The notes under the pieces: model-generated
What the model saw: only the letters and a program-made list of their open reading frames with translations
What the model was told of the DNA's origin: nothing
Database searches by the model: none
Translations under genes and position numbers: made by a program
Shown here: positions 1-64,000 of the stretch, one piece after another
Layout of the letters: the number at the start of each line of letters is the position of its first letter
How positions within the stretch are numbered: position 1 is the stretch's first letter
Origin: Halalkalicoccus sp. CGA53
GTDB taxonomy: Archaea; Halobacteriota; Halobacteria; Halobacteriales; Halalkalicoccaceae
DNA: 64,000 nucleotides
Assembly: GCF_036429475.1 (NCBI RefSeq)
Contig: NZ_CP144125.1
Span: forward strand, 2,807,521 to 2,871,520
Reading direction: 5' to 3'

Positions 1-1
1 C

Positions 2-343
2 GGCGAGTACGGGATGGCCGAACCGGGCGCGCGCTCGACCGTCCGGGAGTGGACCGCTGTCCCCGAGTACGACCCGGAGGTACTGATCGCCGCACCCTGT
101 GGGTTCGGCCTCGAGCGGACGGTCCGGGAGACGTCCGAACTCACCGACCGGCCCGACTTCGGCGACCTCGCCGCGGCGGGAGCCGGCGCGGTCTACGCGG
201 TGGACGGCAACCACTACGTCAACCGGCCCGGTCCACGGCTTGTCGACACGCTAGAGCTCTTCGCGGCGATCCTCCACCCCGATCGGTTCGAGGTCTGCGA
301 CGGGTCGGCCGCCGAACGGATCGGAGCTACGCCGCTCGTCTAG
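2..343 (+). CDS. BtuF-like cobalamin/metal ABC transporter substrate-binding protein (3' part)
   Basis: The reading frame is open from the window edge to a TAG stop, so only the C-terminal part is seen. It holds the end of a helical-backbone periplasmic-binding domain of the BtuF/cobalamin-binding type: an APCGFGLERT strand-helix, then VYAVDGNHY followed by NRPGPRLVDTLE and a final LHPDRF. This ending is typical of haloarchaeal BtuF-like proteins, where it forms the closing part of the second lobe. The protein would present corrinoid or a related ligand to an ABC permease outside the membrane. The permease genes and the signal peptide lie outside the window, so the substrate is inferred from family only. 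The last four bases overlap the convergent phosphodiesterase gene. Confidence 0.75.
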   Translation, partial: GEYGMAEPGARSTVREWTAVPEYDPEVLIAAPCGFGLERTVRETSELTDRPDFGDLAAAGAGAVYAVDGNHYVNRPGPRLVDTLELFAAILHPDRFEVCDGSAAERIGATPLV

Positions 344-840
344 GCCACCGCGAGGAACTCGACCTCACCGGTCTCCGTGTCGAGGAGGGCTACCGTTCGA
401 TGGTTCGCTTCGACCAGCGGAAAGTGTGCGCCGGGGTTGATCACCGTCGTCTCGCCCACGGATCGCTCCTCGCGCTCGTGGTGGTGACCGTAGCAGACGT
501 AGTCGTACTCGCCCGACTCCGCGTAACCTTCCACGTCGTCGAGCGACTCGCCGTGGAGAACCGCGAGACGAACCCCGTCGAACTCGAGGTCGGCGAAGCG
601 GCCGTGGAGTTCGCTCTCTCCGCCGAGGTCGTCGAACGCCGCTTTCAGGCCAGCGACCTCGCCGTCGTTGTTCCCGAGCACGCCGTGGAGCGTGAACCCG
701 GAGAACAGCGGGATCATCGGTGGTGCGATGACGTCCCCACAGTGGATCACCGTCTCGACGCCGTTCTCGCGAAAGCGCGAGACGGCGCGTTCGGTCGCCG
801 CGACGTTGTCGTGGGTGTCGGAGATGACGCCGACCTTCAT
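340..840 (-). CDS. YfcE/MJ0936-type metallophosphoesterase
   Basis: This 166-residue protein has the complete set of calcineurin-like phosphoesterase motifs in order: SDTHD near residue 7, HCGD near 33, GNND near 56, HGES near 96 and GHHHE near 118. These bind two metal ions that activate water for phosphodiester hydrolysis. Size and motif layout match the compact YfcE/MJ0936 family, which acts on phosphodiesters in vitro and whose natural substrate is unknown. The start is the first ATG and agrees with the family start (MKVGVISDTHDN). It is convergent with the BtuF-like gene and divergent from the flavoenzyme gene downstream on the plus strand, with about 95 bases between the two starts. Confidence 0.9.
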   Translation of the reverse strand: MKVGVISDTHDNVAATERAVSRFRENGVETVIHCGDVIAPPMIPLFSGFTLHGVLGNNDGEVAGLKAAFDDLGGESELHGRFADLEFDGVRLAVLHGESLDDVEGYAESGEYDYVCYGHHHEREERSVGETTVINPGAHFPLVEANHRTVALLDTETGEVEFLAVA

Positions 841-934
841 ACGGAGTGCTCACCGCGTCGACCCAAGAAGGTTCGCGAGCGTGCACGGCTGCCGCCACCC
901 GGTCAGTTTTCACCGTCCCCGACGATCCCGGTGC

Positions 935-2104
935 ATGGAGACCATCGTCGTCGGTGGCGGGATCGTCGGCTCGTCGGTCGCCTACCACCTCGCGAGCGCG
1001 GGCGTGGAGACGACGCTGATCGACCGCCGCGACGAGGGCCGGGCGACGGACGCAGGTGCCGGAATCGTCTCGCCCCCGACGAGTTCGAGAGAGGGAGCCT
1101 GGTTCGACTTCGCGGTCGAGGCGTTCGACGCCTACTTCGATCTCGTCGAGGCCGTCGAACGCGAACAGGACGGCCCAACCGGGGTCGAGCGCTGTGGCAT
1201 CCTCCAGGTCGCGGTCGACGAGGAGGAGACGGCGGCGTTCGACGAACTCCGTAGCGTCATCGAGCGACGAGAGCGGGAGACCGGCCACCCCCGGTCGGCG
1301 GCGCTCTCCCGGCTCTCCTCCGAGGAGGCAGGCGAACGGTTCCCGCCGCTCGCCGAGGTCCGACGCGCGCTCCTCTACGACGACGCCGCCCGCGTCGACG
1401 GTCGCGTCTTCGAGGGTGCGCTCAGGCGGGCTGGCGTGGGTCACGGGCTCTCGGTCGTCGAGGGGAGCGCGGAGCGCCTGCTCGCCAACGAGGGCCGGGT
1501 AGGGGGTGTCGAGACGGCGGAAGGAGAGTACGAGGCCGACGCGGTAGTGATCGCCGGCGGCGCCTGGTCCACGGGGTTCGCCGACCAGCTGGGGTTCGAG
1601 GTCCCGGTGGAACCGCAGCGGGGTCAGATCGTCCACGTCGAGACCGGGCGCGAGGACGTGGGGTCGTGGCCTATCGTGAGCCCGTTCCGGGGACACTACG
1701 TCGTCCCCTGGCCCGACGGCCGCGTCGCGTTCGGCGCGACGCGCGAGCGGGGCTCCGGGTTCGACCCGAGGACGACCGCCCGTGGCGTCCACGAGGTCCT
1801 CTCGGAGGGGCTCCGGGTCGCACCGGGACTCGGCGACGCGTCGCTCTCCGAGGTTCGCGTCGGACTCAGGCCGACGACCCCCGACGGACTCCCGCTCCTC
1901 GGGCGGGTCCCGACGGTCGAGGGGGTCTACCTCGCGACCGGTCACGGACCGACGGGGCTCCAGCTCGGCCCCCACTCGGGCGCCCTCGTCGCTGACCTCG
2001 TCGTAGAGGGTGGCGAATCGCTCGGGAGACCTGCCGTCGATCCGACCAGATTCGACTCACGGTACCATCAGAACGGAACTCTGTTCGGAGGAACGTCGAC
2101 GTAG
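935..2104 (+). CDS. FAD-dependent oxidoreductase, DAO family
   Basis: The chosen ATG puts the dinucleotide-binding motif (VVGGGIVGSS) at residues 5-14, as expected for the DAO (D-amino-acid oxidase/glycine oxidase) fold; upstream in-frame ATGs would add an unrelated tail. The protein has 389 residues. The C-terminal block with TPDGLPLLGRV and ATGHGPTGLQLGP is the FAD/substrate region shared by glycine oxidase, sarcosine oxidase and D-amino-acid dehydrogenase subunits. It should oxidise a secondary or D-amino acid using FAD, in the cytoplasm. The sequence does not show which substrate. No partner genes are adjacent, so it seems to be transcribed alone. Confidence 0.85.
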   Translation: METIVVGGGIVGSSVAYHLASAGVETTLIDRRDEGRATDAGAGIVSPPTSSREGAWFDFAVEAFDAYFDLVEAVEREQDGPTGVERCGILQVAVDEEETAAFDELRSVIERRERETGHPRSAALSRLSSEEAGERFPPLAEVRRALLYDDAARVDGRVFEGALRRAGVGHGLSVVEGSAERLLANEGRVGGVETAEGEYEADAVVIAGGAWSTGFADQLGFEVPVEPQRGQIVHVETGREDVGSWPIVSPFRGHYVVPWPDGRVAFGATRERGSGFDPRTTARGVHEVLSEGLRVAPGLGDASLSEVRVGLRPTTPDGLPLLGRVPTVEGVYLATGHGPTGLQLGPHSGALVADLVVEGGESLGRPAVDPTRFDSRYHQNGTLFGGTST

Positions 2105-2343
2105 ACGATCGGAACCGGCACGGAAACCCCGTATGAGGGGCACGCGGACGTGTCAGAAGGCACGAACACCCGCGCACCTGTCGATCCGTCTCAGATATGT
2201 ATTCATCCGTTGCCTGTATATGCAGGGAGAGGTTCCCGCGAGTGGTCTTCGACGCGAGGACCTCGGTGGCCTGGATCCGATCCGAACCCCTCGAACGGTG
2301 GGGATTCCGATGTGTTTTCACACCCCTCTGACTACTCGCGACC
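2105..2343. other. Upstream region of gltX, no gene seen
   Basis: About 240 bases between the flavoenzyme stop and the gltX start. It has AT-richer patches (around 2194-2222) that could hold a TATA element for gltX. I see no RNA fold or open frame in it that I would defend. Confidence 0.4.
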
Positions 2344-4065
2344 ATGGAGAACGATCTTCGGGACCGGATCGAGCGCGAAGCGGAGCGTCACGCGCTCTAC
2401 AACGCGGTGAAACACGAGGGCGAGGCGGAGGTCGGCGCGATCATGGGACCGCTGATGGGCGAGAACCCGGAGTTCCGCCCCCACGGAGGCGAGATACCGG
2501 GGATCGTCGGGCCGGTCGTGGCGCGGGTGAACGAACGCACGCCCGGGGAGCGCCGCGATCGCCTCGAAGAGCTCTCACCGGAGCTGGTCGCCGAACTCGA
2601 GGCCGAGGCGGCAGCCGACGACGAGGAGCGAACGCTCTCGGACCTGCCGAACGTCGAGGCGTACGACCAGGTCCGGATGCGCCTCGCGCCGAACCCGAAC
2701 GGCCCATGGCACCTCGGTCACGCCCGGATGCCGGCGGTGATCGGCACGTACAAGGAGCGTTACGACGGCTGGATGCTCTGTCGGTTCGACGACACGGATC
2801 CCGAAACCAAGCGGCCGGATCTCGACGCCTACGACGCGATCCTCGACGCCATCGAGTACCTCGGCTTCGAGGCCGACGAGGTGCTCCGGGCGAGCGACCG
2901 GCTCGAGACGTACTACGATCACGCGAGGGAACTGATCGAGGCCGGCGGGGCGTACACCTGTGACCTGCCCGCCGCGGAGTTCTCGGAGCTGAAGAACGCC
3001 GGCGAACCGTCGCCGAACAGGGAGAACGCGCCCGAGAGGACCATGGAGGAGTTCGAGGCGATGGTCCGTGGCGAGTACGACGCCGGGGAGATGGTCCTCC
3101 GCGTGAAGACCGACATCGAGCACAGGAACCCGGCGCTCCGGGACTGGGTCGCCTTCCGAATGGTGGATACGCCACATCCCCGGGAGGAGGCCGCCGGGTA
3201 CCGCTGCTGGCCGCTGCTCGACTTCCAGAGCGCGATCGACGACCAGCTCACCGGGATCACCCACATCGTCCGTGGGATCGACCTGCAGGACTCGGCGAAA
3301 CGCCAGCGATTTCTCTACGACTACTTCGACTGGGAGTACCCCGAGGTGATGCACTGGGGGAAGGTGCAGGTCGACGCGTACGACGTGAAGATGAGCACCT
3401 CCCGGATCGCCGAGCTAATCGAGGCAGGGACACTCGATGGGTGGGACGACCCGCGCGCGCCGACGATCGCGAGCGTGCGCCGCCGGGGGATCCGAGGCGA
3501 GGCGCTCACAGAGGCGATGACTGAGCTAGGGACCTCGACGAGCGACGTCGACCTCGCGATGTCGACGCTCTACGCGAAGAACCGCGAACTGGTCGACGAG
3601 GGGGCCGATCGCTACTTCCTCGTCCGCGACGGCGTCGAGCGGACGGTGATCGGCGGTCCGGAGACGGCGACCCCACCCAGACATCCGAACCACGAGGAAA
3701 GAGGCGTGCGCGAGATCCCGGTCGGTCCCGCAGTACTCGTCGAGGGTGAGGACCTCCCCGGACACGGCGAACGGGTCTGGCTGAAGGGACTGGGCTGTGT
3801 ACGGCACATCCGCGACGCCTTCGAGTTCACCGGGGAGGGAATCGAGGTAGTCAGGGACGGCGACGTCGACGTGGTCCACTGGGTTCCGGTCGATGGGAGC
3901 GTGTCGGTGACGCTCCGGACGCCCGAGGGCGACGACGAGGGACGGGCGGAGCCGGGGTTCGTGAGTACGGAGGAGGGGGAGGTCGTCCAGTTCGAGCGCG
4001 TCGGCTACGCTCGTGTCGACTCACACGAGGTGGAGCGATCGGTCGCGTACTTCGCGCACCCGTAG
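2344..4065 (+). CDS. gltX: Glutamate--tRNA ligase (archaeal type)
   Basis: This class I aminoacyl-tRNA synthetase of 573 residues has an archaeal N-terminal extension of about 100 residues before the catalytic domain. The HIGH motif reads HLGH at about residues 123-126 and the KMSKS motif reads KMSTS at about 349-353. The C-terminal part is the beta-barrel anticodon-binding domain of the archaeal/eukaryotic GlxRS branch. It charges tRNA-Glu. Because a GatE subunit gene is present at 55.7-57.5 kb, it presumably also charges tRNA-Gln with Glu for later amidation (known for archaea, inferred here). The ATG fits the family start. It is transcribed alone and ends about 180 bases before a convergent gene. 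Confidence 0.97.
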   Translation: MENDLRDRIEREAERHALYNAVKHEGEAEVGAIMGPLMGENPEFRPHGGEIPGIVGPVVARVNERTPGERRDRLEELSPELVAELEAEAAADDEERTLSDLPNVEAYDQVRMRLAPNPNGPWHLGHARMPAVIGTYKERYDGWMLCRFDDTDPETKRPDLDAYDAILDAIEYLGFEADEVLRASDRLETYYDHARELIEAGGAYTCDLPAAEFSELKNAGEPSPNRENAPERTMEEFEAMVRGEYDAGEMVLRVKTDIEHRNPALRDWVAFRMVDTPHPREEAAGYRCWPLLDFQSAIDDQLTGITHIVRGIDLQDSAKRQRFLYDYFDWEYPEVMHWGKVQVDAYDVKMSTSRIAELIEAGTLDGWDDPRAPTIASVRRRGIRGEALTEAMTELGTSTSDVDLAMSTLYAKNRELVDEGADRYFLVRDGVERTVIGGPETATPPRHPNHEERGVREIPVGPAVLVEGEDLPGHGERVWLKGLGCVRHIRDAFEFTGEGIEVVRDGDVDVVHWVPVDGSVSVTLRTPEGDDEGRAEPGFVSTEEGEVVQFERVGYARVDSHEVERSVAYFAHP

Positions 4066-4201
4066 GGAGTTCGCGATCGGCGAGCGGCCCTCGCGGGCAT
4101 CACTGGACGTCCTCGCGGATCGAACGGTCGGCACCTATCGAATCCGGCCTGATGGAGTGAAGGCCCGCTCGATCAGGTCACAGTCACCCGATTCGAGTGG
4201 T

Positions 4202-4222
4202 CGACGGCGAGCTACGCCGTCG
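4202..4222. terminator. Hairpin between convergent genes, possible terminator
   Basis: A perfect 8-bp stem (CGACGGCG / CGCCGTCG) closes a 5-base loop midway between the ends of gltX (plus) and the small Cys protein gene (minus). There is no T tract directly after it. A terminator or mRNA-end role is inferred from position only. Confidence 0.35.
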
Positions 4223-4243
4223 GACGGCGGCACGCACCTCGGC

Positions 4244-4420
4244 TCACTGCCAGTCCTCGAACGCATCCTCGAGCGGCTCGGCGACGACCCCCTCCTGCTG
4301 GGCCGCACTCCGACCGTGTGCGGTACAGACGTCGCGCTCTTCGGCCCACGGCACGTGTAGACGGACCGCCGCGGGCCGATCACAGCCCTCCTCGGCACAC
4401 GTCGGTCGCTCCCCGCTCAT
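4244..4420 (-). CDS. Small Cys/His protein, putative zinc-binding, coupled to tmcA
   Basis: This 58-residue protein starts with an ATG that overlaps the tmcA stop (ATGA), so it is probably translated by coupling to tmcA. Near its N-terminus it has C..(4)..C (CAEEGC), then about 18 residues later C-T-A-H (CTAH). That spacing could bind one zinc ion. There is no signal peptide or membrane segment and the C-terminus is acidic. I do not recognise a characterised family. Its place directly behind tmcA suggests an RNA- or tRNA-related role, which is only an inference from context. Confidence 0.7.
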   Translation of the reverse strand: MSGERPTCAEEGCDRPAAVRLHVPWAEERDVCTAHGRSAAQQEGVVAEPLEDAFEDWQ

Positions 4421-6642
4421 CGGCTCGCCTCCCCGCCCGGTGCCGTGGCCGTCGCGTCGTGTCGATCGAGTAGCCTCCCGATCGTCTCGCCGAACGCGCG
4501 CATGCACATCCGTGCCGAGACGTAGCCCTCCCGGTCGGCGACCTCCTCCCAGCTGTGGGCCTGGAGCACTCGTGAGACGAGGACGCGCTCCTCGCGGGCG
4601 GTGATCGCCCCGTCCGTCGGATCGAGGAGGTGTGTGAGTGCCAGCCGTCTGAACGGGGACGGATCGACCTCGAGCGTCGCGAAGCCCGCCGCAGCGCTCT
4701 CTACGAGGCGGCGGTCCCGGTCGCAGAGCGAGGGCGTCGTCTCCGCCTCTGTCGCCCGAAGTACCACCCGCACCACGTCCGGGTCCACCTCGCGGAGGGC
4801 GTCGGTGAGCATCCCCTCGATCCGGTCGGCGAACCACGTCCCGTGGTACTCGGAGAGCGCCCGTCCCGCCTCGTCCGTGGGTCGGAGCAACACCACCGAG
4901 TGCTCGCCGCTGGCGTCGTTCCGCGTCGTCGAGAGGTGGACGCTCCTGTAGCCGTTGCCGTGCCAGAACGAGAGGAGCGCGGGCGTCGCGCCGAAGCCCG
5001 TCCCCAGCCAGTCGACGTCCGGTCCGACCTCCGCTTCGATCCGACCGAGGAGGTGGGAACCGAGTCCTCGCGATCTGACCGCGTGATGGGTCGCGACCCT
5101 GACGATCCGAACGCCGACCGGCGCCCCGGCGTCCGGATCCCTGAGCTGACTCGTGAGCAGGTCGGGGATCATGTTCCCGCGGATCCGTTCGCCACCGGAG
5201 AGACGCTCGCGCCGGTCGGCGTCCAGACCACCCTCGCGTGCGAGCAACGCGACGCTCACGACGTGACCCTCCCACGTCAGCGCCCGGACCGAGAGGTTCG
5301 GCGCGTCGAGCAGGCGGGCGAGGTCGTCCGGTTCGGTCCGGTAGTGCGCGCTCACGAGCAGGCCGAACGCCTCGGAGAGGAGTCGCTCGTCCCCCATCAG
5401 CCGCTCCGGATCGAGCCGCTCGTACCGGACGTTCTCGGGACCCGCCCCGCTCACCACCCCCTCGACCGCCGGCCGGGCGTCGAGCGCGAGCGCGTGGAAC
5501 GACCAGACCTCGACTGGATCGCCCGGGGCGTAGCGGATCGGCGTGTCCAGTCTGACCTCGCGGAGCTCGTGGGCGGCCTCGTCGAGGCGGCCCCGGAACC
5601 GGACGGAGAACCCCCGTCCGGCCCCCTCGTAGCCGTGGATCGTCGTGGCGAACGCCACCCTCGGGACCGAGAGGTAGCCGGTAAGCAGCGAGACCGGGAG
5701 CGCCGCGGCCTCGTCGACGATCAGCACGTCCGGCTCCGCGGCCACGGCCTCGGTCGCGGCGACGAACCGAACGGAGCCGCCCTCGTCGCTCTCCAGGTCG
5801 CGCTCGGCCCCCGCCGAGAGCGCGCCGAGTTCCGAGAGGAGCGCACGGGCGCGTGCGAACACCTCGTCGGCGTTCCTGGGTGCGGGAGCGGTGACGACCA
5901 CCGTCTCGCCCTCGGCGGCGAGCGCACCCGCCGCGATCCCCGCCGCGCTCGACTTGCCTCGCCCCCTGTCGGACTCGACCACGAGCGCCCGACCGCCCTC
6001 GATGAGATCCTCGAACGCCTCCACCGCCGCCGCCTGATCGGCGGTCAGGCAGGCTCCGTAGGCGGCCTCCGGGAACCGACGGCTCTCGGGAGGACGGACG
6101 ACCTCGCAGGTGGCTCGCGGATGTGCGCCTGTGAGGCCGTCGGACTCGACGCGAGCAGCATCCACGTCCACGGTCGCGACGCCACGGTGTGCACGGAGGG
6201 TCTCGACCAGCCTGGTGCGAAACCGCGATCCCACCTCCTCCGCCTCGAACGGAGGGACCGCGAGCCCCTCGTCGAAGCCGTCGCGCCGGTCGGGCCACGC
6301 GTCGAGCGACGGCGTGAGCAGAACGAGCAGCCCGCCGCCGTCGACCGCTCCCGTCACCCGACCGAGCGCGTTCGGGATACAGACGTCGTGGGCGTCGTAG
6401 ACGACCACCGTTCGCGTCCGTCCGAGTAGCTCCGCGGTTCGTACCGGGTCGACCCGCTCGCAGGCGAGGATCGATCGATCGCTCACGAGCGTCGTCTTCG
6501 ATCTCGGTACCTCGACCGCGGAGACGACCTCCCTGAGCGCCGACTCACACCGGTCGCGGTCGCCCGAGAGGACGAGCAGCCGACGCTCGTTCAGTGTGCG
6601 GGCCTCCGCGAGCAACGCGGCGGCGACCGACCCGGGGTCCAT
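4417..6642 (-). CDS. tmcA: tRNA(Met)/RNA cytidine acetyltransferase TmcA
   Basis: This 741-residue protein has the TmcA/NAT10/Kre33 architecture: an N-terminal DUF1726-like domain, a helicase-like ATPase module with Walker A (ESDRGRGKSS, about residues 223-232) and Walker B (VLIVDEAAALP), a GNAT acetyltransferase domain with the acetyl-CoA loop (RSRGLGSHLL), and a C-terminal tRNA-binding region. The family uses acetyl-CoA and ATP to make N4-acetylcytidine. In archaea this occurs in tRNA and, in some hyperthermophiles, at many rRNA sites. The start ATG lies just before the typical family beginning. It is followed in a 4-base overlap by the small Cys protein. The upstream region is shared with a divergent lipoprotein gene. 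Confidence 0.93.
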   Translation of the reverse strand: MDPGSVAAALLAEARTLNERRLLVLSGDRDRCESALREVVSAVEVPRSKTTLVSDRSILACERVDPVRTAELLGRTRTVVVYDAHDVCIPNALGRVTGAVDGGGLLVLLTPSLDAWPDRRDGFDEGLAVPPFEAEEVGSRFRTRLVETLRAHRGVATVDVDAARVESDGLTGAHPRATCEVVRPPESRRFPEAAYGACLTADQAAAVEAFEDLIEGGRALVVESDRGRGKSSAAGIAAGALAAEGETVVVTAPAPRNADEVFARARALLSELGALSAGAERDLESDEGGSVRFVAATEAVAAEPDVLIVDEAAALPVSLLTGYLSVPRVAFATTIHGYEGAGRGFSVRFRGRLDEAAHELREVRLDTPIRYAPGDPVEVWSFHALALDARPAVEGVVSGAGPENVRYERLDPERLMGDERLLSEAFGLLVSAHYRTEPDDLARLLDAPNLSVRALTWEGHVVSVALLAREGGLDADRRERLSGGERIRGNMIPDLLTSQLRDPDAGAPVGVRIVRVATHHAVRSRGLGSHLLGRIEAEVGPDVDWLGTGFGATPALLSFWHGNGYRSVHLSTTRNDASGEHSVVLLRPTDEAGRALSEYHGTWFADRIEGMLTDALREVDPDVVRVVLRATEAETTPSLCDRDRRLVESAAAGFATLEVDPSPFRRLALTHLLDPTDGAITAREERVLVSRVLQAHSWEEVADREGYVSARMCMRAFGETIGRLLDRHDATATAPGGEASR

Positions 6643-6724
6643 GGACGGGGTAGCGCGCTCTCACCCATGGGCGTTTCCCTCCGAAGCGGGAGCTTCTTGC
6701 CGTCGCAGGTCATATCAAGCGGCA

Positions 6725-7642
6725 GTGAGTGAAGGGATCCGGGGAAGACGCGCCGTCCTCTCCGCACTGGGAACGGGGCTCCTCGCGCTCGCGGGCTGTG
6801 TGAGCGAGCCCTCCGAGGGCGCCGACCCCGACACGCCCACGCCGACCGACCGGGAGACCGACACCCCCACGCCGACCGAGTCGGTGCCGGAGGCCGGACG
6901 CGAGGTCACCACGATGATGGACGGAACGGAGTACGAGACCGCGGTCTACCACCTCCGGAGCGGGGTCGAGGGACCGACGGCCGTCGTCCTCGGCGGGGTC
7001 CACGGCAACGAGGTGGGCGGGATCGAGGCCGCACACGTCGCGACCGGGTACGAGGTCGGCTCGGGAACGGTCGTCGTCGTCCCGGAGACGAACCGGCCGG
7101 CGGTCGAGGCGAAGACACGCTACGGCCCGGACGGCGACCTCAATCGGCAGTTTCCGGTCGGCGAGGAGCCCGAGACCGAGATCGCCGAAGCGGTCTGGGA
7201 GCTCCTCCTCGCCCACGAGCCGGATCTCCTGATCGACATGCACACCTCGCGCGGGGTCTACGGCCTCCACGAGGAGACGGTCGGACAGGTGCTCTTTCCC
7301 TCCCCCGTCGAGGGAGCGACCGAGGACGCGTACGCCGCCGCCGAGTCCGTGAACGGAACGTATCTCGACGACCTGCTGGGCGACGAACTCCACCCCGCCT
7401 ACGCGTTCGAACCGGTCTACTCCGAGGACGCCGGCTACGAACCGGAGTTCGACGGTATCCTCGTACTGACAGCAGGGTTCGACCTGTCGCTGAAGGGCTG
7501 GGTGACGGAGGTCACGTACCGTGGCTTCGACGTCGACGAGCAGGCGTTCCTCCACGACCGGCTCACGACCGCGCTGCTGCGCGAGAACGGGATCGAGGTC
7601 GAGAGCCCGTTCGACGCGACGCCGAACCCGTTGCTCGGCTGA
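6725..7642 (+). CDS. Aspartoacylase/succinylglutamate desuccinylase-like lipoprotein (M14 family)
   Basis: I chose the GTG at 6725 because it gives a standard Tat lipoprotein signal: [10 protein letters not shown] followed by the lipobox LALAGC, then a Thr/Pro/Asp-rich linker to about residue 60. The catalytic domain has the M14 zinc motif HGNE ([10 protein letters not shown]) and the third ligand in IDMHTS. The family hydrolyses N-acyl amino acids or C-terminal residues. The Tat signal puts it outside the cell, tethered to the membrane by lipid. The final catalytic Glu region is less clear to me, so activity is inferred from family. It stands alone, divergent from tmcA. Confidence 0.85.
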
Positions 7643-7697
7643 CCGACGACGGTCCGGACATCGGTTCCCCGTGACACGCTGCCGGCCGTTTGGACAC

Positions 7698-7706
7698 GCT
7701 TTTATG
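7698..7706 (+). promoter_or_regulatory. TATA box for the rpl7ae operon
   Basis: The sequence GCTTTTATG fits a haloarchaeal TATA element. It predicts a start site near 7728 and a leader of about 90 bases before rpl7ae. The leader carries a strong Shine-Dalgarno (AGGAGG at 7803-7808), 9 bases before the ATG, and a 5-bp hairpin (7778-7782 with 7794-7798). Confidence 0.55.
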
Positions 7707-7817
7707 CGGGGCGGCGGTACGACTCCCTACAGCCTGCGCGGGGTCATGACGCTCCTAGCCACACGGGATCGACACTGGCGGGGGATGCGAGAACCCGCGT
7801 GCAGGAGGAACCAACAA

Positions 7818-8180
7818 ATGGCAGTATACGTTCAATTCGACGTTCCGGCTGAGCTCCAGGACGACGCCCTCGAGGCGCTCGAAGTCGCCCGCGACACGGG
7901 CGTCGTGAAGAAAGGCACCAACGAGGCGACGAAGGCGATCGAGCGAGGTAACGCACAGCTCGTCCTCATCGCGGAGGACGTCCAGCCCGAGGAGATCGTG
8001 CTCCACCTCCCCGAACTCGCCGACGAGAAGGGCATCCCCTACCTGTTCATCGAGACCCAGGACGACGTCGGGGCGGCCGCCGGCCTCGAGGTCGGCAGCG
8101 CCGCCGCGGCGATCGTCGACGCGGGCGAGGCGTCCGCGGAGGTCGAGGACATCGCCACCAAGGCCGAGGACCTTCGGTGA
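7818..8180 (+). CDS. rpl7ae: Large ribosomal subunit protein L7Ae
   Basis: This is the archaeal L7Ae, 120 residues, which binds kink-turn RNA in 23S rRNA, box C/D and H/ACA guide RNAs and RNase P. Recognisable family stretches are [14 protein letters not shown] (RNA-binding helix) and [14 protein letters not shown] followed by [12 protein letters not shown]. The ATG at 7818 is placed by the AGGAGG ribosome-binding site 9 bases before it; an earlier in-frame ATG would add an unrelated tail. It is the first gene of the run rpl7ae-rps28e-rpl24e-ndk, with 11 bases to rps28e. Confidence 0.98.
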
Positions 8181-8191
8181 GGTGAGTACGG

Positions 8192-8416
8192 ATGAGCGCT
8201 GAGGAAGGAACGAGCGGATCGACGCCCGCCGAAGTGATCGAGATCGTCGGCAAGACCGGCATGCACGGCGAGGCGATGCAGGTGAAATGTCGCATCCGGG
8301 AGGGCGAGAACAAGGGGCGGATCATCACCCGGAACGTGCTGGGGCCGGTGCGCGTCGGCGACGTGCTCCAGCTCAGGGAGACCGCCCGCGAGGCGGACTC
8401 GATCGGAGGCCAGTGA
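8192..8416 (+). CDS. rps28e: Small ribosomal subunit protein S28e
   Basis: This 74-residue protein carries the S28e OB-fold signature: [19 protein letters not shown], then the RNA-contacting [12 protein letters not shown] and the near-terminal LRETAREA, the S28e family signature. It has a short Ser/Glu-rich extension at the N-terminus, as in other haloarchaea. A purine-rich GAGGTGAG lies before the ATG. Its TGA overlaps the ATG of rpl24e (TGATG), indicating translational coupling. Confidence 0.98.
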
Positions 8417-8832
8417 TGGTCGAACAGAGAACCTGTGACTACAGCGGCAAGGAGATCGAACCCGGTACCGGGATCATGTACGTCCGGACCGACGGCACCG
8501 TGCTCCACTTCGCCGACTCGAAGGCGGAGAAGAACTACCTCCTCGGTCGCGAGGCCCGCGACCTGGAGTGGACCGAGGCGGGCAGGGGCGAGAAGGCAGG
8601 CCGAGCACGCGCCGCCGAGAAGGCCGCGGGCGAGGTCGGCGCCGCCAGCGCCACCGAGGAGCCGGAGATGCCCGACGAGCCCGAACCCGAGACCGAGGCT
8701 GAGGGCCCGGACACTGACGAGAGCGAGGAGACGGCCGAAGGAGACGAGGACGGCGTAGACGACGAGGCAGCCACGGAGTCGGAGGAACCCGAGGACGCGG
8801 AGGCGACCGACGAGGAGGAAGCCGAGGCGTGA
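8416..8832 (+). CDS. rpl24e: Large ribosomal subunit protein L24e with a long acidic tail
   Basis: The first ~60 residues are the zinc-ribbon L24e core: [19 protein letters not shown], then a [20 protein letters not shown] block. One Cys of the usual zinc set is visible at residue 7 and the others appear replaced, as in many haloarchaeal L24e proteins. After the core, about 70 residues of Glu/Asp/Ala/Pro-rich low-complexity sequence make the protein 138 residues, roughly twice the usual archaeal length. The ATG overlaps the rps28e stop, and its own stop overlaps the ndk start. Confidence 0.95.
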
Positions 8833-9284
8833 GCGAGCGCACCTTCGTGATGGTCAAGCCCGACGGCGTTCAGCGCGGTCTGATCGGCGAGATCGTCTCC
8901 CGGTTCGAATCCCGAGGACTCAAACTCGTCGCGGGCAAGTTCATGGTCATCGACGACGACCTCGCGAGAGAGCACTACGGCGAGCACGAGGACAAACCGT
9001 TCTTCGAGGACCTCACCGAGTTCATCACCTCGGGACCGGTCTTCGCGATGGTCTGGGAGGGACAGGACGCGGTCGCCCAGGTGCGAACGATGATGGGCGA
9101 GACCGATCCTGCCGAGTCGGCACCGGGGACGATCCGGGGCGACTTCGGCCTCGACCTCGGGCGAAACGTCGTCCACGGCTCGGACACCGAGGAGGGCTCG
9201 GCCGAGCGCGAGATCGACCTCTTCTTCGAGGAGCGAGAACTCGTCGAGTACGAGCGGATCGACGAGCCCTGGCTCTACGAGTAG
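8829..9284 (+). CDS. ndk: Nucleoside diphosphate kinase
   Basis: This 151-residue enzyme transfers the gamma phosphate of ATP to nucleoside diphosphates. It has the start block [15 protein letters not shown], the MMGETDP region, the GTIRGDF loop and the active-site segment NVVHGSD with its phosphorylated His. The GTG start at 8829 is fixed by the overlap with the rpl24e stop (GTGA) and by the family N-terminus. Linking ndk to L7Ae, S28e and L24e is common in archaea. Confidence 0.97.
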
Positions 9285-9356
9285 GTTTTCGGTCGGCCGT
9301 CCTCGGTTTCGGTTGCCGGCCCGTTTCCTTTGCCGATCGAGAACGTCGAGCGGCGT

Positions 9357-10118
9357 ATGGCCGACATCGACAGCGTGCTCGTCGCGGGCGCGACCGGGGG
9401 GACCGGTCGGGAGATCCTCACCCAGCTCCGCAACACCGACCTGCACGTTCGGGCACAGACCCGATCGACCGAGAAGGCCGCCGACCTCGCCCGGCGTGGG
9501 GTCGACGAGGTCGCCGTGGCGGACCTGCTCGAACTTGACGACGCGAGGTCGCTCGTCGAGGGCTGTGACGCGGTGCTCTGTGCGGTCGGCACGCCGCCCG
9601 GACCGGGACACCTCGTCGGTCGTCGACTGGTCGACGGCGAGGGCGTCCGGCGGCTGATCGACGCCGCAGCGTCGGTCGGCATCGACCTGTTCGTCTACGA
9701 GAGTGCGATCGGCGTCGGCGACTCCCGGGAGGCGATGCCGGCTCCCTTCCGTGCGCTGATCCGGCGGTCGTTACGAGCGAAAGGGGAGTCCGAGGCGAGG
9801 CTCAGAGCCTCCAGACTCGATCACGTGATCGTTCGTCCGGGGAAGCTCACGGACGGCCCCGCGACCGGCGTACCGGTCGTCACCGACGGCGGCGAGACGG
9901 CCTACGGCCCGATCGCTCGCGCGGACGTCGCCCGGCTGATGGTCGGCGCGCTCTTCACCCCCGAGGCTCGCAACAGGACGTTCGAGGTCGTGAACGAGCC
10001 GTGGCTCCGCTCCGAGGTCGGCGATCGGGTCGAGATCGAGTGGGCGGTCCCCGAACGCCGGCCGGTCGGCTCGGACGCCGGGGGTGTCGGGGCAGGCCGA
10101 CCGGACGGAAACGGGTAG
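9357..10118 (+). CDS. NmrA/SDR-type NAD(P)-binding protein
   Basis: This 253-residue protein begins, from the ATG at 9357, with a beta strand and the atypical-SDR glycine motif GATGGTG at about residues 11-17. It then has VRAQTRS after strand 2 (pointing to NADP), a VLCAVGTPPG segment and VYESAIGVGDS in the active-site area. The classic YxxxK pair is absent. This matches NmrA-like/atypical SDR proteins, which are redox sensors or act on small electrophiles. The C-terminal 40 residues are acidic and low in complexity. It follows ndk by 72 bases and may be cotranscribed. Substrate unknown. Confidence 0.8.
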   Translation: MADIDSVLVAGATGGTGREILTQLRNTDLHVRAQTRSTEKAADLARRGVDEVAVADLLELDDARSLVEGCDAVLCAVGTPPGPGHLVGRRLVDGEGVRRLIDAAASVGIDLFVYESAIGVGDSREAMPAPFRALIRRSLRAKGESEARLRASRLDHVIVRPGKLTDGPATGVPVVTDGGETAYGPIARADVARLMVGALFTPEARNRTFEVVNEPWLRSEVGDRVEIEWAVPERRPVGSDAGGVGAGRPDGNG

Positions 10119-10284
10119 CCGGGACGAGCGACTCCCTCCGTGACCGAGCGTCCTCGACGTCCCCGCCGGCGTCGAGCACGTCGTGGGAAGCGTAGGACGC
10201 GTGTCTCGGGCTGGCGGTGACCTACGAGGGCCCCGCGGAGGCCGAGATCGAGACGACGACCGCAGGCTCGGGCGGGTGATCCGA

Positions 10285-10749
10285 TCAGACCCGGTTCCGC
10301 CAGCGTTCGGTCCCGAGCAGTTCGTCCTTCATCGCCGAACAGTGCTCTTTCGCACGCTCCTCGCCGAACTCCTCGCGCATCTCCTCGACGCACGCCTCCC
10401 AGGTACCGCCGATCCCCGCCCAGTACTCGAGGACGCTCTCTCTGTCCCAGCCCTCGGGGAGCGAGTCGAGACCGTTCACCGACTCGTCGACGACCTCCGT
10501 GAGCGCTTCGCCGTCGGTGCTCTCGGGCTCGTCCTCGAACCCCGTCGTGGAGAGCGCCGAGGCGCGGTAGACGGCCGAGCCGCCCGATTCGAGGCCGACG
10601 ACGTGAGCGGGCCGGCCGTCGGATGCGGACACCTCGGCCTCGTCGTCTTCGTCCTGCGGGAACTCGAACCCCTCGGTGAGGACGGCGGCGACGACGCCCC
10701 GACCGTTCGGCGTCGCCACCACGTCGCCCTCCTCGTAGCGCGTGCCCAT
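10285..10749 (-). CDS. Conserved-looking hypothetical protein
   Basis: A 154-residue acidic protein with no signal peptide or membrane segment. The first ~60 residues look like a small beta-barrel (EGDVVATPNGRGVVAAVL, then HVVGLESGGSAVYRASAL), as in SH3/KOW-like folds. After an acidic linker comes a helical C-terminal domain with a W-C-Trp pattern (EYWAGIGGTWEACVEEM and HCSAMKDELLGTERWR). I do not recognise a named family. It is a single gene between a plus-strand NmrA-like gene (convergent) and the end of the Liv operon. Confidence 0.65.
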   Translation of the reverse strand: MGTRYEEGDVVATPNGRGVVAAVLTEGFEFPQDEDDEAEVSASDGRPAHVVGLESGGSAVYRASALSTTGFEDEPESTDGEALTEVVDESVNGLDSLPEGWDRESVLEYWAGIGGTWEACVEEMREEFGEERAKEHCSAMKDELLGTERWRNRV

Positions 10750-10870
10750 ACGGTAGAGACCGGACGGAGCCAGGGTAACCCTTCCCCCTGAGATCGCAGG
10801 CGATACCGTTCGAGCAGGGATCGCACGAGAGATCCCTTCGAGCTGATCGCTCGAAACCGCCTCGGTTCTC

Positions 10871-11623
10871 TCAGCCGCCGAGGTAGAGCTCCGCGACCTC
10901 CGGGTGGTCGAGGATCTCCCTCGCGTCGCCGGCGAACTTCACCGTCCCCTGGTCGAGGACGTAGCCCCGATCCGAGATACCGAGCCCGGCGCGGGCGTTC
11001 TGCTCGATCATCAGGATCGAGGTCCCGAGCTCGTTGACGGTCCGGACGCTCTCGAAGACGTCCTCGACGACGGTCGGCGCGAGCCCCGCGGAAGGCTCGT
11101 CGATCAACAGCACGTCGGGCTCCATCACGAGCGCGCGGGCGAGCGCGAGCACCTGCCGTTGTCCCCCCGAGAGGCTCCGGGCCTTCGCGCCGCGTTTCTC
11201 CGCGAGCAGCGGGAACCGGTCGTAGAGGTCGACGATCACCTCCTCGCCGTCCTCGCGTGCGACCCCGCCGACCTGGAGGTTCTCGTGGACGGTGAGCGAC
11301 CCGAAGACGTTCCTGACCTGGGGCACGTAGCCGACGCCCAGCCGGACGACCTCCTCGGGGGCGGTCCCCGAGATCTCCTCGTCCCGGAGGAGCACCCGGC
11401 CGCTCCACGGTTCGATGAGGCCGAAGACCGTCCGCAGCACGGTGCTCTTGCCGGCGCCGTTCGGGCCGATCAGGCAGACGACCTCGCCCTCGCCGAGTTC
11501 GAGCGAGAGGTCGTAGAGCACCTGCAGGTCACCGTAGCCGCCGTCCACCTCGCGGAGTTCGAGGACCGGTTCCGTCGACGCCTCTGACCCACCCAGGTCA
11601 GTGACTCCGGCCTCGGCGGTCAT
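10871..11623 (-). CDS. livF: Branched-chain amino acid-type ABC transporter, ATPase LivF
   Basis: This 250-residue ABC ATPase has Walker A (GPNGAGKST), Q-loop, signature LSGGQRQ, Walker B (LLIDEPSAGLAP) and the switch His region. The EPSAGLAP after Walker B and the short size are typical of LivF. It is the last gene of a five-gene minus-strand operon livJ-livH-livM-livG-livF and overlaps livG by four bases. With LivG it should form the cytoplasmic ATPase pair of a hydrophobic-amino-acid-family importer. The true substrate may be an amino acid, amide or urea. Confidence 0.93.
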   Translation of the reverse strand: MTAEAGVTDLGGSEASTEPVLELREVDGGYGDLQVLYDLSLELGEGEVVCLIGPNGAGKSTVLRTVFGLIEPWSGRVLLRDEEISGTAPEEVVRLGVGYVPQVRNVFGSLTVHENLQVGGVAREDGEEVIVDLYDRFPLLAEKRGAKARSLSGGQRQVLALARALVMEPDVLLIDEPSAGLAPTVVEDVFESVRTVNELGTSILMIEQNARAGLGISDRGYVLDQGTVKFAGDAREILDHPEVAELYLGG

Positions 11624-12429
11624 CGTCTACCCCCGCCGAGGTACGCCTCGATCACGCGATCGTCGCCCCGCACCGTCTCGGGCGAGCCCTCGACGAGCAC
11701 CGTCCCCCGATCGAGGACGACGATCGGATCGGCGAGCCCCATGATGAACTCCATGTCGTGTTCGATGATCAGGAACGTGATCCCCGAGTCGTTCAGCTCG
11801 CGGACGTAGGAGGCGAGTTTCGCCTCGAGGACGGGGTTGACCCCCGCGACCGGCTCGTCGAGCAACAGCACGTCGGGGTCGGCCATCATCGCGCGAGCGA
11901 GCTCGAGGAGTTTGAGCTGGCCGCCCGAGAGCTCGGTCGCGGGCTGTCTCGCGAGGTGTGCGATCTCGAAGCGTTCGAGCATCTCCTCGGCACGCCGGAG
12001 GTTCGCTCGCTCCTCGTCCTCGACGGTCCCCGGGGCGGTCAGCAGCGAGAGCACCGACTCGCCGGTCTGTCCGGCCGGCCCGATCAGCATGTTCTCCCTG
12101 ACGGTCATCCCCTCGAGGCGACGTGGGGTCTGGAAGGTCCTGATCAGCCCCTCGTGGGCCACCTCGTGGGGTGCGACCCCGGTGACGTCGCGCCCGGAGA
12201 GTTCGACCGTCCCGGCGTCGGGGGTGTGGAAGCCGGAGACGAGGTCGAACAGCGTCGACTTCCCGGCCCCGTTCGGGCCGATCAGCCCCGTGATCGAGCC
12301 GCGCTCGACCGAGAACGTGGCGTCGTCGACCGCGACGAGTCCGCCGAACTCCTTCCTGAGCCCGTCGATCGAGAGCAACGGCTCCCCGCGTTCGGACCCG
12401 GATCGGTCGTCCTGCTCGGAGACGGTCAT
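11620..12429 (-). CDS. livG: Branched-chain amino acid-type ABC transporter, ATPase LivG
   Basis: The protein has 269 residues from the ATG at 12429, which overlaps the livM stop. It shows Walker A (GPNGAGKST), the LivG-typical GLIRTFQTPR segment after the Q-loop, signature LSGGQLK, Walker B (LLLDEPVAGVNP) and IEHDMEFIMGLAD, the diagnostic C-terminal block of LivG. The N-terminus carries about 15 extra acidic and Ser-rich residues. It pairs with LivF. Confidence 0.94.
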   Translation of the reverse strand: MTVSEQDDRSGSERGEPLLSIDGLRKEFGGLVAVDDATFSVERGSITGLIGPNGAGKSTLFDLVSGFHTPDAGTVELSGRDVTGVAPHEVAHEGLIRTFQTPRRLEGMTVRENMLIGPAGQTGESVLSLLTAPGTVEDEERANLRRAEEMLERFEIAHLARQPATELSGGQLKLLELARAMMADPDVLLLDEPVAGVNPVLEAKLASYVRELNDSGITFLIIEHDMEFIMGLADPIVVLDRGTVLVEGSPETVRGDDRVIEAYLGGGRR

Positions 12430-13538
12430 CTGTCCGCCTCCCGGGCCGCCTCCGGCCAGATGTGTTCGTGCTGGGGGGGCAACAGTCCGTCCGGCTTGTA
12501 CCGGACCACGAGGATCACGAGCAGCCCGATCAGGAAGAGCCGGAGCGGAGCGATGTCGACCCCCGCGAGCAGCGGGAGCGCGTTGACCAGCCGGGTCCCC
12601 TCGAGGATCGCGATCACCGAGAGCCCGCCGAGGATCGCGCCGCGGTTGCTGCCGCTGCCCCCGAGGATCACCGCGATCCAGACGTAGAACGTCTCGATCG
12701 CCATGAGATCCGAGGGATCGAGATACCGGTTGAAGTGGACGTAGAAGACGCCGGCGATCGCCATGATCACGCTCCCGAGGACGAACGCCTGGAGCTTGAA
12801 CCGGAAGGTGTCCTTGCCGAGCGCGCGAGCGAGGTCCTCGTCGGCGCGGATCGTCCGGAGGACGCGTCCCCACGGCGAGCACTGGATCCGCCGAAGCAGG
12901 AGGAAGACCAGGAGGACGAGCGTCGTGACCGCGAGGAACTCGAGGAGCGAGTTCGTGAGCCCGCGGGTGAGTTCGATCTGGGCGATCCCGAGGTTGAGAC
13001 GGACCTGCGGGATCGCCTCGCCGACCCCCCTGAGGATCGGCGGGATGCCGGCGATGCCGAGACCGCCGGCGGTGAGCCAGCGCTCGTTGAGCATGACGAG
13101 CCTGATCACCTCCGCGAAACCGAGCGTCGCGATGGCGAGGTAGTCGCCCCGGAGCCGGAGCGTCGGAACCGCGATTAGGAGGGCGACGACCGCGCTCGCG
13201 ACGATCGCCACGAGGAGGCCGACGATCGGGTGTAGTTCGAGCGGGATCGGCGCGCTCGGGGCGGTCACGAGCGCCGCGCTGTAGGCGCCGATCCCCCAGA
13301 ACGCGACGACGCTGAAGTTCACCAGCCCGGCGTAGCCCCACTGGACGTTCAGCCCGAGCGAGAGTAGGACGTACATCCCGGCGAGGCCGAGCAGGAACAG
13401 CAGGTAGCCCCCGCTGAGCTGGCCGGAGACGAGCGCGAGGGCGACCGCCGAGACGAAGCCGATCACCAGCACCGCCGCGAAGCGTTCGCCCTGCGAGTAC
13501 GAGTCGACGTGGCCGCGGACCGCGTCGACGACGCTCAT
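12426..13538 (-). CDS. livM: Branched-chain amino acid-type ABC transporter, permease LivM
   Basis: This 370-residue integral membrane protein has about nine or ten hydrophobic segments. It contains LivM hallmarks: SLGLNVQWGYAGLVNFS early, the cytoplasmic LRLRGDYLAIATLGFAEV block, and the coupling region GRVLRTIRADEDLARALG facing the ATPases. The ATG at 13538 overlaps the livH stop. With LivH it forms the transmembrane path. Confidence 0.94.
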   Translation of the reverse strand: MSVVDAVRGHVDSYSQGERFAAVLVIGFVSAVALALVSGQLSGGYLLFLLGLAGMYVLLSLGLNVQWGYAGLVNFSVVAFWGIGAYSAALVTAPSAPIPLELHPIVGLLVAIVASAVVALLIAVPTLRLRGDYLAIATLGFAEVIRLVMLNERWLTAGGLGIAGIPPILRGVGEAIPQVRLNLGIAQIELTRGLTNSLLEFLAVTTLVLLVFLLLRRIQCSPWGRVLRTIRADEDLARALGKDTFRFKLQAFVLGSVIMAIAGVFYVHFNRYLDPSDLMAIETFYVWIAVILGGSGSNRGAILGGLSVIAILEGTRLVNALPLLAGVDIAPLRLFLIGLLVILVVRYKPDGLLPPQHEHIWPEAAREADR

Positions 13539-14413
13539 GCGGACTCCTTTCCTCCCATGATACCGCTCGGTCGGAACAGCAGGATCAGGATCATGATGAC
13601 GAAGGCGACGGCGGCCTTGTACTCGGTGCCGATCCCCGGCACGAGCGGGGTGAGCTCGTGAGCCATCCCGATGGCGAAGCCGCCGAGCATCGCGCCGTAG
13701 ACGCTCCCGATCCCGCCGAGGATCACCGCCGCGAACAGCACGAGCAGGATGTCGAAGCCCATCTGCGGACGGACGATCGTGTCGAGTCCGAGGAAGACCC
13801 CGCCGGCGGCGGCGAGCCCGCCACCGATGACCCACATCGCGGTCGTCACGGTTCTCGTCCGGATCCCGCTCACCCGCGCGAGGTCGGGGTCGTCGGCGGT
13901 CGCGCGCATCTTCCGCCCGAGCGAGGTGTACTGCAACAACAGGTGCAGCGAGAGGACGAGCACGACCGTGCTCGCGACGATGGCGATGCTCCGGGGCGAG
14001 GCGGCGATCCCGGTCGCCTCGTGGAGTACCTCGACGCGGCCCCGTCCACCGACGTCGTAGCTCCTGGGGTCGGAGCCGAAACCGGTGATGAGCACGGCGC
14101 GGTAACAGAGCGCGACGCCGATGCTCGCGATGAGCAGCTCAAGCGGTCCGACGTCGAGCGGTTCGAAGACGACGCGCTCGGTCGCGACGCCCACCGCCGC
14201 ACCGACGCCGATCCCGACGATCGCGGCGACGACGAACGGGAGTCCGAGCACCGTGTTCGCGGTGATCGCGCCGAAGGCCCCGACGGCCATCAGGTCACCG
14301 TGGGCGAAGTTGGGGAAGTTCGCGATGTTGTAGACGAGCGAGAGGCCGATCGCACCCAGGACGATGATACAGCTGAAGATGACGCCGTCGGCGACGAGCT
14401 GGAGCGCGCACAC
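13535..14413 (-). CDS. livH: Branched-chain amino acid-type ABC transporter, permease LivH
   Basis: A 292-residue permease with hydrophobic segments throughout. It has the LivH start LSLVYNIANFPNFAHGDLM, the coupling-helix region GRKMRATADDPDLARVSGI, and the ILGGIGSVYGAMLGG segment shared by LivH/UrtB. It begins 50 bases after the end of livJ and overlaps livM by four bases. Confidence 0.94.
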   Translation of the reverse strand: MCALQLVADGVIFSCIIVLGAIGLSLVYNIANFPNFAHGDLMAVGAFGAITANTVLGLPFVVAAIVGIGVGAAVGVATERVVFEPLDVGPLELLIASIGVALCYRAVLITGFGSDPRSYDVGGRGRVEVLHEATGIAASPRSIAIVASTVVLVLSLHLLLQYTSLGRKMRATADDPDLARVSGIRTRTVTTAMWVIGGGLAAAGGVFLGLDTIVRPQMGFDILLVLFAAVILGGIGSVYGAMLGGFAIGMAHELTPLVPGIGTEYKAAVAFVIMILILLFRPSGIMGGKESA

Positions 14414-14463
14414 GGCTTACCTCGAGACCCTCCCGTGATCTCGCCGGTCCGATCGCGAGTCGG

Positions 14464-15801
14464 TCATCCCTCGAGGAACTCGCCGTAGGCGTACTCGTGG
14501 TCCTCGACGGAGTAGATCTGGTAGAAGCCGGTCGGATCGCCGTTCTCGTCGAGGTCGATCGGCCCGCTCACCCCCTGGTAGTCGACGTCGTCGGGTCCGC
14601 CGTCGGCCAGCACCTCCTTCGCCTCCTCGAAGCTGAACACCTCCTCGCCCTCGGGACGGGTCACGTCGCGGATCACCTCCTCGATCGCAGCGGCGTCGAA
14701 CTCCCCCGCGGCCTCGATCGCAATCGCGCTCAGCGTGATCGCGTCGTAGGTGTACGCCGACCAGACCGTCGGGGTCTCGCCGAACTCCTCCTCGAACCGG
14801 GACTCGAACTCCTGGTAGCTCTCCTGGTCGAGCGGCGCGCTCTCGGTGACGCCCATCATCCCGTCGTGGCTGCCGGGTTCGGTGTTCTCGAGGATCGTGT
14901 CTGCGATCGTGCTCTCGGCGCCGTAGTAGCGAAACTCCTCGTGGTAGCCCTGGTCGAACGCCTCGTTGACGAAGACGATGAACTCGTCGGCGTACGTGAT
15001 GAAGAGCCAGGCGTCGGCGCCGGAGTCGGCCATCTCCGAGAGCTCGCCGCTGTAGGAGGCGTCGCCCTCCTCGTGGGGCTCGTTGTAGGCGACCTCGCCG
15101 TCGAACTCCGATTCGAACACCTCCGACAGCGAGAGCCCGTAGTCGTTGTTCACCCAGGTGACGGCGACGCTATCGTGGCCCTCCTCGGCGATGAGGTCGG
15201 CGAGCGCCGCCCCCTTCGCCGCGCCGCTCGGGCTCGTCCGCAGGAGGTCCGGCGCCTCCGAAAGCACCGCCCCCGTGCTGTTCTGGCTGATCTGGACGAC
15301 GTCCGCGTCCTCGACGACGCTGTCGTGGATCGCCATCGAGACGCCGCTTCCCACCGCGGCGATCAGGATCGGCACTCCCTCCTGCTGGACGAGGCGCTGG
15401 GCGGCGCTCACACCCGCCTCGTTTCGCGTCTCGGAGTCCTCGACGATCACCTCGAGTTCGCGGTCGTCGGGGCCGACGCCGGCCGCGTTCACGTCCTCCA
15501 GCGCGAGTTCGAGCCCCGCCTGGTTCCGCTCGCCGTAGGGCGCGAGCGACCCCGTAAGCGAGTCGACCATCCCGATGACGTACGCCTCCCCGTCGTCGGC
15601 GTCCGTGTCGTCCGCCTCGTCGGTGTCGTCGGTCTCTACGTCGTCGGCGCCCTCGTCGTCGGCCCCGGCCGGCTCCCCGTCGTCACCGTCATCGATGTCC
15701 TCGACGCAGCCGGCGAGGAGCAGGAATCCGGCCGTTCCCCCCGTTCCCGCGAGCACGCGACGCCGGGAGACGCGCGGCCCGTTCGTGGTGTGGTCTGTCA
15801 T
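14464..15801 (-). CDS. livJ: Liv-type ABC transporter substrate-binding lipoprotein
   Basis: This 445-residue protein starts with a Tat signal (SRRRVLAG) and lipobox (LLLAGC), followed by an Asp/Glu/Thr-rich linker of about 45 residues that spaces it from the membrane. The type I periplasmic-binding fold begins with IGMVDSLTGSLAPYGE and continues with VIVEDSETRNEAG, AQRLVQQEGVPILIAAVGS and TSPSGAAKG. The ligand could be branched-chain amino acids, amides or urea; the binding residues do not let me decide. It is the first gene of the liv operon, with a TATA box about 30 bases upstream. Confidence 0.92.
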   Translation of the reverse strand: MTDHTTNGPRVSRRRVLAGTGGTAGFLLLAGCVEDIDDGDDGEPAGADDEGADDVETDDTDEADDTDADDGEAYVIGMVDSLTGSLAPYGERNQAGLELALEDVNAAGVGPDDRELEVIVEDSETRNEAGVSAAQRLVQQEGVPILIAAVGSGVSMAIHDSVVEDADVVQISQNSTGAVLSEAPDLLRTSPSGAAKGAALADLIAEEGHDSVAVTWVNNDYGLSLSEVFESEFDGEVAYNEPHEEGDASYSGELSEMADSGADAWLFITYADEFIVFVNEAFDQGYHEEFRYYGAESTIADTILENTEPGSHDGMMGVTESAPLDQESYQEFESRFEEEFGETPTVWSAYTYDAITLSAIAIEAAGEFDAAAIEEVIRDVTRPEGEEVFSFEEAKEVLADGGPDDVDYQGVSGPIDLDENGDPTGFYQIYSVEDHEYAYGEFLEG

Positions 15802-15827
15802 ACCGTGGGCGGCAGTACTCGGAGGGG

Positions 15828-15834
15828 ATATATA
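15828..15834 (-). promoter_or_regulatory. TATA box of the liv operon
   Basis: ATATATA, centred about 30 bases before the livJ ATG, inside a clearly AT-rich stretch. The spacing predicts a leaderless or nearly leaderless transcript. Confidence 0.65.
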
Positions 15835-15970
15835 TTTCTATACGTGCGGTCGACACCGGTTCCGACGGACGTGGTCGGTTTCCCGATGGGTTTCCGAGTT
15901 CGTCGGGATCGTTAGTTACCCGAGTCGACCGGAGCGAAACGACCGCATCGGACGGACGAGATCGCCCCTC

Positions 15971-17038
15971 TCAGTCCGCGCTCGCGGGCCGGAGACGCGT
16001 GTCGAGTTCGCCCGCGTCGATCTCGGCCTCGATCTCACGGGCCGCATCGACCATGTTCTTCGTCTTCCCGTAGGCGACGTTCCTCGGCAGGAGCTTCAGC
16101 CCGCAGTCCGGGCTCACCGTCAGCCGGTCGGCCGGGACGATCTCGAGGCCCCTCTTGATGTTCTCCTTGATCTCGGGGACCGACTCGACGCGCGCGTCGT
16201 GGGCGTCGGTGACGCCGAGCGCGAGGTTCGCGGTGAACTCGGGTTCGCGGAAGACGTCGAGCTGGTCGTAGTCGCCGTTTGCGAGTTCGAGGTCGAACTC
16301 GTCGACCGGATAGTCGAGGATCTCGGGATAGATCCGCGAGTAGTCGCCGTAACAGACGTGAAGTCCGAGGTAGACGTCGTCGGGAATCCCCTTCGCGATC
16401 CGCTCCAGACAGCCGCCGACGATGGCGTGGTCGTCGGGCGTCGTCGCGAGCGCGGGTTCGTCGATCTGGATGTAGCGCGCACCCGCCTCGACGAGCTTCT
16501 CGATCTCCTCGTTCACCAGATCCGCGAGGTCGTACGCGAGCGCCTCCGTGTCCTCGTACGCCTCGTTGAAACTCCAGTTCGCGAGCGTGTACGGCCCCGT
16601 GATCGGCACCTTCACCGGCCGCTCCGTCACGCCCGCGGTGAACTCGTACTCGTCGACCAGCCACGTCTCTCCGTACCGGACCTCGCTCACGACGCTCGGC
16701 TTGTCGAAGTAGTTGTGCCCCCAGACCTTGACGGGGCCGTTGAACTGGTAGCCGTCGATCCGGTGGGCGAAGTACTCGACCATCTCCGTCCTCCGCATCT
16801 CCCCGTCGACGACGACGTCGAGGCCCGCCCGCTCGTGCTCGTTCGCGATCAGCCGGGAGGCGTCGTCGGTCGCCTCCGCCCAGTCCTCGTCGTCGAAGCC
16901 GTGGTCGGGGTCCTCGTAGAGCTCTCGCACCCGGTTGAGCCACGTCGGCTTCGGGTAGCTCCCCACCACGGTCGTGAGGACGAACGTCTCGTTCTCGTGG
17001 TCCTCGCGCCTGAACTGTTCTCTGGCCTGCTGACTCAT
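15971..17038 (-). CDS. metE: Methionine synthase, catalytic half (MetE C-terminal-type)
   Basis: This 355-residue TIM barrel matches the catalytic half of cobalamin-independent methionine synthase. The zinc ligands are visible: GLHVCYGDY (His and Cys), an acidic ligand downstream, and SPDCGLK (second Cys). Substrate-binding segments include TVVGSYPKP near residue 24, VDGEMRRTEM and IQIDEPAL. It transfers a methyl group to homocysteine. Archaeal core-MetE proteins may use a corrinoid or other methyl donor instead of polyglutamyl folate (known for relatives, not shown here). Its ATG overlaps the stop of the upstream half by four bases, so the two are translated together. Confidence 0.92.
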   Translation of the reverse strand: MSQQAREQFRREDHENETFVLTTVVGSYPKPTWLNRVRELYEDPDHGFDDEDWAEATDDASRLIANEHERAGLDVVVDGEMRRTEMVEYFAHRIDGYQFNGPVKVWGHNYFDKPSVVSEVRYGETWLVDEYEFTAGVTERPVKVPITGPYTLANWSFNEAYEDTEALAYDLADLVNEEIEKLVEAGARYIQIDEPALATTPDDHAIVGGCLERIAKGIPDDVYLGLHVCYGDYSRIYPEILDYPVDEFDLELANGDYDQLDVFREPEFTANLALGVTDAHDARVESVPEIKENIKRGLEIVPADRLTVSPDCGLKLLPRNVAYGKTKNMVDAAREIEAEIDAGELDTRLRPASAD

Positions 17039-18027
17039 GCGTTCACCTCCGTCGTCCGCTCGGTCGCCGCGGCTGCGAGCGTCGCCAGTTTCTCCTCGTA
17101 CCTGTTCTCGGGCAGGTAGAACAGCTCCGTGTTCGAGCTGAGGGTGATCCGGTCGAACTCCTGAGCCGGGAGCCGGTCGGTGATCCACTCGACCCGGTCG
17201 CGCACCGTCTCGGGGCTCTCGACGAGCGTGTTCTGTCCGTCGACCAGCCCCAGCGCGATCGAATCCTTCGTCCCGTACTCCTGTACGTTGTAGAGGTTGT
17301 CGTCGACCTCGCTCACGAAGTCGTAGCCGATGGCGTCGACGTCGGCGTCGAGCAGGTGGGCGTGGACCTTCTCGGTGAGCGCTCCCCAGTAGGTGTGGAC
17401 GACGACGTCGGCGTCGGTCGCCCCGGCGACGAGATCGATCGCCTCGCTCGCACGTTCGTCCTCGCCGTCTCCCGGTGGATCGACGACCAGCGACGGCTCG
17501 AGCAGGGTGAGCGTCTCGTGGTCGGGAAAGCGGTCGATCTCTCCCGCGAGGAACTCGGCGACCGCCTCGAGGAACTCCCCCTCGCCGTAGTGTTCGTCGG
17601 TCGCGAGATCGGCGAGCGAGTACGGTCCCGGGAGCACCGCCGAAAGCGAATCGGTGTGTTCGGCGGCGGCCGCGAGTTCGGCGGCGACGTCGCCGCTCTC
17701 GACGAGCGGGCCCTCGACGACCGGGTCGCGGTAGAAGTTGTTGTTGTCGTAGTAGCGGACGATACCTCCGGTATCGACGTTCTCGTGGACGGTCAGCGGG
17801 TGGGCGAGCATGTCGTCCCACCGCGCCTGGCCCTCCACGACGAGGTCGATACCGGCCTGATCGCCGATCAGTTCCTCGCGAACCTCCTCGTAGACGGCCT
17901 CGATCGCCTCGTCCTCGTCGCCGTCGATGAGGTCGTGTTTCTGGTGGCCCTTCAGCGATGAGAGTCGCTCTTTCGCCCAGTCCGGGAGCGGGTAGAGCCC
18001 CGGCGTGCTCGATACGAGTTCTGGCAT
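17035..18027 (-). CDS. MetE-like protein lacking zinc cysteines (upstream half)
   Basis: This 330-residue protein belongs to the MetE/UROD-like TIM-barrel family and is encoded directly before the catalytic half. The segments equivalent to the zinc site read VVHTYWG and LSSNTELFYLPENR: the His remains but both cysteines are replaced (Tyr and Thr). It is therefore probably not a catalyst alone. In bacterial MetE an N-terminal barrel without zinc is fused to the catalytic barrel, and the gene pair looks like a split version. A leaderless promoter (18054-18063) precedes its ATG. Confidence 0.88.
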   Translation of the reverse strand: MPELVSSTPGLYPLPDWAKERLSSLKGHQKHDLIDGDEDEAIEAVYEEVREELIGDQAGIDLVVEGQARWDDMLAHPLTVHENVDTGGIVRYYDNNNFYRDPVVEGPLVESGDVAAELAAAAEHTDSLSAVLPGPYSLADLATDEHYGEGEFLEAVAEFLAGEIDRFPDHETLTLLEPSLVVDPPGDGEDERASEAIDLVAGATDADVVVHTYWGALTEKVHAHLLDADVDAIGYDFVSEVDDNLYNVQEYGTKDSIALGLVDGQNTLVESPETVRDRVEWITDRLPAQEFDRITLSSNTELFYLPENRYEEKLATLAAAATERTTEVNA

Positions 18028-18053
18028 CTCATCGCCGCTACGCCATGCGACTC

Positions 18054-18063
18054 TTTAATATTT
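18054..18063 (-). promoter_or_regulatory. TATA box of the split metE operon
   Basis: The stretch TTTAATATTT on the plus strand (AAATATTAAA on the coding strand) lies about 30 bases before the ATG at 18027. This predicts a leaderless mRNA. Confidence 0.6.
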
Positions 18064-18090
18064 CCCATATCGTCCTATGCCCGAGAGTTA

Positions 18091-18693
18091 TCAATCGTGC
18101 GCCGTTCGCGAGCGACGTGAGAGCGAGAGCACGGTGAGCGTCTCGAACGGGTAGGACTCGTCGCGGAGCGATTCGGCGGCGAGACCGGCCTCGCGGGCGA
18201 GGTCGAGCACCGCCTCGTAGCCCGTGAGGCTGCTCACGAGCACGAACGCGCGCCCGCCGGGTGCGAGCACCCGGCCGACCGCCCGGAGGAAGGGTTCGAT
18301 CACCGCCCGGCCGGACTCCCCGCCCGAGAGCGCACGCTCCATCCAGTCGTCCCACTCGTTCTCGGGATCGGTCGGGAGGTACGGCGGGTTGAACAGCACC
18401 GCGTCGAAGCTCTCGTCGGAGAAGGGGCCGAGCAAGTCCCCACGGACGGCCTCGAGGTCCTCGCCCCTCGCGCGTCGACAGGCGTGGGGGTTCACGTCCG
18501 ACGCGACCACGCGAGCACCGCTGACCGCGGCGACGTGCGTCCCGACGTAGCCCGACCCGGTCCCGCAGTCGAGGACCCGGTCGTCCGAACCGATCCGCCC
18601 CGCGGCGGTCTCCGCGAGCAGGTGCGAGTCCTCGGCGGGTTCGTACACCTCGGTCTCCATCCCCCGGCGCTCCGCGAGGTCGCGTCCGGTCAT
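18091..18693 (-). CDS. HemK2-type protein methyltransferase
   Basis: This 200-residue class I SAM methyltransferase has the SAM motif LDCGTGSGYVG and the catalytic NPPY that places the target Gln/Asn amide. VYEPAEDSHLL near the N-terminus is the typical opening of archaeal HemK-related proteins, whose eukaryotic relative Mtq2/HEMK2 methylates the GGQ glutamine of release factor eRF1. So the likely target is aRF1. The ATG at 18693 overlaps the mscS stop; an internal ATG twelve codons in is a possible alternative. It is the last gene of the rpl21e operon. Confidence 0.88.
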   Translation of the reverse strand: MTGRDLAERRGMETEVYEPAEDSHLLAETAAGRIGSDDRVLDCGTGSGYVGTHVAAVSGARVVASDVNPHACRRARGEDLEAVRGDLLGPFSDESFDAVLFNPPYLPTDPENEWDDWMERALSGGESGRAVIEPFLRAVGRVLAPGGRAFVLVSSLTGYEAVLDLAREAGLAAESLRDESYPFETLTVLSLSRRSRTAHD

Positions 18694-19886
18694 CCGTCCC
18701 CGCCGTCGGTCTGTGGCGGCCGCTCGGCCTCCTCGTCGGGGTTCGATCGGTCGGTGACCACCTCGCCGACCCGGATCGACTCGCCGTTCGCCAGTCTGAG
18801 CCCGCCGCTCTCCTCGCGCCCGGTGAGCTCGCGCTGTGGGTACGGGATCTTGATCCCCTCGCGGGCGAACGCGGCGTTGATCTCCTTTATCATCCCCTCC
18901 TTCGCGCGCCAGCGCCGTCTAGTGCTCGGTTTGTCGATCCAGACCCTAGCGTGGAAGTCGATCGAGGAGTCGCCGAAGCCGGTGACGACGACCCGCGGGG
19001 CGGGCACGTCGAGGGCGATGTCCACCCGTTCGATCGCCGCCTTCAGCGTCTTCGAGACGTGATCCAGGTCGGCCTCGTAGTCCACGCCTACCGGGACGCC
19101 GATCCGGAGCCTCCCTTCCCTCGTTCGGTTGATGATCTCCTGCGAGCTGATCACGTTGTTCGGCAGGACGACGTGCTCGCCGTCGAACGTCCGGAGCCGC
19201 GTGCTCACCATCGTGATGTCCGTGACCGTCCCCTCGGTGATCCCCTCGGTGCCGCCTTCGACCTCGATCCAGTCGCCGACCTCGAACGGCCGGGAGAACA
19301 TCAGGACGAAGCCGGCGAGCACCGCCGCGAGCGTCTGCTGGGCGGCCATCCCGACGATCACGCCGAGGACGCCCGCCCCGATCAGCAGCCCGCTCAGGTC
19401 GACGTTCCACACCCCGAGGACGACGACGATCGCGACGACGTACGTCGTGATCTGTGAGACGCGGTAGGTGACCTCCGTCTGGTGGTCGCTGATCGCCTCC
19501 TGCTCGGCGAAGATGTCGGTGATCAGCCGGTGGAACGAGCGGACGAGGACGAACGTCCCGGCGAGGATCAGGAAGGTGAGGACGAGCTGGCTGATCGCCT
19601 CGCGGCCGATCCCGGCGGTCGTGAACACCGACTCGACCGCCCGGGCCTGTCCCCAGACCCCGAGTGAGATCGCCCCCGCCAGGACGAACGCCGCCGGGAC
19701 CACCGCCGAGATCGCCAGATCGACCAGGACGTTGTGGACGTCGTCGTCGATCCAGCGTCTGAGCCGGGTCGAGAGCCAGCCGACCAGCGAAACGGCCAGC
19801 ACCAACGCGAGCGTCACCGCCACCCGTCCGGCCGTCGTCGTCACCGTCTCCGAGAGCGAGTCGAGGACCGCAGCGAGTTCGCTCAC
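18690..19886 (-). CDS. mscS: MscS-family mechanosensitive channel
   Basis: The 398-residue protein has four or five hydrophobic segments in the first ~190 residues. The last, Gly/Ala-rich one (LLIGAGVLGVIVGMAAQQTLAAVLAG) is cut by family pattern into the pore-lining TM3 of MscS. The cytoplasmic beta domain follows, with SRPFEVGDWIEVEG, STRLRTFDGEHVVLPN and, at the end, GIKIPYPQ. It should release solutes on osmotic downshift. It sits between rsmA and hemK, overlapping both by four bases. Confidence 0.92.
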   Translation of the reverse strand: MSELAAVLDSLSETVTTTAGRVAVTLALVLAVSLVGWLSTRLRRWIDDDVHNVLVDLAISAVVPAAFVLAGAISLGVWGQARAVESVFTTAGIGREAISQLVLTFLILAGTFVLVRSFHRLITDIFAEQEAISDHQTEVTYRVSQITTYVVAIVVVLGVWNVDLSGLLIGAGVLGVIVGMAAQQTLAAVLAGFVLMFSRPFEVGDWIEVEGGTEGITEGTVTDITMVSTRLRTFDGEHVVLPNNVISSQEIINRTREGRLRIGVPVGVDYEADLDHVSKTLKAAIERVDIALDVPAPRVVVTGFGDSSIDFHARVWIDKPSTRRRWRAKEGMIKEINAAFAREGIKIPYPQRELTGREESGGLRLANGESIRVGEVVTDRSNPDEEAERPPQTDGGDG

Positions 19887-20713
19887 GCCCCCTCGACCTC
19901 CAGCGCGCGTTCGGCGAGCGCCGCGAACGTCGCGGGGGCGAGTTCGCCTGGACGCCGTCCGAGCAGGTCCGCCTCGGTGGCGTCGACGAGCCGCTCCGGA
20001 TCGGAGAGCCCGGAGATGTGCGCGGTGTTCCGGATCGCGTTCCGGAGCGTCTTGCGTCGCTGGGTAAAGAGCGCCTTCACGAACCGCAGGAAGAAGGCGT
20101 CGTCACGCACCTCGTACTCGGGATCGCGGGGGGTCGTCCGCACGACCGCGCTCTCGACCGCCGGCTGCGGCGAGAACGCCTCCCGTGGCACCGTCTCGAC
20201 GATCTCACACGTCGCGTAGTGTCCCGCGGAGACCGAGAGTCGACCGTACTCCTCGGTACCGGGCTCGGCGACCATCCGCTCTGCGAACTCGCGCTGGACC
20301 ATCACGACCAGCGGACGCTCTCGCGGGAGCAGCCGGAAGAGGATCGGGCTCGAGATCCCATAGGGCAGGTTCGAGATCGAGAGGGTGTACTCGGGGAAGT
20401 CGACCGAGAGGGCGTCGCCGGCGAGGAGGGCGAGTCTCCCCTCGTCGATCCCGGTGGCGAACTCCCGGCCGAGGAACTCGACGAGCGCCGGGTCGCGCTC
20501 GACCGCGGTGACGCGTTCGGAGACCGCGAGCAGCCGATCCGTGAGCGCGCCGGTGCCCGCACCGACCTCGAGGACGTGATCCGTCTCCATCCCGGCCTCG
20601 GTCGCGTAGCCGGGGAGCCGGTCGAGTACGCGGTCGTCGACCAGGAAGTGCTGGTCCCTGTTCGGGTCGCCGCGGACCCCCGCCCGCGCCAGTAACCCGT
20701 CCGGATCTCTCAT
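19883..20713 (-). CDS. rsmA: 16S rRNA dimethyladenosine transferase
   Basis: This KsgA/Dim1-type enzyme makes N6,N6-dimethyladenosine at the two adenines near the 3' end of 16S rRNA. Motifs: DQHFLVDDRVL at the start, the SAM loop VLEVGAGTGALT, and the catalytic NLPYGIS (IV). The C-terminal helical domain is present. I chose the ATG at 20713 (276 residues), because an upstream in-frame ATG would add about 23 residues encoded largely within the space next to the inverted-repeat element at 20781. Its stop overlaps the mscS start. Confidence 0.95.
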   Translation of the reverse strand: MRDPDGLLARAGVRGDPNRDQHFLVDDRVLDRLPGYATEAGMETDHVLEVGAGTGALTDRLLAVSERVTAVERDPALVEFLGREFATGIDEGRLALLAGDALSVDFPEYTLSISNLPYGISSPILFRLLPRERPLVVMVQREFAERMVAEPGTEEYGRLSVSAGHYATCEIVETVPREAFSPQPAVESAVVRTTPRDPEYEVRDDAFFLRFVKALFTQRRKTLRNAIRNTAHISGLSDPERLVDATEADLLGRRPGELAPATFAALAERALEVEGA

Positions 20714-20780
20714 CTCACGGCCGTAGACGACCGCTCTGTGTAAACCTTCTCGTTGGGCCCGCGCGTTCTCGCGCCCTGTC

Positions 20781-20862
20781 ATACGGACTGCTATCCGTCC
20801 GTACCGGTCGAACTGGTGCCCGCCTCTCGGTCCGAGCGGTACACAGCTACGGCGGTCCGTAT
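20781..20862. repeat. Inverted-repeat element, family B (copy 1)
   Basis: An ~82-base element bounded by ATACGGACTGC on the left and GCGGTCCGTAT on the right, which are inverted copies with one or two mismatches. It sits in the only larger gap of the operon, between the DUF655 stop (20879) and the rsmA start. A second copy with matching ends lies at 55557-55636. Confidence 0.6.
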
Positions 20863-20878
20863 CAGGTCGCGGTCGGTG

Positions 20879-21445
20879 CTATCCCCGCCGGGCGAACAGC
20901 CGGTACTTCACCTCCTCTTCCCTGATCTCCTCCATGATCCGCTCCTCGATCACCTCTCTCGGATCGTGGAGTCCGGAGACCCGCTCGTGGATCTCCTCGA
21001 AGGTCGAGAACGGCGTCCGCTTTCGCTCGTCGAGGATCGCGTTTCGGAGCTTCTCGCCGATCCCGGGGAGCAGGTCGAGCTGGTGGAGTCGGAGCGTGAT
21101 CGGACCCGCCTCGTTGTAGAACTCGACGAACCGCGACTCCTCCTCGTCGAGCAGGTCCGAGACGACGTACTCCAGCTCCGAGCGAGCCCCCCCGCTCAGC
21201 TCGTCGTAGCCGACCTCCGAGAAGCGCTCTATCCCCTCCTCGGGCGGGTCGATGCTCACCCAGTCGGCGATGGAGATGTCGGCGTCGTCGGCGAGGGCGA
21301 ACTCGTAGAGGCGGAACTCGGCGGTCCCGAGCGCGAACGCCAGCGGCGACTTCTGGTACCGGGGGCGGTCGTCGTCGGCCCGGCCGTGGGGGAGGAGATC
21401 GAGGACGATCGCCTCCGCCGTCCCCTCGGTGTCGGCGTCACTCAT
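20879..21445 (-). CDS. DUF655 family protein
   Basis: The 188-residue archaeal protein starts at the ATG 21445. It has an N-terminal beta-barrel-like part (VLDLLPHGRADD, then YQKSPLAFALG) and a C-terminal helix-hairpin-helix region (LDLLPGIGEKLRNAILDE) that could bind nucleic acid. DUF655 sits between rpoF and rsmA in many archaea, and its biochemical role is unknown. Here the order is the same, but repeat elements sit on both sides of it (20781-20862 and 21543-21642). Confidence 0.9.
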   Translation of the reverse strand: MSDADTEGTAEAIVLDLLPHGRADDDRPRYQKSPLAFALGTAEFRLYEFALADDADISIADWVSIDPPEEGIERFSEVGYDELSGGARSELEYVVSDLLDEEESRFVEFYNEAGPITLRLHQLDLLPGIGEKLRNAILDERKRTPFSTFEEIHERVSGLHDPREVIEERIMEEIREEEVKYRLFARRG

Positions 21446-21542
21446 TCTCTCACGATACGTCCAGCGACCACTTAAAGCGTTGGCCGTCGCGGGGACGATA
21501 TCGACGGATACGACGAGCGAAGGCGCGTCCGTTCGCCGACTC

Positions 21543-21642
21543 ATAGGGACCGTCGTAGGGACTCAGCGTTCCTCGACCGAGAATCGAATGACACCGGTGA
21601 TCTGTACGCCCGAGAGACACGGTAGGCTGCGATGATCCATTT
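21543..21642. repeat. Inverted-repeat element, family A (copy 1)
   Basis: About 100 bases with left end ATAGGGACCGTCGTAG (21543-21558) and right end CTGCGATGATCCATTT (21627-21642), which is an inverted copy with a few mismatches. The inner part shares GAATCGAATGACACCGGTGA with copy 2 (CGAATCGAACGACACCGGTG). Its last base is the first base of the rpoF stop triplet on the plus strand. Confidence 0.7.
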
Positions 21643-21998
21643 CAGACGTAGCCGGCGACGACGTCGAGGATCTCGTCGAGCTCCTCGCCCGACAGCGAGT
21701 AGCGCTCCTGAGCGTAGATCGAGCGCAGCTCGTCGCGGTCCCGCGGGAGCAGGTCCGCGATCTTGTAGGCGATCGGCTCGTCGACGCTCTCCAGCTCGCG
21801 GAGGTCGGCGACGAGGGCGCGCGAGTCCTCCGGGTCGAGGACGGTAAAGCGGTTGACGTGCTCGATCGCACGGGCGAGTTCGTAGCGCAGCTCGCGCTCC
21901 TCGTCCAGCGCACGCTCCTGTTCGATCTCCGAGAGCAGCGCCTTCGTCTCCGAGATCGTGAGGTACTCCTCGTCGATGATCTCCTTGAAGATCGTCAT
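21642..21998 (-). CDS. rpoF: RNA polymerase subunit Rpo4 (F)
   Basis: The 118-residue protein matches archaeal Rpo4/RpoF, homologue of eukaryotic Rpb4: a start block [16 protein letters not shown], a helix-rich middle, and the end with a helix-turn of HRDC-like fold ([24 protein letters not shown]). It forms the stalk with Rpo7. It follows rpl21e with a four-base overlap, and the stop codon touches the family A element. Confidence 0.95.
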
Positions 21999-22288
21999 TC
22001 CGTCTGTGCGCGGAGGTGTGCGGGCTTCGCGATGACCGTCTTCTCGCTGCCCCCGTCTCGGACGCCGACCTTGTAGGCCGCGCCCTGCCTCCCGAGGACG
22101 GTGCCGGTTCGGCCCGAGAAGCGGGGATGGAACCGGCCGTCGGGCACGCTCGGGTCGAGTTTGAGGTGGACCTTCTGGCCCTCCTCGAACTCGGCGACCG
22201 CGCGCTGTGGCGGCGAGGTGCCCCGCTCGCGGGGGTGGTTCGAGAGCTTCTTCCGCGTCTTCCGCAGAGGTCCCTTGGACTTCGGCAT
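21995..22288 (-). CDS. rpl21e: Large ribosomal subunit protein L21e
   Basis: The 97-residue protein shows the L21e pattern: [23 protein letters not shown], then the SH3-like barrel with [21 protein letters not shown] and [16 protein letters not shown]. It is the first gene of the operon rpl21e-rpoF-DUF655-rsmA-mscS-hemK. The ATG at 22288 is fixed by the family start. Confidence 0.98.
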
Positions 22289-22315
22289 GGTCGTGAGTCC
22301 CCTTTGCCGGTCGGC

Positions 22316-22325
22316 GATATAAAAC
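22316..22325 (-). promoter_or_regulatory. TATA box of the rpl21e operon
   Basis: GATATAAAAC (plus strand) ends 28-37 bases before the rpl21e ATG and predicts a very short leader. This is a good match to the haloarchaeal TTTATA-type element. Confidence 0.65.
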
Positions 22326-22401
22326 GCACGAAGCTCGGATCGGCCAGCGAGCCGATCGGTGGAGACCGTGGCCGGTCCCGGAGTCCGACGGCCAGTCGGT
22401 A

Positions 22402-22408
22402 GTATAAT
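22402..22408 (+). promoter_or_regulatory. TATA box of the cystathionine synthase/lyase gene
   Basis: GTATAAT lies 25-31 bases before the ATG at 22433 and predicts a leaderless transcript. Confidence 0.6.
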
Positions 22409-22432
22409 CGGGCCCGGGGACGCGGTGTCGAC

Positions 22433-23596
22433 ATGGACGACAGAGAGTACGCGATCGAGACTCGCGCGATCCACGCCGGCCAGGAGCCCGATCCCGAGAC
22501 CGGCGCGCTGATGACGCCGATCCACGCCAATTCCACGTACGAACAGGACGCCCCCGGTGAGCACCGCGGCTACGAGTACTCCCGAACCGGCAACCCGACG
22601 CGGACGGACCTGGAGGCGAACCTCGCCTCGCTCGAGGGCGGCGAGTACGGCAGGGCGTTCTCCTCCGGAATGGGCGCGATCAACACCGTGTTGAACCTGC
22701 TCTCGGCGGGCGATCACGTCGTGAGCGGGAACGACGTCTACGGCGGCACCCACCGGATCTTCACGGGCGTCTACGAGGAGTACGACGTCGAGTTCTCGTT
22801 CGTCGATATGACCGATCTGGAGGCGATCGAGGACGCCATGCGCGAGGAGACCGCGCTGCTCTGGCTCGAGACCCCCACGAACCCGCTGATGTCGATCGTC
22901 GACGTCGAGGCGGCCACGGAGATCGCCCACGATAACGGCGCGCTCTGTGCGATCGACAACACGTTCGCGACGCCGTACCTCCAGCGTCCGCTCGAACTGG
23001 GTGCGGATATCGTCTGTCACTCGCTGACGAAGTACCTCGGCGGACACTCGGACGTGATCGGCGGCGCGCTCGTGACCGACGACGCCGACCTCGACGAGCG
23101 GATCGGCTTCTACCAGAACGCCGTCGGCGCGACCCCCGGCCCGTTCGACTGCTTTCTGGTGCTCCGCGGGACGAAGACCTTACCCGTGCGGATGGACCGT
23201 CACTGCGAGAACGCTCGCGTGCTCGCGGAGTGGCTCGACGACCGCCCGGACGTCGACCGCGTCTACTATCCAGGTCTCGCCGACCACCCGGGTCACGAGA
23301 TAGCTCGAACGCAGATGGACGACTTCGGCGGGATGCTCTCGTTCGAACTCGACGGCAGCCTGGAGCAGGCGAGCGCCGTCGTCGAAGGTACGGAGATCTT
23401 CACGCTCGCGGAGAGCCTGGGGGGCGTCGAGAGCCTGATCGAACAGCCCGCCCCGATGACCCACGCGGCGATCCCGCGCGAACAGCGCCTCGCGGCGGGG
23501 CTCTCGGACAGCCTGATCCGGGTGAGCGTCGGTGTCGAGAGCGAGGCAGACCTGATCAGGGACCTCTCGCGCGCGATCGACCGAGCGCTCGCCTGA
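22433..23596 (+). CDS. Cystathionine gamma-synthase/lyase family PLP enzyme
   Basis: This 387-residue Cys/Met-metabolism PLP enzyme has the YSRTGNPTR segment, GMGAINTVL (phosphate binding), the Asp of [14 protein letters not shown], and the PLP lysine in [11 protein letters not shown]. The C-terminal [17 protein letters not shown] is shared by gamma-synthases and gamma-lyases. It could make cystathionine from an activated homoserine and Cys, or split cystathionine. The sequence does not separate the two. It lies close to the MetE pair and so fits transsulfuration/methionine supply. Confidence 0.9.
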
Positions 23597-23801
23597 CCGG
23601 GGCCACACTCGTCCAAACGAGTTCACTCAAACCCGAATACTCCGTTTCGAGGTAACCGTTTTGCGGAGATATTTGCCCGGAGACGAGTGTTTCGGCGCAT
23701 TTTTCGATTTGGCAGGTGGTAACGGTATCTTCGTAATAAATAGATAGAAACCCCAAACAGGACCGTCAGTATGAGCGCAGGGTCTGCGTATAAAGGGAAC
23801 A

Positions 23802-23808
23802 TTTATAG
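23802..23808 (+). promoter_or_regulatory. TATA box of the tct operon
   Basis: TTTATAG lies 28-34 bases before the tctC ATG at 23836, at the end of a 240-base AT-richer gap (23597-23835) with no gene. Confidence 0.6.
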
Positions 23809-23835
23809 TGGGCACGTTAGATACTGCCAAACGCT

Positions 23836-24990
23836 ATGCAACGGAGAACGTTCCTGAGGTACGCCGGCACCGGATCAGCGACCTCCGCAGTCCTGCTGGC
23901 AGGCTGTACCGACGACGATGACGACGACGACGTCGATCCTGCCGACGACGACGCGGACGTCGAGGACGATGCCGACGACGCCGACCCCGCGGACGACGCG
24001 GACGAACCCGAGGACGACGCCGACGAGGCACCGGACATCGACTTCCCGGAGGACGACCTCACGTGGATGATCCCGTGGTCCGAAGGCGGCGGCACCGACA
24101 CGTACGCCCGTCAGCTCCAGCCGCTGATGGAGGACCCCCTCGGCGTCTCGGTCGCGATCGACAACCGCGAGGGCGCCGGCAGCATGCTCGGCACCGAGTG
24201 GCTCGTCCAGCAGGAGCCCGACGGCCACACGTTCGGGACGGTCAACAGCGCCGGAGCGCACTTCACATGGCGCGCGAACGAGATCGACGACTGGCACATC
24301 GAGGACGACCTCGCACCGTTCGCCTACTCCGGGATCTTCGGCTACACGCTGATCGTCAACAACGACGCCGCCGACGAGGCTGGTATCGACGACTTCGCCT
24401 CGCTGCGCGACGCGTACGCAGACGGCGAGATCAGCGGCTTCGGCTTCCAGGGCGTCGGCAGCGACAGTCACCTGACGACGCTGCTGCTGAGAGACCAGTA
24501 CGACCTCGAGTACGACACGTCGGTCCCCTACGACGGCGGCGGACCGACGATGGAGGCGGTCATCTCCGGCGAGGTCGCCGCGGGCTTCGCGACCAACACC
24601 TCCGCGGTCAACGCCGAGGAGTCCGGCGAGGCGACGGCGATCGTCAACCTCACCGACACCGACTTCGACGACGCCTTCGAGCAGGAGCTCGACCCGATCG
24701 CCGACTACGGCGACAGCCTCGCGTGGATCACGGAGTTCCACCTCACCCAGCACGCCCCCGCCGGGACCGACGAGGAGATCCTCGACGTGCTCTCGGAGGC
24801 GGTCCGCGAGGCGGCCGAACACGAAGAGACCCAGGAGTGGTCCGAGGACACCGGTAACATCGTCGAGTACGGCGACCGCGCGGACGCAGAGGAGCTCTGG
24901 AACGGCATCGTCGACGAGATGGAGAGCCAGGTCGACGACGCCATCGGCGGCTTCGACGAGTTCCTCCAGCTGGTCGAAGACGAGAGCTGA
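23836..24990 (+). CDS. tctC: Tripartite tricarboxylate transporter substrate-binding protein TctC
   Basis: The 384-residue extracytoplasmic receptor starts with a Tat signal (RRTFLRYAG) and lipobox (LLAGC), then a run of almost only Asp/Glu/Ala for about 40 residues. The Bug-family fold follows: ITxPWxxGGGTD-like WMIPWSEGGGTDTYAR, DNREGAGSMLGTEWL, and the ligand loop YDGGGPTMEAVISGEVAAG. It would capture a carboxylate (citrate-like or other) and pass it to TctAB. Substrate not deducible. First gene of tctCBA. Confidence 0.92.
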   Translation: MQRRTFLRYAGTGSATSAVLLAGCTDDDDDDDVDPADDDADVEDDADDADPADDADEPEDDADEAPDIDFPEDDLTWMIPWSEGGGTDTYARQLQPLMEDPLGVSVAIDNREGAGSMLGTEWLVQQEPDGHTFGTVNSAGAHFTWRANEIDDWHIEDDLAPFAYSGIFGYTLIVNNDAADEAGIDDFASLRDAYADGEISGFGFQGVGSDSHLTTLLLRDQYDLEYDTSVPYDGGGPTMEAVISGEVAAGFATNTSAVNAEESGEATAIVNLTDTDFDDAFEQELDPIADYGDSLAWITEFHLTQHAPAGTDEEILDVLSEAVREAAEHEETQEWSEDTGNIVEYGDRADAEELWNGIVDEMESQVDDAIGGFDEFLQLVEDES

Positions 24991-25062
24991 TCGGTCAGGT
25001 CGATCGGCGATCCGGGTTCCCGGCTCGTCGTCGCGTCGCTTGCGTTCGGAGTTTGAGACTAC

Positions 25063-25911
25063 ATGCCACGGAACGAATCTACGGACGAGACGACTGACGA
25101 CGGGGTCGGGGCGAAGCTCTCTGCGGTCGGCGAGCGGGTACTCGGCGAGCGCCCGACGATGGAGCACGTCCTCCTGGTGCTGTTCCTGCTCGCGGGGCTC
25201 TACATGTACCTCGGTGCCGACGAGTTCTCGCCGGCCGCACAGACCTTCCCGCAGATGATGGCCGGCGCGACGGTCGCGCTGTCGGCGCTCCTGCTCGCGA
25301 GAAACTACCTCGCGGTCGCCGCGCCGGTGCTCGCGGCGATCGCGGGCGCGTACTTCGTCTACAGCGGCGCGACCGGGGTACTGGCGGGAGAGGGGGGGAT
25401 CGCGTCGCTCGTCGTCGGGATCGCGCTGGTCGTCTCGGCCGTCGCGTTCAGAGAGCGTCTGGGGAGTTCTACCCGGACGTTCATCGCCGAGCCGATGCAG
25501 ATGCTCGGCGACGACGACCTCGCGTCGGGCGTCCAGGGTGAGGAGAGCGAGGACGAGAGCTCGGAGGGGGAGACCGACTCGGGGGCGATGTACGTCTACG
25601 AGATCGACGACTGGCGCGGGCCGGTCGTCACCGGCGCGCTCTGTGTCGGCTACATGGTGCTCACGTACACGATCGGGATGCTCTACGCGACGCCGGTGTT
25701 CGTTGCCGCCTGGACCGTCTGGGCGCGGATGGAGGTCGGTCGGGCCGCGGCGCTCGTCGGACTCAGCCTCGCGACAGCCTACGTCTTCTACGACGTGATC
25801 CAGAGCGACATCGCACAGGGCTGGCGCACCGGCTGGCGGCCGATGCCGCCGGACGAGGTGGTCGAGACGCTCGTGGAGATCCTCCCGATCCTCGTGGGGG
25901 TGGTCGGGTGA
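25063..25911 (+). CDS. tctB: Tripartite tricarboxylate transporter small permease TctB
   Basis: A 282-residue protein with about six hydrophobic segments. The last third (DWRGPVVTGALCVGYMVLTYTIGMLYATPVFVAA, read as two membrane spans) matches the TctB domain. Compared with typical TctB (~150-180 residues) it has an N-terminal cytoplasmic tail and an acidic loop of about 30 residues in the middle (EESEDESSEGETDSG). Its TGA overlaps the GTG start of tctA. Confidence 0.85.
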   Translation: MPRNESTDETTDDGVGAKLSAVGERVLGERPTMEHVLLVLFLLAGLYMYLGADEFSPAAQTFPQMMAGATVALSALLLARNYLAVAAPVLAAIAGAYFVYSGATGVLAGEGGIASLVVGIALVVSAVAFRERLGSSTRTFIAEPMQMLGDDDLASGVQGEESEDESSEGETDSGAMYVYEIDDWRGPVVTGALCVGYMVLTYTIGMLYATPVFVAAWTVWARMEVGRAAALVGLSLATAYVFYDVIQSDIAQGWRTGWRPMPPDEVVETLVEILPILVGVVG

Positions 25912-27413
25912 CCCTCGACTCGCTGCTCGGCGCGATCGACGCGCTGTTGACGCTCGATACGATGTTCTGGCTGCTCGCCGGCATCCTGGTGGGTATCCTC
26001 GTCGGCGCCCTGCCGGGACTCGGCCCGCCGCTCGGAATGGCGATCATCCTGCCGCTGACACTGCCGCTCGCACCTGCGGACGCGATCATCCTCCTCGTGG
26101 GGGTCTACAGCGGCTCGATGTACGGCGGCTCGATCGCCGCGGTGCTGATCAACACGCCGGGGGTCTCCTCGTCGGCGGCGACGATGTTCGACGGCTACCC
26201 GATGTCGAAACAGGGCCGGGCAGCGACGGCGCTGTCGATCTCGGCGACCGCCTCCGCCATCGCGGGGCTGTTTACGATCACCGCGCTGATCCTCTTCTCG
26301 CCCGCACTCATCCGGATGGTGCTCGCCGTCGGCACCCCCGAGCGCTTCCTCGTCGCGATCCTCGGGCTGGCGATGATCACCGTCGTCACGCGAGGGTCGG
26401 TCGCGAAGGGGCTGCTCGCGGGCGCGGCGGGGCTGCTGGTGACGACCGTCGGGGTCGCACCGATGTCGCTCGATCGCCGGTACGCGGAGACGCTCTACCT
26501 CTACGACGGCATCGACTTCGTCGCGGTGTTGATCGGGCTGTTCGCCATCGCGGAGATGATGAAGCTCGCGGGTCAGGAGGGCGGCATCGCGGAGGGCGAC
26601 GTCGAGATCAACCGGGAGGGGATCATGGACGGCGTCGTCTCGACGCTCAAACACCCGGTCACGGTGGTCAAATCCGGCATGATCGGGATGATCGTCGGGG
26701 CGATCCCCGGCGCGGGTGCGACGGTCTCGAACTTCGTCGCCTACTCCGAGGCGGTCCGCGTCTCGAAGGATCCCGAGACGTTCGGGAAAGGCAACGAGGT
26801 CGGCGTGATCGCGAGCGAGGCCTCGAACAACGGGACCGTCGCGGGTTCGCTCGTCCCGGCGATCTCGTTCGGTATCCCGGGCAGCTCCTCGACCGCGGTG
26901 TTGATCGGCGGCCTGCTCATGCACGGACTCAGACCCGGGCCGGCGATGTTCGACGCCGACGGCGAACTGATGCTCACCTACACGATGCTGCTCGCGCTGC
27001 TCGTGGGCAACGTCGTCATCCTGCTGTTCGGGCTCTCGGCGGTGACCAGACTCGGCTACCTCACGAAGATCGACACCGACTACATCATCCCGATGGTCGT
27101 CGTGCTCTCGTTTCTGGGCACCTACGCGCTCCGGGTCAACCCCATCGACATCGCGACGATCATCGTCTTCGGCGTGATCGGCTTCTACATGGTCCGGTAC
27201 AACTACTCGGTGATCGCGTTCGTCCTCGGGGTCGTCCTCGGGGATATCGCCGAGCAGAACCTCTACACGGCGTTGCAGATCTCCGACGGCTCGTTCATGA
27301 TCTTCGTCAACCCGTTGGCGTACGGTCGGTGGCTCTCGCCGATCCTCGTGCTGGTGATCGCCGCGTTGCTGTTCGGGCCGTTCGTCAAGCGGACCCTCGA
27401 TCGTGGCGACTGA
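25908..27413 (+). CDS. tctA: Tripartite tricarboxylate transporter large permease TctA
   Basis: This 501-residue membrane protein with about 11-12 spans matches TctA: GALPGLGPPLGMAIILPLT near the start, YSGSMYGGSIAAVLINTPG (the highly conserved loop), and the second half repeat GAIPGAGATVSNFVAY and ISFGIPGSSSTAVLIGG. It is the main ion-coupled transport channel. The GTG start at 25908 is given by the overlap with tctB and by the family start. Confidence 0.94.
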   Translation: MTLDSLLGAIDALLTLDTMFWLLAGILVGILVGALPGLGPPLGMAIILPLTLPLAPADAIILLVGVYSGSMYGGSIAAVLINTPGVSSSAATMFDGYPMSKQGRAATALSISATASAIAGLFTITALILFSPALIRMVLAVGTPERFLVAILGLAMITVVTRGSVAKGLLAGAAGLLVTTVGVAPMSLDRRYAETLYLYDGIDFVAVLIGLFAIAEMMKLAGQEGGIAEGDVEINREGIMDGVVSTLKHPVTVVKSGMIGMIVGAIPGAGATVSNFVAYSEAVRVSKDPETFGKGNEVGVIASEASNNGTVAGSLVPAISFGIPGSSSTAVLIGGLLMHGLRPGPAMFDADGELMLTYTMLLALLVGNVVILLFGLSAVTRLGYLTKIDTDYIIPMVVVLSFLGTYALRVNPIDIATIIVFGVIGFYMVRYNYSVIAFVLGVVLGDIAEQNLYTALQISDGSFMIFVNPLAYGRWLSPILVLVIAALLFGPFVKRTLDRGD

Positions 27414-27455
27414 GCCGCCGCTCGACCAAGGACCGATCGAAAAGAACCGTCTCCC

Positions 27456-27722
27456 TCAGATCCGACCGACTTCGTTCACTTCGACGCTCTCGACGCCCTC
27501 GACGCCCGAGAAACCCTCTTCGACCGCCTCGGTGCCGCCCTCGCCGTCGGGGACGAGCACGGTCGGGTAGAGCGCGATCAGGCCGAAGGCGACGTCCTCG
27601 CGGTCGACGCGGTTGATCTTCGCGCCCTCGGGCAGCGAGGCGTCCAGGCGCTCCTCGAGCGCGTCGAGGTCGACCTCGGGGCTCTGGGGCATCACCTTGA
27701 TGCGCGCTGCGACGGTCCCCAT
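27456..27722 (-). CDS. ef1b: Translation elongation factor 1-beta
   Basis: The 88-residue archaeal aEF-1beta is the nucleotide exchange factor for aEF-1alpha: [19 protein letters not shown] at the start, the [15 protein letters not shown] strand and a C-terminal [13 protein letters not shown]. It is encoded two bases after the small zinc protein, in one minus-strand transcript. Confidence 0.95.
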
Positions 27723-27724
27723 CG

Positions 27725-27910
27725 TTACGGCCCCGTGAACCCGCAGTCGGGACACTGATAGAGGTTGCTCTGCTTCCTGCACTTCGGACAGCGGTGGATC
27801 TCGTGGCCGCACTCGGGACAGTCGAACGTCGCGGCGTTCGTCCCGGAGACGTTGATCCCACACGAGACGCACGTCCGCGTGCGCTGTCGGCGGGGTTCTG
27901 CGTCACTCAT
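27725..27910 (-). CDS. Small zinc-finger protein (HVO_2753-type)
   Basis: A 61-residue protein made almost only of four CxxC knuckles: CVSC near 14, CPEC near 31, CPKC near 41 and CPDC near 53, so two zinc ions can be bound. It precedes the EF-1beta gene by two bases. This is the arrangement of the Haloferax HVO_2753 family, a small zinc protein studied for biofilm formation and swarming. Function here is inferred from similarity and position. Confidence 0.9.
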
Positions 27911-27960
27911 GGTTCCCCGTTCCGCTCGGGCGCCTTTAACCGTTGTCTTTCGGCGTCGAA

Positions 27961-28326
27961 TCAGCCGCCGTGGACGCGTTCGGCGAGCGGTCCAACCCGC
28001 TCGTCGGTCGTGAGCGACTCGACGAGCGGCCCGTGATCCGTATCCAACGCGTAAGTCGGCCTGCCCTTCCCGACCGGCGATCGGTCCTCGACATCGACCT
28101 CGGTCACGTATCCGGACGCCGACAGTGAGGACAGCGCCCGCATCACGTCGACCTCCGTGAGGTGACCGAGGACGTCCGTCTCCAGCTCCGAACAGTGATC
28201 CAGACAGGCTCGGGTGACCTCGCTCGAATCGACCGGCGTCTCCTCTTCGCCCGAGAGCTGGGCGACCCCGAGGAAGACGACCTTCTCCGTCAACGATGCC
28301 GACCCGATCTTTGCCTGTTCGCTCAT
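27961..28326 (-). CDS. Putative winged-helix protein
   Basis: This 121-residue protein has helices with [23 protein letters not shown] and [13 protein letters not shown], then a beta wing ([16 protein letters not shown]). This pattern fits a winged helix. It resembles the C-terminal winged-helix part of haloarchaeal Orc1/Cdc6 proteins, but no AAA domain is present. It lies 50 bases before the zinc-finger protein gene on the same strand. DNA binding is likely; target unknown. Confidence 0.65.
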
Positions 28327-28392
28327 GGCTCGATCTCTGACACGGCGCGTGAAAACAGTTGTCGAATCGTCTCCGGGTCCACCTCGGACGGA

Positions 28393-28572
28393 TCACCGAC
28401 CGTAGAACAGGTACGAGGTCCCGAGAAACGTCAGCGTCGCGCCACCCGTGAATCCGACGGCTGCACCTGTCGGTGGGCGGAACCCCGAGAGAAAGAATCC
28501 CACGAGAAAGCCCCCGATCAGCGTCGCGGTGAGCAGGAAGACGCCGGTGTAGTACTCCTCACCCTCGATCAT
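28393..28572 (-). CDS. Small membrane protein, 59 residues
   Basis: An ATG at 28572 opens a 59-codon frame ending with TGA at 28393. The protein has a short acidic start (MIEGEEYY), a first hydrophobic segment ([18 protein letters not shown]), a short FRPPTG turn, and a second hydrophobic segment ending with FYGR, so probably two membrane spans. Codon use is strongly G/C at third positions, like its neighbours. It lies 66 bases upstream of the winged-helix gene on the same strand and may be cotranscribed. No family recognised. Confidence 0.6.
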
Positions 28573-28710
28573 CCCTCCCCGCTTTCCGGCGCCGAGTTAA
28601 AAGCGTTCGGACACGGTGAGCGGTAGGGACCGACACCCGAGACGGGACGATTCCCCCAGGTACGCGTACACGGGGGCCCACGAGGTCGGGCCGATCACGG
28701 GATCCGTAGC

Positions 28711-28724
28711 AGAGAGAGAGAGAG
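28711..28724 (+). repeat. (AG)7 dinucleotide repeat
   Basis: Seven AG units run directly in the upstream region of the YihY-family gene, 48 bases before its start. Such tracts are rare in GC-rich haloarchaeal DNA. Confidence 0.8.
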
Positions 28725-28771
28725 GGCATCGCAGGACCTGCCTTTTCAATCGGGCATCCCGTGGGCGCCGT

Positions 28772-29608
28772 ATGGACGGCCGTCGCCCGCTCGACATCGC
28801 CCGCGATGTCCTCGAGGTGATCCGCGAACACAACGTCACATTCATGGCAGGGAGCATCGCGCACGCGGCGTTCCTCTCGCTGTTGCCGCTGCTGTTGCTC
28901 CTGCTCATCATCGCCGGGGCCGTCGGAAACGAGTACCTCACCGAGCGCATCGTCGCGCTCTCCCGGGAGTACCTCAGCCCCGCGGGTGAGAACCTCGTCT
29001 ACGAGGCGCTGACCGACGCCTCGGAACGTGCCGGCGCGTCGGTCATCGGGGTGGCGTCACTGCTGTGGGGGATGCTTCGGATCTTCCGGGGCATCAGCAC
29101 CGCCTTCGACGAGCTCTACGGCGCCGACGAGAGCGGCTTCGTCGGACGGGTCCTCGACGGACTGGTCGTCTTCCTCGCCATCGCCCTCGCGACCGTCGGG
29201 GCGGGGTTCGCCGGAGCCCTGCTCGCTGTCGGCGATCACCCGGTTCTACAGCTGATGAACCCGCTCGTCCTCGTGGTCGGGCTGATGATCGCGTTCTTCC
29301 CCATATACTACGTCTTTCCCGAGCGCGAGGTCACCCCACGCGAGGTGCTCCCCGGGACGGTCGTCGCGGCGGTCGGCTGGGTCGTCCTCGAGGTCGTCTT
29401 CGGTCTCTACGTCGACGTCGCGAACACGGTGAGTGCGGACGGAGCGCTCGGTGCGGTGATCCTGCTGCTCGTCTGGCTCTACGGGAGCGCGTTCGTCCTG
29501 CTCCTCGGTGCGGTGGTGAACATCGTCCTCGCCGGTCACCACCGGGAAGACGCGGATGCGGACGGCTCGACCGACGCGACCGACACGGCGAGGGCGGCTA
29601 CCGGGTGA
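28772..29608 (+). CDS. YihY/BrkB-family membrane protein
   Basis: The 278-residue protein has six hydrophobic segments and the YihY family pattern: MAGSIAHAAFLSLLPLLLLL near the N-terminus, a segment with LRIFRGISTAFDELYG, the REVTPREVLPGTVVAAVGW turn, and the C-terminal VWLYGSAFVLLLGAVVN. I chose the ATG at 28772; upstream frames lack similarity. The family was once called tRNA-processing RNase BN by mistake, and its function (possibly transport) is unknown. The tail is acidic. Confidence 0.88.
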   Translation: MDGRRPLDIARDVLEVIREHNVTFMAGSIAHAAFLSLLPLLLLLLIIAGAVGNEYLTERIVALSREYLSPAGENLVYEALTDASERAGASVIGVASLLWGMLRIFRGISTAFDELYGADESGFVGRVLDGLVVFLAIALATVGAGFAGALLAVGDHPVLQLMNPLVLVVGLMIAFFPIYYVFPEREVTPREVLPGTVVAAVGWVVLEVVFGLYVDVANTVSADGALGAVILLLVWLYGSAFVLLLGAVVNIVLAGHHREDADADGSTDATDTARAATG

Positions 29609-29697
29609 CGCTCCTCCCCCCATGCTGTGCAGTGGTTTGCCGTGGTCCTCCCGCACGATCCGAGTCGTCTACTCGGGATTCAAACGGTGCGCAGATC

Positions 29698-29814
29698 ACT
29701 CACGCCGAGCGAGCGCTGGGCTGGTATCGGCAGTTCCGCGAGATCGCGTTCATGTTCGCCATCTCTAACATAGAACCGCTCTGTGAGCCGCTATACGCGT
29801 GGATCAGCATCTAT
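29698..29814 (+). pseudogene. Transposase C-terminal remnant (IS5-like)
   Basis: One frame reads ERALGWYRQFREIAFMFAIS, then NIEPLCEPL. This looks like the C-terminal end of a DDE transposase, where the W-Y-x-x-F-R-E block follows the catalytic Glu region. Nothing before it in this frame looks like the rest of the enzyme, so only a fragment remains. Family assignment to IS5-like is tentative. Confidence 0.5.
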
Positions 29815-29970
29815 CCACCAGAGCAGAACGTACCTGAATCGCTACGTCGTCCAAGCACGAGCACGGTAACCGTCAGTTCCGAAAAATCACTCTCGTCACC
29901 GTCGACACCACCGAACAGGCTGTCAGGCATGAATCCGTCGCCTTCTGCGACTTCAATAGAGCCGTTCACT
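29815..29970. other. Gap with a possible decayed minus-strand frame
   Basis: On the minus strand about 29830-29965 reads without stop as an acidic sequence (EVAEGDGFMPDSLFGG, then DFSELTVTVLVLGRR). It has no start codon or clear domain and may be debris of a lost gene. Confidence 0.25.
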
Positions 29971-30531
29971 CTATGACCCGATGCTCCACCGCGTCCGGTA
30001 GGGGTATCGCTCGGCGCGGTAGAGCATCACATGGATCGTCACAGCGACCAGAATCAGTCCTACGTTCACCGGCGTCGAGTCGTACGCGACGATGTTGATT
30101 ACGATCTCACCGGTGTAGAACGGCCAGAAGGGTGCAATCGCCGCGTCCGGAGCGGCCGATAAGAGATCTACGAAGACGTGGCTGAGGCCGCCGGCCCAAA
30201 ACGCGCTCGTTGTGAAGAAAAACGTCGTCCCGCGAGAGATGGAGTCGCTGTGTATCAGCCGATGGGCGTTTAACACTGGCGTGAGAACGTACGCGGCGAC
30301 GACCCCGAAGATCACACCGACGACCAACACGAAGGGAACGGTGTGAGTGATGCCGTGGTGCTGGAGTAAGGCATGCGCGAAGTACTCCTCCAACAGGAGA
30401 TCGATATCGGGAAGCAATGCAGTCACCTGGGTGAGCGCGGCGAACGTGACCGCTGGTCGGCGTCCCCACAGGAGCCACGCCGGGACCGCGAACAACAGCG
30501 CCATCGCGACGTGACCAATCGGCTCAACCAT
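29971..30531 (-). CDS. YdjM/DUF457-type membrane-bound metal-dependent hydrolase-like protein
   Basis: A 186-residue membrane protein with the YdjM/LexA-binding-type pattern: an N-terminal H (GHVAMALL), PDIDLLLEEYF after the second span, HHGITHTVPF, and HVFVDLLSAAPD. The conserved His and Asp residues probably bind a metal. Four to five hydrophobic segments are seen. The family is often annotated as a membrane-bound hydrolase without a known substrate. It stands alone, next to IS remnants. Confidence 0.8.
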   Translation of the reverse strand: MVEPIGHVAMALLFAVPAWLLWGRRPAVTFAALTQVTALLPDIDLLLEEYFAHALLQHHGITHTVPFVLVVGVIFGVVAAYVLTPVLNAHRLIHSDSISRGTTFFFTTSAFWAGGLSHVFVDLLSAAPDAAIAPFWPFYTGEIVINIVAYDSTPVNVGLILVAVTIHVMLYRAERYPYRTRWSIGS

Positions 30532-30805
30532 GCGTTCTCAGTCATTCTTGAGGCGATATAAGGCTCACCGGATCAACTATCAAGTAACCACCATCTCGCC
30601 CACTCGGAGCGTGACATTCGTCCCCTACCTAGTCAGCAGTCGACGATAGAATACTTCACAGGGCACTGCCGGTGTCTGTCCCTCCCCTCGACCTGTTAAC
30701 AGCGTTGCTCCCATCAGACCCCGATCACGATAGGGCCCATCACCACACCTATCAAGAGAATCGAGGATGTGCTAGCGTTGAGACCCTGTAACCAACGAGT
30801 TCGGA
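30532..30805. other. AT-richer gap, no gene
   Basis: Non-coding stretch between the YdjM-like gene start and the IS6 remnant. It includes GGCACTGCCGGTGTCTG near 30662, which resembles, but does not prove, an IS6-type end. Confidence 0.3.
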
Positions 30806-31191
30806 GCGATGCAGGAGTGCAGACGGGGAATCTATCCTGTACCGGCTGAACAGCTCCCCTTCAAGTAGCACCTTCGACGTGGTGTCAATTGCTGTGTACA
30901 GCCAGCTGACCTCACCGTCGACGCGGATCGCCGTCTCGTCGACCGCGACCCGCGTCGGCATCGCTAACGGTGGGTCGGACTGGCGATCGGTCAACCGATG
31001 CGTCCTCGACAAGATCGCACGTGCGAGCGATTGACGCCGAGCCACTCGGGACGGCGGTCGTTTCTCTCACTGAGAGGCCCACCGAATACAGGCGGACCCC
31101 GACACCCCTTATGGTGGTCGGGGTGCTCTCGTCCCCTCACCCATCGAAAATCCACGTTTCGAGTCTCTCCGAGCAGGTCTGCGAGTGTCAT
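30806..31191 (-). pseudogene. IS6-family transposase remnant
   Basis: The frame from 31191 starts with MTLADLLGET, typical of haloarchaeal IS6-family transposases. It is then continued in two other frames: VRLYSVGLSVRETTAV, and RLTDRQSDPP followed by RVAVDETAIRVDGEVSWLYTAID, the first catalytic Asp being in VDET. Reading ends near SPSALLHR. At least two frameshifts and the missing second Asp and Glu show that it is dead. Confidence 0.8.
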
Positions 31192-31324
31192 ATCCACTCT
31201 CGTCACGACTGTTCGCTTTTCAAATGACATCAACTGAACACACCCGGAGATCTGCTAGTATCGACTGACCGTTATGGTTTGTCGGTATGGGTACCTTTTA
31301 CTCGTCCGATGAACAGATCCCGAT

Positions 31325-32761
31325 ATGGCCAGGGAACTCACGAGTCTGACCGCTGCCGGTCTCGCACGACGGATCCGGGACGGCGAGGTCTCGCCTACGG
31401 AGGTCGTCGAAGCGTTTCTTGATCGAATACACGATCGTAACGACCGGACGAACGCGTTCGTCACCATCACGGACGAACTGGCCCGCGAAATGGCCCAGGA
31501 GGCCGAACGTGCGATCGCGGACGGTGATCCACTCGGACCGCTTCACGGAGTTCCCATCGCGATCAAGGACCTCGACGATGTCGAGGGTGTCCGGACGACC
31601 TCGGGATCATTGCTCTTCGAGGACCGCGTCGCTGACTCGGATTCGCCGTACGTGGCCCGGCTCAAGGCGGCAGGAGCCGTCGTCGTCGGGAAAACGAATA
31701 CGCCCGAGTTCGGGCTCGGAACGACGACGGACAATCGCGTCGTTGGACCGACGGGGACACCCTTCGATCCGACCCGAGTCTCCGGAGGATCATCGGGAGG
31801 GGCTGGGGCAGCACTCGGTGATATGTTAGTTCCGCTCGCACCGGGATCGGACGTGGGCGGTTCGATCCGTACTCCCGCGAGTTTCTGTGGTGTGTATGGA
31901 TTGAAACCCAGCTACGGGCTGATACCGAGCGTTGGCCGCCCGAACGGGTTCGCAAGCTCCACGCCGTTCTCGCATAAGGGACCGATGGCTCGGACGGTCG
32001 AAGATGCAGCCCTATCGCTGGACGTGATGGCGGGCTTCCATCCGCGCGATCCCTTCTCGATACCGAAACAGGAGGAGTACTCGGCCGCCCTCGCCCGTCC
32101 GATCGATGAGATGAAGATAGCCTACAGCCCAGGGATGGGTACCTATCCCGTCAGTCCCGACGTCCGTGACGTTCTTGACGATGCAGTTTCGGCGTTCGAG
32201 CAGGCGGGTGCGACTGTCGATTCGGTCGATCCCGATCTGGGGCACAGTCGAGAGGAGATCTTGACTGCGTTCTACACGATGGCGACGGTCCGGTGGCAGT
32301 CGCTGTTCGACGATTTAGAGGATCAAGGGTTCGATCCGCGAGGAGAAGACCGTGATCGTCTACGGCCGTACCTCGTCGACCTGATCATGGACACAGAAGA
32401 GCCGACCCTGCGGGAGTACGTGCGCGCGGACGTCGTCCGGACTCGCGTTTTCGACGGAGTAGAAGATCTCTTCGGGGAGTATGATCTCCTCGCGACCGCG
32501 ACGCTCGCGACGACTCCGTTCCCGCATGGTGAGGAGCCCGAGGAGATCGATGGCATCGAAATCGAGCCACTCCGCGGATGGGTGCTCACTCAGCCGTATA
32601 ACTTCACCGGGCATCCGGCAGCCTCGATTCCGGCTGGTTTCGTCGACGGGTTGCCTGTCGGGATGCAGATCGCGGGCAAGCGATACGCTGACGACGAAGT
32701 GATCGCGGCCAGTGCTGCCATTGAACGTCAACGACCGTGGTACGACGAATATCCCGAATGA
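31325..32761 (+). CDS. Amidase (amidase signature family)
   Basis: This 478-residue enzyme has the full amidase-signature triad: Lys in AIKDLDDV, the Gly/Ser loop VSGGSSGGAGAAL with the cis-Ser region, and the nucleophile Ser in SDVGGSIRTPASFCG. It hydrolyses amide bonds of small molecules and could equally be an amidase, indoleacetamide hydrolase or nitrile-pathway enzyme. It differs from GatA in the C-terminal part. Its codon use has more A/T at third positions than the core genes around it, and transposase fragments lie on both sides, so it may have been acquired. Confidence 0.9.
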   Translation: MARELTSLTAAGLARRIRDGEVSPTEVVEAFLDRIHDRNDRTNAFVTITDELAREMAQEAERAIADGDPLGPLHGVPIAIKDLDDVEGVRTTSGSLLFEDRVADSDSPYVARLKAAGAVVVGKTNTPEFGLGTTTDNRVVGPTGTPFDPTRVSGGSSGGAGAALGDMLVPLAPGSDVGGSIRTPASFCGVYGLKPSYGLIPSVGRPNGFASSTPFSHKGPMARTVEDAALSLDVMAGFHPRDPFSIPKQEEYSAALARPIDEMKIAYSPGMGTYPVSPDVRDVLDDAVSAFEQAGATVDSVDPDLGHSREEILTAFYTMATVRWQSLFDDLEDQGFDPRGEDRDRLRPYLVDLIMDTEEPTLREYVRADVVRTRVFDGVEDLFGEYDLLATATLATTPFPHGEEPEEIDGIEIEPLRGWVLTQPYNFTGHPAASIPAGFVDGLPVGMQIAGKRYADDEVIAASAAIERQRPWYDEYPE

Positions 32762-33278
32762 AGACGAGTCGGTGAGACTGTGCACCGCCAGCGTGTAACG
32801 TTCGTTGTTCAGGCGGCGCACAGTGTGGCGTAGGTGAGGAAAGCGGTCGTCCTGGTCTTCACTTCGCTCTAGTAGAGTCCTTCCGTTTCGTCTTCGGCGC
32901 CGTAGTAGGACCGCAGTGGAGGTCCACGACGACCTCTACCAGCTCGAGAAGCGTGTCGACGGTCTCCTGTTGGTGAAGGTCGTCCCCGGTCGACTTGACG
33001 GTGTCGAGGCGGTAGAGGATCTCGTTACCGGAGAGGGAATCCTGGCTGTTCTGACGGAGCGCGGAGATCGAGGTCCGATCGGCGTTCCGCCAACGAGGAC
33101 CTCGTAGAGGTCATCAGTCTCGATTTCGGTGAGGACGGTGACGAGGAACCCGAGGAGCAGGTCCTCGTGATTTGTATCGTCCGGTTGCTCGTTTGTAGGC
33201 TTAACTCGGAAAGCGGACTTCTCACCCAACGGCTCTGTGAAGTACTGAAAATCAATAGCGAAAAACGGTGTGAGGTGT
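32758..33278 (-). pseudogene. ISH3-family transposase remnant
   Basis: In successive minus-strand frames one can read the N-terminal half of an ISH3 transposase: EIETDDLYEVLVGG, SISALRQNSQDSLSGNEILY, then LELVEVVVDLHCGP (containing the family's V-D-L-H), TTAFLTYATL, and finally RLNNERYTLAVHSL. I count at least three frameshifts or stops. The fragment ends at the amidase stop codon, where it overlaps by a few bases. It begins at the end of the CHRD-protein gene. Confidence 0.8.
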
Positions 33279-33995
33279 CTACACGAAGAGTGATCGGAAC
33301 AGGGATAACACGAACTGAATCAACGAGGTCTCCTCGTCGTCCTCGTATTCGTCCTCATCATCGTCATCGTGTTCTTCGGGTTCTTCGTCCTCGTATTCAT
33401 CTCCCTCTTCATCGTCGGGTTCATCACGTTCGTCGCCCTCGTCCTCGGGTTCCTCTTCGGGTGGTTCGTCACCCTCCTCAGCATCGACGACTTCGATCTG
33501 ACCACGGATCTCGCCACCGGGATGTTCGTCGGTGTGAACGTTGACGTAGGCGCCCTCCTCCTGGAGCAGCGCACCCGCCTCTTCGAGCGACATCCCCTCG
33601 ATCGGGCCAACGAAATCCTCGGGCGTAGTCGTTCCCTCAGCGAGCGTTCCCTGGAACAGTCCCTCGATAATTCGGGGTTCTCGAACGTCTTCAGGATAGA
33701 GCCAGGCCACGACCGGCCCGTCCTCGTCCGGCCCGCCCACGTGGACGTGGGCCTGGTTCGGATCACAGATCTCGTCGATATGAACCGTGTAGTGGATCTC
33801 TTCGGCCTCAACGTCCACCTCGAACGTGGCGAGTCCACTTGCACCGGTGTCGAGCCCGTGAGCTTCGTCCGTCAACACCGCTTCTTCCCGGATGATGTGC
33901 TCGTCTGCGCTGGCACTGCCGATGACCGCCGCGCCCGCGACCGCGGCCCCAGTCGTCCGTAGCACCCAGCGACGTGTTCGCCTCGGTGTTTGCAT
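33279..33995 (-). CDS. CHRD-domain exported protein with acidic tail
   Basis: The ATG at 33995 gives a Tat signal (RRTRRWVLRTTG followed by AAVAGAAVIGSASA) and a protein of 238 residues. Residues ~35-160 form one CHRD domain, seen in chordin and in bacterial/archaeal exported proteins: HVHVGGPDEDGPVVAWLY and YVNVHTDEHPGGEIRGQIE. Then comes an Asp/Glu tail of about 60 residues, and at the very end a hydrophobic/basic segment (SLIQFVLSLFRSLFV). No lipobox is seen. Function unknown; surface-exposed or secreted. Confidence 0.85.
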   Translation of the reverse strand: MQTPRRTRRWVLRTTGAAVAGAAVIGSASADEHIIREEAVLTDEAHGLDTGASGLATFEVDVEAEEIHYTVHIDEICDPNQAHVHVGGPDEDGPVVAWLYPEDVREPRIIEGLFQGTLAEGTTTPEDFVGPIEGMSLEEAGALLQEEGAYVNVHTDEHPGGEIRGQIEVVDAEEGDEPPEEEPEDEGDERDEPDDEEGDEYEDEEPEEHDDDDEDEYEDDEETSLIQFVLSLFRSLFV

Positions 33996-34007
33996 ATTGT
34001 TAGCACC

Positions 34008-34027
34008 CTCCACAACCATGTGTGGAG
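34008..34027 (-). other. Hairpin in the leader of the CHRD gene
   Basis: CTCCACA and TGTGGAG form a perfect 7-bp stem around a 6-base loop, 12 bases before the CHRD start codon. It could be a regulator site or a leader structure. Confidence 0.4.
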
Positions 34028-34650
34028 ACATTGACCACAGCAACTGAACAGTTAGTTGTACCTATCACTCCGATCCTGAGTGGTGTCCAGCGGGGTAAAC
34101 CGACATTCTCTCCGTGGATAGAAAGACGTCCGATTACCGAGTTCACACTTAGTACTGCTGATGAGAGATGAATGTATTACTGGAGCAGATTTCCTGTGAC
34201 CGTTTTACTATACGAGCAGTGTGCTACGTATGACCCATCCAAAATCAGCCGCGCAAAAGGTCGGGAACATCGAGATAACGTACAAGCATTTCGATAGGAA
34301 TCTGAGGGTCTATAGATCGATTGGCGGGAAAGTGGAAGTACGTAGTGAAAACGGGATCGACTGTGGTGGTGTGCTGGACCGTGTAAGACGAAACGTATAG
34401 CGGAAGCAGATTCGTACTTCTCAGCCGTTCGCTGATCACCTGAACCTCGTCGAATCCGCCTATCGCTGAACCCTCGAGAGAACGCTGCGTGCTTGTTTGG
34501 TAGTTCCTTCGAATCGGCGTGGTCCGGCGACAGCCATAATCACATGGCTGCGTCGGGATATCCGGCTTTGGCGAATCGAATTGCGCTGTGACAGTGGCGT
34601 TGATACACCTCGTTCACAGGGAAAGACAGGAGACGGCGGCAGGAAGGAGT
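34028..34650. other. Low-GC gap of about 620 bases, no gene called
   Basis: AT-richer than the surroundings. Short frames exist (for example minus 34245-34439, about 64 codons), but they have no ribosome-binding site, family similarity or haloarchaeal codon bias. It may be debris of an integrated element, because it abuts a tRNA gene. Confidence 0.4.
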
Positions 34651-34724
34651 GCTCCGTCAGGGATTCGAACCCTGGTCATTGCCGTGAGAGGGCAATATGA
34701 TTGGCCGGGCTACACCAACGGAGC
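34651..34724 (-). tRNA. tRNA-Glu (anticodon CTC)
   Basis: On the minus strand the 74-base sequence folds as a tRNA: 7-bp acceptor stem GCTCCGT/ACGGAGC, anticodon stem TTGCC/GGCAA around the loop CTCTCAC giving anticodon CTC, and T-arm CAGGG-TTCGAAT-CCCTG. CCA is not encoded. A TATA-like GTTTAAGA lies about 30 bases upstream (34750-34757). The CTC anticodon reads GAG codons, which dominate for Glu here. Confidence 0.95.
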
Positions 34725-34782
34725 GCATTCCGTAGTTGACGCGAACGGAGTTTAAGAGTTGCGTTTCGGGATGAGGAGTCCG

Positions 34783-35289
34783 TTACTGCTCTCGAACCGA
34801 CCCCGGAGCGGTGTCGAACTCGCGTCCGGCGAGGCTCACGATGTTCTCTCGACCGACGCGGAGTTTGCTGACCAGCCCCTCGGCTTCCATCCCCGTGAGT
34901 ACGACGCTTGTCTTTGACTTCGACCAGTCGGTCTCGTCGACGATCCGGACCTGTCGCATCCGGCCGTCATTTCTCTCGAGGAGGGAGAGGACCCGCTCCC
35001 GATCGTTCGGGGTCTCCGGGTCGGCGGACGTGCTCCCGTGGCGTGCTTCCCCCTCCTGAGATGCACTCCGGTCACCGGCAGCCCCGGACCGTCGCCAGAG
35101 CACCACTGCGCTTCCGGCGAGCGCGACGACGAGTAGCGAGAGAAATACGGCCACGGCTCCGTCGACGCTCACCGAGGATACGGTCCTCCCCGGATCCGTT
35201 CCCCCTCCCCACGCGGTCGCTCCCGTGACACCGGTGACGGACGCGAAGGACGCTCCGAGCGCGAGCGTCCGGACGGTGTGCCGATACAT
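34783..35289 (-). CDS. Membrane-anchored winged-helix transcription regulator
   Basis: The 168-residue protein begins with a signal-like hydrophobic segment (residues ~8-28), has a second hydrophobic span (VAVFLSLLVVALAGSAVVLW), and then an acidic linker. The C-terminal ~65 residues form a winged helix of the TrmB/MarR-like type: ERVLSLLERNDGRMRQVRIV, SKSKTSVVLTGMEAEGLVSK, and RENIVSL in the wing. The DNA-binding part would be inside the cell and the N-terminal segment outside or in the membrane. Such proteins are common in haloarchaea and their signals are unknown. A palindrome lies just before its start. Confidence 0.8.
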   Translation of the reverse strand: MYRHTVRTLALGASFASVTGVTGATAWGGGTDPGRTVSSVSVDGAVAVFLSLLVVALAGSAVVLWRRSGAAGDRSASQEGEARHGSTSADPETPNDRERVLSLLERNDGRMRQVRIVDETDWSKSKTSVVLTGMEAEGLVSKLRVGRENIVSLAGREFDTAPGSVREQ

Positions 35290-35292
35290 CGG

Positions 35293-35306
35293 ATAAGTAT
35301 ACTTAT
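35293..35306. promoter_or_regulatory. Perfect 14-bp palindrome, operator candidate
   Basis: ATAAGTATACTTAT is a perfect palindrome. It lies between the start codon at 35289 and a TATA-like element (TTATTAAAAG, 35311-35320) of the membrane-anchored regulator, where a bound protein would block polymerase. Autoregulation is an inference. Confidence 0.5.
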
Positions 35307-35394
35307 TCCGTTATTAAAAGCCTTGTGTAGTGGAGAGGTATCTCGCGAACCGGTGCGGAGAAACACACAAAGCCGCGGGAGTCGAACCCGTCGT

Positions 35395-35970
35395 GTGATC
35401 TCGAACCTCGCTGCCGGCAGTCGTGCGTTCACCAGCAACGCGTTTCTGATACCTGGCGACCGGACGGTTCTCGTCGACCCGGGGGCGAACTTCGACGTGG
35501 TCGGTCGACTGAGCGAGGATGTCGACCGACTCGACGCCGTCGTCCTCACGCACACCCACGAGGACCACGTCGGGAACGTGCCCAGGGTTCGCGAGGCGTT
35601 CGACGTCGACGTCTGGGGCTTCGATCCCAGCCACCCCGCCGTGGATCACCCGATCGACGACGGCGATCGGGTCGACCTCGGCGACGACACGTATCGCGCG
35701 TTACACACGCCCGGTCACAAGGACGACCACCTCTGTCTCTACGCCGAGAGCGAGGGAATCCTCTTCGCCGGCGACCTGATCTTCCAGAACGGCGGGTTCG
35801 GCCGGACCGACCTGCCGGAAGGTGATCGTCCGACGTTGCTCGAGAGTATCGACCGGGTTCACGAACTCGTCTCACCCTCGCTCTCTGAACTCCACCCCGG
35901 ACACGGGCCGAGCGTCACGACCGACGCCTTCTCGCACGTCGAACTCGCGAAACGGTCCGCACGGTTCTAG
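35395..35970 (+). CDS. MBL-fold metallohydrolase
   Basis: I chose the GTG at 35395 (191 residues). The metallo-beta-lactamase motifs are THTHEDHVGN near residue 52 (HxHxDH), a His after HTPGHKDDHL, LFAGDLIF with the metal-bridging Asp, and the last His in LHPGHGP. The beta-lactamase-like hydrolase fold of this size fits glyoxalase II-like or related thioester/lactone hydrolases. The substrate is unknown. Its stop overlaps the convergent DUF5827-like gene by four bases. Confidence 0.85.
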   Translation: MISNLAAGSRAFTSNAFLIPGDRTVLVDPGANFDVVGRLSEDVDRLDAVVLTHTHEDHVGNVPRVREAFDVDVWGFDPSHPAVDHPIDDGDRVDLGDDTYRALHTPGHKDDHLCLYAESEGILFAGDLIFQNGGFGRTDLPEGDRPTLLESIDRVHELVSPSLSELHPGHGPSVTTDAFSHVELAKRSARF

Positions 35971-36248
35971 TCGAGGTCCTCCTGCCGTTTCAACCCGTAG
36001 TAACCCGGTTCGTCCTCCGCTCTGGGCTCGCCGACGACGAGATCGTCGGCGTTCGCGACGATCCACGGGATCGCCCAGTCGACGAGCACGACCTCGGTCT
36101 CCGGGTCGATCTCGGTATGGGGGTCGAGCCCCTGGAGCAGTCGGGCGATCTCGCTTACGGTGTACATCTCCTCCGGCTCCAACAGCTCCTCGGCGGTGTA
36201 GAAGTCACACGGGTAGAGCGCGTCGAACTCGGCTTTCTCGGCGGGCAT
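35967..36248 (-). CDS. DUF5827-type small haloarchaeal protein
   Basis: A 93-residue acidic cytoplasmic protein. Segments such as ALYPCDFYTAEELLEPEEMY and VSEIARLLQGLDPH, then EVVLVDWAIPWIVANADDLV, match my recollection of the haloarchaea-specific DUF5827 family. No known function. It is read toward the MBL gene and away from the sod gene. Confidence 0.75.
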   Translation of the reverse strand: MPAEKAEFDALYPCDFYTAEELLEPEEMYTVSEIARLLQGLDPHTEIDPETEVVLVDWAIPWIVANADDLVVGEPRAEDEPGYYGLKRQEDLD

Positions 36249-36323
36249 GGTTCGCCTTACACGACGAACCGCCTAAAGCTCCCGCTGTTCGGCGAGCGCG
36301 AAAGAAACGGGTTAGATCTGGCC

Positions 36324-36935
36324 CTACTCGAAGTGATCGACGCACTTCTGGTACTCTTCTGCGACCGATTCCCAGTTGATCACGTCGAAGAAGCCCTCGA
36401 CGAAGCTGCCGCGGTCCGGGCCGTAGTCGTGGTAGTACGAGTGCTCCCAGACATCGCAGGCGAGGATCGGGTGAGCGCCCCACAGCGCGCCCTGGTCGTG
36501 CTTGTCGACCTTGAGGTTGCGAAGCTGCTTCGCGACCGGGTCGTAGACCAGCAGTGCCCAGCCGCCCGCCGCGGAGGCTGCGGCCTCGAACTCGCCCTTC
36601 CAGCCCTCGTAGGAGCCGAAGTCCTCCTCGATGCGGTCGGCGAGGTCGCCCTCCGGCTCGCCACCGCCGTCGGCGTGCATGTTCTCCCAGAACAGCGTGT
36701 GAAGGTAGTGGCCACAGCCGTTGTGGGTCACCGCCCCCATCGCGTTCGCCGACGATCCGAAGTCGCCCGACTCGCGGTTCTCCGCGAGCGTCTCCTCGGC
36801 GGAGTTGAGCCCGTTCACGTAGCTCTGGTGGTGCGTGTCGTGGTGCCACGTGACGACCTGTTCGGAGATCGATGGTTCGAGCGCGTCGTAGTCGTACGGT
36901 AGGTCCGGCAGTTCGGCGTGTGATTGCTCTGGCAT
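36324..36935 (-). CDS. sod: Superoxide dismutase (Mn/Fe type)
   Basis: The 203-residue enzyme has the four metal ligands: His in WHHDTHHQSYV, His in GHYLHTLFW, and Asp plus His in CDVWEHSYYHDY. DVWEHSYY is the Mn/Fe-SOD signature. The ATG at 36935 matches the family start. It removes superoxide in the cytoplasm. The neighbouring photolyase and this gene are both oxidative/light stress genes but are not in one operon. Confidence 0.96.
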   Translation of the reverse strand: MPEQSHAELPDLPYDYDALEPSISEQVVTWHHDTHHQSYVNGLNSAEETLAENRESGDFGSSANAMGAVTHNGCGHYLHTLFWENMHADGGGEPEGDLADRIEEDFGSYEGWKGEFEAAASAAGGWALLVYDPVAKQLRNLKVDKHDQGALWGAHPILACDVWEHSYYHDYGPDRGSFVEGFFDVINWESVAEEYQKCVDHFE

Positions 36936-37037
36936 GGTCAACCCTCCACCTCGACAATCGTCCGGCGGCCCCTTAACCGTTGAGGAGGGGGCGGGTTTCA
37001 CGTGTACTGACAGGTGTTGGCACGTCTGTCCCGGAGG

Positions 37038-38264
37038 TCAGATCGCACCCGAGTCCCGAAATCGTGCGATATCAGCGTCCTCGTACCCCATCTCGCGGAG
37101 CACCTCCTCGGTGTGCTCGCCGAGCAGTGGCGGGTGTCTTCGTACCTCCGTCGACGCGCCCGAGAAGTGCATCGGCACGCCCGGCAGGTCGATCGATCCA
37201 GCAGTCGGGTGCGAGACGGTCTGGCGCATCCCACGTGCTTCGACCTGTGGCGAGTCGAACACCCTCTCCAGATCGTTGACCGGCGTCGCCGGCACGTCGT
37301 GGTCGGCGAGGTGCTCGATCAGGCCCTCGACGGTGTAACTCCCGAAGACCGACTCGAGGATCGCCTCGAGCGCCTCGCGGTTCGCCACCCGATCGGCGTT
37401 CGTCGCGAACCGGTCGTCCTCCGCGAGCTCCTCGCGTCCGATAGCCACACAGAGCCGTCGCCAGATCGGCTCGCTCGCGGCGGCGACCACGACGTAGCCG
37501 TCTTCGGCCTCGAACGCCCGATACGGGACGATGTTCGGGTGTTTGCTCCCCATTCTCCCCGGCACCTCACCGGTCGCGAGGTACGAAGTCCCCATGTAGG
37601 TGAGCCAGGCGACCTGCCCGTCGAGCAGGCTCACGTCGATCTTCTGCCCCTCACCGGTTCCGATCTCGCGCTGGAAGAGCGCCGCGAGGATCGCCTGCGT
37701 GGCGTACATCCCCGCGCCGATGTCCGCGATGGCGACGCCGACGCGAACCGGCTCGCCGTTCTCTATACCCGTAATCGACATGAATCCGCCCTCGGCCTGG
37801 ATCGCCAGGTCGTACGCCGGCTCGTCCCGTTTCGGCCCCCACTCGCCGTACCCCGAGAGCTTCGCGTAGATCAGCCCCGGATTCTCCTCGGAGAGCGACT
37901 CGTAGCCCAGGCCCCACCGTTCTAAGGTCCCTACTCGAAAGTTCTCGACGAGCACGTCCGCCTCGCGTGCGAGGCGGCGGAAGACCTCCTGGCCCTCCTC
38001 CGTACCGAGATCGATCGTCACCGATCGCTTGTTCCGGTTGACGCTCAGGTAGTAGGTGCTCTCGTCGCTCTCGCCGTAGGTCGGCGGATGCCACCCGCGG
38101 GTCTGGTCGCCCTCGCCCGGGCGCTCGACCTTGATCACGTCCGCGCCGAGATCGCCGAGCTGCATCGTGCAGAACGGTCCGACGAGCACCCGGGAGGCGT
38201 CGAGGACCGTGATCCCGGAAAGCGGGCCAGTCTCGCTGCCCGGCTCGCGTGCCTCGCCGACCAT
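37038..38264 (-). CDS. CoA-transferase family III (CaiB/BaiF type)
   Basis: This 408-residue protein starts with GITVLDASRVLVGPFCTMQLGDLGADV, typical of class III CoA-transferases. It has NRNKRSVTIDLGTEEG, the block LVENFRVGTLERWGLGYE, and the catalytic Asp region SLLDGQVAWL near residue 210. The family moves CoA between carboxylic acids (formyl-CoA, carnitine, benzylsuccinate types), and the substrate is not evident. It starts directly after the phr stop, in one minus-strand unit. Confidence 0.92.
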   Translation of the reverse strand: MVGEAREPGSETGPLSGITVLDASRVLVGPFCTMQLGDLGADVIKVERPGEGDQTRGWHPPTYGESDESTYYLSVNRNKRSVTIDLGTEEGQEVFRRLAREADVLVENFRVGTLERWGLGYESLSEENPGLIYAKLSGYGEWGPKRDEPAYDLAIQAEGGFMSITGIENGEPVRVGVAIADIGAGMYATQAILAALFQREIGTGEGQKIDVSLLDGQVAWLTYMGTSYLATGEVPGRMGSKHPNIVPYRAFEAEDGYVVVAAASEPIWRRLCVAIGREELAEDDRFATNADRVANREALEAILESVFGSYTVEGLIEHLADHDVPATPVNDLERVFDSPQVEARGMRQTVSHPTAGSIDLPGVPMHFSGASTEVRRHPPLLGEHTEEVLREMGYEDADIARFRDSGAI

Positions 38265-39647
38265 CTACGCCTCCCCCCGTGCGCGTTCGAACATCGCGAT
38301 CGCCTCCTCCCGGCGTTTCGCGTGGTCGACGATCGGGGCAGGGTACTCCGGAGCCGCCTCCTCGCGTTCGTCCTCGTCCAGCTCGTGCCAGGAGTGGATC
38401 GTCCCCGGGTCGACGTCCGCCAGTTCGAGTACGTAGGAGGTGATGTACTCCGCGTCGGGGTCGTAGCGTTCGCCCTGGGTCATCGGGTTGAACACCCTGA
38501 AGTACGGCTGGGCGTCGGTACCGGTGGACGCCGCCCACTGCCAGCCGCCGTTGTCGTTGCCGGTGTCGTGGTCGACGAGCAGCTCCCTGAAGTGCGCATA
38601 GCCCTCCCGCCAGTCGATCATGAGGTCCTTCGTCAGAAAGGAGGCGACGATCATCCGGAGTCTGTTGTGCATGTACGATTCGGTTTTCAGCTGGCGCATC
38701 CCGGCGTCGACGATCGGGTAGCCCGTCTCGCCGGCCTTCCAGGCGGCCAGCCCTTCGCCATCGTTGCGCCACTCGATCCCGTTCGAGTACTCCCTGTAGT
38801 TCTCCGTGACGACGTGGGGGTGGTAAGCGAGCACCTGCGTGTAGAACTCCCGCCAGGCGAGCTGAGACTGGAACTCGGAGACCGACTCGCGTTCCTCGTC
38901 GGTCTCGGCGGCCGCTTTCGCCGCCTCGGTCGCCTCCCAGGTTCGTCGAACGCCGATCGTCCCGAACTTCAGGTGCGGTGACAGCCGCGAGGTACACCCG
39001 CGCACCGGGTAGTCGTGGTCCTCGGCGTAGCGGTAGATCGGACCGTCACAGAACGCAGAGAGGAGGTCCTCGGCGGCCTCCGTGCTCGCCTCCGGCACCG
39101 ACCCCGCCGGCTCGTCGAACCCGAGGTCCGAGACCGTCGGGATCTCTCCGTCGCCGTCCGCGATCTCCGTGGGGGGTGAGACCGGGTCGGCCTTCTCCCG
39201 ATCGCGCCACTTCTTCCAGAAGTAGGTGTAGACCGAGTACGGGTCGCCGTCGTTGGTCAGCACGGTTCCGGGCTCGTGGTGGACCGCGTCGTGGTAGGCC
39301 CCGTGATCGATTCCCTCCTCGTCGAGGGCAGCGCGGACCGCCTCGTCCCGCTCCCGCGCGAGCCCGGAGTAGTCCTCGTTCCAGACGACCCGGTCGACGT
39401 CGAAAACCACCGCGAGATCCGCGATGGTAGTCGAGGGATCACCGCGTTCGACAAGCAGGTCGCCACCCAGGTCGCGGTAGGCCTCGCGAAGCGACGAGAG
39501 CGCGTCGAGCATGAACGCCACCCGTGGAGCACCGGCGTGTTCTAACACCGCGTCGTCGAGGACGAAGGCCGGGAGGGCCTCCCCGCAGGCGGCGAGCGCC
39601 AGGTTGTCGGCGACGCGGAGGTCCCGTCGGTGCCAGCAGAGCTGCAT
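38265..39647 (-). CDS. phr: Deoxyribodipyrimidine photolyase (class I CPD type)
   Basis: The 460-residue protein has an N-terminal alpha/beta antenna-chromophore domain (LCWHRRDLRVADNLAL) and a C-terminal helical FAD domain. The FAD domain has SRLSPHLKFGTIGVR, QLAWREFYTQVL, and the signature DAGMRQLKTESYMHNRLRM, ending with DLMIDWREG and DTGNDNGGWQW. It repairs UV pyrimidine dimers with light. NDNGGWQWAASTG points to a CPD photolyase, not a cryptochrome. The ATG at 39647 matches the family start. It is read divergently from the VKOR-like gene. Confidence 0.93.
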   Translation of the reverse strand: MQLCWHRRDLRVADNLALAACGEALPAFVLDDAVLEHAGAPRVAFMLDALSSLREAYRDLGGDLLVERGDPSTTIADLAVVFDVDRVVWNEDYSGLARERDEAVRAALDEEGIDHGAYHDAVHHEPGTVLTNDGDPYSVYTYFWKKWRDREKADPVSPPTEIADGDGEIPTVSDLGFDEPAGSVPEASTEAAEDLLSAFCDGPIYRYAEDHDYPVRGCTSRLSPHLKFGTIGVRRTWEATEAAKAAAETDEERESVSEFQSQLAWREFYTQVLAYHPHVVTENYREYSNGIEWRNDGEGLAAWKAGETGYPIVDAGMRQLKTESYMHNRLRMIVASFLTKDLMIDWREGYAHFRELLVDHDTGNDNGGWQWAASTGTDAQPYFRVFNPMTQGERYDPDAEYITSYVLELADVDPGTIHSWHELDEDEREEAAPEYPAPIVDHAKRREEAIAMFERARGEA

Positions 39648-39763
39648 AGGGCCACTTGGACCGACCGGGGCGTGAACGTACCGCTCCGACGCTACCGGCG
39701 GCGGACCCTCGGCACAGGAGAGAAGCCACCATCGGTTGTTCGTTAAATTGGGTTGAGTACGCA

Positions 39764-39772
39764 ATACTTATC
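39764..39772 (+). promoter_or_regulatory. TATA box of the VKOR-like gene
   Basis: ATACTTATC lies 27-35 bases before the ATG at 39799. Confidence 0.5.
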
Positions 39773-39798
39773 GCGCCTCACCCACTCCGTCTACCTGC

Positions 39799-40419
39799 AT
39801 GGTAACCGAATCCGTCACCACTCGTCCACACGAACCCGACTGGGGCTACGCCGACCGGGTCGCGACGCTGTTCGGCCTCTTCACGGCCGTCGCGGCGGTC
39901 GGCTGGCTCGTGAGCGTCTTCCTCACCGGGATCCACATCTGGGCGCTCCCGTTGCCGGCGGGAGTCGAACCGAGCGGGAGCATGCTCGTGATCACGAGCG
40001 AGTACGCCTACCTCTTCGGCGTGCCGCTCGCGCTGTTCGGGGCGTTCTACTACCTGACGACGATCGCTCTGGCCGGGTTGTGGTTCGAGACCCGTCACCC
40101 GTTCCTCGTGAAACTGCTCACCCCGGTCACCGCGAGCGGCGTGTTCGCATCGGCAGTCTTCGTCTACCTCCAGATCGGCGTGATCGGGGCGATCTGTCCG
40201 TTCTGCATGGTCTCCGCCGCGGCGACGGCGACCCTGTTCGGCCTCGAACTCGCGATCCTCCGGACGAGTACTCTCCCGCCCACGAGGGAGCTGCTCGTCG
40301 ACCCCGCTGCGATCGTTCGAAACGGGTCTCTTACCTGGCTCGTGATGCTCGTCGCCGTCGGAACGCTCTCGGTCGTCGCGTTCTACGCAGTGACGCTCGC
40401 TCCCGTCCCCGGTGCCTGA
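39799..40419 (+). CDS. Vitamin K epoxide reductase-like membrane protein
   Basis: A 206-residue protein with five hydrophobic segments. The fourth contains the redox motif CPFC (GAICPFCMVSAAATATLFGLE by its position), and EYAYLFGVPLALFGAFYYL resembles the VKOR loop-TM2 block. The two loop cysteines that relay electrons in standard VKOR are absent: these are the only two cysteines in the protein. It may reduce quinone and help disulfide formation through a partner. It stands alone. Confidence 0.8.
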   Translation: MVTESVTTRPHEPDWGYADRVATLFGLFTAVAAVGWLVSVFLTGIHIWALPLPAGVEPSGSMLVITSEYAYLFGVPLALFGAFYYLTTIALAGLWFETRHPFLVKLLTPVTASGVFASAVFVYLQIGVIGAICPFCMVSAAATATLFGLELAILRTSTLPPTRELLVDPAAIVRNGSLTWLVMLVAVGTLSVVAFYAVTLAPVPGA

Positions 40420-40510
40420 TCCCAGCCACAGTATTGTAATTAAAGTTCAATTCTATCCATTTCTGTGACTCCCGGAGGTCGGTATCGTCGCGAGCGATTA
40501 CCCCCGTAGC

Positions 40511-41178
40511 TCAAGCGAGCAGTCCGTCGTCCGCCTCGACCATGTAGAGCGTGCGCGCGGTGACGTTCACCGCGTGGTCGCCGATTCGTTCGAGGTCCCG
40601 GATCGTGAGGAAGAGCCGCGAGACGTCGGCCAGCAGGCTCTCCGCCGACTCGTCGGAACCCCGTTCCGCGAGCAGGTCGCGAACGACGATCCCGTTGGCT
40701 TCCTCGCAGAGACGGTCGATCTCCGCGTCGCACTCGGCGACCGCGTAGCAGGCCTCGGCGTCCTCCTCCGCGGAGGCGACCACCGCCTCGCGGACCATCG
40801 CGAGCGCGTGTCTCCCGATCGTCCCGGCGTCGACCTCGGGGTACGCGTGGCGCTCTCCCCGGATGGCGTAGGTAGCGAGGTTCGCCGCGAGGTCGCCGAC
40901 CCGTTCGAGGTCCGTGCTGATCTTGAACGTCGCGACGACGAACAGGAGGTCGCCTGCGACCGGCTGCTGACGGGCGATCAGTTCGGTACAGCGACCTTCG
41001 ATCTCGAGATAGTGTTCGTTGATCTCGTCGTCGCCATCGATCCTCGCTGTGCGAGCCCCTCGTCACGCTCTTCGAGGGCGTTGAGTGCGCGCTGGAGCGC
41101 CTCGCAGACCAGGTCGCTCATCGCCAGCAGCTCCTCGCGTAAGGCACGCAGCTGCGCGCGGTACGCGAAGCGGCTCAT
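40511..41178 (-). pseudogene. phoU: PhoU-family phosphate regulator, frameshifted
   Basis: The 5' part (ATG at 41178) codes MSRFAYRAQLRALREELLAM and LVCEALQRALNALEERDEGLAQR, then runs into foreign sequence and a stop. In the next frame, from about position 41038, the PhoU sequence continues: IDGDDEINEHYLEIEG, LERVGDLAANLATYAI, and near the end LERIGDHAVNVTARTLYMVE. The total is one base short of a whole reading frame, consistent with a single-base deletion near 41040. The two PhoU three-helix repeats are intact otherwise. Either a true mutation or a sequencing error. It follows pstB by four bases as the last pst gene. Confidence 0.88.
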
Positions 41179-41182
41179 CGAC

Positions 41183-42007
41183 TCACCCGAACTTGCCGGT
41201 GATGTAGTCTTCGACCTCCTGGTTCGCCGGGTTCTCGAAGATCGTCGTCGTGTCGTCGAACTCGACGAGTTCGCCGCCGGTGAGGAACACGGCCGTTTTA
41301 TCCGAAATTCGGGCGGCCTGCTGCATGTTGTGCGTGACGATCACGACGGTGTACTCGCGTGCGAGTTCGGCGATCAGGTCCTCGATCTTCGACGCCGCGA
41401 CCGGGTCGAGTGCGCTCGTCGGCTCGTCCATCAGGACTACCTCCGGATCGGGCGCGATGGCGCGGGCGATGCAGAGGCGTTGCTGCTGCCCGCCGGAGAG
41501 ATCGAGTCCGGAGGAGTCGAGTTTACCCTCGACTTCGCTCCAGAGGGCGGCACCTCGAAGGGCTCGTTCGACGTCGTCGTCGGTCGCGGGCTTGCCCTGA
41601 ACCTTCAGCCCGTAGGCGACGTTGTCCCGGATCGACTTCGGGAAGGGGTTGGGTTTCTGGAACACCTGCCCGATCTTCCGACGGAGCGCCACCGGGTCGA
41701 CGTCGTCATCGTAGACGTTCTTGCCCCGAAATCGGAGATCGCCCTCGACGCGACAGACCTCGATCTGGTCGTTCATCCGGTTGATACACCGCAGGAACGT
41801 CGATTTCCCACAGCCCGACGGGCCGATGATCGCGGTGACCTTCTTCTCGGGGATCTCGATCGAGACATCCAGGAGCGCCTGCTCCTCGCCGTAGTAGACG
41901 TCGAGGTCGGCCGCCTCCAGGATCGTCTCGTCGGCCCGCGCCGATCGCTCGGTCTCCCTGCTCGTTACCTCCGTCGAGATCAGCCGTTCGTTCTCTCCTG
42001 TTGCCAT
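41183..42007 (-). CDS. pstB: Phosphate ABC transporter ATPase PstB
   Basis: The 274-residue ATPase has Walker A (GPSGCGKST), [10 protein letters not shown], the Q-loop [10 protein letters not shown], signature [14 protein letters not shown], Walker B ([13 protein letters not shown]) and [13 protein letters not shown]. These are PstB-specific. The N-terminal 25 residues are an acidic haloarchaeal extension. It is followed by phoU (four bases) and preceded by pstA. Confidence 0.97.
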
Positions 42008-42008
42008 G

Positions 42009-42908
42009 TCAGAGCCTCGTTTCGTATCTGTTTCGGACGAAGAAGGCGACGCCGTACATCCCGACCAGGATCGTCAGCAGGACGAGGATGCCGAGCGCCG
42101 CCAGGTTGTGGAACTCGGTGACCGGGCGGAACGCCCAGTAGTAGATCATCGTCGGCATCGACCCGAACAGCGAGAACGGGTCGGGCGTCTGCCGTGCCTG
42201 GAGCACCGCCCCGACCATGATCAGCGGCGCCGTCTCGCCGATCGCCCGGGCGAGCGCGAGGATCGTCCCGGTGACGATCCCGGGCAGGGCAGCCGGGAAC
42301 ACGACGCCCCGGACCGTCTGCCACCGGGTCGCCCCCGTCGCGAGCGAGCCGTCGCGCATCCCGCTCGGGACGGCACGCAACGACTCCTGGCTCGCGACGA
42401 TGACGATCGGAACGACCAGCAGCGCGAGCGCGATCGAGCCGGCGAGCAGGATCGAGCCCAGCCGGAGCCCGTTGACGAACACCCCGAGCGCCAACAGCCC
42501 GTAGACGACCGACGGCACCCCCGCGAGGTTCGTCAAGTTCGCCTCGACCAGGCGGACGATCCGGTTGTTCGGCGCGTACTCCTCCAGGTAGGTCGCGGTG
42601 GAGACCCCGAGGAAAAAGGAGAATACCAGTGTCAGGAGGACGAGCCAGACCGAGCCGATGATCGCGGGCAAGAAGCCTGCCTGTTCCCAGTCGCGGGAGG
42701 CACCGCTGGCGAGGAAGGTGGTGACGTCGATGCCGTGGACGAGCAGCCCCACCGCGGTCTCGAACAGGACATCGAAGACGAGCAGCCCGAGCATCACCAC
42801 ACCGAAGACCGACGCGAGGAACAGCGTCGCGTGGAAGAGGAACTCCTTTCGTTTCACCCACGTCAGATCGATCTCCGAGAGGACCCCCGAGTCGGTATCG
42901 GTGCTCAT
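42009..42908 (-). CDS. pstA: Phosphate ABC transporter permease PstA
   Basis: A 299-residue permease with six membrane spans. The PstA core is [17 protein letters not shown], and the coupling loop is [22 protein letters not shown], followed by [18 protein letters not shown] prefer the ATG at 42908 over one four codons earlier. It ends one base before pstB. Confidence 0.95.
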
Positions 42909-42963
42909 CGGATCCCCCAACCGGTCGGGTCGGAGCCGGCGAACCCCGGCAGTACGACGGGGC

Positions 42964-43983
42964 TCACTGGTAGACCTCCCGATACCGCCGCTTGATATAG
43001 TCGTTAATCAGGTTCGCGACGAGCGTCATCAGGAAGAGCACCAGCCCGACGGCGAAGAGACTCTGATACGTGACCGAACCGACGCTCGCCGTCGAGCGCA
43101 TCGTCGTCACCATGTACGCGGTCATCGTCTGGACCTCCGCGAGCGGGCTGGCAACGAACGTCGCCGTCGCACCCGCCGCGAGGGTGACCGCCATCGTCTC
43201 GCCGATCGCGCGGCTCACCGCGAGGATGTAGGAGGCGAACACGCCCGAGATCGACGCGGGGAGGACGACGCTCGTCGACACCTCGTACTTCGAGGCGCCG
43301 AGCGCGTACGCGCCGTCTCGCAGGTCGTCCGGGACCGCCTGCATCGCGTCCTCGGAGATCGAGGCGACCATCGGGATCGTCATGATCCCGACGACGACCA
43401 TCGCCGACAGCGCGTTGTTCCGACCGATGGAGATACCGAACATCTCCAAGACGGACCGGAGCAACACCGGCGTGACGAACGAGACCGCAAAGAAGCCGTA
43501 GACGATCGTCGGCACCCCCGCGAGCACCTCGAGCGTCGGCTTGAGGTACCTCCTCGTACGCGCGCTCGCGTACTCCGAGAGGTAGAGCGCCGCCGCGGTC
43601 CCGATCGGAATGGCGACGAACGCGGCACCGACGGTGATCAACAGCGTCGCCGAGATCAGCGTCGGGATGCCGAACCGCGGGTCGTCGGCGTGCGAGGGCC
43701 GCCACTCGGTGTCGAAGAAGAACTCGCCGAACGTCACCCGCTGAGTCAACCCCTCGGCGCTCAGCCCCGCCAGCGAGTAAAGGAGCCACTGCGAGAACGT
43801 GGCGTCGAAAAAGAAGCCCCAGGTGTTGTCGAACAGCACGACGAAGATCGCGATCGTCGTCAGCACCGTGATCGACGTGCAGCCGAAGAGGAGCCGGCGG
43901 ATCAGCCGATCGCGTCGCTGATCGGCGGCCGCGACGTCGCCGGTGATCCCAGGGCCGGGGTCGGTGGTGGTGTCCGTGCTCAT
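42964..43983 (-). CDS. pstC: Phosphate ABC transporter permease PstC
   Basis: A 339-residue permease. PstC features are LEVLAGVPTIVYGFFAVSFV, YALGASKYEVSTSVVLPASI in the coupling loop, and AVSRAIGETMAVTLAAGA. About six or seven spans, plus an extracytoplasmic loop of about 60 residues after the first span (around GLTQRVTFGEFFF). It begins 14 bases after the pstS stop. Confidence 0.95.
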   Translation of the reverse strand: MSTDTTTDPGPGITGDVAAADQRRDRLIRRLLFGCTSITVLTTIAIFVVLFDNTWGFFFDATFSQWLLYSLAGLSAEGLTQRVTFGEFFFDTEWRPSHADDPRFGIPTLISATLLITVGAAFVAIPIGTAAALYLSEYASARTRRYLKPTLEVLAGVPTIVYGFFAVSFVTPVLLRSVLEMFGISIGRNNALSAMVVVGIMTIPMVASISEDAMQAVPDDLRDGAYALGASKYEVSTSVVLPASISGVFASYILAVSRAIGETMAVTLAAGATATFVASPLAEVQTMTAYMVTTMRSTASVGSVTYQSLFAVGLVLFLMTLVANLINDYIKRRYREVYQ

Positions 43984-43997
43984 CTAGATCCGACTCT

Positions 43998-45062
43998 CTA
44001 CTCGTCTTCGTCGTCGGTCTCCTCGACCTCGATCGCCTTGCCGGGCGTCCCGCCCAGTTCGGTGAAGTAACCGACGCCACCCCAGCCGAAGGCGTACTGG
44101 TTCTCCGCGACCCCCTCCATGATCGAGCCGGTGTCGGTGTGGGCGCTGTAGTCCGTGCGGATCGAGCCGATCTCGCCGTTGATCTCGCGCGTGAAGTAGT
44201 CGAACGTCCCGGAGTCGTCGTCGCGGCCCCAGAGCTCGATCTCGTCGTCCGGGTAGTCGTCACGGATGTCGCTCCACTGTGTGATCTCGGACTCGAAGCG
44301 CCAGACTTCGTGGAGTTCGTCGAGGGTGATCTCCTCTATCCAGTCGTTCTCGGCGTGTTTGACGACCGAGAGCCCGTCCCAGCCGATCTCGTAGTGGCTG
44401 TACTCGACGCCGTTCTCCTCGGCCTGCTCGGCCTCCTCGTCGAGGATCTCGCGGCTCGCACTCTGGATATCGGAGCCACCGGTCGAGAAGTCCTCGAATC
44501 CGGCACCGGTTCCCTCGGGGTTGACCGCGACGGTCACGCCCCCGTGTTCGGCCTCGAAGTCCTCCCCGGCCGCGTCGGTGACCGGCGCGACCGTGTTCGA
44601 ACCCGAGCACTCGACGGTGCCCTCGGCGTTCGCCGAATCGGGATCGACCCCAAGGTCGTCGAGGACGGCCTGGAACTCCTCTACGTTCCCGTCGCGGACC
44701 TCGTCGGTCGCCGCGTAGTAGCCCGTCTCGCGGGCGAAGTCGTGCTGGCCCTCGAAGTAGAACTGGACGAACGAGCCGATCAGATCGGGGTTCTCCTCGA
44801 GGCTCGCGTGGCTCACGTAGATGAACAGCGGACGCGTCAACGGCGAGTAGACCCCGCTCTCGAGGTTCTCCTGAGTGGGGTGATAAAACTCCCCGTCCTG
44901 GTCGCTCTCGACGGCGACCGTGTTGATCGCGGCCGACGAGACGGCCGCGCTCTCGAGGGTATCCATACAGCCGGCGAGGCCGAAGGCGCTCGCCGCGCCA
45001 GCGGCCGTGACGAACGCTCGGCGCGAGGTGCTACCCGTGATCCGCGATGGGTCGTGTGCCAT
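43998..45062 (-). CDS. pstS: Phosphate-binding lipoprotein PstS, apparently circularly permuted
   Basis: The 354-residue protein has a Tat signal (TSRRAFVTAAG) and lipobox (GLAGC). In ordinary PstS the Ser-rich phosphate loop (GSSTV) is N-terminal and the PT-x-EN-x-x-G-x-Y-PLSRPLF-x-Y block is C-terminal. Here the order is reversed: HPTQENLESGVYSPLTRPLF is at about residues 60-80, with SFVQFYFEG and ETGYYAA after it. ECSGSNTVAPVTDAAGEDF comes at about 150, then ASREILDEEAEQ, DDDSGTFDYFTRE and the end AFGWGGVGYF. All parts of the phosphate site are present. It is the first gene of pstSCAB-phoU and is divergent from an AbrB-PhoU gene. Confidence 0.92.
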   Translation of the reverse strand: MAHDPSRITGSTSRRAFVTAAGAASAFGLAGCMDTLESAAVSSAAINTVAVESDQDGEFYHPTQENLESGVYSPLTRPLFIYVSHASLEENPDLIGSFVQFYFEGQHDFARETGYYAATDEVRDGNVEEFQAVLDDLGVDPDSANAEGTVECSGSNTVAPVTDAAGEDFEAEHGGVTVAVNPEGTGAGFEDFSTGGSDIQSASREILDEEAEQAEENGVEYSHYEIGWDGLSVVKHAENDWIEEITLDELHEVWRFESEITQWSDIRDDYPDDEIELWGRDDDSGTFDYFTREINGEIGSIRTDYSAHTDTGSIMEGVAENQYAFGWGGVGYFTELGGTPGKAIEVEETDDEDE

Positions 45063-45426
45063 CGCTTAGGCGGATGAGTGGATCTCATAAGTAAACTGCT
45101 AAGAGAAGTATATAGACCTACGGGCAAAAAATATCAGTAACGGTACGGGCGTATCGCTATGCGCTGGAAGGTACTGACAGTCGATCATCCGTCGACCGCG
45201 TTCTCACAAAAACCCCTCGAGCGTGTCAGAAACGGCTCTCGTGCCGATTTGGGTGATAGGGGCGGTTCGACGGGTCACGCGAGTAGCTCTCGGGAGCGAG
45301 ACCCACTGGCTCGATATACGGTTCGTATCTCTCGGGAAGACGGTGAACGGTTCGACTCGAACGACGTCTCCGATGCTACTATATACTTTTGGACAGGCTT
45401 ATGTATCGGCGGTGCGAACGACGCGC
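45063..45426. promoter_or_regulatory. Divergent control region of the pst operon and AbrB-PhoU gene
   Basis: About 360 non-coding bases. For pstS (minus) there are two TATA candidates: 45087-45097 (leaderless spacing) and 45107-45116 (AGTATATAGA). For the AbrB-PhoU gene there are CTATATAC at 45379-45386 and GCTTATGTAT at 45397-45406, the latter with leaderless spacing. The middle (45140-45370) holds no gene I can support and may carry phosphate-response sites. Confidence 0.5.
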
Positions 45427-46464
45427 ATGGAGGTTCGAAAGGTCCAGATCACGGGCGGATCGACGTTCACGGTCTCGCTTCCGAAGGAGTGGGCGAGCGG
45501 ACTGGGAATCGAGGCCGGGACGGAACTCGCCTTCTTCCAGGATGCCGACTCGCTGATCGCGACGCCGAACGACAACACCCCGGAGGAGGTCGCGACCGTC
45601 GACATCTCCGCTGTCGAGGAGACCGAGCTCGTCAGCCGCGTGATCACCCTCTACGTCAACGGCTTCCCCGAGATCGTCCTCGAGGCCGAGCCGATCACGC
45701 CCGCACAGCGGCGGGCGGTCCGCTCGGTGACGAACGGGCTCGTCGGCTTCGAGGTGAGCACCGAGACCGACGGCCGGATCGTCCTCCGGGACTTCCTCGA
45801 CTCCTCGGAGCTCTCGATCCACAACACCGTGATGCGGATGCGACTGATCGCGCTCTCGATGCTCGCGGACGTCATCGAGGCGCTGATCGACGGCGACGCC
45901 TCGCTCGCCCGCGACGTGATCGGGCGCGACGACGACGTCGACCGGCTCTGGTACGTCACCTCGCGGATGTTCCGGGCGGCACTCCGTGACCCGCGGGCGG
46001 CCGCGAAGCTCGACGTCGACCGGGGGACCTGTTTCGATTACCGATCCTGTGCCAGACAGATCGAGCGGATCGCCGATCACGCCGTGAAGATCGGCCACCA
46101 CGTCGGCGAGCTCGACGACCTGCCCGAGGGGATCGACGAGCCGTTCCGAGCGCTCGAGGCGGAGGCGACGGCGGTCGTCGAGAACGCCATGGACGCCTTC
46201 CTCGTCGACGACGACGAGCGGGCGACCGAACTCGCCTCCGAGACGCTCGCGCGCGCGCAGGAGATCGACGGGCACGCACGGGCGATCGACGACCACCTCC
46301 GAGAGATCGACCCCGTCGACGCCCAGCACCTGGGGCTGGTCGTCGACTCGCTCACCCGGATCGGCGACTACGGCGCGAACGTCGCCGAGACCGCCCTCCA
46401 GAAGGCCGCTCCGTCCCCATCGGCGAGCGGGAGACGGTACCGTCCGCCCGCCTCGATCGAGTGA
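45427..46464 (+). CDS. AbrB-PhoU fusion regulator
   Basis: The 345-residue protein starts with a swapped-hairpin AbrB/SpoVT domain: VRKVQITGGSTFTVSLPKEWA, GLGIEAGTELAFF. It is followed by two PhoU helical repeats with CARQIERIADHAVKIGHHV and DSLTRIGDYGANVAETAL, which bind metal clusters in PhoU proteins. In haloarchaea this architecture is called PhoU2-like and is linked to phosphate control. It is read divergently from pstS and is intact, while the operon's own phoU is frameshifted. Confidence 0.9.
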   Translation: MEVRKVQITGGSTFTVSLPKEWASGLGIEAGTELAFFQDADSLIATPNDNTPEEVATVDISAVEETELVSRVITLYVNGFPEIVLEAEPITPAQRRAVRSVTNGLVGFEVSTETDGRIVLRDFLDSSELSIHNTVMRMRLIALSMLADVIEALIDGDASLARDVIGRDDDVDRLWYVTSRMFRAALRDPRAAAKLDVDRGTCFDYRSCARQIERIADHAVKIGHHVGELDDLPEGIDEPFRALEAEATAVVENAMDAFLVDDDERATELASETLARAQEIDGHARAIDDHLREIDPVDAQHLGLVVDSLTRIGDYGANVAETALQKAAPSPSASGRRYRPPASIE

Positions 46465-46507
46465 ATCCGGCCCACCCTTTAAGTCACCTCGGTCCCGACG
46501 GTGCTCG

Positions 46508-47770
46508 ATGACGAACCTGGTCGGGCGTCTCGGCGAGTCCGCGGCCACGTACGCCGAGCGACCGGCACTCGCCCACGAGGACCGGGAGACGAGCTACGAG
46601 GAGCTCCTCTCCGTGGTCCGGCGGTTCGCGGCCGGCCTCGAGGCACGGGGGATCGGTCCCGGCGACCGCGTCGGCCTCGCGCTCTCGAACCTGCCGCAGT
46701 TCGTGGTCGCCGCGCTCGGGACGCTCGGCGCGGGCGGGGTGCTCGTCCCGTTCGGCCCGCGCCAGTCGCCCTCCGCGATCGCTGCCAGCCTCGACGACGT
46801 CGGGGCGGACCTCGTGATCGCCCACGACGGTGACGCGAGGGCACTCCGGGGTCGGACCGCGGTCCCGGTCGTCACCGTCGGGAGCGACGAGACGGTCGAG
46901 GGGAGTTTCTCGGGACTGCTCTCGGATCGAACGGCCCCGGTTCGTCCCCGGGGCGCGGAGGACCCGGCGCTGCTCGCCCAGGTGGACGTCGAGTCCGGAC
47001 TCTCGCGTCGAGTGGTCCTCACGCACGGCAACATCCTCGCAGCGGCGGCCGTCGCGGGAGCGATCGTCCCCGGGGGGATCGACCCGACGGACCGAAACCT
47101 CGGTTCGTACCCGCTCTGGCACGCCTTCGGCCTCACGACCGCGCTCTTCCCGACGATGCTGGCGGGCGCGTGTTACCGACCGACCGGCCGGTGGAGCCCC
47201 GAGAAGGCGATCCGGGCGCTCTCGACCGAGCCGATCACCCTCTGGTACGTCACCCCGGCGATGGTTCGCGACGCGCTCGCGGTCGAGGGGGGAGAGCCGA
47301 ACGCCCTCCGCTTCTGTCTCTCGGTGGGCGGGTCGCTCACCGCCGAGGAACGCGAGGCGGCCGAGCGTGGGTTCGACGTCGGCGTCCACGTCGGCTACGG
47401 CCGGTCGGAGACGAGCACGGTCACCCACGTGAACGCCCCCGACGAGGGCGCCCCACCGGGAAGCGTCGGCCGGCCGGTTCTGGGAGTAGACGTGAGCGTG
47501 CTCACCGAGGAGTACACCGTCGCGCCACCGGTCGAGACGGGTCCGATCGGCGTGGGCGACGCCCTCGACGTGGGGTCGATCACCGGCGAGGTAGTCGTCA
47601 CCGGGCCGACGATCCTCCGCGAGTACTTCGGCGACCCGGTGCGGACCCGGGACGCCGTCTCGACCGTCGAGGGCAACCGGCTCTTTCACACCGGCGAGAC
47701 CGCCTACCGCGATGAGGCGGGCCACCTCTACCCGTTCGAGCGGGCGAGCGACGGCCTCAGAAGCGCCTGA
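46508..47770 (+). CDS. Truncated AMP-binding (acyl-CoA synthetase-like) protein
   Basis: The 420-residue protein corresponds to the large N-terminal domain of ANL-family synthetases. It has TSYEELLSVVRRFAAGLEARG at the start, the A5-like VGYGRSET, and an A7-like HTGETAYRDEAGHLYPFERASDG. The P-loop that normally reads SGTTGxPKG is degraded here to ESGLSRR before VVLTHGN. The ~110-residue C-terminal lid with its catalytic Lys is absent, because the frame stops at the hinge. So acyl-CoA synthesis is doubtful. The stop is clean and no second gene for the lid follows. Confidence 0.85.
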   Translation: MTNLVGRLGESAATYAERPALAHEDRETSYEELLSVVRRFAAGLEARGIGPGDRVGLALSNLPQFVVAALGTLGAGGVLVPFGPRQSPSAIAASLDDVGADLVIAHDGDARALRGRTAVPVVTVGSDETVEGSFSGLLSDRTAPVRPRGAEDPALLAQVDVESGLSRRVVLTHGNILAAAAVAGAIVPGGIDPTDRNLGSYPLWHAFGLTTALFPTMLAGACYRPTGRWSPEKAIRALSTEPITLWYVTPAMVRDALAVEGGEPNALRFCLSVGGSLTAEEREAAERGFDVGVHVGYGRSETSTVTHVNAPDEGAPPGSVGRPVLGVDVSVLTEEYTVAPPVETGPIGVGDALDVGSITGEVVVTGPTILREYFGDPVRTRDAVSTVEGNRLFHTGETAYRDEAGHLYPFERASDGLRSA

Positions 47771-47777
47771 GACGGCC

Positions 47778-48026
47778 TCAGGCTTCCGCGACGTAGCTCC
47801 GGTCGATGTACGAGACGATGTTCTCGGACTCCGCCATCGTCACCCCGCGGTCCTCGTCGACGAGCACCGGGACCTCGCGCTGGCCCGAGATCCGCCTGAC
47901 TTCGTCCCGATCGGAGTGTAACGCCTCGGTCCAGACCGTCTCGTACTCGACGCCGACCTCGTCCAGGCGGTCCGCCACGTCCTCGCAGTACGGACAGCCC
48001 TCTAGCTGATAGAGCGTGATCCCCAT
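47778..48026 (-). CDS. Glutaredoxin-like protein
   Basis: The 82-residue thioredoxin-fold protein starts with ITLYQLEGCPYCEDV, with the active site CPYC. It has REVPVLVDED with the cis-Pro loop and the C-terminal SENIVSYIDRSY of glutaredoxin/GST-N-type proteins. It is a cytoplasmic thiol-disulfide exchanger. It is convergent with the AMP-binding gene (8-base gap) and divergent from the monooxygenase gene. Confidence 0.9.
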   Translation of the reverse strand: MGITLYQLEGCPYCEDVADRLDEVGVEYETVWTEALHSDRDEVRRISGQREVPVLVDEDRGVTMAESENIVSYIDRSYVAEA

Positions 48027-48073
48027 ACCGACACGAGGGACGCGGGGGTGAAAAGTCGGCCGGTGATCGCCGC

Positions 48074-48081
48074 GATTTATC
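48074..48081 (+). promoter_or_regulatory. TATA box of the luciferase-like monooxygenase gene
   Basis: GATTTATC is 24-31 bases before the GTG at 48105, predicting a leaderless mRNA and supporting that start codon. Confidence 0.55.
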
Positions 48082-48104
48082 AGTCGACGCCGAGACGTCT
48101 GCAC

Positions 48105-49103
48105 GTGAGCGAACGAGACCTCCACCTCCCGGTCGCGGCACAGCCAACCCTCGACAGGCTCGTCGGCTACGGCGAGCGAGCAGAGCGAGCGGGATACGAC
48201 CACGTCTGGCTCCCCGAGACGTGGGGCCGCGACGCGGTGACGACGCTCGCCGTCCTCGCCGAACGGACCGAGAGGGTGGGGATCGGCGCGAGCATCCTCC
48301 CCGTCTACTCGCGCTCGCCCGCACTCGTCGGCCAGACCGCCGCGACGCTCGCCGAACTCTCGGGGGACAGGTTCCGCCTCGGGCTCGGCCCGAGCGGCCC
48401 GGCGGTGATCGGCGGCTGGCACGGCGCCTCGTTCGACCGCCCGCTCAGGCGTACCCGCGAGTACATAGAGATCGTCCGGCAGGTGCTCACCGGCGAGCCG
48501 GTCGAGTACGACGGCGAACTGTTCACGCTGTCGGGCTTTCGTCTCCGGTGTGACCCCCCCGAAAAGCCCCCGGGAATCGACGCCGCAGGATTGAGCCCGA
48601 AGTCCGTCGAACTCGCCGGGCGGTTCGCCGACGGCTGGCACGCCATCGTCTTCACGCCCGAGGGACTGGAAGAGCGCCTCGCTGATCTCCGACGTGGGGG
48701 GGACCTCGGCGGGAGGGATCCGGAGGAGCTGCGGGTGACGCTCTCGCTCGCCTGCTGTGCGCTCTCCGATCGCGAGCGGGCGCGCACCCTCGCGCGCGAA
48801 CACCTCGGCTTCTACGTCGGCGCGATGGGCACCTACTACCGCGAGTCGCTCGCCCGACAGGGCTACGAGGAGGAGGCCAACGCCATCGCCGCCGCCTGGG
48901 GATCGGGCGACCGTGAGCGTGCACTGTCGCTGATCTCGGACGATCTGCTCGACGACGTCTCCGCCGCCGGGACTCCCGAAGAGGCGAGGGAGTGTCTCTC
49001 GCGATTCGAGGCGATCGACGGCCTCGATCGAGTGGCGATGAGCTTCCCACGGGGGGCGACGCCGGAGGAGATCGAGGAGACGATCGACGCGCTCTCCCCT
49101 TAG
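48105..49103 (+). CDS. Luciferase-like monooxygenase (LLM, F420/FMN-type)
   Basis: The 332-residue TIM barrel starts at GTG 48105 (preferred over an ATG 19 codons earlier because of the TATA spacing). It shows LLM features: GYDHVWLPETWGRDAVT, VGIGASILPVYSRSP, TAATLAELSGDRFRLGLG and FADGWHAIVF. In archaea this family often uses coenzyme F420. Substrate unknown. Its stop overlaps the convergent carotenoid oxygenase gene. Confidence 0.87.
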   Translation: MSERDLHLPVAAQPTLDRLVGYGERAERAGYDHVWLPETWGRDAVTTLAVLAERTERVGIGASILPVYSRSPALVGQTAATLAELSGDRFRLGLGPSGPAVIGGWHGASFDRPLRRTREYIEIVRQVLTGEPVEYDGELFTLSGFRLRCDPPEKPPGIDAAGLSPKSVELAGRFADGWHAIVFTPEGLEERLADLRRGGDLGGRDPEELRVTLSLACCALSDRERARTLAREHLGFYVGAMGTYYRESLARQGYEEEANAIAAAWGSGDRERALSLISDDLLDDVSAAGTPEEARECLSRFEAIDGLDRVAMSFPRGATPEEIEETIDALSP

Positions 49104-50518
49104 GCCATCGACGGCACTCGCGTCTCGCCCGTTTGGAAAAAGGAGCCGTGGAAGCCGAAGGGGAGCGCGTGGGGCAGCCACGCCCGGGCGCGCTCCTCGA
49201 TCGTCGCGGCGTCGAGGACGAGCAGGAACGAGCGCTCTTCCCGAGCGTCGAGTACGACCGAGAGCAGGACGCCGTCGTTCTCGGCGTCGCCCGGGCCAGG
49301 TATATAAAGCGGCTCCCCGGGGTAACACCGCTCGTCCGACCAGTGACGCGCCTCCCGCGTCTCCAGGTCGACGCCCAGGACCCGGTCGTCGAACGCCGCC
49401 CCGCGGCCGCGACCGACGCCGTAGAGATACCGATAGGTGCGGCCGTTCCGGTGCGGGTAGTCGAACGTCGGGAACTCGAACGGCCCGGGGTGGAGCGTCT
49501 CTTTCCCCACCCGCTCGGTCGCGACGTCGATCCGGTACCGGCGGAGTTCGGCCCCCGGCAGGTCGGGACGGCCGCGTCTGAGCCGCGCGAGCGAGAGCGC
49601 GCCAACGACCAGGCCGTCGGGGAACGCAGCACAGTCGAGGACGATCTCTCCGTCCTCCTCGAAGGCGTTCGCGTGGTGGAAGGTGAAGAACGGGTCCGTC
49701 TCGGCTTCGGCGACGAGCGTGCCGCTGTCGCGGTCGACGATGAGAAACCGCGTTCGCCCGTCCGGGTGCCACCGAAACGTCTCCGCGAACGAGGTACCCG
49801 AAAGCATTTCGTTAGGAGCGATTCGGAGCGGGCTCTCAGTGAGCACGACGTGGTCGTCGGTGAGCGCGAAGCTGTGCATGTACGCCGGCTCCTCAACGTC
49901 GATCCGGGCGAACTCCTCGGCCCGCCCGCCGTCGGGTCTGCGGGTGAGGACGTAGCCCGGATCGCTCCCGAGGCGCGTCCCGAGACCGATCGTCTCCGCT
50001 CGTCTCGGGTCGTAGTGGTCGTGGGCGAGCGTCCCGGTCGCCTCGATACCGGCGTCGATCTCCCGTGTTCCGAGCGTCGCGAGCGTCTCCGGGTCGAAGG
50101 CGACCGCCCGCTTCGTCTCCGTCACCGCGAGGTAGCTCCCGTCGCGGTGACGGACGGTGATCGACGCGTTGTCGGTGAGCGGACCGCCCGCGAGCAGTTT
50201 CAGCGCCGCGATCCGTGGAAACCGGGGGGTCGTCCCGAACTCGCCGAAGGCGAGCGAGCCCTCGCGCGCGCTCCGGTAGGCCTCGCTCCGGAGGAAGCGG
50301 TTCGAGTAGCGGACAGCTCCGTCCCGGATCCGGAACCGTCTGAGCATCGCGAAGCCGTCGAACCAGTGTCGCAGCGGCCGGTCGCCGACCTCGAACAGCC
50401 CTGGGCCGTTGCCGAACAGCGTGCCGTCGAGCCAGTGTGGAAGCTCGCCCTCGACGTCCAGTCCGACGTCATGGTGTTCGTCCTCGCAGCTACGGAGTCC
50501 GAGACGGTGATCGGCCAT
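49100..50518 (-). CDS. Carotenoid oxygenase (RPE65/CCD family)
   Basis: The 472-residue protein has the start GTLFGNGPGLFEVGDRPLRHWFDG typical of carotenoid cleavage oxygenases. It also has the four iron His ligands in AHDHYD (~166-168), MHSFAL (~215), FTFHHANAF (~281) and FHGSFF (~457). Iron(II) with these His residues cleaves a carotenoid double bond with O2. Bacteriorhodopsin users make retinal with Brp/Blh instead, so an apocarotenoid or retinal product is possible but not shown. It lies tail-to-tail with the LLM gene and divergent from the quinone reductase. Confidence 0.9.
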   Translation of the reverse strand: MADHRLGLRSCEDEHHDVGLDVEGELPHWLDGTLFGNGPGLFEVGDRPLRHWFDGFAMLRRFRIRDGAVRYSNRFLRSEAYRSAREGSLAFGEFGTTPRFPRIAALKLLAGGPLTDNASITVRHRDGSYLAVTETKRAVAFDPETLATLGTREIDAGIEATGTLAHDHYDPRRAETIGLGTRLGSDPGYVLTRRPDGGRAEEFARIDVEEPAYMHSFALTDDHVVLTESPLRIAPNEMLSGTSFAETFRWHPDGRTRFLIVDRDSGTLVAEAETDPFFTFHHANAFEEDGEIVLDCAAFPDGLVVGALSLARLRRGRPDLPGAELRRYRIDVATERVGKETLHPGPFEFPTFDYPHRNGRTYRYLYGVGRGRGAAFDDRVLGVDLETREARHWSDERCYPGEPLYIPGPGDAENDGVLLSVVLDAREERSFLLVLDAATIEERARAWLPHALPFGFHGSFFQTGETRVPSMA

Positions 50519-50587
50519 GCACCCGATACGGACCCCGGAGGGATAGTCGTACCCGGCGCAGCGTCCGCCCGGCTCACTATCGCCCCC

Positions 50588-50594
50588 CTTATCG
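50588..50594 (+). promoter_or_regulatory. TATA box of the quinone oxidoreductase gene
   Basis: CTTATCG lies 23-29 bases before the GTG at 50617, which supports that start and leaderless expression. Confidence 0.5.
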
Positions 50595-50616
50595 GTCGGA
50601 CACCGCTAGTCCGAGC

Positions 50617-51588
50617 GTGAACGCCATCGAAGTGACCGAGTACGGAGACAGCGAGGTCGTGGAACCGGTCGAGAGCGAGCGACCAGAGCCCGGGCCGGGG
50701 GAGGTTCGGATCGCCGTCGAGGCCGCCGGGCTCAACTTCGCCGACGTGATGCAGCGGCGCGGGGACTACCTCGGCGGCCCGGAACCGCCGTTCGTCCCCG
50801 GGATGGAGGCCGCTGGAGCGGTCGACGTGGTGGGTGAGGGTGTCGAGTACGAGGTGGGCGACCGGGTCGTGGCGATGCTCGGTGGTGGGGGCTACGCGGA
50901 GTACGCACTCGCGGACGCGGAGAGCCTGTTTCCGCTACCCGACGGGATGAGTACGACGGAAGCGGCGGGGATGCCGGTCCAGTACCTCACCGCCCATGCC
51001 TGTCTCTTCGAGTGGGGCGGGCTCGAGGGAGGAGAACGCGTGCTGATACAGGCGGCCGCGGGCGGCGTCGGAACCGCCGCCGTACAGCTCGCCTCACGTG
51101 TCGGTGCGGAGGTCTTCGGCACCGCGAGTACGCCCGAGAAGCTCGCACTCGCCGAACGACTGGGCTGCGATCACCCGATCCGGTACACCGAGGAGGCGTT
51201 CGACGAGGTCGTGATGGAGGAGACCGACGGCGAGGGCGTCGATCTCGTTCTGGAGAGCGTCGGCGGCGAGACGTTCTCTCGGAGCCTCGACGCGCTCTCG
51301 CCGATGGGGCGGCTCGTCGCCTTCGGCGCGGCGAGCGGCGAGCCCGGGACCATCGACTCGGTTCGACTGCTCTTCGAGACGAAGTCGGTACTCGGCTTCC
51401 ACCTCGGGACCTCGATGCGTCACGCTCCCGACCGAGTGCTCTCCGCACTGCCCGACCTCACCGAGGGGTTCGCCTCGGGCGAGCTAAGGGTCGTCCTCGG
51501 AGAGTCGTTCGCGCTCTCGGAGGCGGCCGACGCCCACGCACACGTCGAGAGCCGGCGGTCGAGCGGGAAAGTGCTCCTGATACCCTAG
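50617..51588 (+). CDS. NADPH:quinone oxidoreductase (zeta-crystallin-like MDR)
   Basis: The 323-residue zinc-free medium-chain reductase starts from GTG with MNAIEVTEYGDSEVVE. It has AAGLNFADVMQRRGDY, VPGMEAAGAV, the NADPH-binding AAAGGVGTAAVQLASRVGA, and the terminal HAHVESRRSSGKVLLIP. It should reduce quinones or enones with NADPH. Its stop overlaps the convergent mptE-like gene. Confidence 0.9.
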   Translation: MNAIEVTEYGDSEVVEPVESERPEPGPGEVRIAVEAAGLNFADVMQRRGDYLGGPEPPFVPGMEAAGAVDVVGEGVEYEVGDRVVAMLGGGGYAEYALADAESLFPLPDGMSTTEAAGMPVQYLTAHACLFEWGGLEGGERVLIQAAAGGVGTAAVQLASRVGAEVFGTASTPEKLALAERLGCDHPIRYTEEAFDEVVMEETDGEGVDLVLESVGGETFSRSLDALSPMGRLVAFGAASGEPGTIDSVRLLFETKSVLGFHLGTSMRHAPDRVLSALPDLTEGFASGELRVVLGESFALSEAADAHAHVESRRSSGKVLLIP

Positions 51589-52271
51589 ACCGGGAGCGCC
51601 GACGCGTCGATCCCCGAGCGCCGTCCGTCGAGCACCGGAAACCGCTCGCCTCTCCTCGATTCGAGCCAGTAGAGCAGCCGCTCGGCCCAGGCGAGCTTTC
51701 TCGCCTTCGTCGGACCCACCGACGGGTCGTCGAACTCCCAGCCGACGAACCGCAGGCGTTCGGCTGCGAGGTGGTCCGCGAGGAACGCCGCCCGGTCCCC
51801 GTCGGTGAACCCCCCGACGTTGTAGACGTTCCCGACCGGTGCGGCCTGCGTCGTCGCTACCGTGTTCCCCAGGTCGAACCGTGGGATCTCGCGTTCGAGC
51901 GCGCCAACGTTGTCGCCGTGGGCGTGGGCCGCGACGGGGACGCCCTCGCGGGTGAGGGCGCGTGCCGTCCCGGGGTTCTTGTCCAGGTCCGTCACCATGC
52001 AGTCCACACCGATCCCGGCGTCGAGGAGCGTGTCCGTCGCGGTCGAGGCGGCGAAGACGACGTCGCACTCGGCGGCCAGCTCCGTCTCTCGTTCCAGGGA
52101 GGGCGCCGCGCCCACGACGGCGACCGTTCGTCGGGAACAGTCGAGTCGGTCGAACTCGAACGGCTCGGCGACGTCGGCCAGACGGTCGCGGGCACGTTCG
52201 TCGGCTCCCCGGTCGAAGCCGAAATCGTCGAGGATCGCCTCGTAGACCGGCTCCCAGCTCTCGAAGTTCAC
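51585..52271 (-). CDS. mptE: 6-hydroxymethylpterin diphosphokinase (MptE-type)
   Basis: The 228-residue protein matches the archaeal MptE/DUF115 family: VVGAAPSLER, the metal/pyrophosphate site CMVTDLDKNPG, HAHGDN and NVGGFTDGDRA. The family adds pyrophosphate to 6-hydroxymethyl-dihydropterin, the step before dihydropteroate synthesis. It is read in the same direction as the dihydropteroate synthase gene 126 bases upstream, which agrees with a pterin/folate role. Confidence 0.88.
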   Translation of the reverse strand: MNFESWEPVYEAILDDFGFDRGADERARDRLADVAEPFEFDRLDCSRRTVAVVGAAPSLERETELAAECDVVFAASTATDTLLDAGIGVDCMVTDLDKNPGTARALTREGVPVAAHAHGDNVGALEREIPRFDLGNTVATTQAAPVGNVYNVGGFTDGDRAAFLADHLAAERLRFVGWEFDDPSVGPTKARKLAWAERLLYWLESRRGERFPVLDGRRSGIDASALPV

Positions 52272-52397
52272 GGTCGCTCACCGGCTGGCGTCCACAGAAC
52301 CGCAGTCGCGAGCCGAAACGAACCACCTGATACCCCTACCCGGGGGCCGTCTCGGCTTCCACCCGTTCGTATCGGACGGTCGTACATAAGCTTTCTC

Positions 52398-53516
52398 TTA
52401 GTACAAGTCATCCGATAGGTCCTCCAGCCGCGAGCCGAGCGTGGCCGAATCTGCGGCGACCGCCGACGAGAGTCGCTCTACGTCGTCAGCGGTCGCGATA
52501 AGGATCGTAGTCTCCGTGTCGGACATCGACACACCCTCCATCCCCTCCGCGGCGATCGCGAGCGCTCGCCGATCGTCCGCCGTGAGCGTGAGCGAGAAGG
52601 CCCGGGAGAGCCCACGAGCCGAGTCCGCCCCGACCGCGGCGAGGTGGCGCCCGAGCTCCCTGTCGGTGTGGACGTCGAGCTCCTCGGCCCGTTCGGATCG
52701 CGCCCGGACGGGGGTGAAGGCGTGGCCGATCGTCGCCGCGTCGGCCGTCTCGCGGACGTCGTGGGTCCGGATCACGTGTGCGCCGCGTTCGACCGCCATC
52801 GAGGTCGCGGCGAGACTCACCGCCAGCGCCTCCTCGGTCGAGCGGCCCGCGAGCGTTCGTAAAAAGTTCTTGCGGTTGATCGAGACGAGGATCGGCCGCC
52901 CGAGTGCGCGGAACTCGCGGAGTCGGTCGAACGTCTCTCTGTCGTCGGCGAGCGTCTTCCCCTCCGACCAGCTACCGAAGGCGGGGTCGACGATCGTCTT
53001 CTCGGTGAAGCCGTTCAGCGAGAGCGCCTCGTAGATGTCGTCGACGCGCTCGACCGCGCCGGGTCGTTCGAGGTCCGGCGGCGAGGCCATCTTCGCGACC
53101 GCGACGTCGTACTCCGCACAGACCCTGGGCATCTCGGGGTCGGCGAAGCCACAGACATCGTTGACCATGTCGAACCCGCGAGAGAGCGCCGCCGCGGCGA
53201 CCTGGTGGTAGCGGGTCTCGATCGAGAAGACCGCGTCTCCCGAGACCGACTCGATCGCCTCGCACGCGGTGTCGAGCCGTTCGAGTTCGCCCTCCACGGG
53301 GAGTACCTCGAGGCGCTTGTTCGCGGATTCGAGGCCGACGTCGACGATGTCGGCACCCTCGTCGATCAGTGCGCGGTCGACGTACGCGGCGGCCTCGCCC
53401 GGGTCGGAGAAGACGCTCGGGTCGTACGGCGACTCGCTGCTCACGTTGAGTACGCCCATGATCCGCGGGGGGTGGTCGTCGCCGATCGGGAGCCCCGCCG
53501 CGTCCACCGTTCTCAT
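52398..53516 (-). CDS. folP: Dihydropteroate synthase-like protein (FolP)
   Basis: The 372-residue protein is a divergent DHPS TIM barrel: PRIMGVLNVSSESPYDP at the position of the usual start motif, EGADIVDVGLESANKR, VFSIETRYHQV, DMVNDVCGFADPEM, and IVDPAFGSWSEGKT. The end of the barrel has SINRKNF and VIRTHDV. The Thr-Arg-Pro that contacts p-aminobenzoate in bacterial enzymes is not conserved (SANKR instead). About 95 residues follow the barrel as a C-terminal extension. It precedes mptE in the same direction. Confidence 0.85.
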   Translation of the reverse strand: MRTVDAAGLPIGDDHPPRIMGVLNVSSESPYDPSVFSDPGEAAAYVDRALIDEGADIVDVGLESANKRLEVLPVEGELERLDTACEAIESVSGDAVFSIETRYHQVAAAALSRGFDMVNDVCGFADPEMPRVCAEYDVAVAKMASPPDLERPGAVERVDDIYEALSLNGFTEKTIVDPAFGSWSEGKTLADDRETFDRLREFRALGRPILVSINRKNFLRTLAGRSTEEALAVSLAATSMAVERGAHVIRTHDVRETADAATIGHAFTPVRARSERAEELDVHTDRELGRHLAAVGADSARGLSRAFSLTLTADDRRALAIAAEGMEGVSMSDTETTILIATADDVERLSSAVAADSATLGSRLEDLSDDLY

Positions 53517-53616
53517 ACGGGGGCTGAGGACCGCGCGGGCATAGGCGGTGCGATAGCGACATCGGGACCCGGCCGCGGGTCAGGCGGCTTTTATCCGCTC
53601 GTTCCCTCCGACCCGT

Positions 53617-54141
53617 ATGGACAAGGTCAGCATCGGGCTGCGAGGGTGGCGCTTCGACGAGGCGGCCGTCTTCGACGAGGAGGGGGAGTTCAAGCCGCGC
53701 GAGGAGATCCCGAAGGCGGACAGACAGCGTCTCTCGCGGCTCGCGATCCTCGTCAACGCGCCGTGTAACGCCTGCTGGCTGATCCACGGCGAGGCCGAGC
53801 GGGAGAAGTGTGAGGTCGCCGAGGTGGTCTACGGCGAACCCGGACACGAGGTCGTCGTCTGTGCCGAGCACGAAGCCGACTTCCTCTACTGGTTCCGCGA
53901 GCAGGGCGGGAGCGAGTACGCCGGCGAGGAGGAACTCCAGCGGGCGTTCCACGAGTGGTTCGCCGGGGGCGAGCGCGCGCCGGAGGGCTACGGGGGTATG
54001 GACCACGTCGACACCGCCTCGTTCGAGGAGATACCGGACCCGACGGTTCCGGATACCGGAGAACGGGCGATCGACGCCCCGGAGGACGGGAAACGGGTCG
54101 ACATCCGCGAGTTCGGCCGCGAGTACCCGAAAGGCGAATGA
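53617..54141 (+). CDS. Hypothetical Cys-containing haloarchaeal protein
   Basis: The 174-residue acidic protein has a small Cys/His cluster: NAPCNACWLIHG, KCEVAEV and VVVCAEHEADF. This could bind one zinc ion. The N-terminus has VSIGLRGWRFDE and the C-terminus REFGREYPKGE. I do not recognise its family. It ends in a four-base overlap (ATGA) with the TrmJ-like gene, so a shared role in RNA modification is possible. Confidence 0.7.
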   Translation: MDKVSIGLRGWRFDEAAVFDEEGEFKPREEIPKADRQRLSRLAILVNAPCNACWLIHGEAEREKCEVAEVVYGEPGHEVVVCAEHEADFLYWFREQGGSEYAGEEELQRAFHEWFAGGERAPEGYGGMDHVDTASFEEIPDPTVPDTGERAIDAPEDGKRVDIREFGREYPKGE

Positions 54142-54905
54142 GTCGGGTACCGACCGTCTGCGTCGTCGGCGCGAAGACGCCCGGGAACGTCGGCACCATC
54201 GCCCGGGCGATGAAGAACTTCGGCTTCTCGGAACTCCTGCTGGTCGACCCGCCAGAGCTGGCAGAGGATGGCGAGGCGTACGGCTTCGCGGGCCACGCCA
54301 GAGAGGACGTCCTCCCGAACGCGGAGGAGATCGCGTTCGAGGAGCTCGTGACCGGGTACCACACCGTCGGCTTCACCGCGACGACCAACGAGGACGCGAC
54401 GAAACACGTCAGATACCCCTTCTCGACGCCCGCGGAGCTACGCGACCGGCTCGCTGCCCTCGACGCGCCGACGGCGCTCGTCTTCGGCCGAGAGCGAATC
54501 GGCCTCACGAACGAGGAGTTCGCGCGGATCGACGAGGTCTGTTCGATCCCGGCGAACCCCGAGTATCCGGTCCTGAACCTCGGACAGGCCGCGACGGTCG
54601 CGCTCTACGAACTCCGCGACCTCGCGCTCTCGCGCGACCAGCTCCCCCCAACCTACGACCGCGCCGACGAACGCGAGATCGAACAGCTCTACACGAACGT
54701 CGACTCGCTGCTGCGAGCGATCGAGTACCCCGAGGGAAAACGGCCGAAGACGATCAGGATGGTCCGCCGCATCCTCGGTCGGGCACATCCGACCGACCGC
54801 GAGATCCGCACGCTCCACGGCGTCGTCCGTCGCTGTACGCGCGCCGCGGAGGTGGCCTACGGCAACCGATCAGCACCGAGCGGATCCCGGGACGACCGCG
54901 ACTGA
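54138..54905 (+). CDS. trmJ: TrmJ-family RNA 2'-O-methyltransferase
   Basis: The 255-residue SPOUT methyltransferase has the N-terminal strand VCVVGAKTPGNVGTIARAMKNF, VFGRERIGLTNEE and the knotted SAM site IPANPEYPVLNLGQA with a GLTNEE loop. In archaea TrmJ methylates the ribose at tRNA position 32. The C-terminal helical tail (KRPKTIRMVRRILGRAHP) is seen in TrmJ. It overlaps the upstream Cys protein gene by four bases, and the convergent MaoC gene by 49 bases. Confidence 0.88.
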   Translation: MSRVPTVCVVGAKTPGNVGTIARAMKNFGFSELLLVDPPELAEDGEAYGFAGHAREDVLPNAEEIAFEELVTGYHTVGFTATTNEDATKHVRYPFSTPAELRDRLAALDAPTALVFGRERIGLTNEEFARIDEVCSIPANPEYPVLNLGQAATVALYELRDLALSRDQLPPTYDRADEREIEQLYTNVDSLLRAIEYPEGKRPKTIRMVRRILGRAHPTDREIRTLHGVVRRCTRAAEVAYGNRSAPSGSRDDRD

Positions 54906-55348
54906 GCGACCTCCCGTGCGACCATCACCAGCCCGACCATCGAGAACACGAGTTCGCCGGAGCCGTCTCTCGTCTCCGTTCGCGCTCGAACCAGCCCTCG
55001 CTCGTCGGTCTCCGGCTCCACCGAGAGGACCTCCGTCTCGATCGAGAGCACGTCCCCCGGCCGCACGGGCCGGGGAAACCGGAGTTCGTCGACGCCCCTC
55101 GCGCCGAGGCTCGCGGTCTCGGAGAGGAGCGAGTCGACGAGCAGGCGCATCGTCACCGCGGCCGTGTGCCAGCCGCTCGCGATCAGCCCGCCGTAGATCG
55201 ACTCCTCGCGGGCGAAGACCGGATCGGTGTGAAACGGCTGTGGGTCGTACGCCTCGGCGAACGATCGGACCTCCTCTTCGGTCATCTCGTACCCCCCGCC
55301 GGAGAAGGTATCACCGGGCGAGAAATCCTCGAACGTGAGCGTCATCAT
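54857..55348 (-). CDS. MaoC-like hot-dog dehydratase
   Basis: The 163-residue protein has the MaoC pattern: FEDFSPGDTF at the start, FAEAYDPQPFHTDP with the catalytic Asp and His, GLIASGWHTAA, and RFPRPVRPGDVLSI. It hydrates enoyl-CoA-type substrates or related ones. The start could be either of two adjacent ATGs (55348 or 55345). Its 3' end overlaps the trmJ 3' end by 49 bases on the opposite strand. Confidence 0.87.
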   Translation of the reverse strand: MMTLTFEDFSPGDTFSGGGYEMTEEEVRSFAEAYDPQPFHTDPVFAREESIYGGLIASGWHTAAVTMRLLVDSLLSETASLGARGVDELRFPRPVRPGDVLSIETEVLSVEPETDERGLVRARTETRDGSGELVFSMVGLVMVAREVAQSRSSRDPLGADRLP

Positions 55349-55434
55349 GGGGTGTAGCGGGCTCGCGCCGAAGAACGTTCGGTACACTTATCCACTGCCC
55401 CCCGTCCGTCCCGGTCGGGCCGAGTGGTAGGTAT

Positions 55435-55466
55435 CGGTCCGGGCGGTCGACGGTCCGGGCGGTCGA
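55435..55466 (+). repeat. Tandem duplication of a 16-base unit
   Basis: CGGTCCGGGCGGTCGA occurs twice head to tail without mismatch, 20 bases before the family A element copy 2. Confidence 0.85.
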
Positions 55467-55486
55467 CGGGGACAGCGGTCCGTATC

Positions 55487-55668
55487 ATAGGGACCGTCGT
55501 AGGAGTTCGTACTGCTTCGATCCCGAATCGAACGACACCGGTGACAGGTGTGCCTGATACGGACTGCTGTAACTGGTTAGCGGTGCAACCGCAGACGGTG
55601 TGCGGTTACGTCGGAAACGACTTACGGCAGTCCGTACGAGAGGTCGGGTCGGCTACGACGATCCCTAT
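55487..55668. repeat. Inverted-repeat element, family A (copy 2, interrupted)
   Basis: Left end ATAGGGACCGTCGTAG (55487-55502) and right end CTACGACGATCCCTAT (55653-55668) are inverted copies with one mismatch. The inner CGAATCGAACGACACCGGTG matches copies 1 and 3. It is 182 bases long because a family B element (55557-55636) lies inside. The last base of the right end is the first base of the gatE stop triplet on the plus strand. Confidence 0.75.
55557..55636. repeat. Inverted-repeat element, family B (copy 2, nested in family A)
   Basis: TACGGACTGCTGTAA (55558-55572) and TTACGGCAGTCCGTA (55622-55636) are inverted copies with one mismatch. The ends match those of the element at 20781-20862. 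Another fragment with the same end, ACAGCGGTCCGTAT, lies at 55472-55485, outside the family A element. Confidence 0.7.
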
Positions 55669-57545
55669 CAGCCCGCTTGCTCCCGGATCTCCTCTCTGAG
55701 GACCGTCGAAACGACCTCGCCGTCTGCCTTCCCGCCGAGCGCGCCCATCGCCTCGCCCATGAGCCCCGAGAAGGCGGCCATCCCCTCGGATTCGACCTGG
55801 TCGGCGTTTCGTTCGATGACCGCGCGGACGGCCTCGCGGACCTCGTCGTCCGAGGCACCGCCGAGGCCCTCGCGTTCGAGTGCCTCCTCGGGGGTGTGCT
55901 CCGGGGCCCCGGCGAGCGCCGCGAGCAGGTCGCCGACGCTCCCCTTCGGGAGGTCGCCGTCGCGGGCGAGCGCGAGCGTCCCGGCGAGTTGGTCCTCGGA
56001 GAGCGTCTCGACGGGCACGTCGTCCCGGCGGAGCTCCGTCAGCGTGGATTCGAGCGTCCCCGCGGCCAGCGTGGGGTCTACCCCATCGGCCACGACGCGC
56101 TCGAACAGCGGCATCTTCCTGCCGAATGCGACCTGCTCGGCGAGCCCGGCGTCCAGTCCCAGCTCACTCTCGTAGCGCTCGGCCCGCTCGGTGAGCAGTT
56201 CGGGGATCGCCACCTCGCTCGCGTCCGGTTCGACGGGAGGCACGTCCGTCTCGGGGTACATTCGTGCCGCGCCGGGCAGCGGACGGAGGTATCTCGACGT
56301 TCCGTCCTCGTTCGCCCCACGGGTCTCCTCGGGGACGCCCTCTATCGCCGTTTCGGCTCGCTCCCCGACGGCGTCGATCGCCTGCCTCGCGATCTCGTTC
56401 TCGTCCGCGACGATCGCCACCGCGTCGTCGGGACCGGCGCCGACCGCCTCACGTAGCTCCTCGACCTCCGCGCCCGTCACGCCGTAGGCCGGCAGCTCGT
56501 CGGTGTGAAAGATCCCGCCCGCGCCGTGGCGCTTGGCGTGGTCCGAGAGCTCGGTGCCGAGCCGTCGATCCGGCTGTATCTCGGCACCGACGAGCCCGTC
56601 GAAGCCGGCGAGGCGGACGGCCATCACCGTCCCTCCGGACGAGAGCGCACCCCGGATGACGCCGCTGTCGGTCCCCGCGAAGACGGCCCCGACCTCGACC
56701 GGATCGTCGACGGACGCCTCCCGTTCCCGGAGTACCTCCGCGACCTCGAGCAGCCGCCGCTGGCGGTGGACCTCGCCACGGACGAGCTCCTCGATCCCCG
56801 CGAGGTCCTGGACGCCCTTCACCTCGACGCGGGCGCCGTCGGCGATCGAGACGTTCACGTCCTGTCGGATCGTCCCCAGCCCGCGTTTGACCTTCCCCGT
56901 CGACCGCAGCAGCATCCCGATCGTCTCCGCCGCCTCCCTGGCCTGTTCGGGCGATCCGATGTCCGGGGCGGTGCCGATCTCCACCAGCGGGATCCCCAGC
57001 CTGTCGAGGCTGTAGACGACGCCCTCGTCGGTCTCCTCGATCCGCCCGGCGCTCTCCTCCTCGAGCAGCAGGTCCTCGATCCCGACCGGCCCGTCGCTCG
57101 TCTCGATCTCGCCACCCATCGCGAGCAGCGCCGAGCGCTGGAAGCCCGAGGTGTTCGAGCCGTCGACGACGATCTTTCGCATAACGTGGAGCTGGTCGAC
57201 CGGTCGCATCTCCATCAGCAGCGCCGCCTCGAGCGCCGTCTCGAGCGCCTCGGCGTCGAGTTCGCCCGGCGGCTCGTCGTCCTCCTCGACGAGACAGGTG
57301 GTGTCGTAGGCGAGGTAGGTAAAACGCCGCTCGACGCGGCTCTCCTCGACCGCCGCTGCGTCGAGTTCGCCGAGTTCGCTCCGCGTCGGGTGGAGATACC
57401 GGAAGAACCGACGCGTCGACTCCTCGGGCTCTCGTCGCTCGGTGGGACAGCCACAGAACAGCTTCGTCTCGGTGTCGAGCTGCTGGTGGATCTCGAGGCC
57501 GGCGACCAGACCCACCTCCTCGTAATCGTACTCCGGGACGCTCAT
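55668..57545 (-). CDS. gatE: Glu-tRNA(Gln) amidotransferase subunit E
   Basis: The 625-residue protein from ATG 57545 matches archaeal GatE: VGLVAGLEIHQQLDTETKLFCGCP at the start, a GatB-like cradle with RKIVVDGSNTSGFQRS and SLDRLGIPLVEIGTAPD, KRGLGTIRQDVNVSI, an AspRS-like insertion with RLAGFDGLVGAE, and the C-terminal helical/YqeY domain. With GatD it turns Glu-tRNA-Gln into Gln-tRNA-Gln. GatD is not in the window. Its 3' end touches the family A element. Confidence 0.97.
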   Translation of the reverse strand: MSVPEYDYEEVGLVAGLEIHQQLDTETKLFCGCPTERREPEESTRRFFRYLHPTRSELGELDAAAVEESRVERRFTYLAYDTTCLVEEDDEPPGELDAEALETALEAALLMEMRPVDQLHVMRKIVVDGSNTSGFQRSALLAMGGEIETSDGPVGIEDLLLEEESAGRIEETDEGVVYSLDRLGIPLVEIGTAPDIGSPEQAREAAETIGMLLRSTGKVKRGLGTIRQDVNVSIADGARVEVKGVQDLAGIEELVRGEVHRQRRLLEVAEVLREREASVDDPVEVGAVFAGTDSGVIRGALSSGGTVMAVRLAGFDGLVGAEIQPDRRLGTELSDHAKRHGAGGIFHTDELPAYGVTGAEVEELREAVGAGPDDAVAIVADENEIARQAIDAVGERAETAIEGVPEETRGANEDGTSRYLRPLPGAARMYPETDVPPVEPDASEVAIPELLTERAERYESELGLDAGLAEQVAFGRKMPLFERVVADGVDPTLAAGTLESTLTELRRDDVPVETLSEDQLAGTLALARDGDLPKGSVGDLLAALAGAPEHTPEEALEREGLGGASDDEVREAVRAVIERNADQVESEGMAAFSGLMGEAMGALGGKADGEVVSTVLREEIREQAG

Positions 57546-57658
57546 TGCGCTGTGCTCCGCGCGCGAGGGGTAAAAAACCGTCCAGTTCGCCCGCACGGGC
57601 CGTCGCTCTCGCCCCCTGAGCGTCGCTCGGCGGTTCGGATGCTGTAGCGTTCGTTCTC

Positions 57659-57892
57659 TCAGCGCTGACGGATGCGGATGTCCTCTACCCGTACGAGGTC
57701 CTCGCCGATGCCCTCGCCGTCACACTCCTCTGCCGTGCAGTGGTAGTGCCAGCCGTCGCGGGTCGCCCGCCGCTCGCCGAAGCGGTTGCCACACTTCTTG
57801 CAGAAGAGCTGGTCGGTCTCGCACTGGTCCCGGTGGAGTTCGAGTGCGAGTTCCGTCGAGAAGGCCCGGTTGCACGTCCGACACGTATACAT
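57659..57892 (-). CDS. Zinc-finger protein (HVO_2901-type)
   Basis: The 77-residue protein has two zinc sites: MYTCRTCNRAF with LELHRDQC (C2H2-like CxxC...H...C), and CKKCGNRFGERR with WHYHCTAEEC (CxxC...C...C). The start ATG at 57892 gives the standard N-terminus. I recall this as the HVO_2901 zinc-finger family of haloarchaea, function unknown. It is encoded alone. Confidence 0.8.
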   Translation of the reverse strand: MYTCRTCNRAFSTELALELHRDQCETDQLFCKKCGNRFGERRATRDGWHYHCTAEECDGEGIGEDLVRVEDIRIRQR

Positions 57893-58058
57893 ATCCCGAC
57901 ACACGCAGGCCCCACTGAAAAACGTATGGGTCGAAACCGCCGCGTGAGAGCTTCACACGCTCGATATCGCGAATCGAGTGATCCCGACGCCGCCTATCGG
58001 TTTTCAGATATAATGATGATCAGTACACATACTAATTCTTAGGAGAGGCTAGAGGGGA

Positions 58059-59465
58059 CTACCCGTCGCCGAGGATGCCGCGTTCGGTCATCTTCATCGG
58101 GTCGAGCACCTCGTTCGCCTCCTCCTCGGTGACGTAGCCCTTCTCGATCGCGACCTCGCGCACGGTCTTTCCTTCTCTCAGAGCCGTCTTCGCCGCATCA
58201 GCGGCCTGCTCGTAACCGATGTGGGGGTTGAGCGCCGTCGCGAGCGCCATCGACCCCTCGACCTGCTCGGCGCAGTAGGCCTCGTTCGCCTCCAGTTTCG
58301 CGACGAACCGCTCGGCGAACGTCTCCGAGGCGTTCGCTATCAGTTTCGCCGACTCGAGGAAGTCGTGGGCGAGCACCGGCTTGTAGAGGTTGAGGTCGAG
58401 TTCGCCTCTGCTGGCTCCGGCGGCGATCGTCGCGTCGTTGCCGAGCACCTGCTTGTGGACCTGGTTGACCGCTTCGGCCACGACGGGATTGATCTTCCCC
58501 GGCATGATCGAACTGCCCGGCTGGTTCTCCGGCTGTTCGATCTCGCCGAGGCCGTTTCGGGGTCCGGAGGCGAGCAAGCGGAGGTCGTTCGCGATCTTGT
58601 TGAGCGAGCCCGCGACGGTCCGGAGCGCCCCGCTTGCCTCGGCCATCGCGTCGTGGGCCGCCTGTGCCTCGAAGTGGTTGTCGGCCTCGTAGCAGTCGAT
58701 GCCGATCTCCTCGGTAACGTACTCTGCGGCGCGCTCGGGGAACTCGGGGTGGGTGTTCAGCCCCGTGCCGACCGCCGTCCCCCCGAGGGCGAGTTCGGTG
58801 AGGTGCGCGCGGGTGGCCTTCACGCGTGCGCGGCCCTTCTCGATCTGGGTGCGGTAGCCGCCGAACTCCTGGCCGAGCGTGACCGGCGTCGCGTCCTGGA
58901 GGTGTGTCCGCCCGGTCTTCACGACCCCGGCGAACTCCTCTTCCTTCTCTCCGAGTGCCTCCTCGAGCGTTTCGAGGGCCGGCAATACCTCCTCCTCGAG
59001 CGCGACGAGCGCCGAGACGTGCATCGCCGTCGGGATCACGTCGTTCGAGGACTGCCCGAAGTTGACGTGGTCGTTCGGGTGAACGGTACCGTCGCCGATT
59101 TCAGTACCTAGAATCTCCGTCGCCCGGTTCGCGATCACCTCGTTCGCGTTCATGTTCGAGGAGGTACCCGAGCCGGTCTGGAAGACGTCGACCGGGAACT
59201 GGTCGTCGTGTTCGCCGTCGATCACCTCGTCTGCGGCCTCGACGATCGCCTCACCGATCTCGTCCTCTAAAAGGTCCAGATCGAGGTTCGCCCGCGCGGC
59301 GGACTTCTTCACGACGCCGAGCGCGCGGACGAACCGGCTGTCGAACTCGATCCCGGAGATCGGGAAGTTCTCCACCGCGCGCTGTGTCTGTGCTCCCCAG
59401 TAGGCGTCGGCGGGGACCTCCATCTCGCCCAGGCTGTCGCGTTCGGTCCGGAACTCCTCTGTCAT
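58059..59465 (-). CDS. fumC: Class II fumarate hydratase
   Basis: The 468-residue enzyme from ATG 59465 has the fumarase/aspartase signature GSSIMPGKINP with the active loop, TGSGTSSNMNANEV, GRTHLQDATPV and NPHIGY near the end. The other lid residues are also present. It interconverts fumarate and malate in the TCA cycle. TTTTACC (59488-59496 on the plus strand as GGTAAAA) gives a leaderless promoter, directly beside the family A element copy 3. Confidence 0.96.
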   Translation of the reverse strand: MTEEFRTERDSLGEMEVPADAYWGAQTQRAVENFPISGIEFDSRFVRALGVVKKSAARANLDLDLLEDEIGEAIVEAADEVIDGEHDDQFPVDVFQTGSGTSSNMNANEVIANRATEILGTEIGDGTVHPNDHVNFGQSSNDVIPTAMHVSALVALEEEVLPALETLEEALGEKEEEFAGVVKTGRTHLQDATPVTLGQEFGGYRTQIEKGRARVKATRAHLTELALGGTAVGTGLNTHPEFPERAAEYVTEEIGIDCYEADNHFEAQAAHDAMAEASGALRTVAGSLNKIANDLRLLASGPRNGLGEIEQPENQPGSSIMPGKINPVVAEAVNQVHKQVLGNDATIAAGASRGELDLNLYKPVLAHDFLESAKLIANASETFAERFVAKLEANEAYCAEQVEGSMALATALNPHIGYEQAADAAKTALREGKTVREVAIEKGYVTEEEANEVLDPMKMTERGILGDG

Positions 59466-59502
59466 ACCCCTCCCCTCTCCGGGATCGGGGTAAAAGCTAC
59501 TG

Positions 59503-59602
59503 ATAGGGATCATCGTAGTCAACCGGATCTCTCGGGTAGACGTGTCACCGATGTCGCTCGATTCGAAATCGGAGACCTACGGACGTCTACGATGATCCCT
59601 AT
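59503..59602. repeat. Inverted-repeat element, family A (copy 3)
   Basis: Exactly 100 bases. The ends ATAGGGATCATCGTAG (59503-59518) and CTACGATGATCCCTAT (59587-59602) are perfect 16-base inverted repeats. The inner part (GTGTCACCGATGTCGCTCGATTCG) is the reverse complement of the conserved inner part of copies 1 and 2, so this copy has the opposite orientation. It lies between the bolA stop and the fumC promoter. Confidence 0.85.
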
Positions 59603-59641
59603 GAATTTCCCTCTCCGATCTCTCTCCGGCGCTGAGTGTCC

Positions 59642-59884
59642 TCAGCCCTCGTACTCCTCGGGGGTGTACGTCTTCAGTTCGAGGGCGTGGATGTCTCTGG
59701 TCATGTGCTCGCCGAGGGCCTCGTAGACGAGCTGGTGCTGGGCGACGAGGCTCTCTCCTTCGAAGGCGGGCGAGACGACGACCGCCGTGAGGTGGTCGTC
59801 GTCGTGTTCGCCGCGCGCCCTGCGTACCTCCGCCTGGGCGTCGAGTTCCGATTCGATCAGGGCTTCGACCTCGCTCGGATCCAT
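59642..59884 (-). CDS. bolA: BolA-family protein
   Basis: The 80-residue protein from ATG 59884 has the BolA fold: [15 protein letters not shown] at the start, [31 protein letters not shown] and [14 protein letters not shown]. The usual His of VxH is in VAQHQLVY. BolA-type proteins act with monothiol glutaredoxins in iron-sulfur handling or bind nucleic acid. It lies 34 bases after fen1, in the same direction. Confidence 0.9.
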
Positions 59885-59918
59885 ACCCTCCCTCCGCACT
59901 CACCTCCCAAAAACGTGT

Positions 59919-60893
59919 TCAGGTCCAGCTATCGAGGCCGGTCTGCGTCGTCGCCTCCTCGATCCGCTCGAAACCGCGAGAGACCTCCTCCTCGGGGATC
60001 CCCCACTCCGCGACGTACTCCCGGGCGGCCCCGACGTCGGGAGAACCGTCGAAGTCGACGTCGATGTCGGTCACGGGCGGGTCGAGAAAGAGGTCACGGA
60101 CCGCCTCGGCGTTCTCGATCGTCTCCCCACGGGCCTCCAGCACGCTCCAGAGGTCGCCGTGCTCGCGGATCTCCTTCAGGGCAGTCTTCGGACCGACCCC
60201 GGAGACCCCCTCGTTGAAGTCCGTTCCACAGAGGATGCCGACGTCGATCAGCGCCTCCAGACCGAGATCGAGCCCCGAGAGCGTTCTCTCCAGATCCATC
60301 AGCTCCGGATCGCCGCTGCTGGTCAGCCCCCGGAGCGTCCTCGGCGACCCGAACAGCAGCGCGTCGTAGTCCTCGGTCCCGGCGTACTCCACGACACCGG
60401 TCTTCGCCATATGTGCGGTCTGGGCCTCGCCCTCGGCTGGGGCTTCGACGATGGGGACCGCGAGCAGTGAGAGGAGTTCGCGCGTCGTCTCCTGGATGGT
60501 GGGCGTGAGTCGCTGGGTGCGCGACTCGAGCCGGGAGGCGGCGATCGTATCACCCTTTTCCTTCGCGCGTTCGAGTTCCATCTCGGCCTCCTTGCGCGCC
60601 GCGCGGCGCTCTTCGACCTCCGCCGCTTTGAGATCGGTCACCGCCCCGTCGAAGACCATCACCGGGCTGAGGCCGTTCTCGTAGAGCTTCGGCAGGCCCT
60701 TCACGACCCCGATCAGGTTCGCCACCTCCCTCCCCTCGTCGGTCGTATACGCCTCCGAGGAGGTCCACTTCACCGTCGTCGTGAGATACCGGTAGAGCCA
60801 GTTGTGCGCGTCGATCGCGACGGTCGATCCCCGGAGGGAGTCGAACGAGACGGTCTCGATCGCGGCGAGCTCCCTGAGTGCGGCGTTTCCCAT
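59919..60893 (-). CDS. fen1: Flap endonuclease 1
   Basis: The 324-residue nuclease starts at ATG 60893. The metal-binding acids are Asp in [20 protein letters not shown], Glu pair in [13 protein letters not shown], Asp in [11 protein letters not shown], and [17 protein letters not shown] (H2TH/helix-hairpin). The C-terminal QTGLDSWT is the PCNA-binding motif. It cleaves 5' flaps in lagging-strand synthesis and repair. Confidence 0.95.
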
Positions 60894-60964
60894 CGCTCGG
60901 AGTTCGAAGCGTGTGGGTTTGAAGCTACGGACTCCGCCGCGATCCTGCCACGGACCTGTGTGCC

Positions 60965-61639
60965 TCAGGAGGTCGTCTCCCCGGAGGGGGAGCTCTCGAA
61001 GAAGTCGGTGCTCAGCACCCGCTGTGCCCGGCGGAGACGTTCGGAGAGCGACTGGTGTGAGACGTCCAGCTCCTCGGCGAGCTCCTGCAGCGAGATCCGA
61101 CGGGGCACCTCGAAGTAGCCCCGCTCGACCGCGAGCGAGAGCGCCTCGTACTGCTCGGTCGTGAGGCCGATCTCGGTGACATCGTCGGTCGATATCGTTC
61201 GGATGGTGGTGATCGACGCGTCGACGTCGTTCGCACGGAGCAGTTCGATCGTTCGCTCGATCTCCTCGCGCTCGACGTAGCGCAGGCGGAGCGACCACGT
61301 CCCCCCGGAGAGGTAGGCGGAGAGGATCGTCCCGCCCGACTCCACGATCGACGGCATGACCCGAAACGCGTCGTCCTCGAACGTCAGCGAGTAGAGACAC
61401 TCCCCCTCGTGTTCCGAGACGAGGTCGTAACCGACGACGCCTCGCGTCGCCTCGAGCGCGTCCTCGACCTCCCGTCTCGACGCACCCCCACACCGGATCG
61501 AGACGCCGTCGCTCAGCGCCACCTGCTCCAGTTCCATCTCCAGCGAGGGCACCCGTTCGACGGCCGACTCGAACAGCGTATCCGACCCCGGAACCTGTAG
61601 CTCCAGGGGAATCGAGTGGGCCGAACGCTCCGGGTTCAC
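60965..61639 (-). CDS. HTH_10 (Bat-like) transcription regulator
   Basis: From the GTG at 61639 the protein has 224 residues: an N-terminal alpha/beta sensor-like domain ([14 protein letters not shown], then [24 protein letters not shown]) and a C-terminal HTH_10 domain of the bacterio-opsin activator type: [47 protein letters not shown]. The GTG is favoured by a TTTACC element about 27 bases upstream. An upstream ATG at 61684 is a possible alternative. The target genes are not known. Confidence 0.85.
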
Positions 61640-61736
61640 GCTGTCGCCTACGGGGAATTCCCGGGTAAAGGATCTACCTGCCACGGCGCGCCGTTAAGTA
61701 GTCTGGAGGGCACCGACATCGACTCCCGCTCGGCCA

Positions 61737-62396
61737 TCAGCGCTCCTCGGGGCTCCGCCCCGTCGTGAGCGACACGTCGATGAGGTTCTCCGTCCCCCGG
61801 CGGAGGAGCTCCGAGAGCGACTGGTGGCTCATGTCGAGCTCCGCCGCGAGTTTACGGCTTGAGACCTCGCGCGGCACCTTGAAGTAGCCGCGCTCTCGTG
61901 CGGTCGCGAGCGCGGTTCGCTGTGCGGGCGTCACCCTCGGCATCGACGTCCGCGGGCTCCCGGGCTCGAAGAGCTCCAACAGCTCGAAGGCGTGATCCCG
62001 CTCGACGACCGTCGTCCGGAACGCCTCGAACTGGTCGCGGGTGGCGAAGCGAAACGTGACCCGCCAGCCGTCGGCGGTCGCCGTCGCGTTCAGTATCGAG
62101 CCCTCCTTGTCGATGTAGGCGTTCACACGCTCCTCGACGGGCTCGCTCCACTCGACGTGATAGTACTTCTCCGAGCCGAACTCGTCGTCGTCGACGATCG
62201 AGTCGACCGACGGGTCCTCCGCGAGCGTTCGGTCGACCGCCGCGAAGTCGTCGGCGGTGATCCACAGACACGGCATCGTCCACTCGGTGCTGTGAGCGGC
62301 GATACGCTCGGCGTCGACCTCCATCTTGGGGTGTTCTGCGAGCGTGTGTTCGAGGGCGAGCGCTTCCGGGGGGAGCCCGAACCTTGCGATCAGCAT
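61737..62396 (-). CDS. HTH_10 (Bat-like) transcription regulator
   Basis: The 219-residue protein begins MLIARFGLPPEALALEHTL and has an N-terminal domain with TMPCLWITADDFAAVDRTL and YYHVEWSEPVEERVNAYI. This is the usual sensor-like part of haloarchaeal Bat-type regulators. The C-terminal HTH_10 domain has TPAQRTALATARERGYFKVPREVS and KLAAELDMSHQSLSELLRRG. It lies 98 bases before the other HTH_10 gene and in the same direction; both lie after rps2. Confidence 0.88.
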   Translation of the reverse strand: MLIARFGLPPEALALEHTLAEHPKMEVDAERIAAHSTEWTMPCLWITADDFAAVDRTLAEDPSVDSIVDDDEFGSEKYYHVEWSEPVEERVNAYIDKEGSILNATATADGWRVTFRFATRDQFEAFRTTVVERDHAFELLELFEPGSPRTSMPRVTPAQRTALATARERGYFKVPREVSSRKLAAELDMSHQSLSELLRRGTENLIDVSLTTGRSPEER

Positions 62397-62519
62397 ACCC
62401 GGGACACGGGCGGCCGACGGTTACTGTTGGCGAAGACACCGCGACGGGACCACGACCCCCGGGTTCGGCGACGGCTCTCTCGGGCGGGTCGTCCGGAAGG
62501 TGCGGCGACCGCGACCGTC

Positions 62520-63317
62520 TCAGATCTCGGTCTCGAAGTCCGAGAGCGCGTAGACCGTGTCGGTCCCGCGGCGGTCGAGCGTCTCGTTCGCGAGCAGCCA
62601 GTACACCACGGAAAGCGCCTTCCGCCCCTTGTTGTTCGTCGGGACGACGAGGTCGACGTTCGAGGTCTGGTTGTTCGAGTCACACATCGCGATCACGGGG
62701 ATACCGACCGTGATCGCCTCGGTGACCGCCTGTGCGTCGCCGATCGGGTCGGTGACGACGACGACGTCCGGCTCGATGTAGCCCTCGTAGGCCGGGTTCG
62801 TCAGCGTCCCCGGGATGAACCGCCCGGTGCGCGCCTGCGCGCCGATCACGTCGGCGAACGTCTCCGCCGGGAACCGGCCGTACTGGCGCGATGAGGTGAC
62901 GAGGATCTGCTCGGGCGCGTAGTTCGCGAGGAAGTTCGCGGCCACCTGGATCCGGTCGTCGGTCTGGGAGACGTCGAGCACGTAGAGGCCGTCGGTTCGG
63001 ACGCGGTGGATGAACCGCTCCATGTCCTTCGTCTTCTGCTGGGTCCCGATGTGGACGCCCGCGCCGAGGTACTCCTCGACGGGGATCAGCAGGTCGGCCT
63101 CCTCGTCCGGCATGACGTCCTCGTCGAACGCCGGGCCGGCGGGCTCCGCCTCCTCGGCTTCTTCGGCCTCGGCCTCCTCGGCCTCGGCGGGCTGTTCCTC
63201 GTCGTCGTCTCGCACGTCCGTGTCGGGATCGACCTCTGGGTCCGCGCCCGCCTCGGGCTCGGGCTCCTCGTCGATCTCCTCTGCGGCCGCGTCGAGTCCT
63301 TCTTGATTGTCGCTCAT
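62520..63317 (-). CDS. rps2: Small ribosomal subunit protein S2
   Basis: The 265-residue protein has a Glu/Asp/Ala-rich N-terminal extension of about 75 residues before the S2 core. The core shows [62 protein letters not shown] and [18 protein letters not shown]. The ATG overlaps the enolase stop. The archaeal order eno-rps2 is seen here. Confidence 0.96.
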
Positions 63318-64000
63318 AGTGCGTCGTCCGCGATGCGGATCAGTTCGTTCAGTTTCGCGGTTCGCTCGCCGCCGACCGCGCCGGTTTTGATGTACCCGGC
63401 GCCGGTCGCCACGGCGAGGTGGGCTATCGTCGTGTCCTCGGTCTCGCCCGAGCGGTGTGAGATCACCGTCTCGTAGCCGTTCTCGACCGCGAGTTCGATC
63501 GCGTCGAACGTCTCCGAGAGCGTCCCGATCTGGTTCGGCTTGATCAGGACGCTGTTTCCGGCACCGATCTCGATCCCGCGGACGAGGCGCTCGGTGTTCG
63601 TGACGAACAGGTCGTCGCCGCAGACGAGGGTGCGGTCGCCGACCCGGTCGGTGAGGTCCGAAAAGCCATCGAAGTCGTTCTCCTCTAACGGGTCCTCGAC
63701 GTAGAGCAGGCCGTACTCGTCGGTCAGCTCCGCGAGGTAGGAAACCTGTTCCTCGGTGTCCCTCGTCGTATCGCTGTACTCGTAGACCTCTCGCTCCCCG
63801 TCGTAGAACTCCGAGGCGGCGACGTCGAGGCCGAAGCCGATCTCGAAACCGACCTCCTCGGCGATCTCCTGGGTCGCTTCCTCGACCAGCTCGAACGCCT
63901 CGCCGTCGGGGATCGCTGGCGCCCAGGCGCCCTCGTCGCCCTTGCCTGCGGGCGTGCCCCGCTCCTCTAAGAGGTCGCCGACGGTTCCGTGGACGAGCGC
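63314..64000 (-). CDS. eno: Enolase (3' part)
   Basis: The minus-strand frame is open from the window edge to TGA at 63314 and codes the C-terminal 228 residues. Enolase features are YVEDPLEE (metal-binding Glu/Asp), [21 protein letters not shown] (catalytic Lys), [11 protein letters not shown] (substrate His/Arg/Ser) and GYIKTGA. It converts 2-phosphoglycerate to phosphoenolpyruvate. Its stop overlaps the rps2 start (ATGA). Confidence 0.97.

Follow-up and report, generated by a model that had tools for sequence, protein, structure and literature searches.

Few natural circular permutations of solute-binding proteins have been reported. Among those already known is TpMglB-2 (Tp0684) of Treponema pallidum, a permuted solute-binding lipoprotein of known crystal structure, which binds glucose and closes, and whose authors propose a tie between the permutation and membrane tethering (PMC4990184). 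For the phosphate-binding protein PstS, our literature search, with subscription journals outside its coverage, returned no mention of a permuted form of any kind. Nor did the literature searched mention a permutation in PDB entry 4h1x, the PstS2 of Streptococcus pneumoniae, which is the binding protein of the pneumococcal Pst2 transporter, active in vivo (PMC4913102). When a printed clostridial PstS sequence was put together in rotated order and used as the query, 4h1x gave one continuous 150-bit alignment (chain 15–263), whereas the alignment of ordinary PstS to the same query splits in two; to judge from its sequence, 4h1x is a naturally permuted PstS.

Here, we describe a PstS lipoprotein of Halalkalicoccus sp. 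CGA53, encoded in a 64,000-nucleotide stretch of DNA that is referred to as the window (Table 1). A preliminary description of the gene had proposed a Tat-lipoprotein signal, the closing PstS block placed first with the SGSNTVAPVT loop near residue 150, a circular permutation with all parts present, and normal adjoining pstC, pstA and pstB genes, all of which our analysis bears out. Behind the signal peptide, the chain reads TVAVESDQDGEFYHPTQENLESGVYSPLTRPLF...FVQFY...ETGYY at about residues 46–117 and continues into a long helix; SGSNTVAPVT occupies residues 153–162, and the chain finishes with an acidic tail after GWGGVGYF. The first block (block B) thus comprises the strand TVAVES, PTQEN, SPLTRPLF, FVQFY, ETGYY and the final helix (to about residue 140), for which AF2 predicts the elements E44–52, H64–69, E76–84, H85–90, H92–104, H106–112 and H120–137, and the second (block A) comprises SGSNT, EGTGAGF, SREI, GRDDDSGTFDYF and GWGGVGYF.

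Table 1 Features of the permuted pstS gene and its operon, in window coordinates.
Feature	Position	Strand	Basis
pstS, circularly permuted phosphate-binding lipoprotein, 354 aa	43998..45062	−	ORF and translation; TIGR02136/PF12849 in two swapped stretches; 4jwo alignment
Tat signal peptide and lipobox, residues 1–32 (RR14–15, LAGC32)	44967..45062	−	Sequence; R14–R15, G31 and C32 invariant in 13 relatives
Block B, residues 46–142, C-terminal part of canonical PstS	44637..44927	−	Block HMM match; AF2
Fusion linker VDPDSANAEGTVE, residues 139–151	44610..44648	−	Comparison of permuted and canonical alignments
Block A, residues 146–338, N-terminal part of canonical PstS	44049..44627	−	Block HMM match; ligand positions mapped to E. 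coli PstS
pstC, ordinary	42964..43983	−	TIGR02138, 243.7 bits (cut-off 196.45)
pstA, ordinary	42009..42920	−	TIGR00974, 225.7 bits (cut-off 193.45)
pstB, ordinary	41183..42007	−	TIGR00972, 367.9 bits (cut-off 343.2)
Regulator, AbrB/MazE-like DNA-binding and PhoU domains, divergent	45223..46464	+	Pfam PhoU, MazE_antitoxin

The closest solved sequence, 4jwo, is the PstS of Planctomyces limnophilus (37% in structural alignment), which has the canonical order, unlike the window protein. Its alignment to the window protein (overall E = 3e-53) pairs residues 138–346 with chain 51–258 and residues 48–117 with chain 255–323. Similarly, PF12849 (PBP_like_2; 94 bits against a cut-off of 27) and TIGR02136 both hit the protein in two pieces of exchanged order, the latter with 194 bits, slightly below its cut-off of 206.6 and much as canonical PstS of the same genus scores (locus L016, 194.6). 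Block HMMs returned the order B-A in the window protein and its kin, 13 proteins that we call type I (a label for the permuted form, not for the fold), and the order A-B in about 50 canonical relatives, L016 included, bar one with a short extra B match, a split that argues against chance. The canonical N-to-C order of the PstS fold is therefore absent from the window protein, while all parts of that fold are found in one chain, in rotated order, by the 4jwo match, the block HMMs, the mapping onto E. coli PstS and the rotated alignment. After rotation, the window protein is 65% identical to L016 over 291 residues, with 92% secondary-structure agreement. L016 is also alike in signal peptide type, operon and regulator layout and ligand residues, and differs in its A-B order, in having its termini in domain I and in having its anchor beside the first phosphate loop.

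The AF2 model of the window protein, built from a 13-sequence alignment, was of moderate confidence, with a mean pLDDT of 71 and a pTM of 0.66, with residues 281–309 below 50, compared to 80 and 0.78 for the model of L016, and after rotation the secondary-structure elements of the two models correspond one to one. In order-bound Foldseek searches of the PDB (E ≤ 0.001), the canonical model obtained 933 matches and the permuted model 11, headed by 4jwo and then by 4h1x, itself permuted; annotation pipelines and sequential structure searches cope badly with permuted proteins. Because motif order, rotated alignment, rotated AF2 secondary structure and conservation in 13 genomes agree, a circular permutation of the window PstS is supported. 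The permuted order is genuine and conserved and, as far as the sequences indicate, the protein is almost certainly functional.

Mapping onto E. coli PstS, whose inter-domain crossovers we take to be 84/85 and 257/258, places these crossovers at residues 236/237 and 80/81 of the window protein, respectively, so that the cut falls in domain II. Published PstS domain limits agree with both E. coli positions (PMC12421899, PMC5439949), and a cut at the hinge strand was dropped in view of this mapping and these limits. The mature chain would keep the two-lobe type II binding-protein fold and both crossovers, its domain order changing from I-II-I to II-I-II, and the lipid anchor should shift from domain I to domain II, so that the anchored end would emerge from domain II. 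TpMglB-2, by comparison, has a type I (cluster B) sugar-binding fold and belongs to another family, with another cut and an extra fourth crossover; the window protein does not have this fold and thus falls outside the TpMglB-2-like cluster Bc, its family and structural matches being to PstS, of the type II fold.

Taken as a whole, it is very probable that the gene encodes a functional PstS whose chain has been circularly permuted. The old C-terminal block would follow the signal peptide, its old tail fused straight to the old first strand, with the new ends between the GWGGVGYF helix and the next strand, in domain II. Phosphate would be held by the usual loops (SGSNT, EGTGAGF and RDDDSGT) and handed to the ordinary PstC, PstA and PstB encoded alongside. 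The likeliest route to this arrangement would be a tandem duplication, after which the coding sequence came to begin and end at new positions.

The position of the cut can be read from the two ends of the type I proteins. The strand TVAVES (T48–S53), which precedes PTxEN, is N-terminal and invariant across all 13, and the C-terminal tail after GYF (KAIEVEE here) is unconserved and absent in L013–L015, which puts the cut in the original chain after the GWGGVGYF helix and before the TVAVES strand. This overturns the earlier placement of the pre-PTxEN strand at the C-terminus, in KAIEVEE. A duplication scar with the strand kept at both ends, suggested by the resemblance of KAIEVEE to the moved strand, is likewise unsupported, since the tail is unconserved and absent in L013–L015. 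At the joint, old strand 1 (GTVECSGSNT) begins directly where the old C-terminal tail (DLGxDPDxxxV) ends; comparison of the alignments shows that type I lacks the Gly/Asp-rich lipoprotein linker of the canonical form. Around the gene, a search for repeats that might drive rearrangement found weak codon-level repeats only, with no large repeats and no inverted pairs.

In a tree of rotated sequences, the 13 type I rows form one branch (support 92/76), with canonical L016 as its sister (97/86). Support for a single clade is modest, and since the type I loci do not group as a single clade in the PstC tree (AU p = 0.052), their history may involve recombination, a subsequent reversion of G081 to the canonical order, or two separate permutation events within type I. 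We also found a second permuted form, type II, as two paralogous PstS proteins in the genome G002, from another family (L039:2247–3299, − strand, and L040:2478–3506, + strand). Type II belongs to a different PstS subfamily, being 34–36% identical to the window protein and 64–71% identical to its own canonical kin, and its pre-PTxEN strand remains C-terminal, which places its cut just after that strand, on the opposite side from the type I cut. A single origin of types I and II was rejected (AU test, p = 2e-5); haloarchaeal permuted PstS has two separate origins. Like the window protein, the streptococcal 4h1x is a permuted PstS lipoprotein whose two ends lie in domain II; it differs in its cut, before SRENGSGT and after TTWDK, and in its lineage. 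PstS has consequently been permuted at least three times, twice in haloarchaea and once in streptococci, and this recurrence adds to the importance of the case. All three cuts lie in domain II, which makes up slightly more than half of the chain; taken alone, this is not significant.

Instead of tandem duplication and trimming, fission into two genes and re-fusion, or a cut-and-paste event, could have produced the B-A order. Fission and fusion is an accepted permutation route, and the duplication route, for its part, predicts a tandem-duplicated intermediate (PMC3320104). No clear duplicated stretch is left in type I, as fission and fusion would have it, but we found no split pstS halves among the loci examined, and a tandem PstS (L041:1970–3982, − strand, genome G119) is present in another haloarchaeon as one 679-aa ORF with the order A-B-A-B. 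Behind its single signal peptide, L041 carries two near-identical canonical PstS domains. It belongs to another PstS subfamily than type I and so shows just that the duplication step happens. On balance, fission or cut-and-paste appears doubtful to us, and tandem duplication followed by trimming is the route that we prefer.

For this PstS, unpermuted kin are thus available down to the same genus, together with a second, independent haloarchaeal cut in almost the same position, a relative with a tandem duplication and, in 4h1x, a third case of known structure that had gone unremarked. Direct tests become possible of how permutation happens and of whether ABC import is affected when the binding protein is anchored through its other lobe. 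With both ends placed in domain II by at least three permutations, a shift of the lipid anchor onto lobe II, away from lobe I, may even have been selected for, an idea that we regard as speculative and unlikely; if true, it would perhaps alter how the tethered binding protein reaches the permease.

We further considered whether the permutation changed the function of the protein, giving it another ligand or a sensor role in place of phosphate delivery. E. coli R135, S139, G140 and T141 correspond to R280, S284, G285 and T286, which are invariant in the 13 type I proteins, and E. coli D56 corresponds to S203. The phosphate-loop residues are the same as in canonical kin, and the operon encodes a full transporter, both of which speak against a new role. 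Some type I genomes also hold a canonical pst operon, which leaves room for specialisation, and a cysteine at position 152 is unique to type I and invariant there. Overall, a changed function seems improbable, and on the sequences the permuted PstS is predicted to form a complete fold, bind phosphate and serve in its transport.

The permuted pstS is the first gene of pstS-C-A-B in all 13 type I loci, and a divergent PhoU-domain gene stands beside most of these operons, a layout also seen with canonical pst operons. The window genome itself has a second pstS, of canonical order and with its own pstCAB (C2:3077386–3078180), as well as a third PBP_like_2 protein (C2:76395–77075). With a second complete pst operon at hand, the permuted gene could be a decaying, non-functional rearranged copy, uptake being left to the canonical paralogue at C2:3077386. 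This is very improbable in light of its intact ORF, its invariant ligand residues, its long retention at the head of an intact operon and dN/dS values of 0.10–0.27 between type I genes, which are under purifying selection.

Within the order, 295 genomes were searched and yielded full-length permuted relatives at 93, 80, 75, 72, 72, 61, 60, 58 and 56% identity, and a class-level search added two more; a phylum-level search for further members recovered the window genome only, within that sample. In total, type I occurs in 12 of about 435 distinct haloarchaeal genomes sampled and in one more record, giving 13. According to a GTDB contig scan, its holders span several haloarchaeal families and include the named cultures Natronorubrum texcoconense and Natronococcus amylolyticus, Halococcaceae and Natrialbaceae MAGs, and others; several of the MAGs apparently come from soda lakes, going by isolate names. 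The question raised earlier, whether this is a clade-wide form, is thus answered in part: type I marks a patchy clade, which does not take in all haloarchaea. An assembly error or chimeric contig, which the preliminary description had named as its possible refutation and by which blocks might change places in one genome, has a negligible chance of being the explanation, since we found no evidence for it, the window genome is in two contigs with no large repeats near the gene, and the same order recurs in independent assemblies, at 93% identity in one of the same genus and at 56–80% in 11 further genomes.

The residue just before SGSNT, C152 (44607–44609), is Cys throughout type I (13 of 13), where the canonical kin have Ala. 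We rejected the possibility that it is a relic of the old lipobox, as the Cys replaces an Ala of the first strand with no gap in the alignment. Together with the lipobox C32, it makes up the full complement of two cysteines in the permuted PstS of the window.
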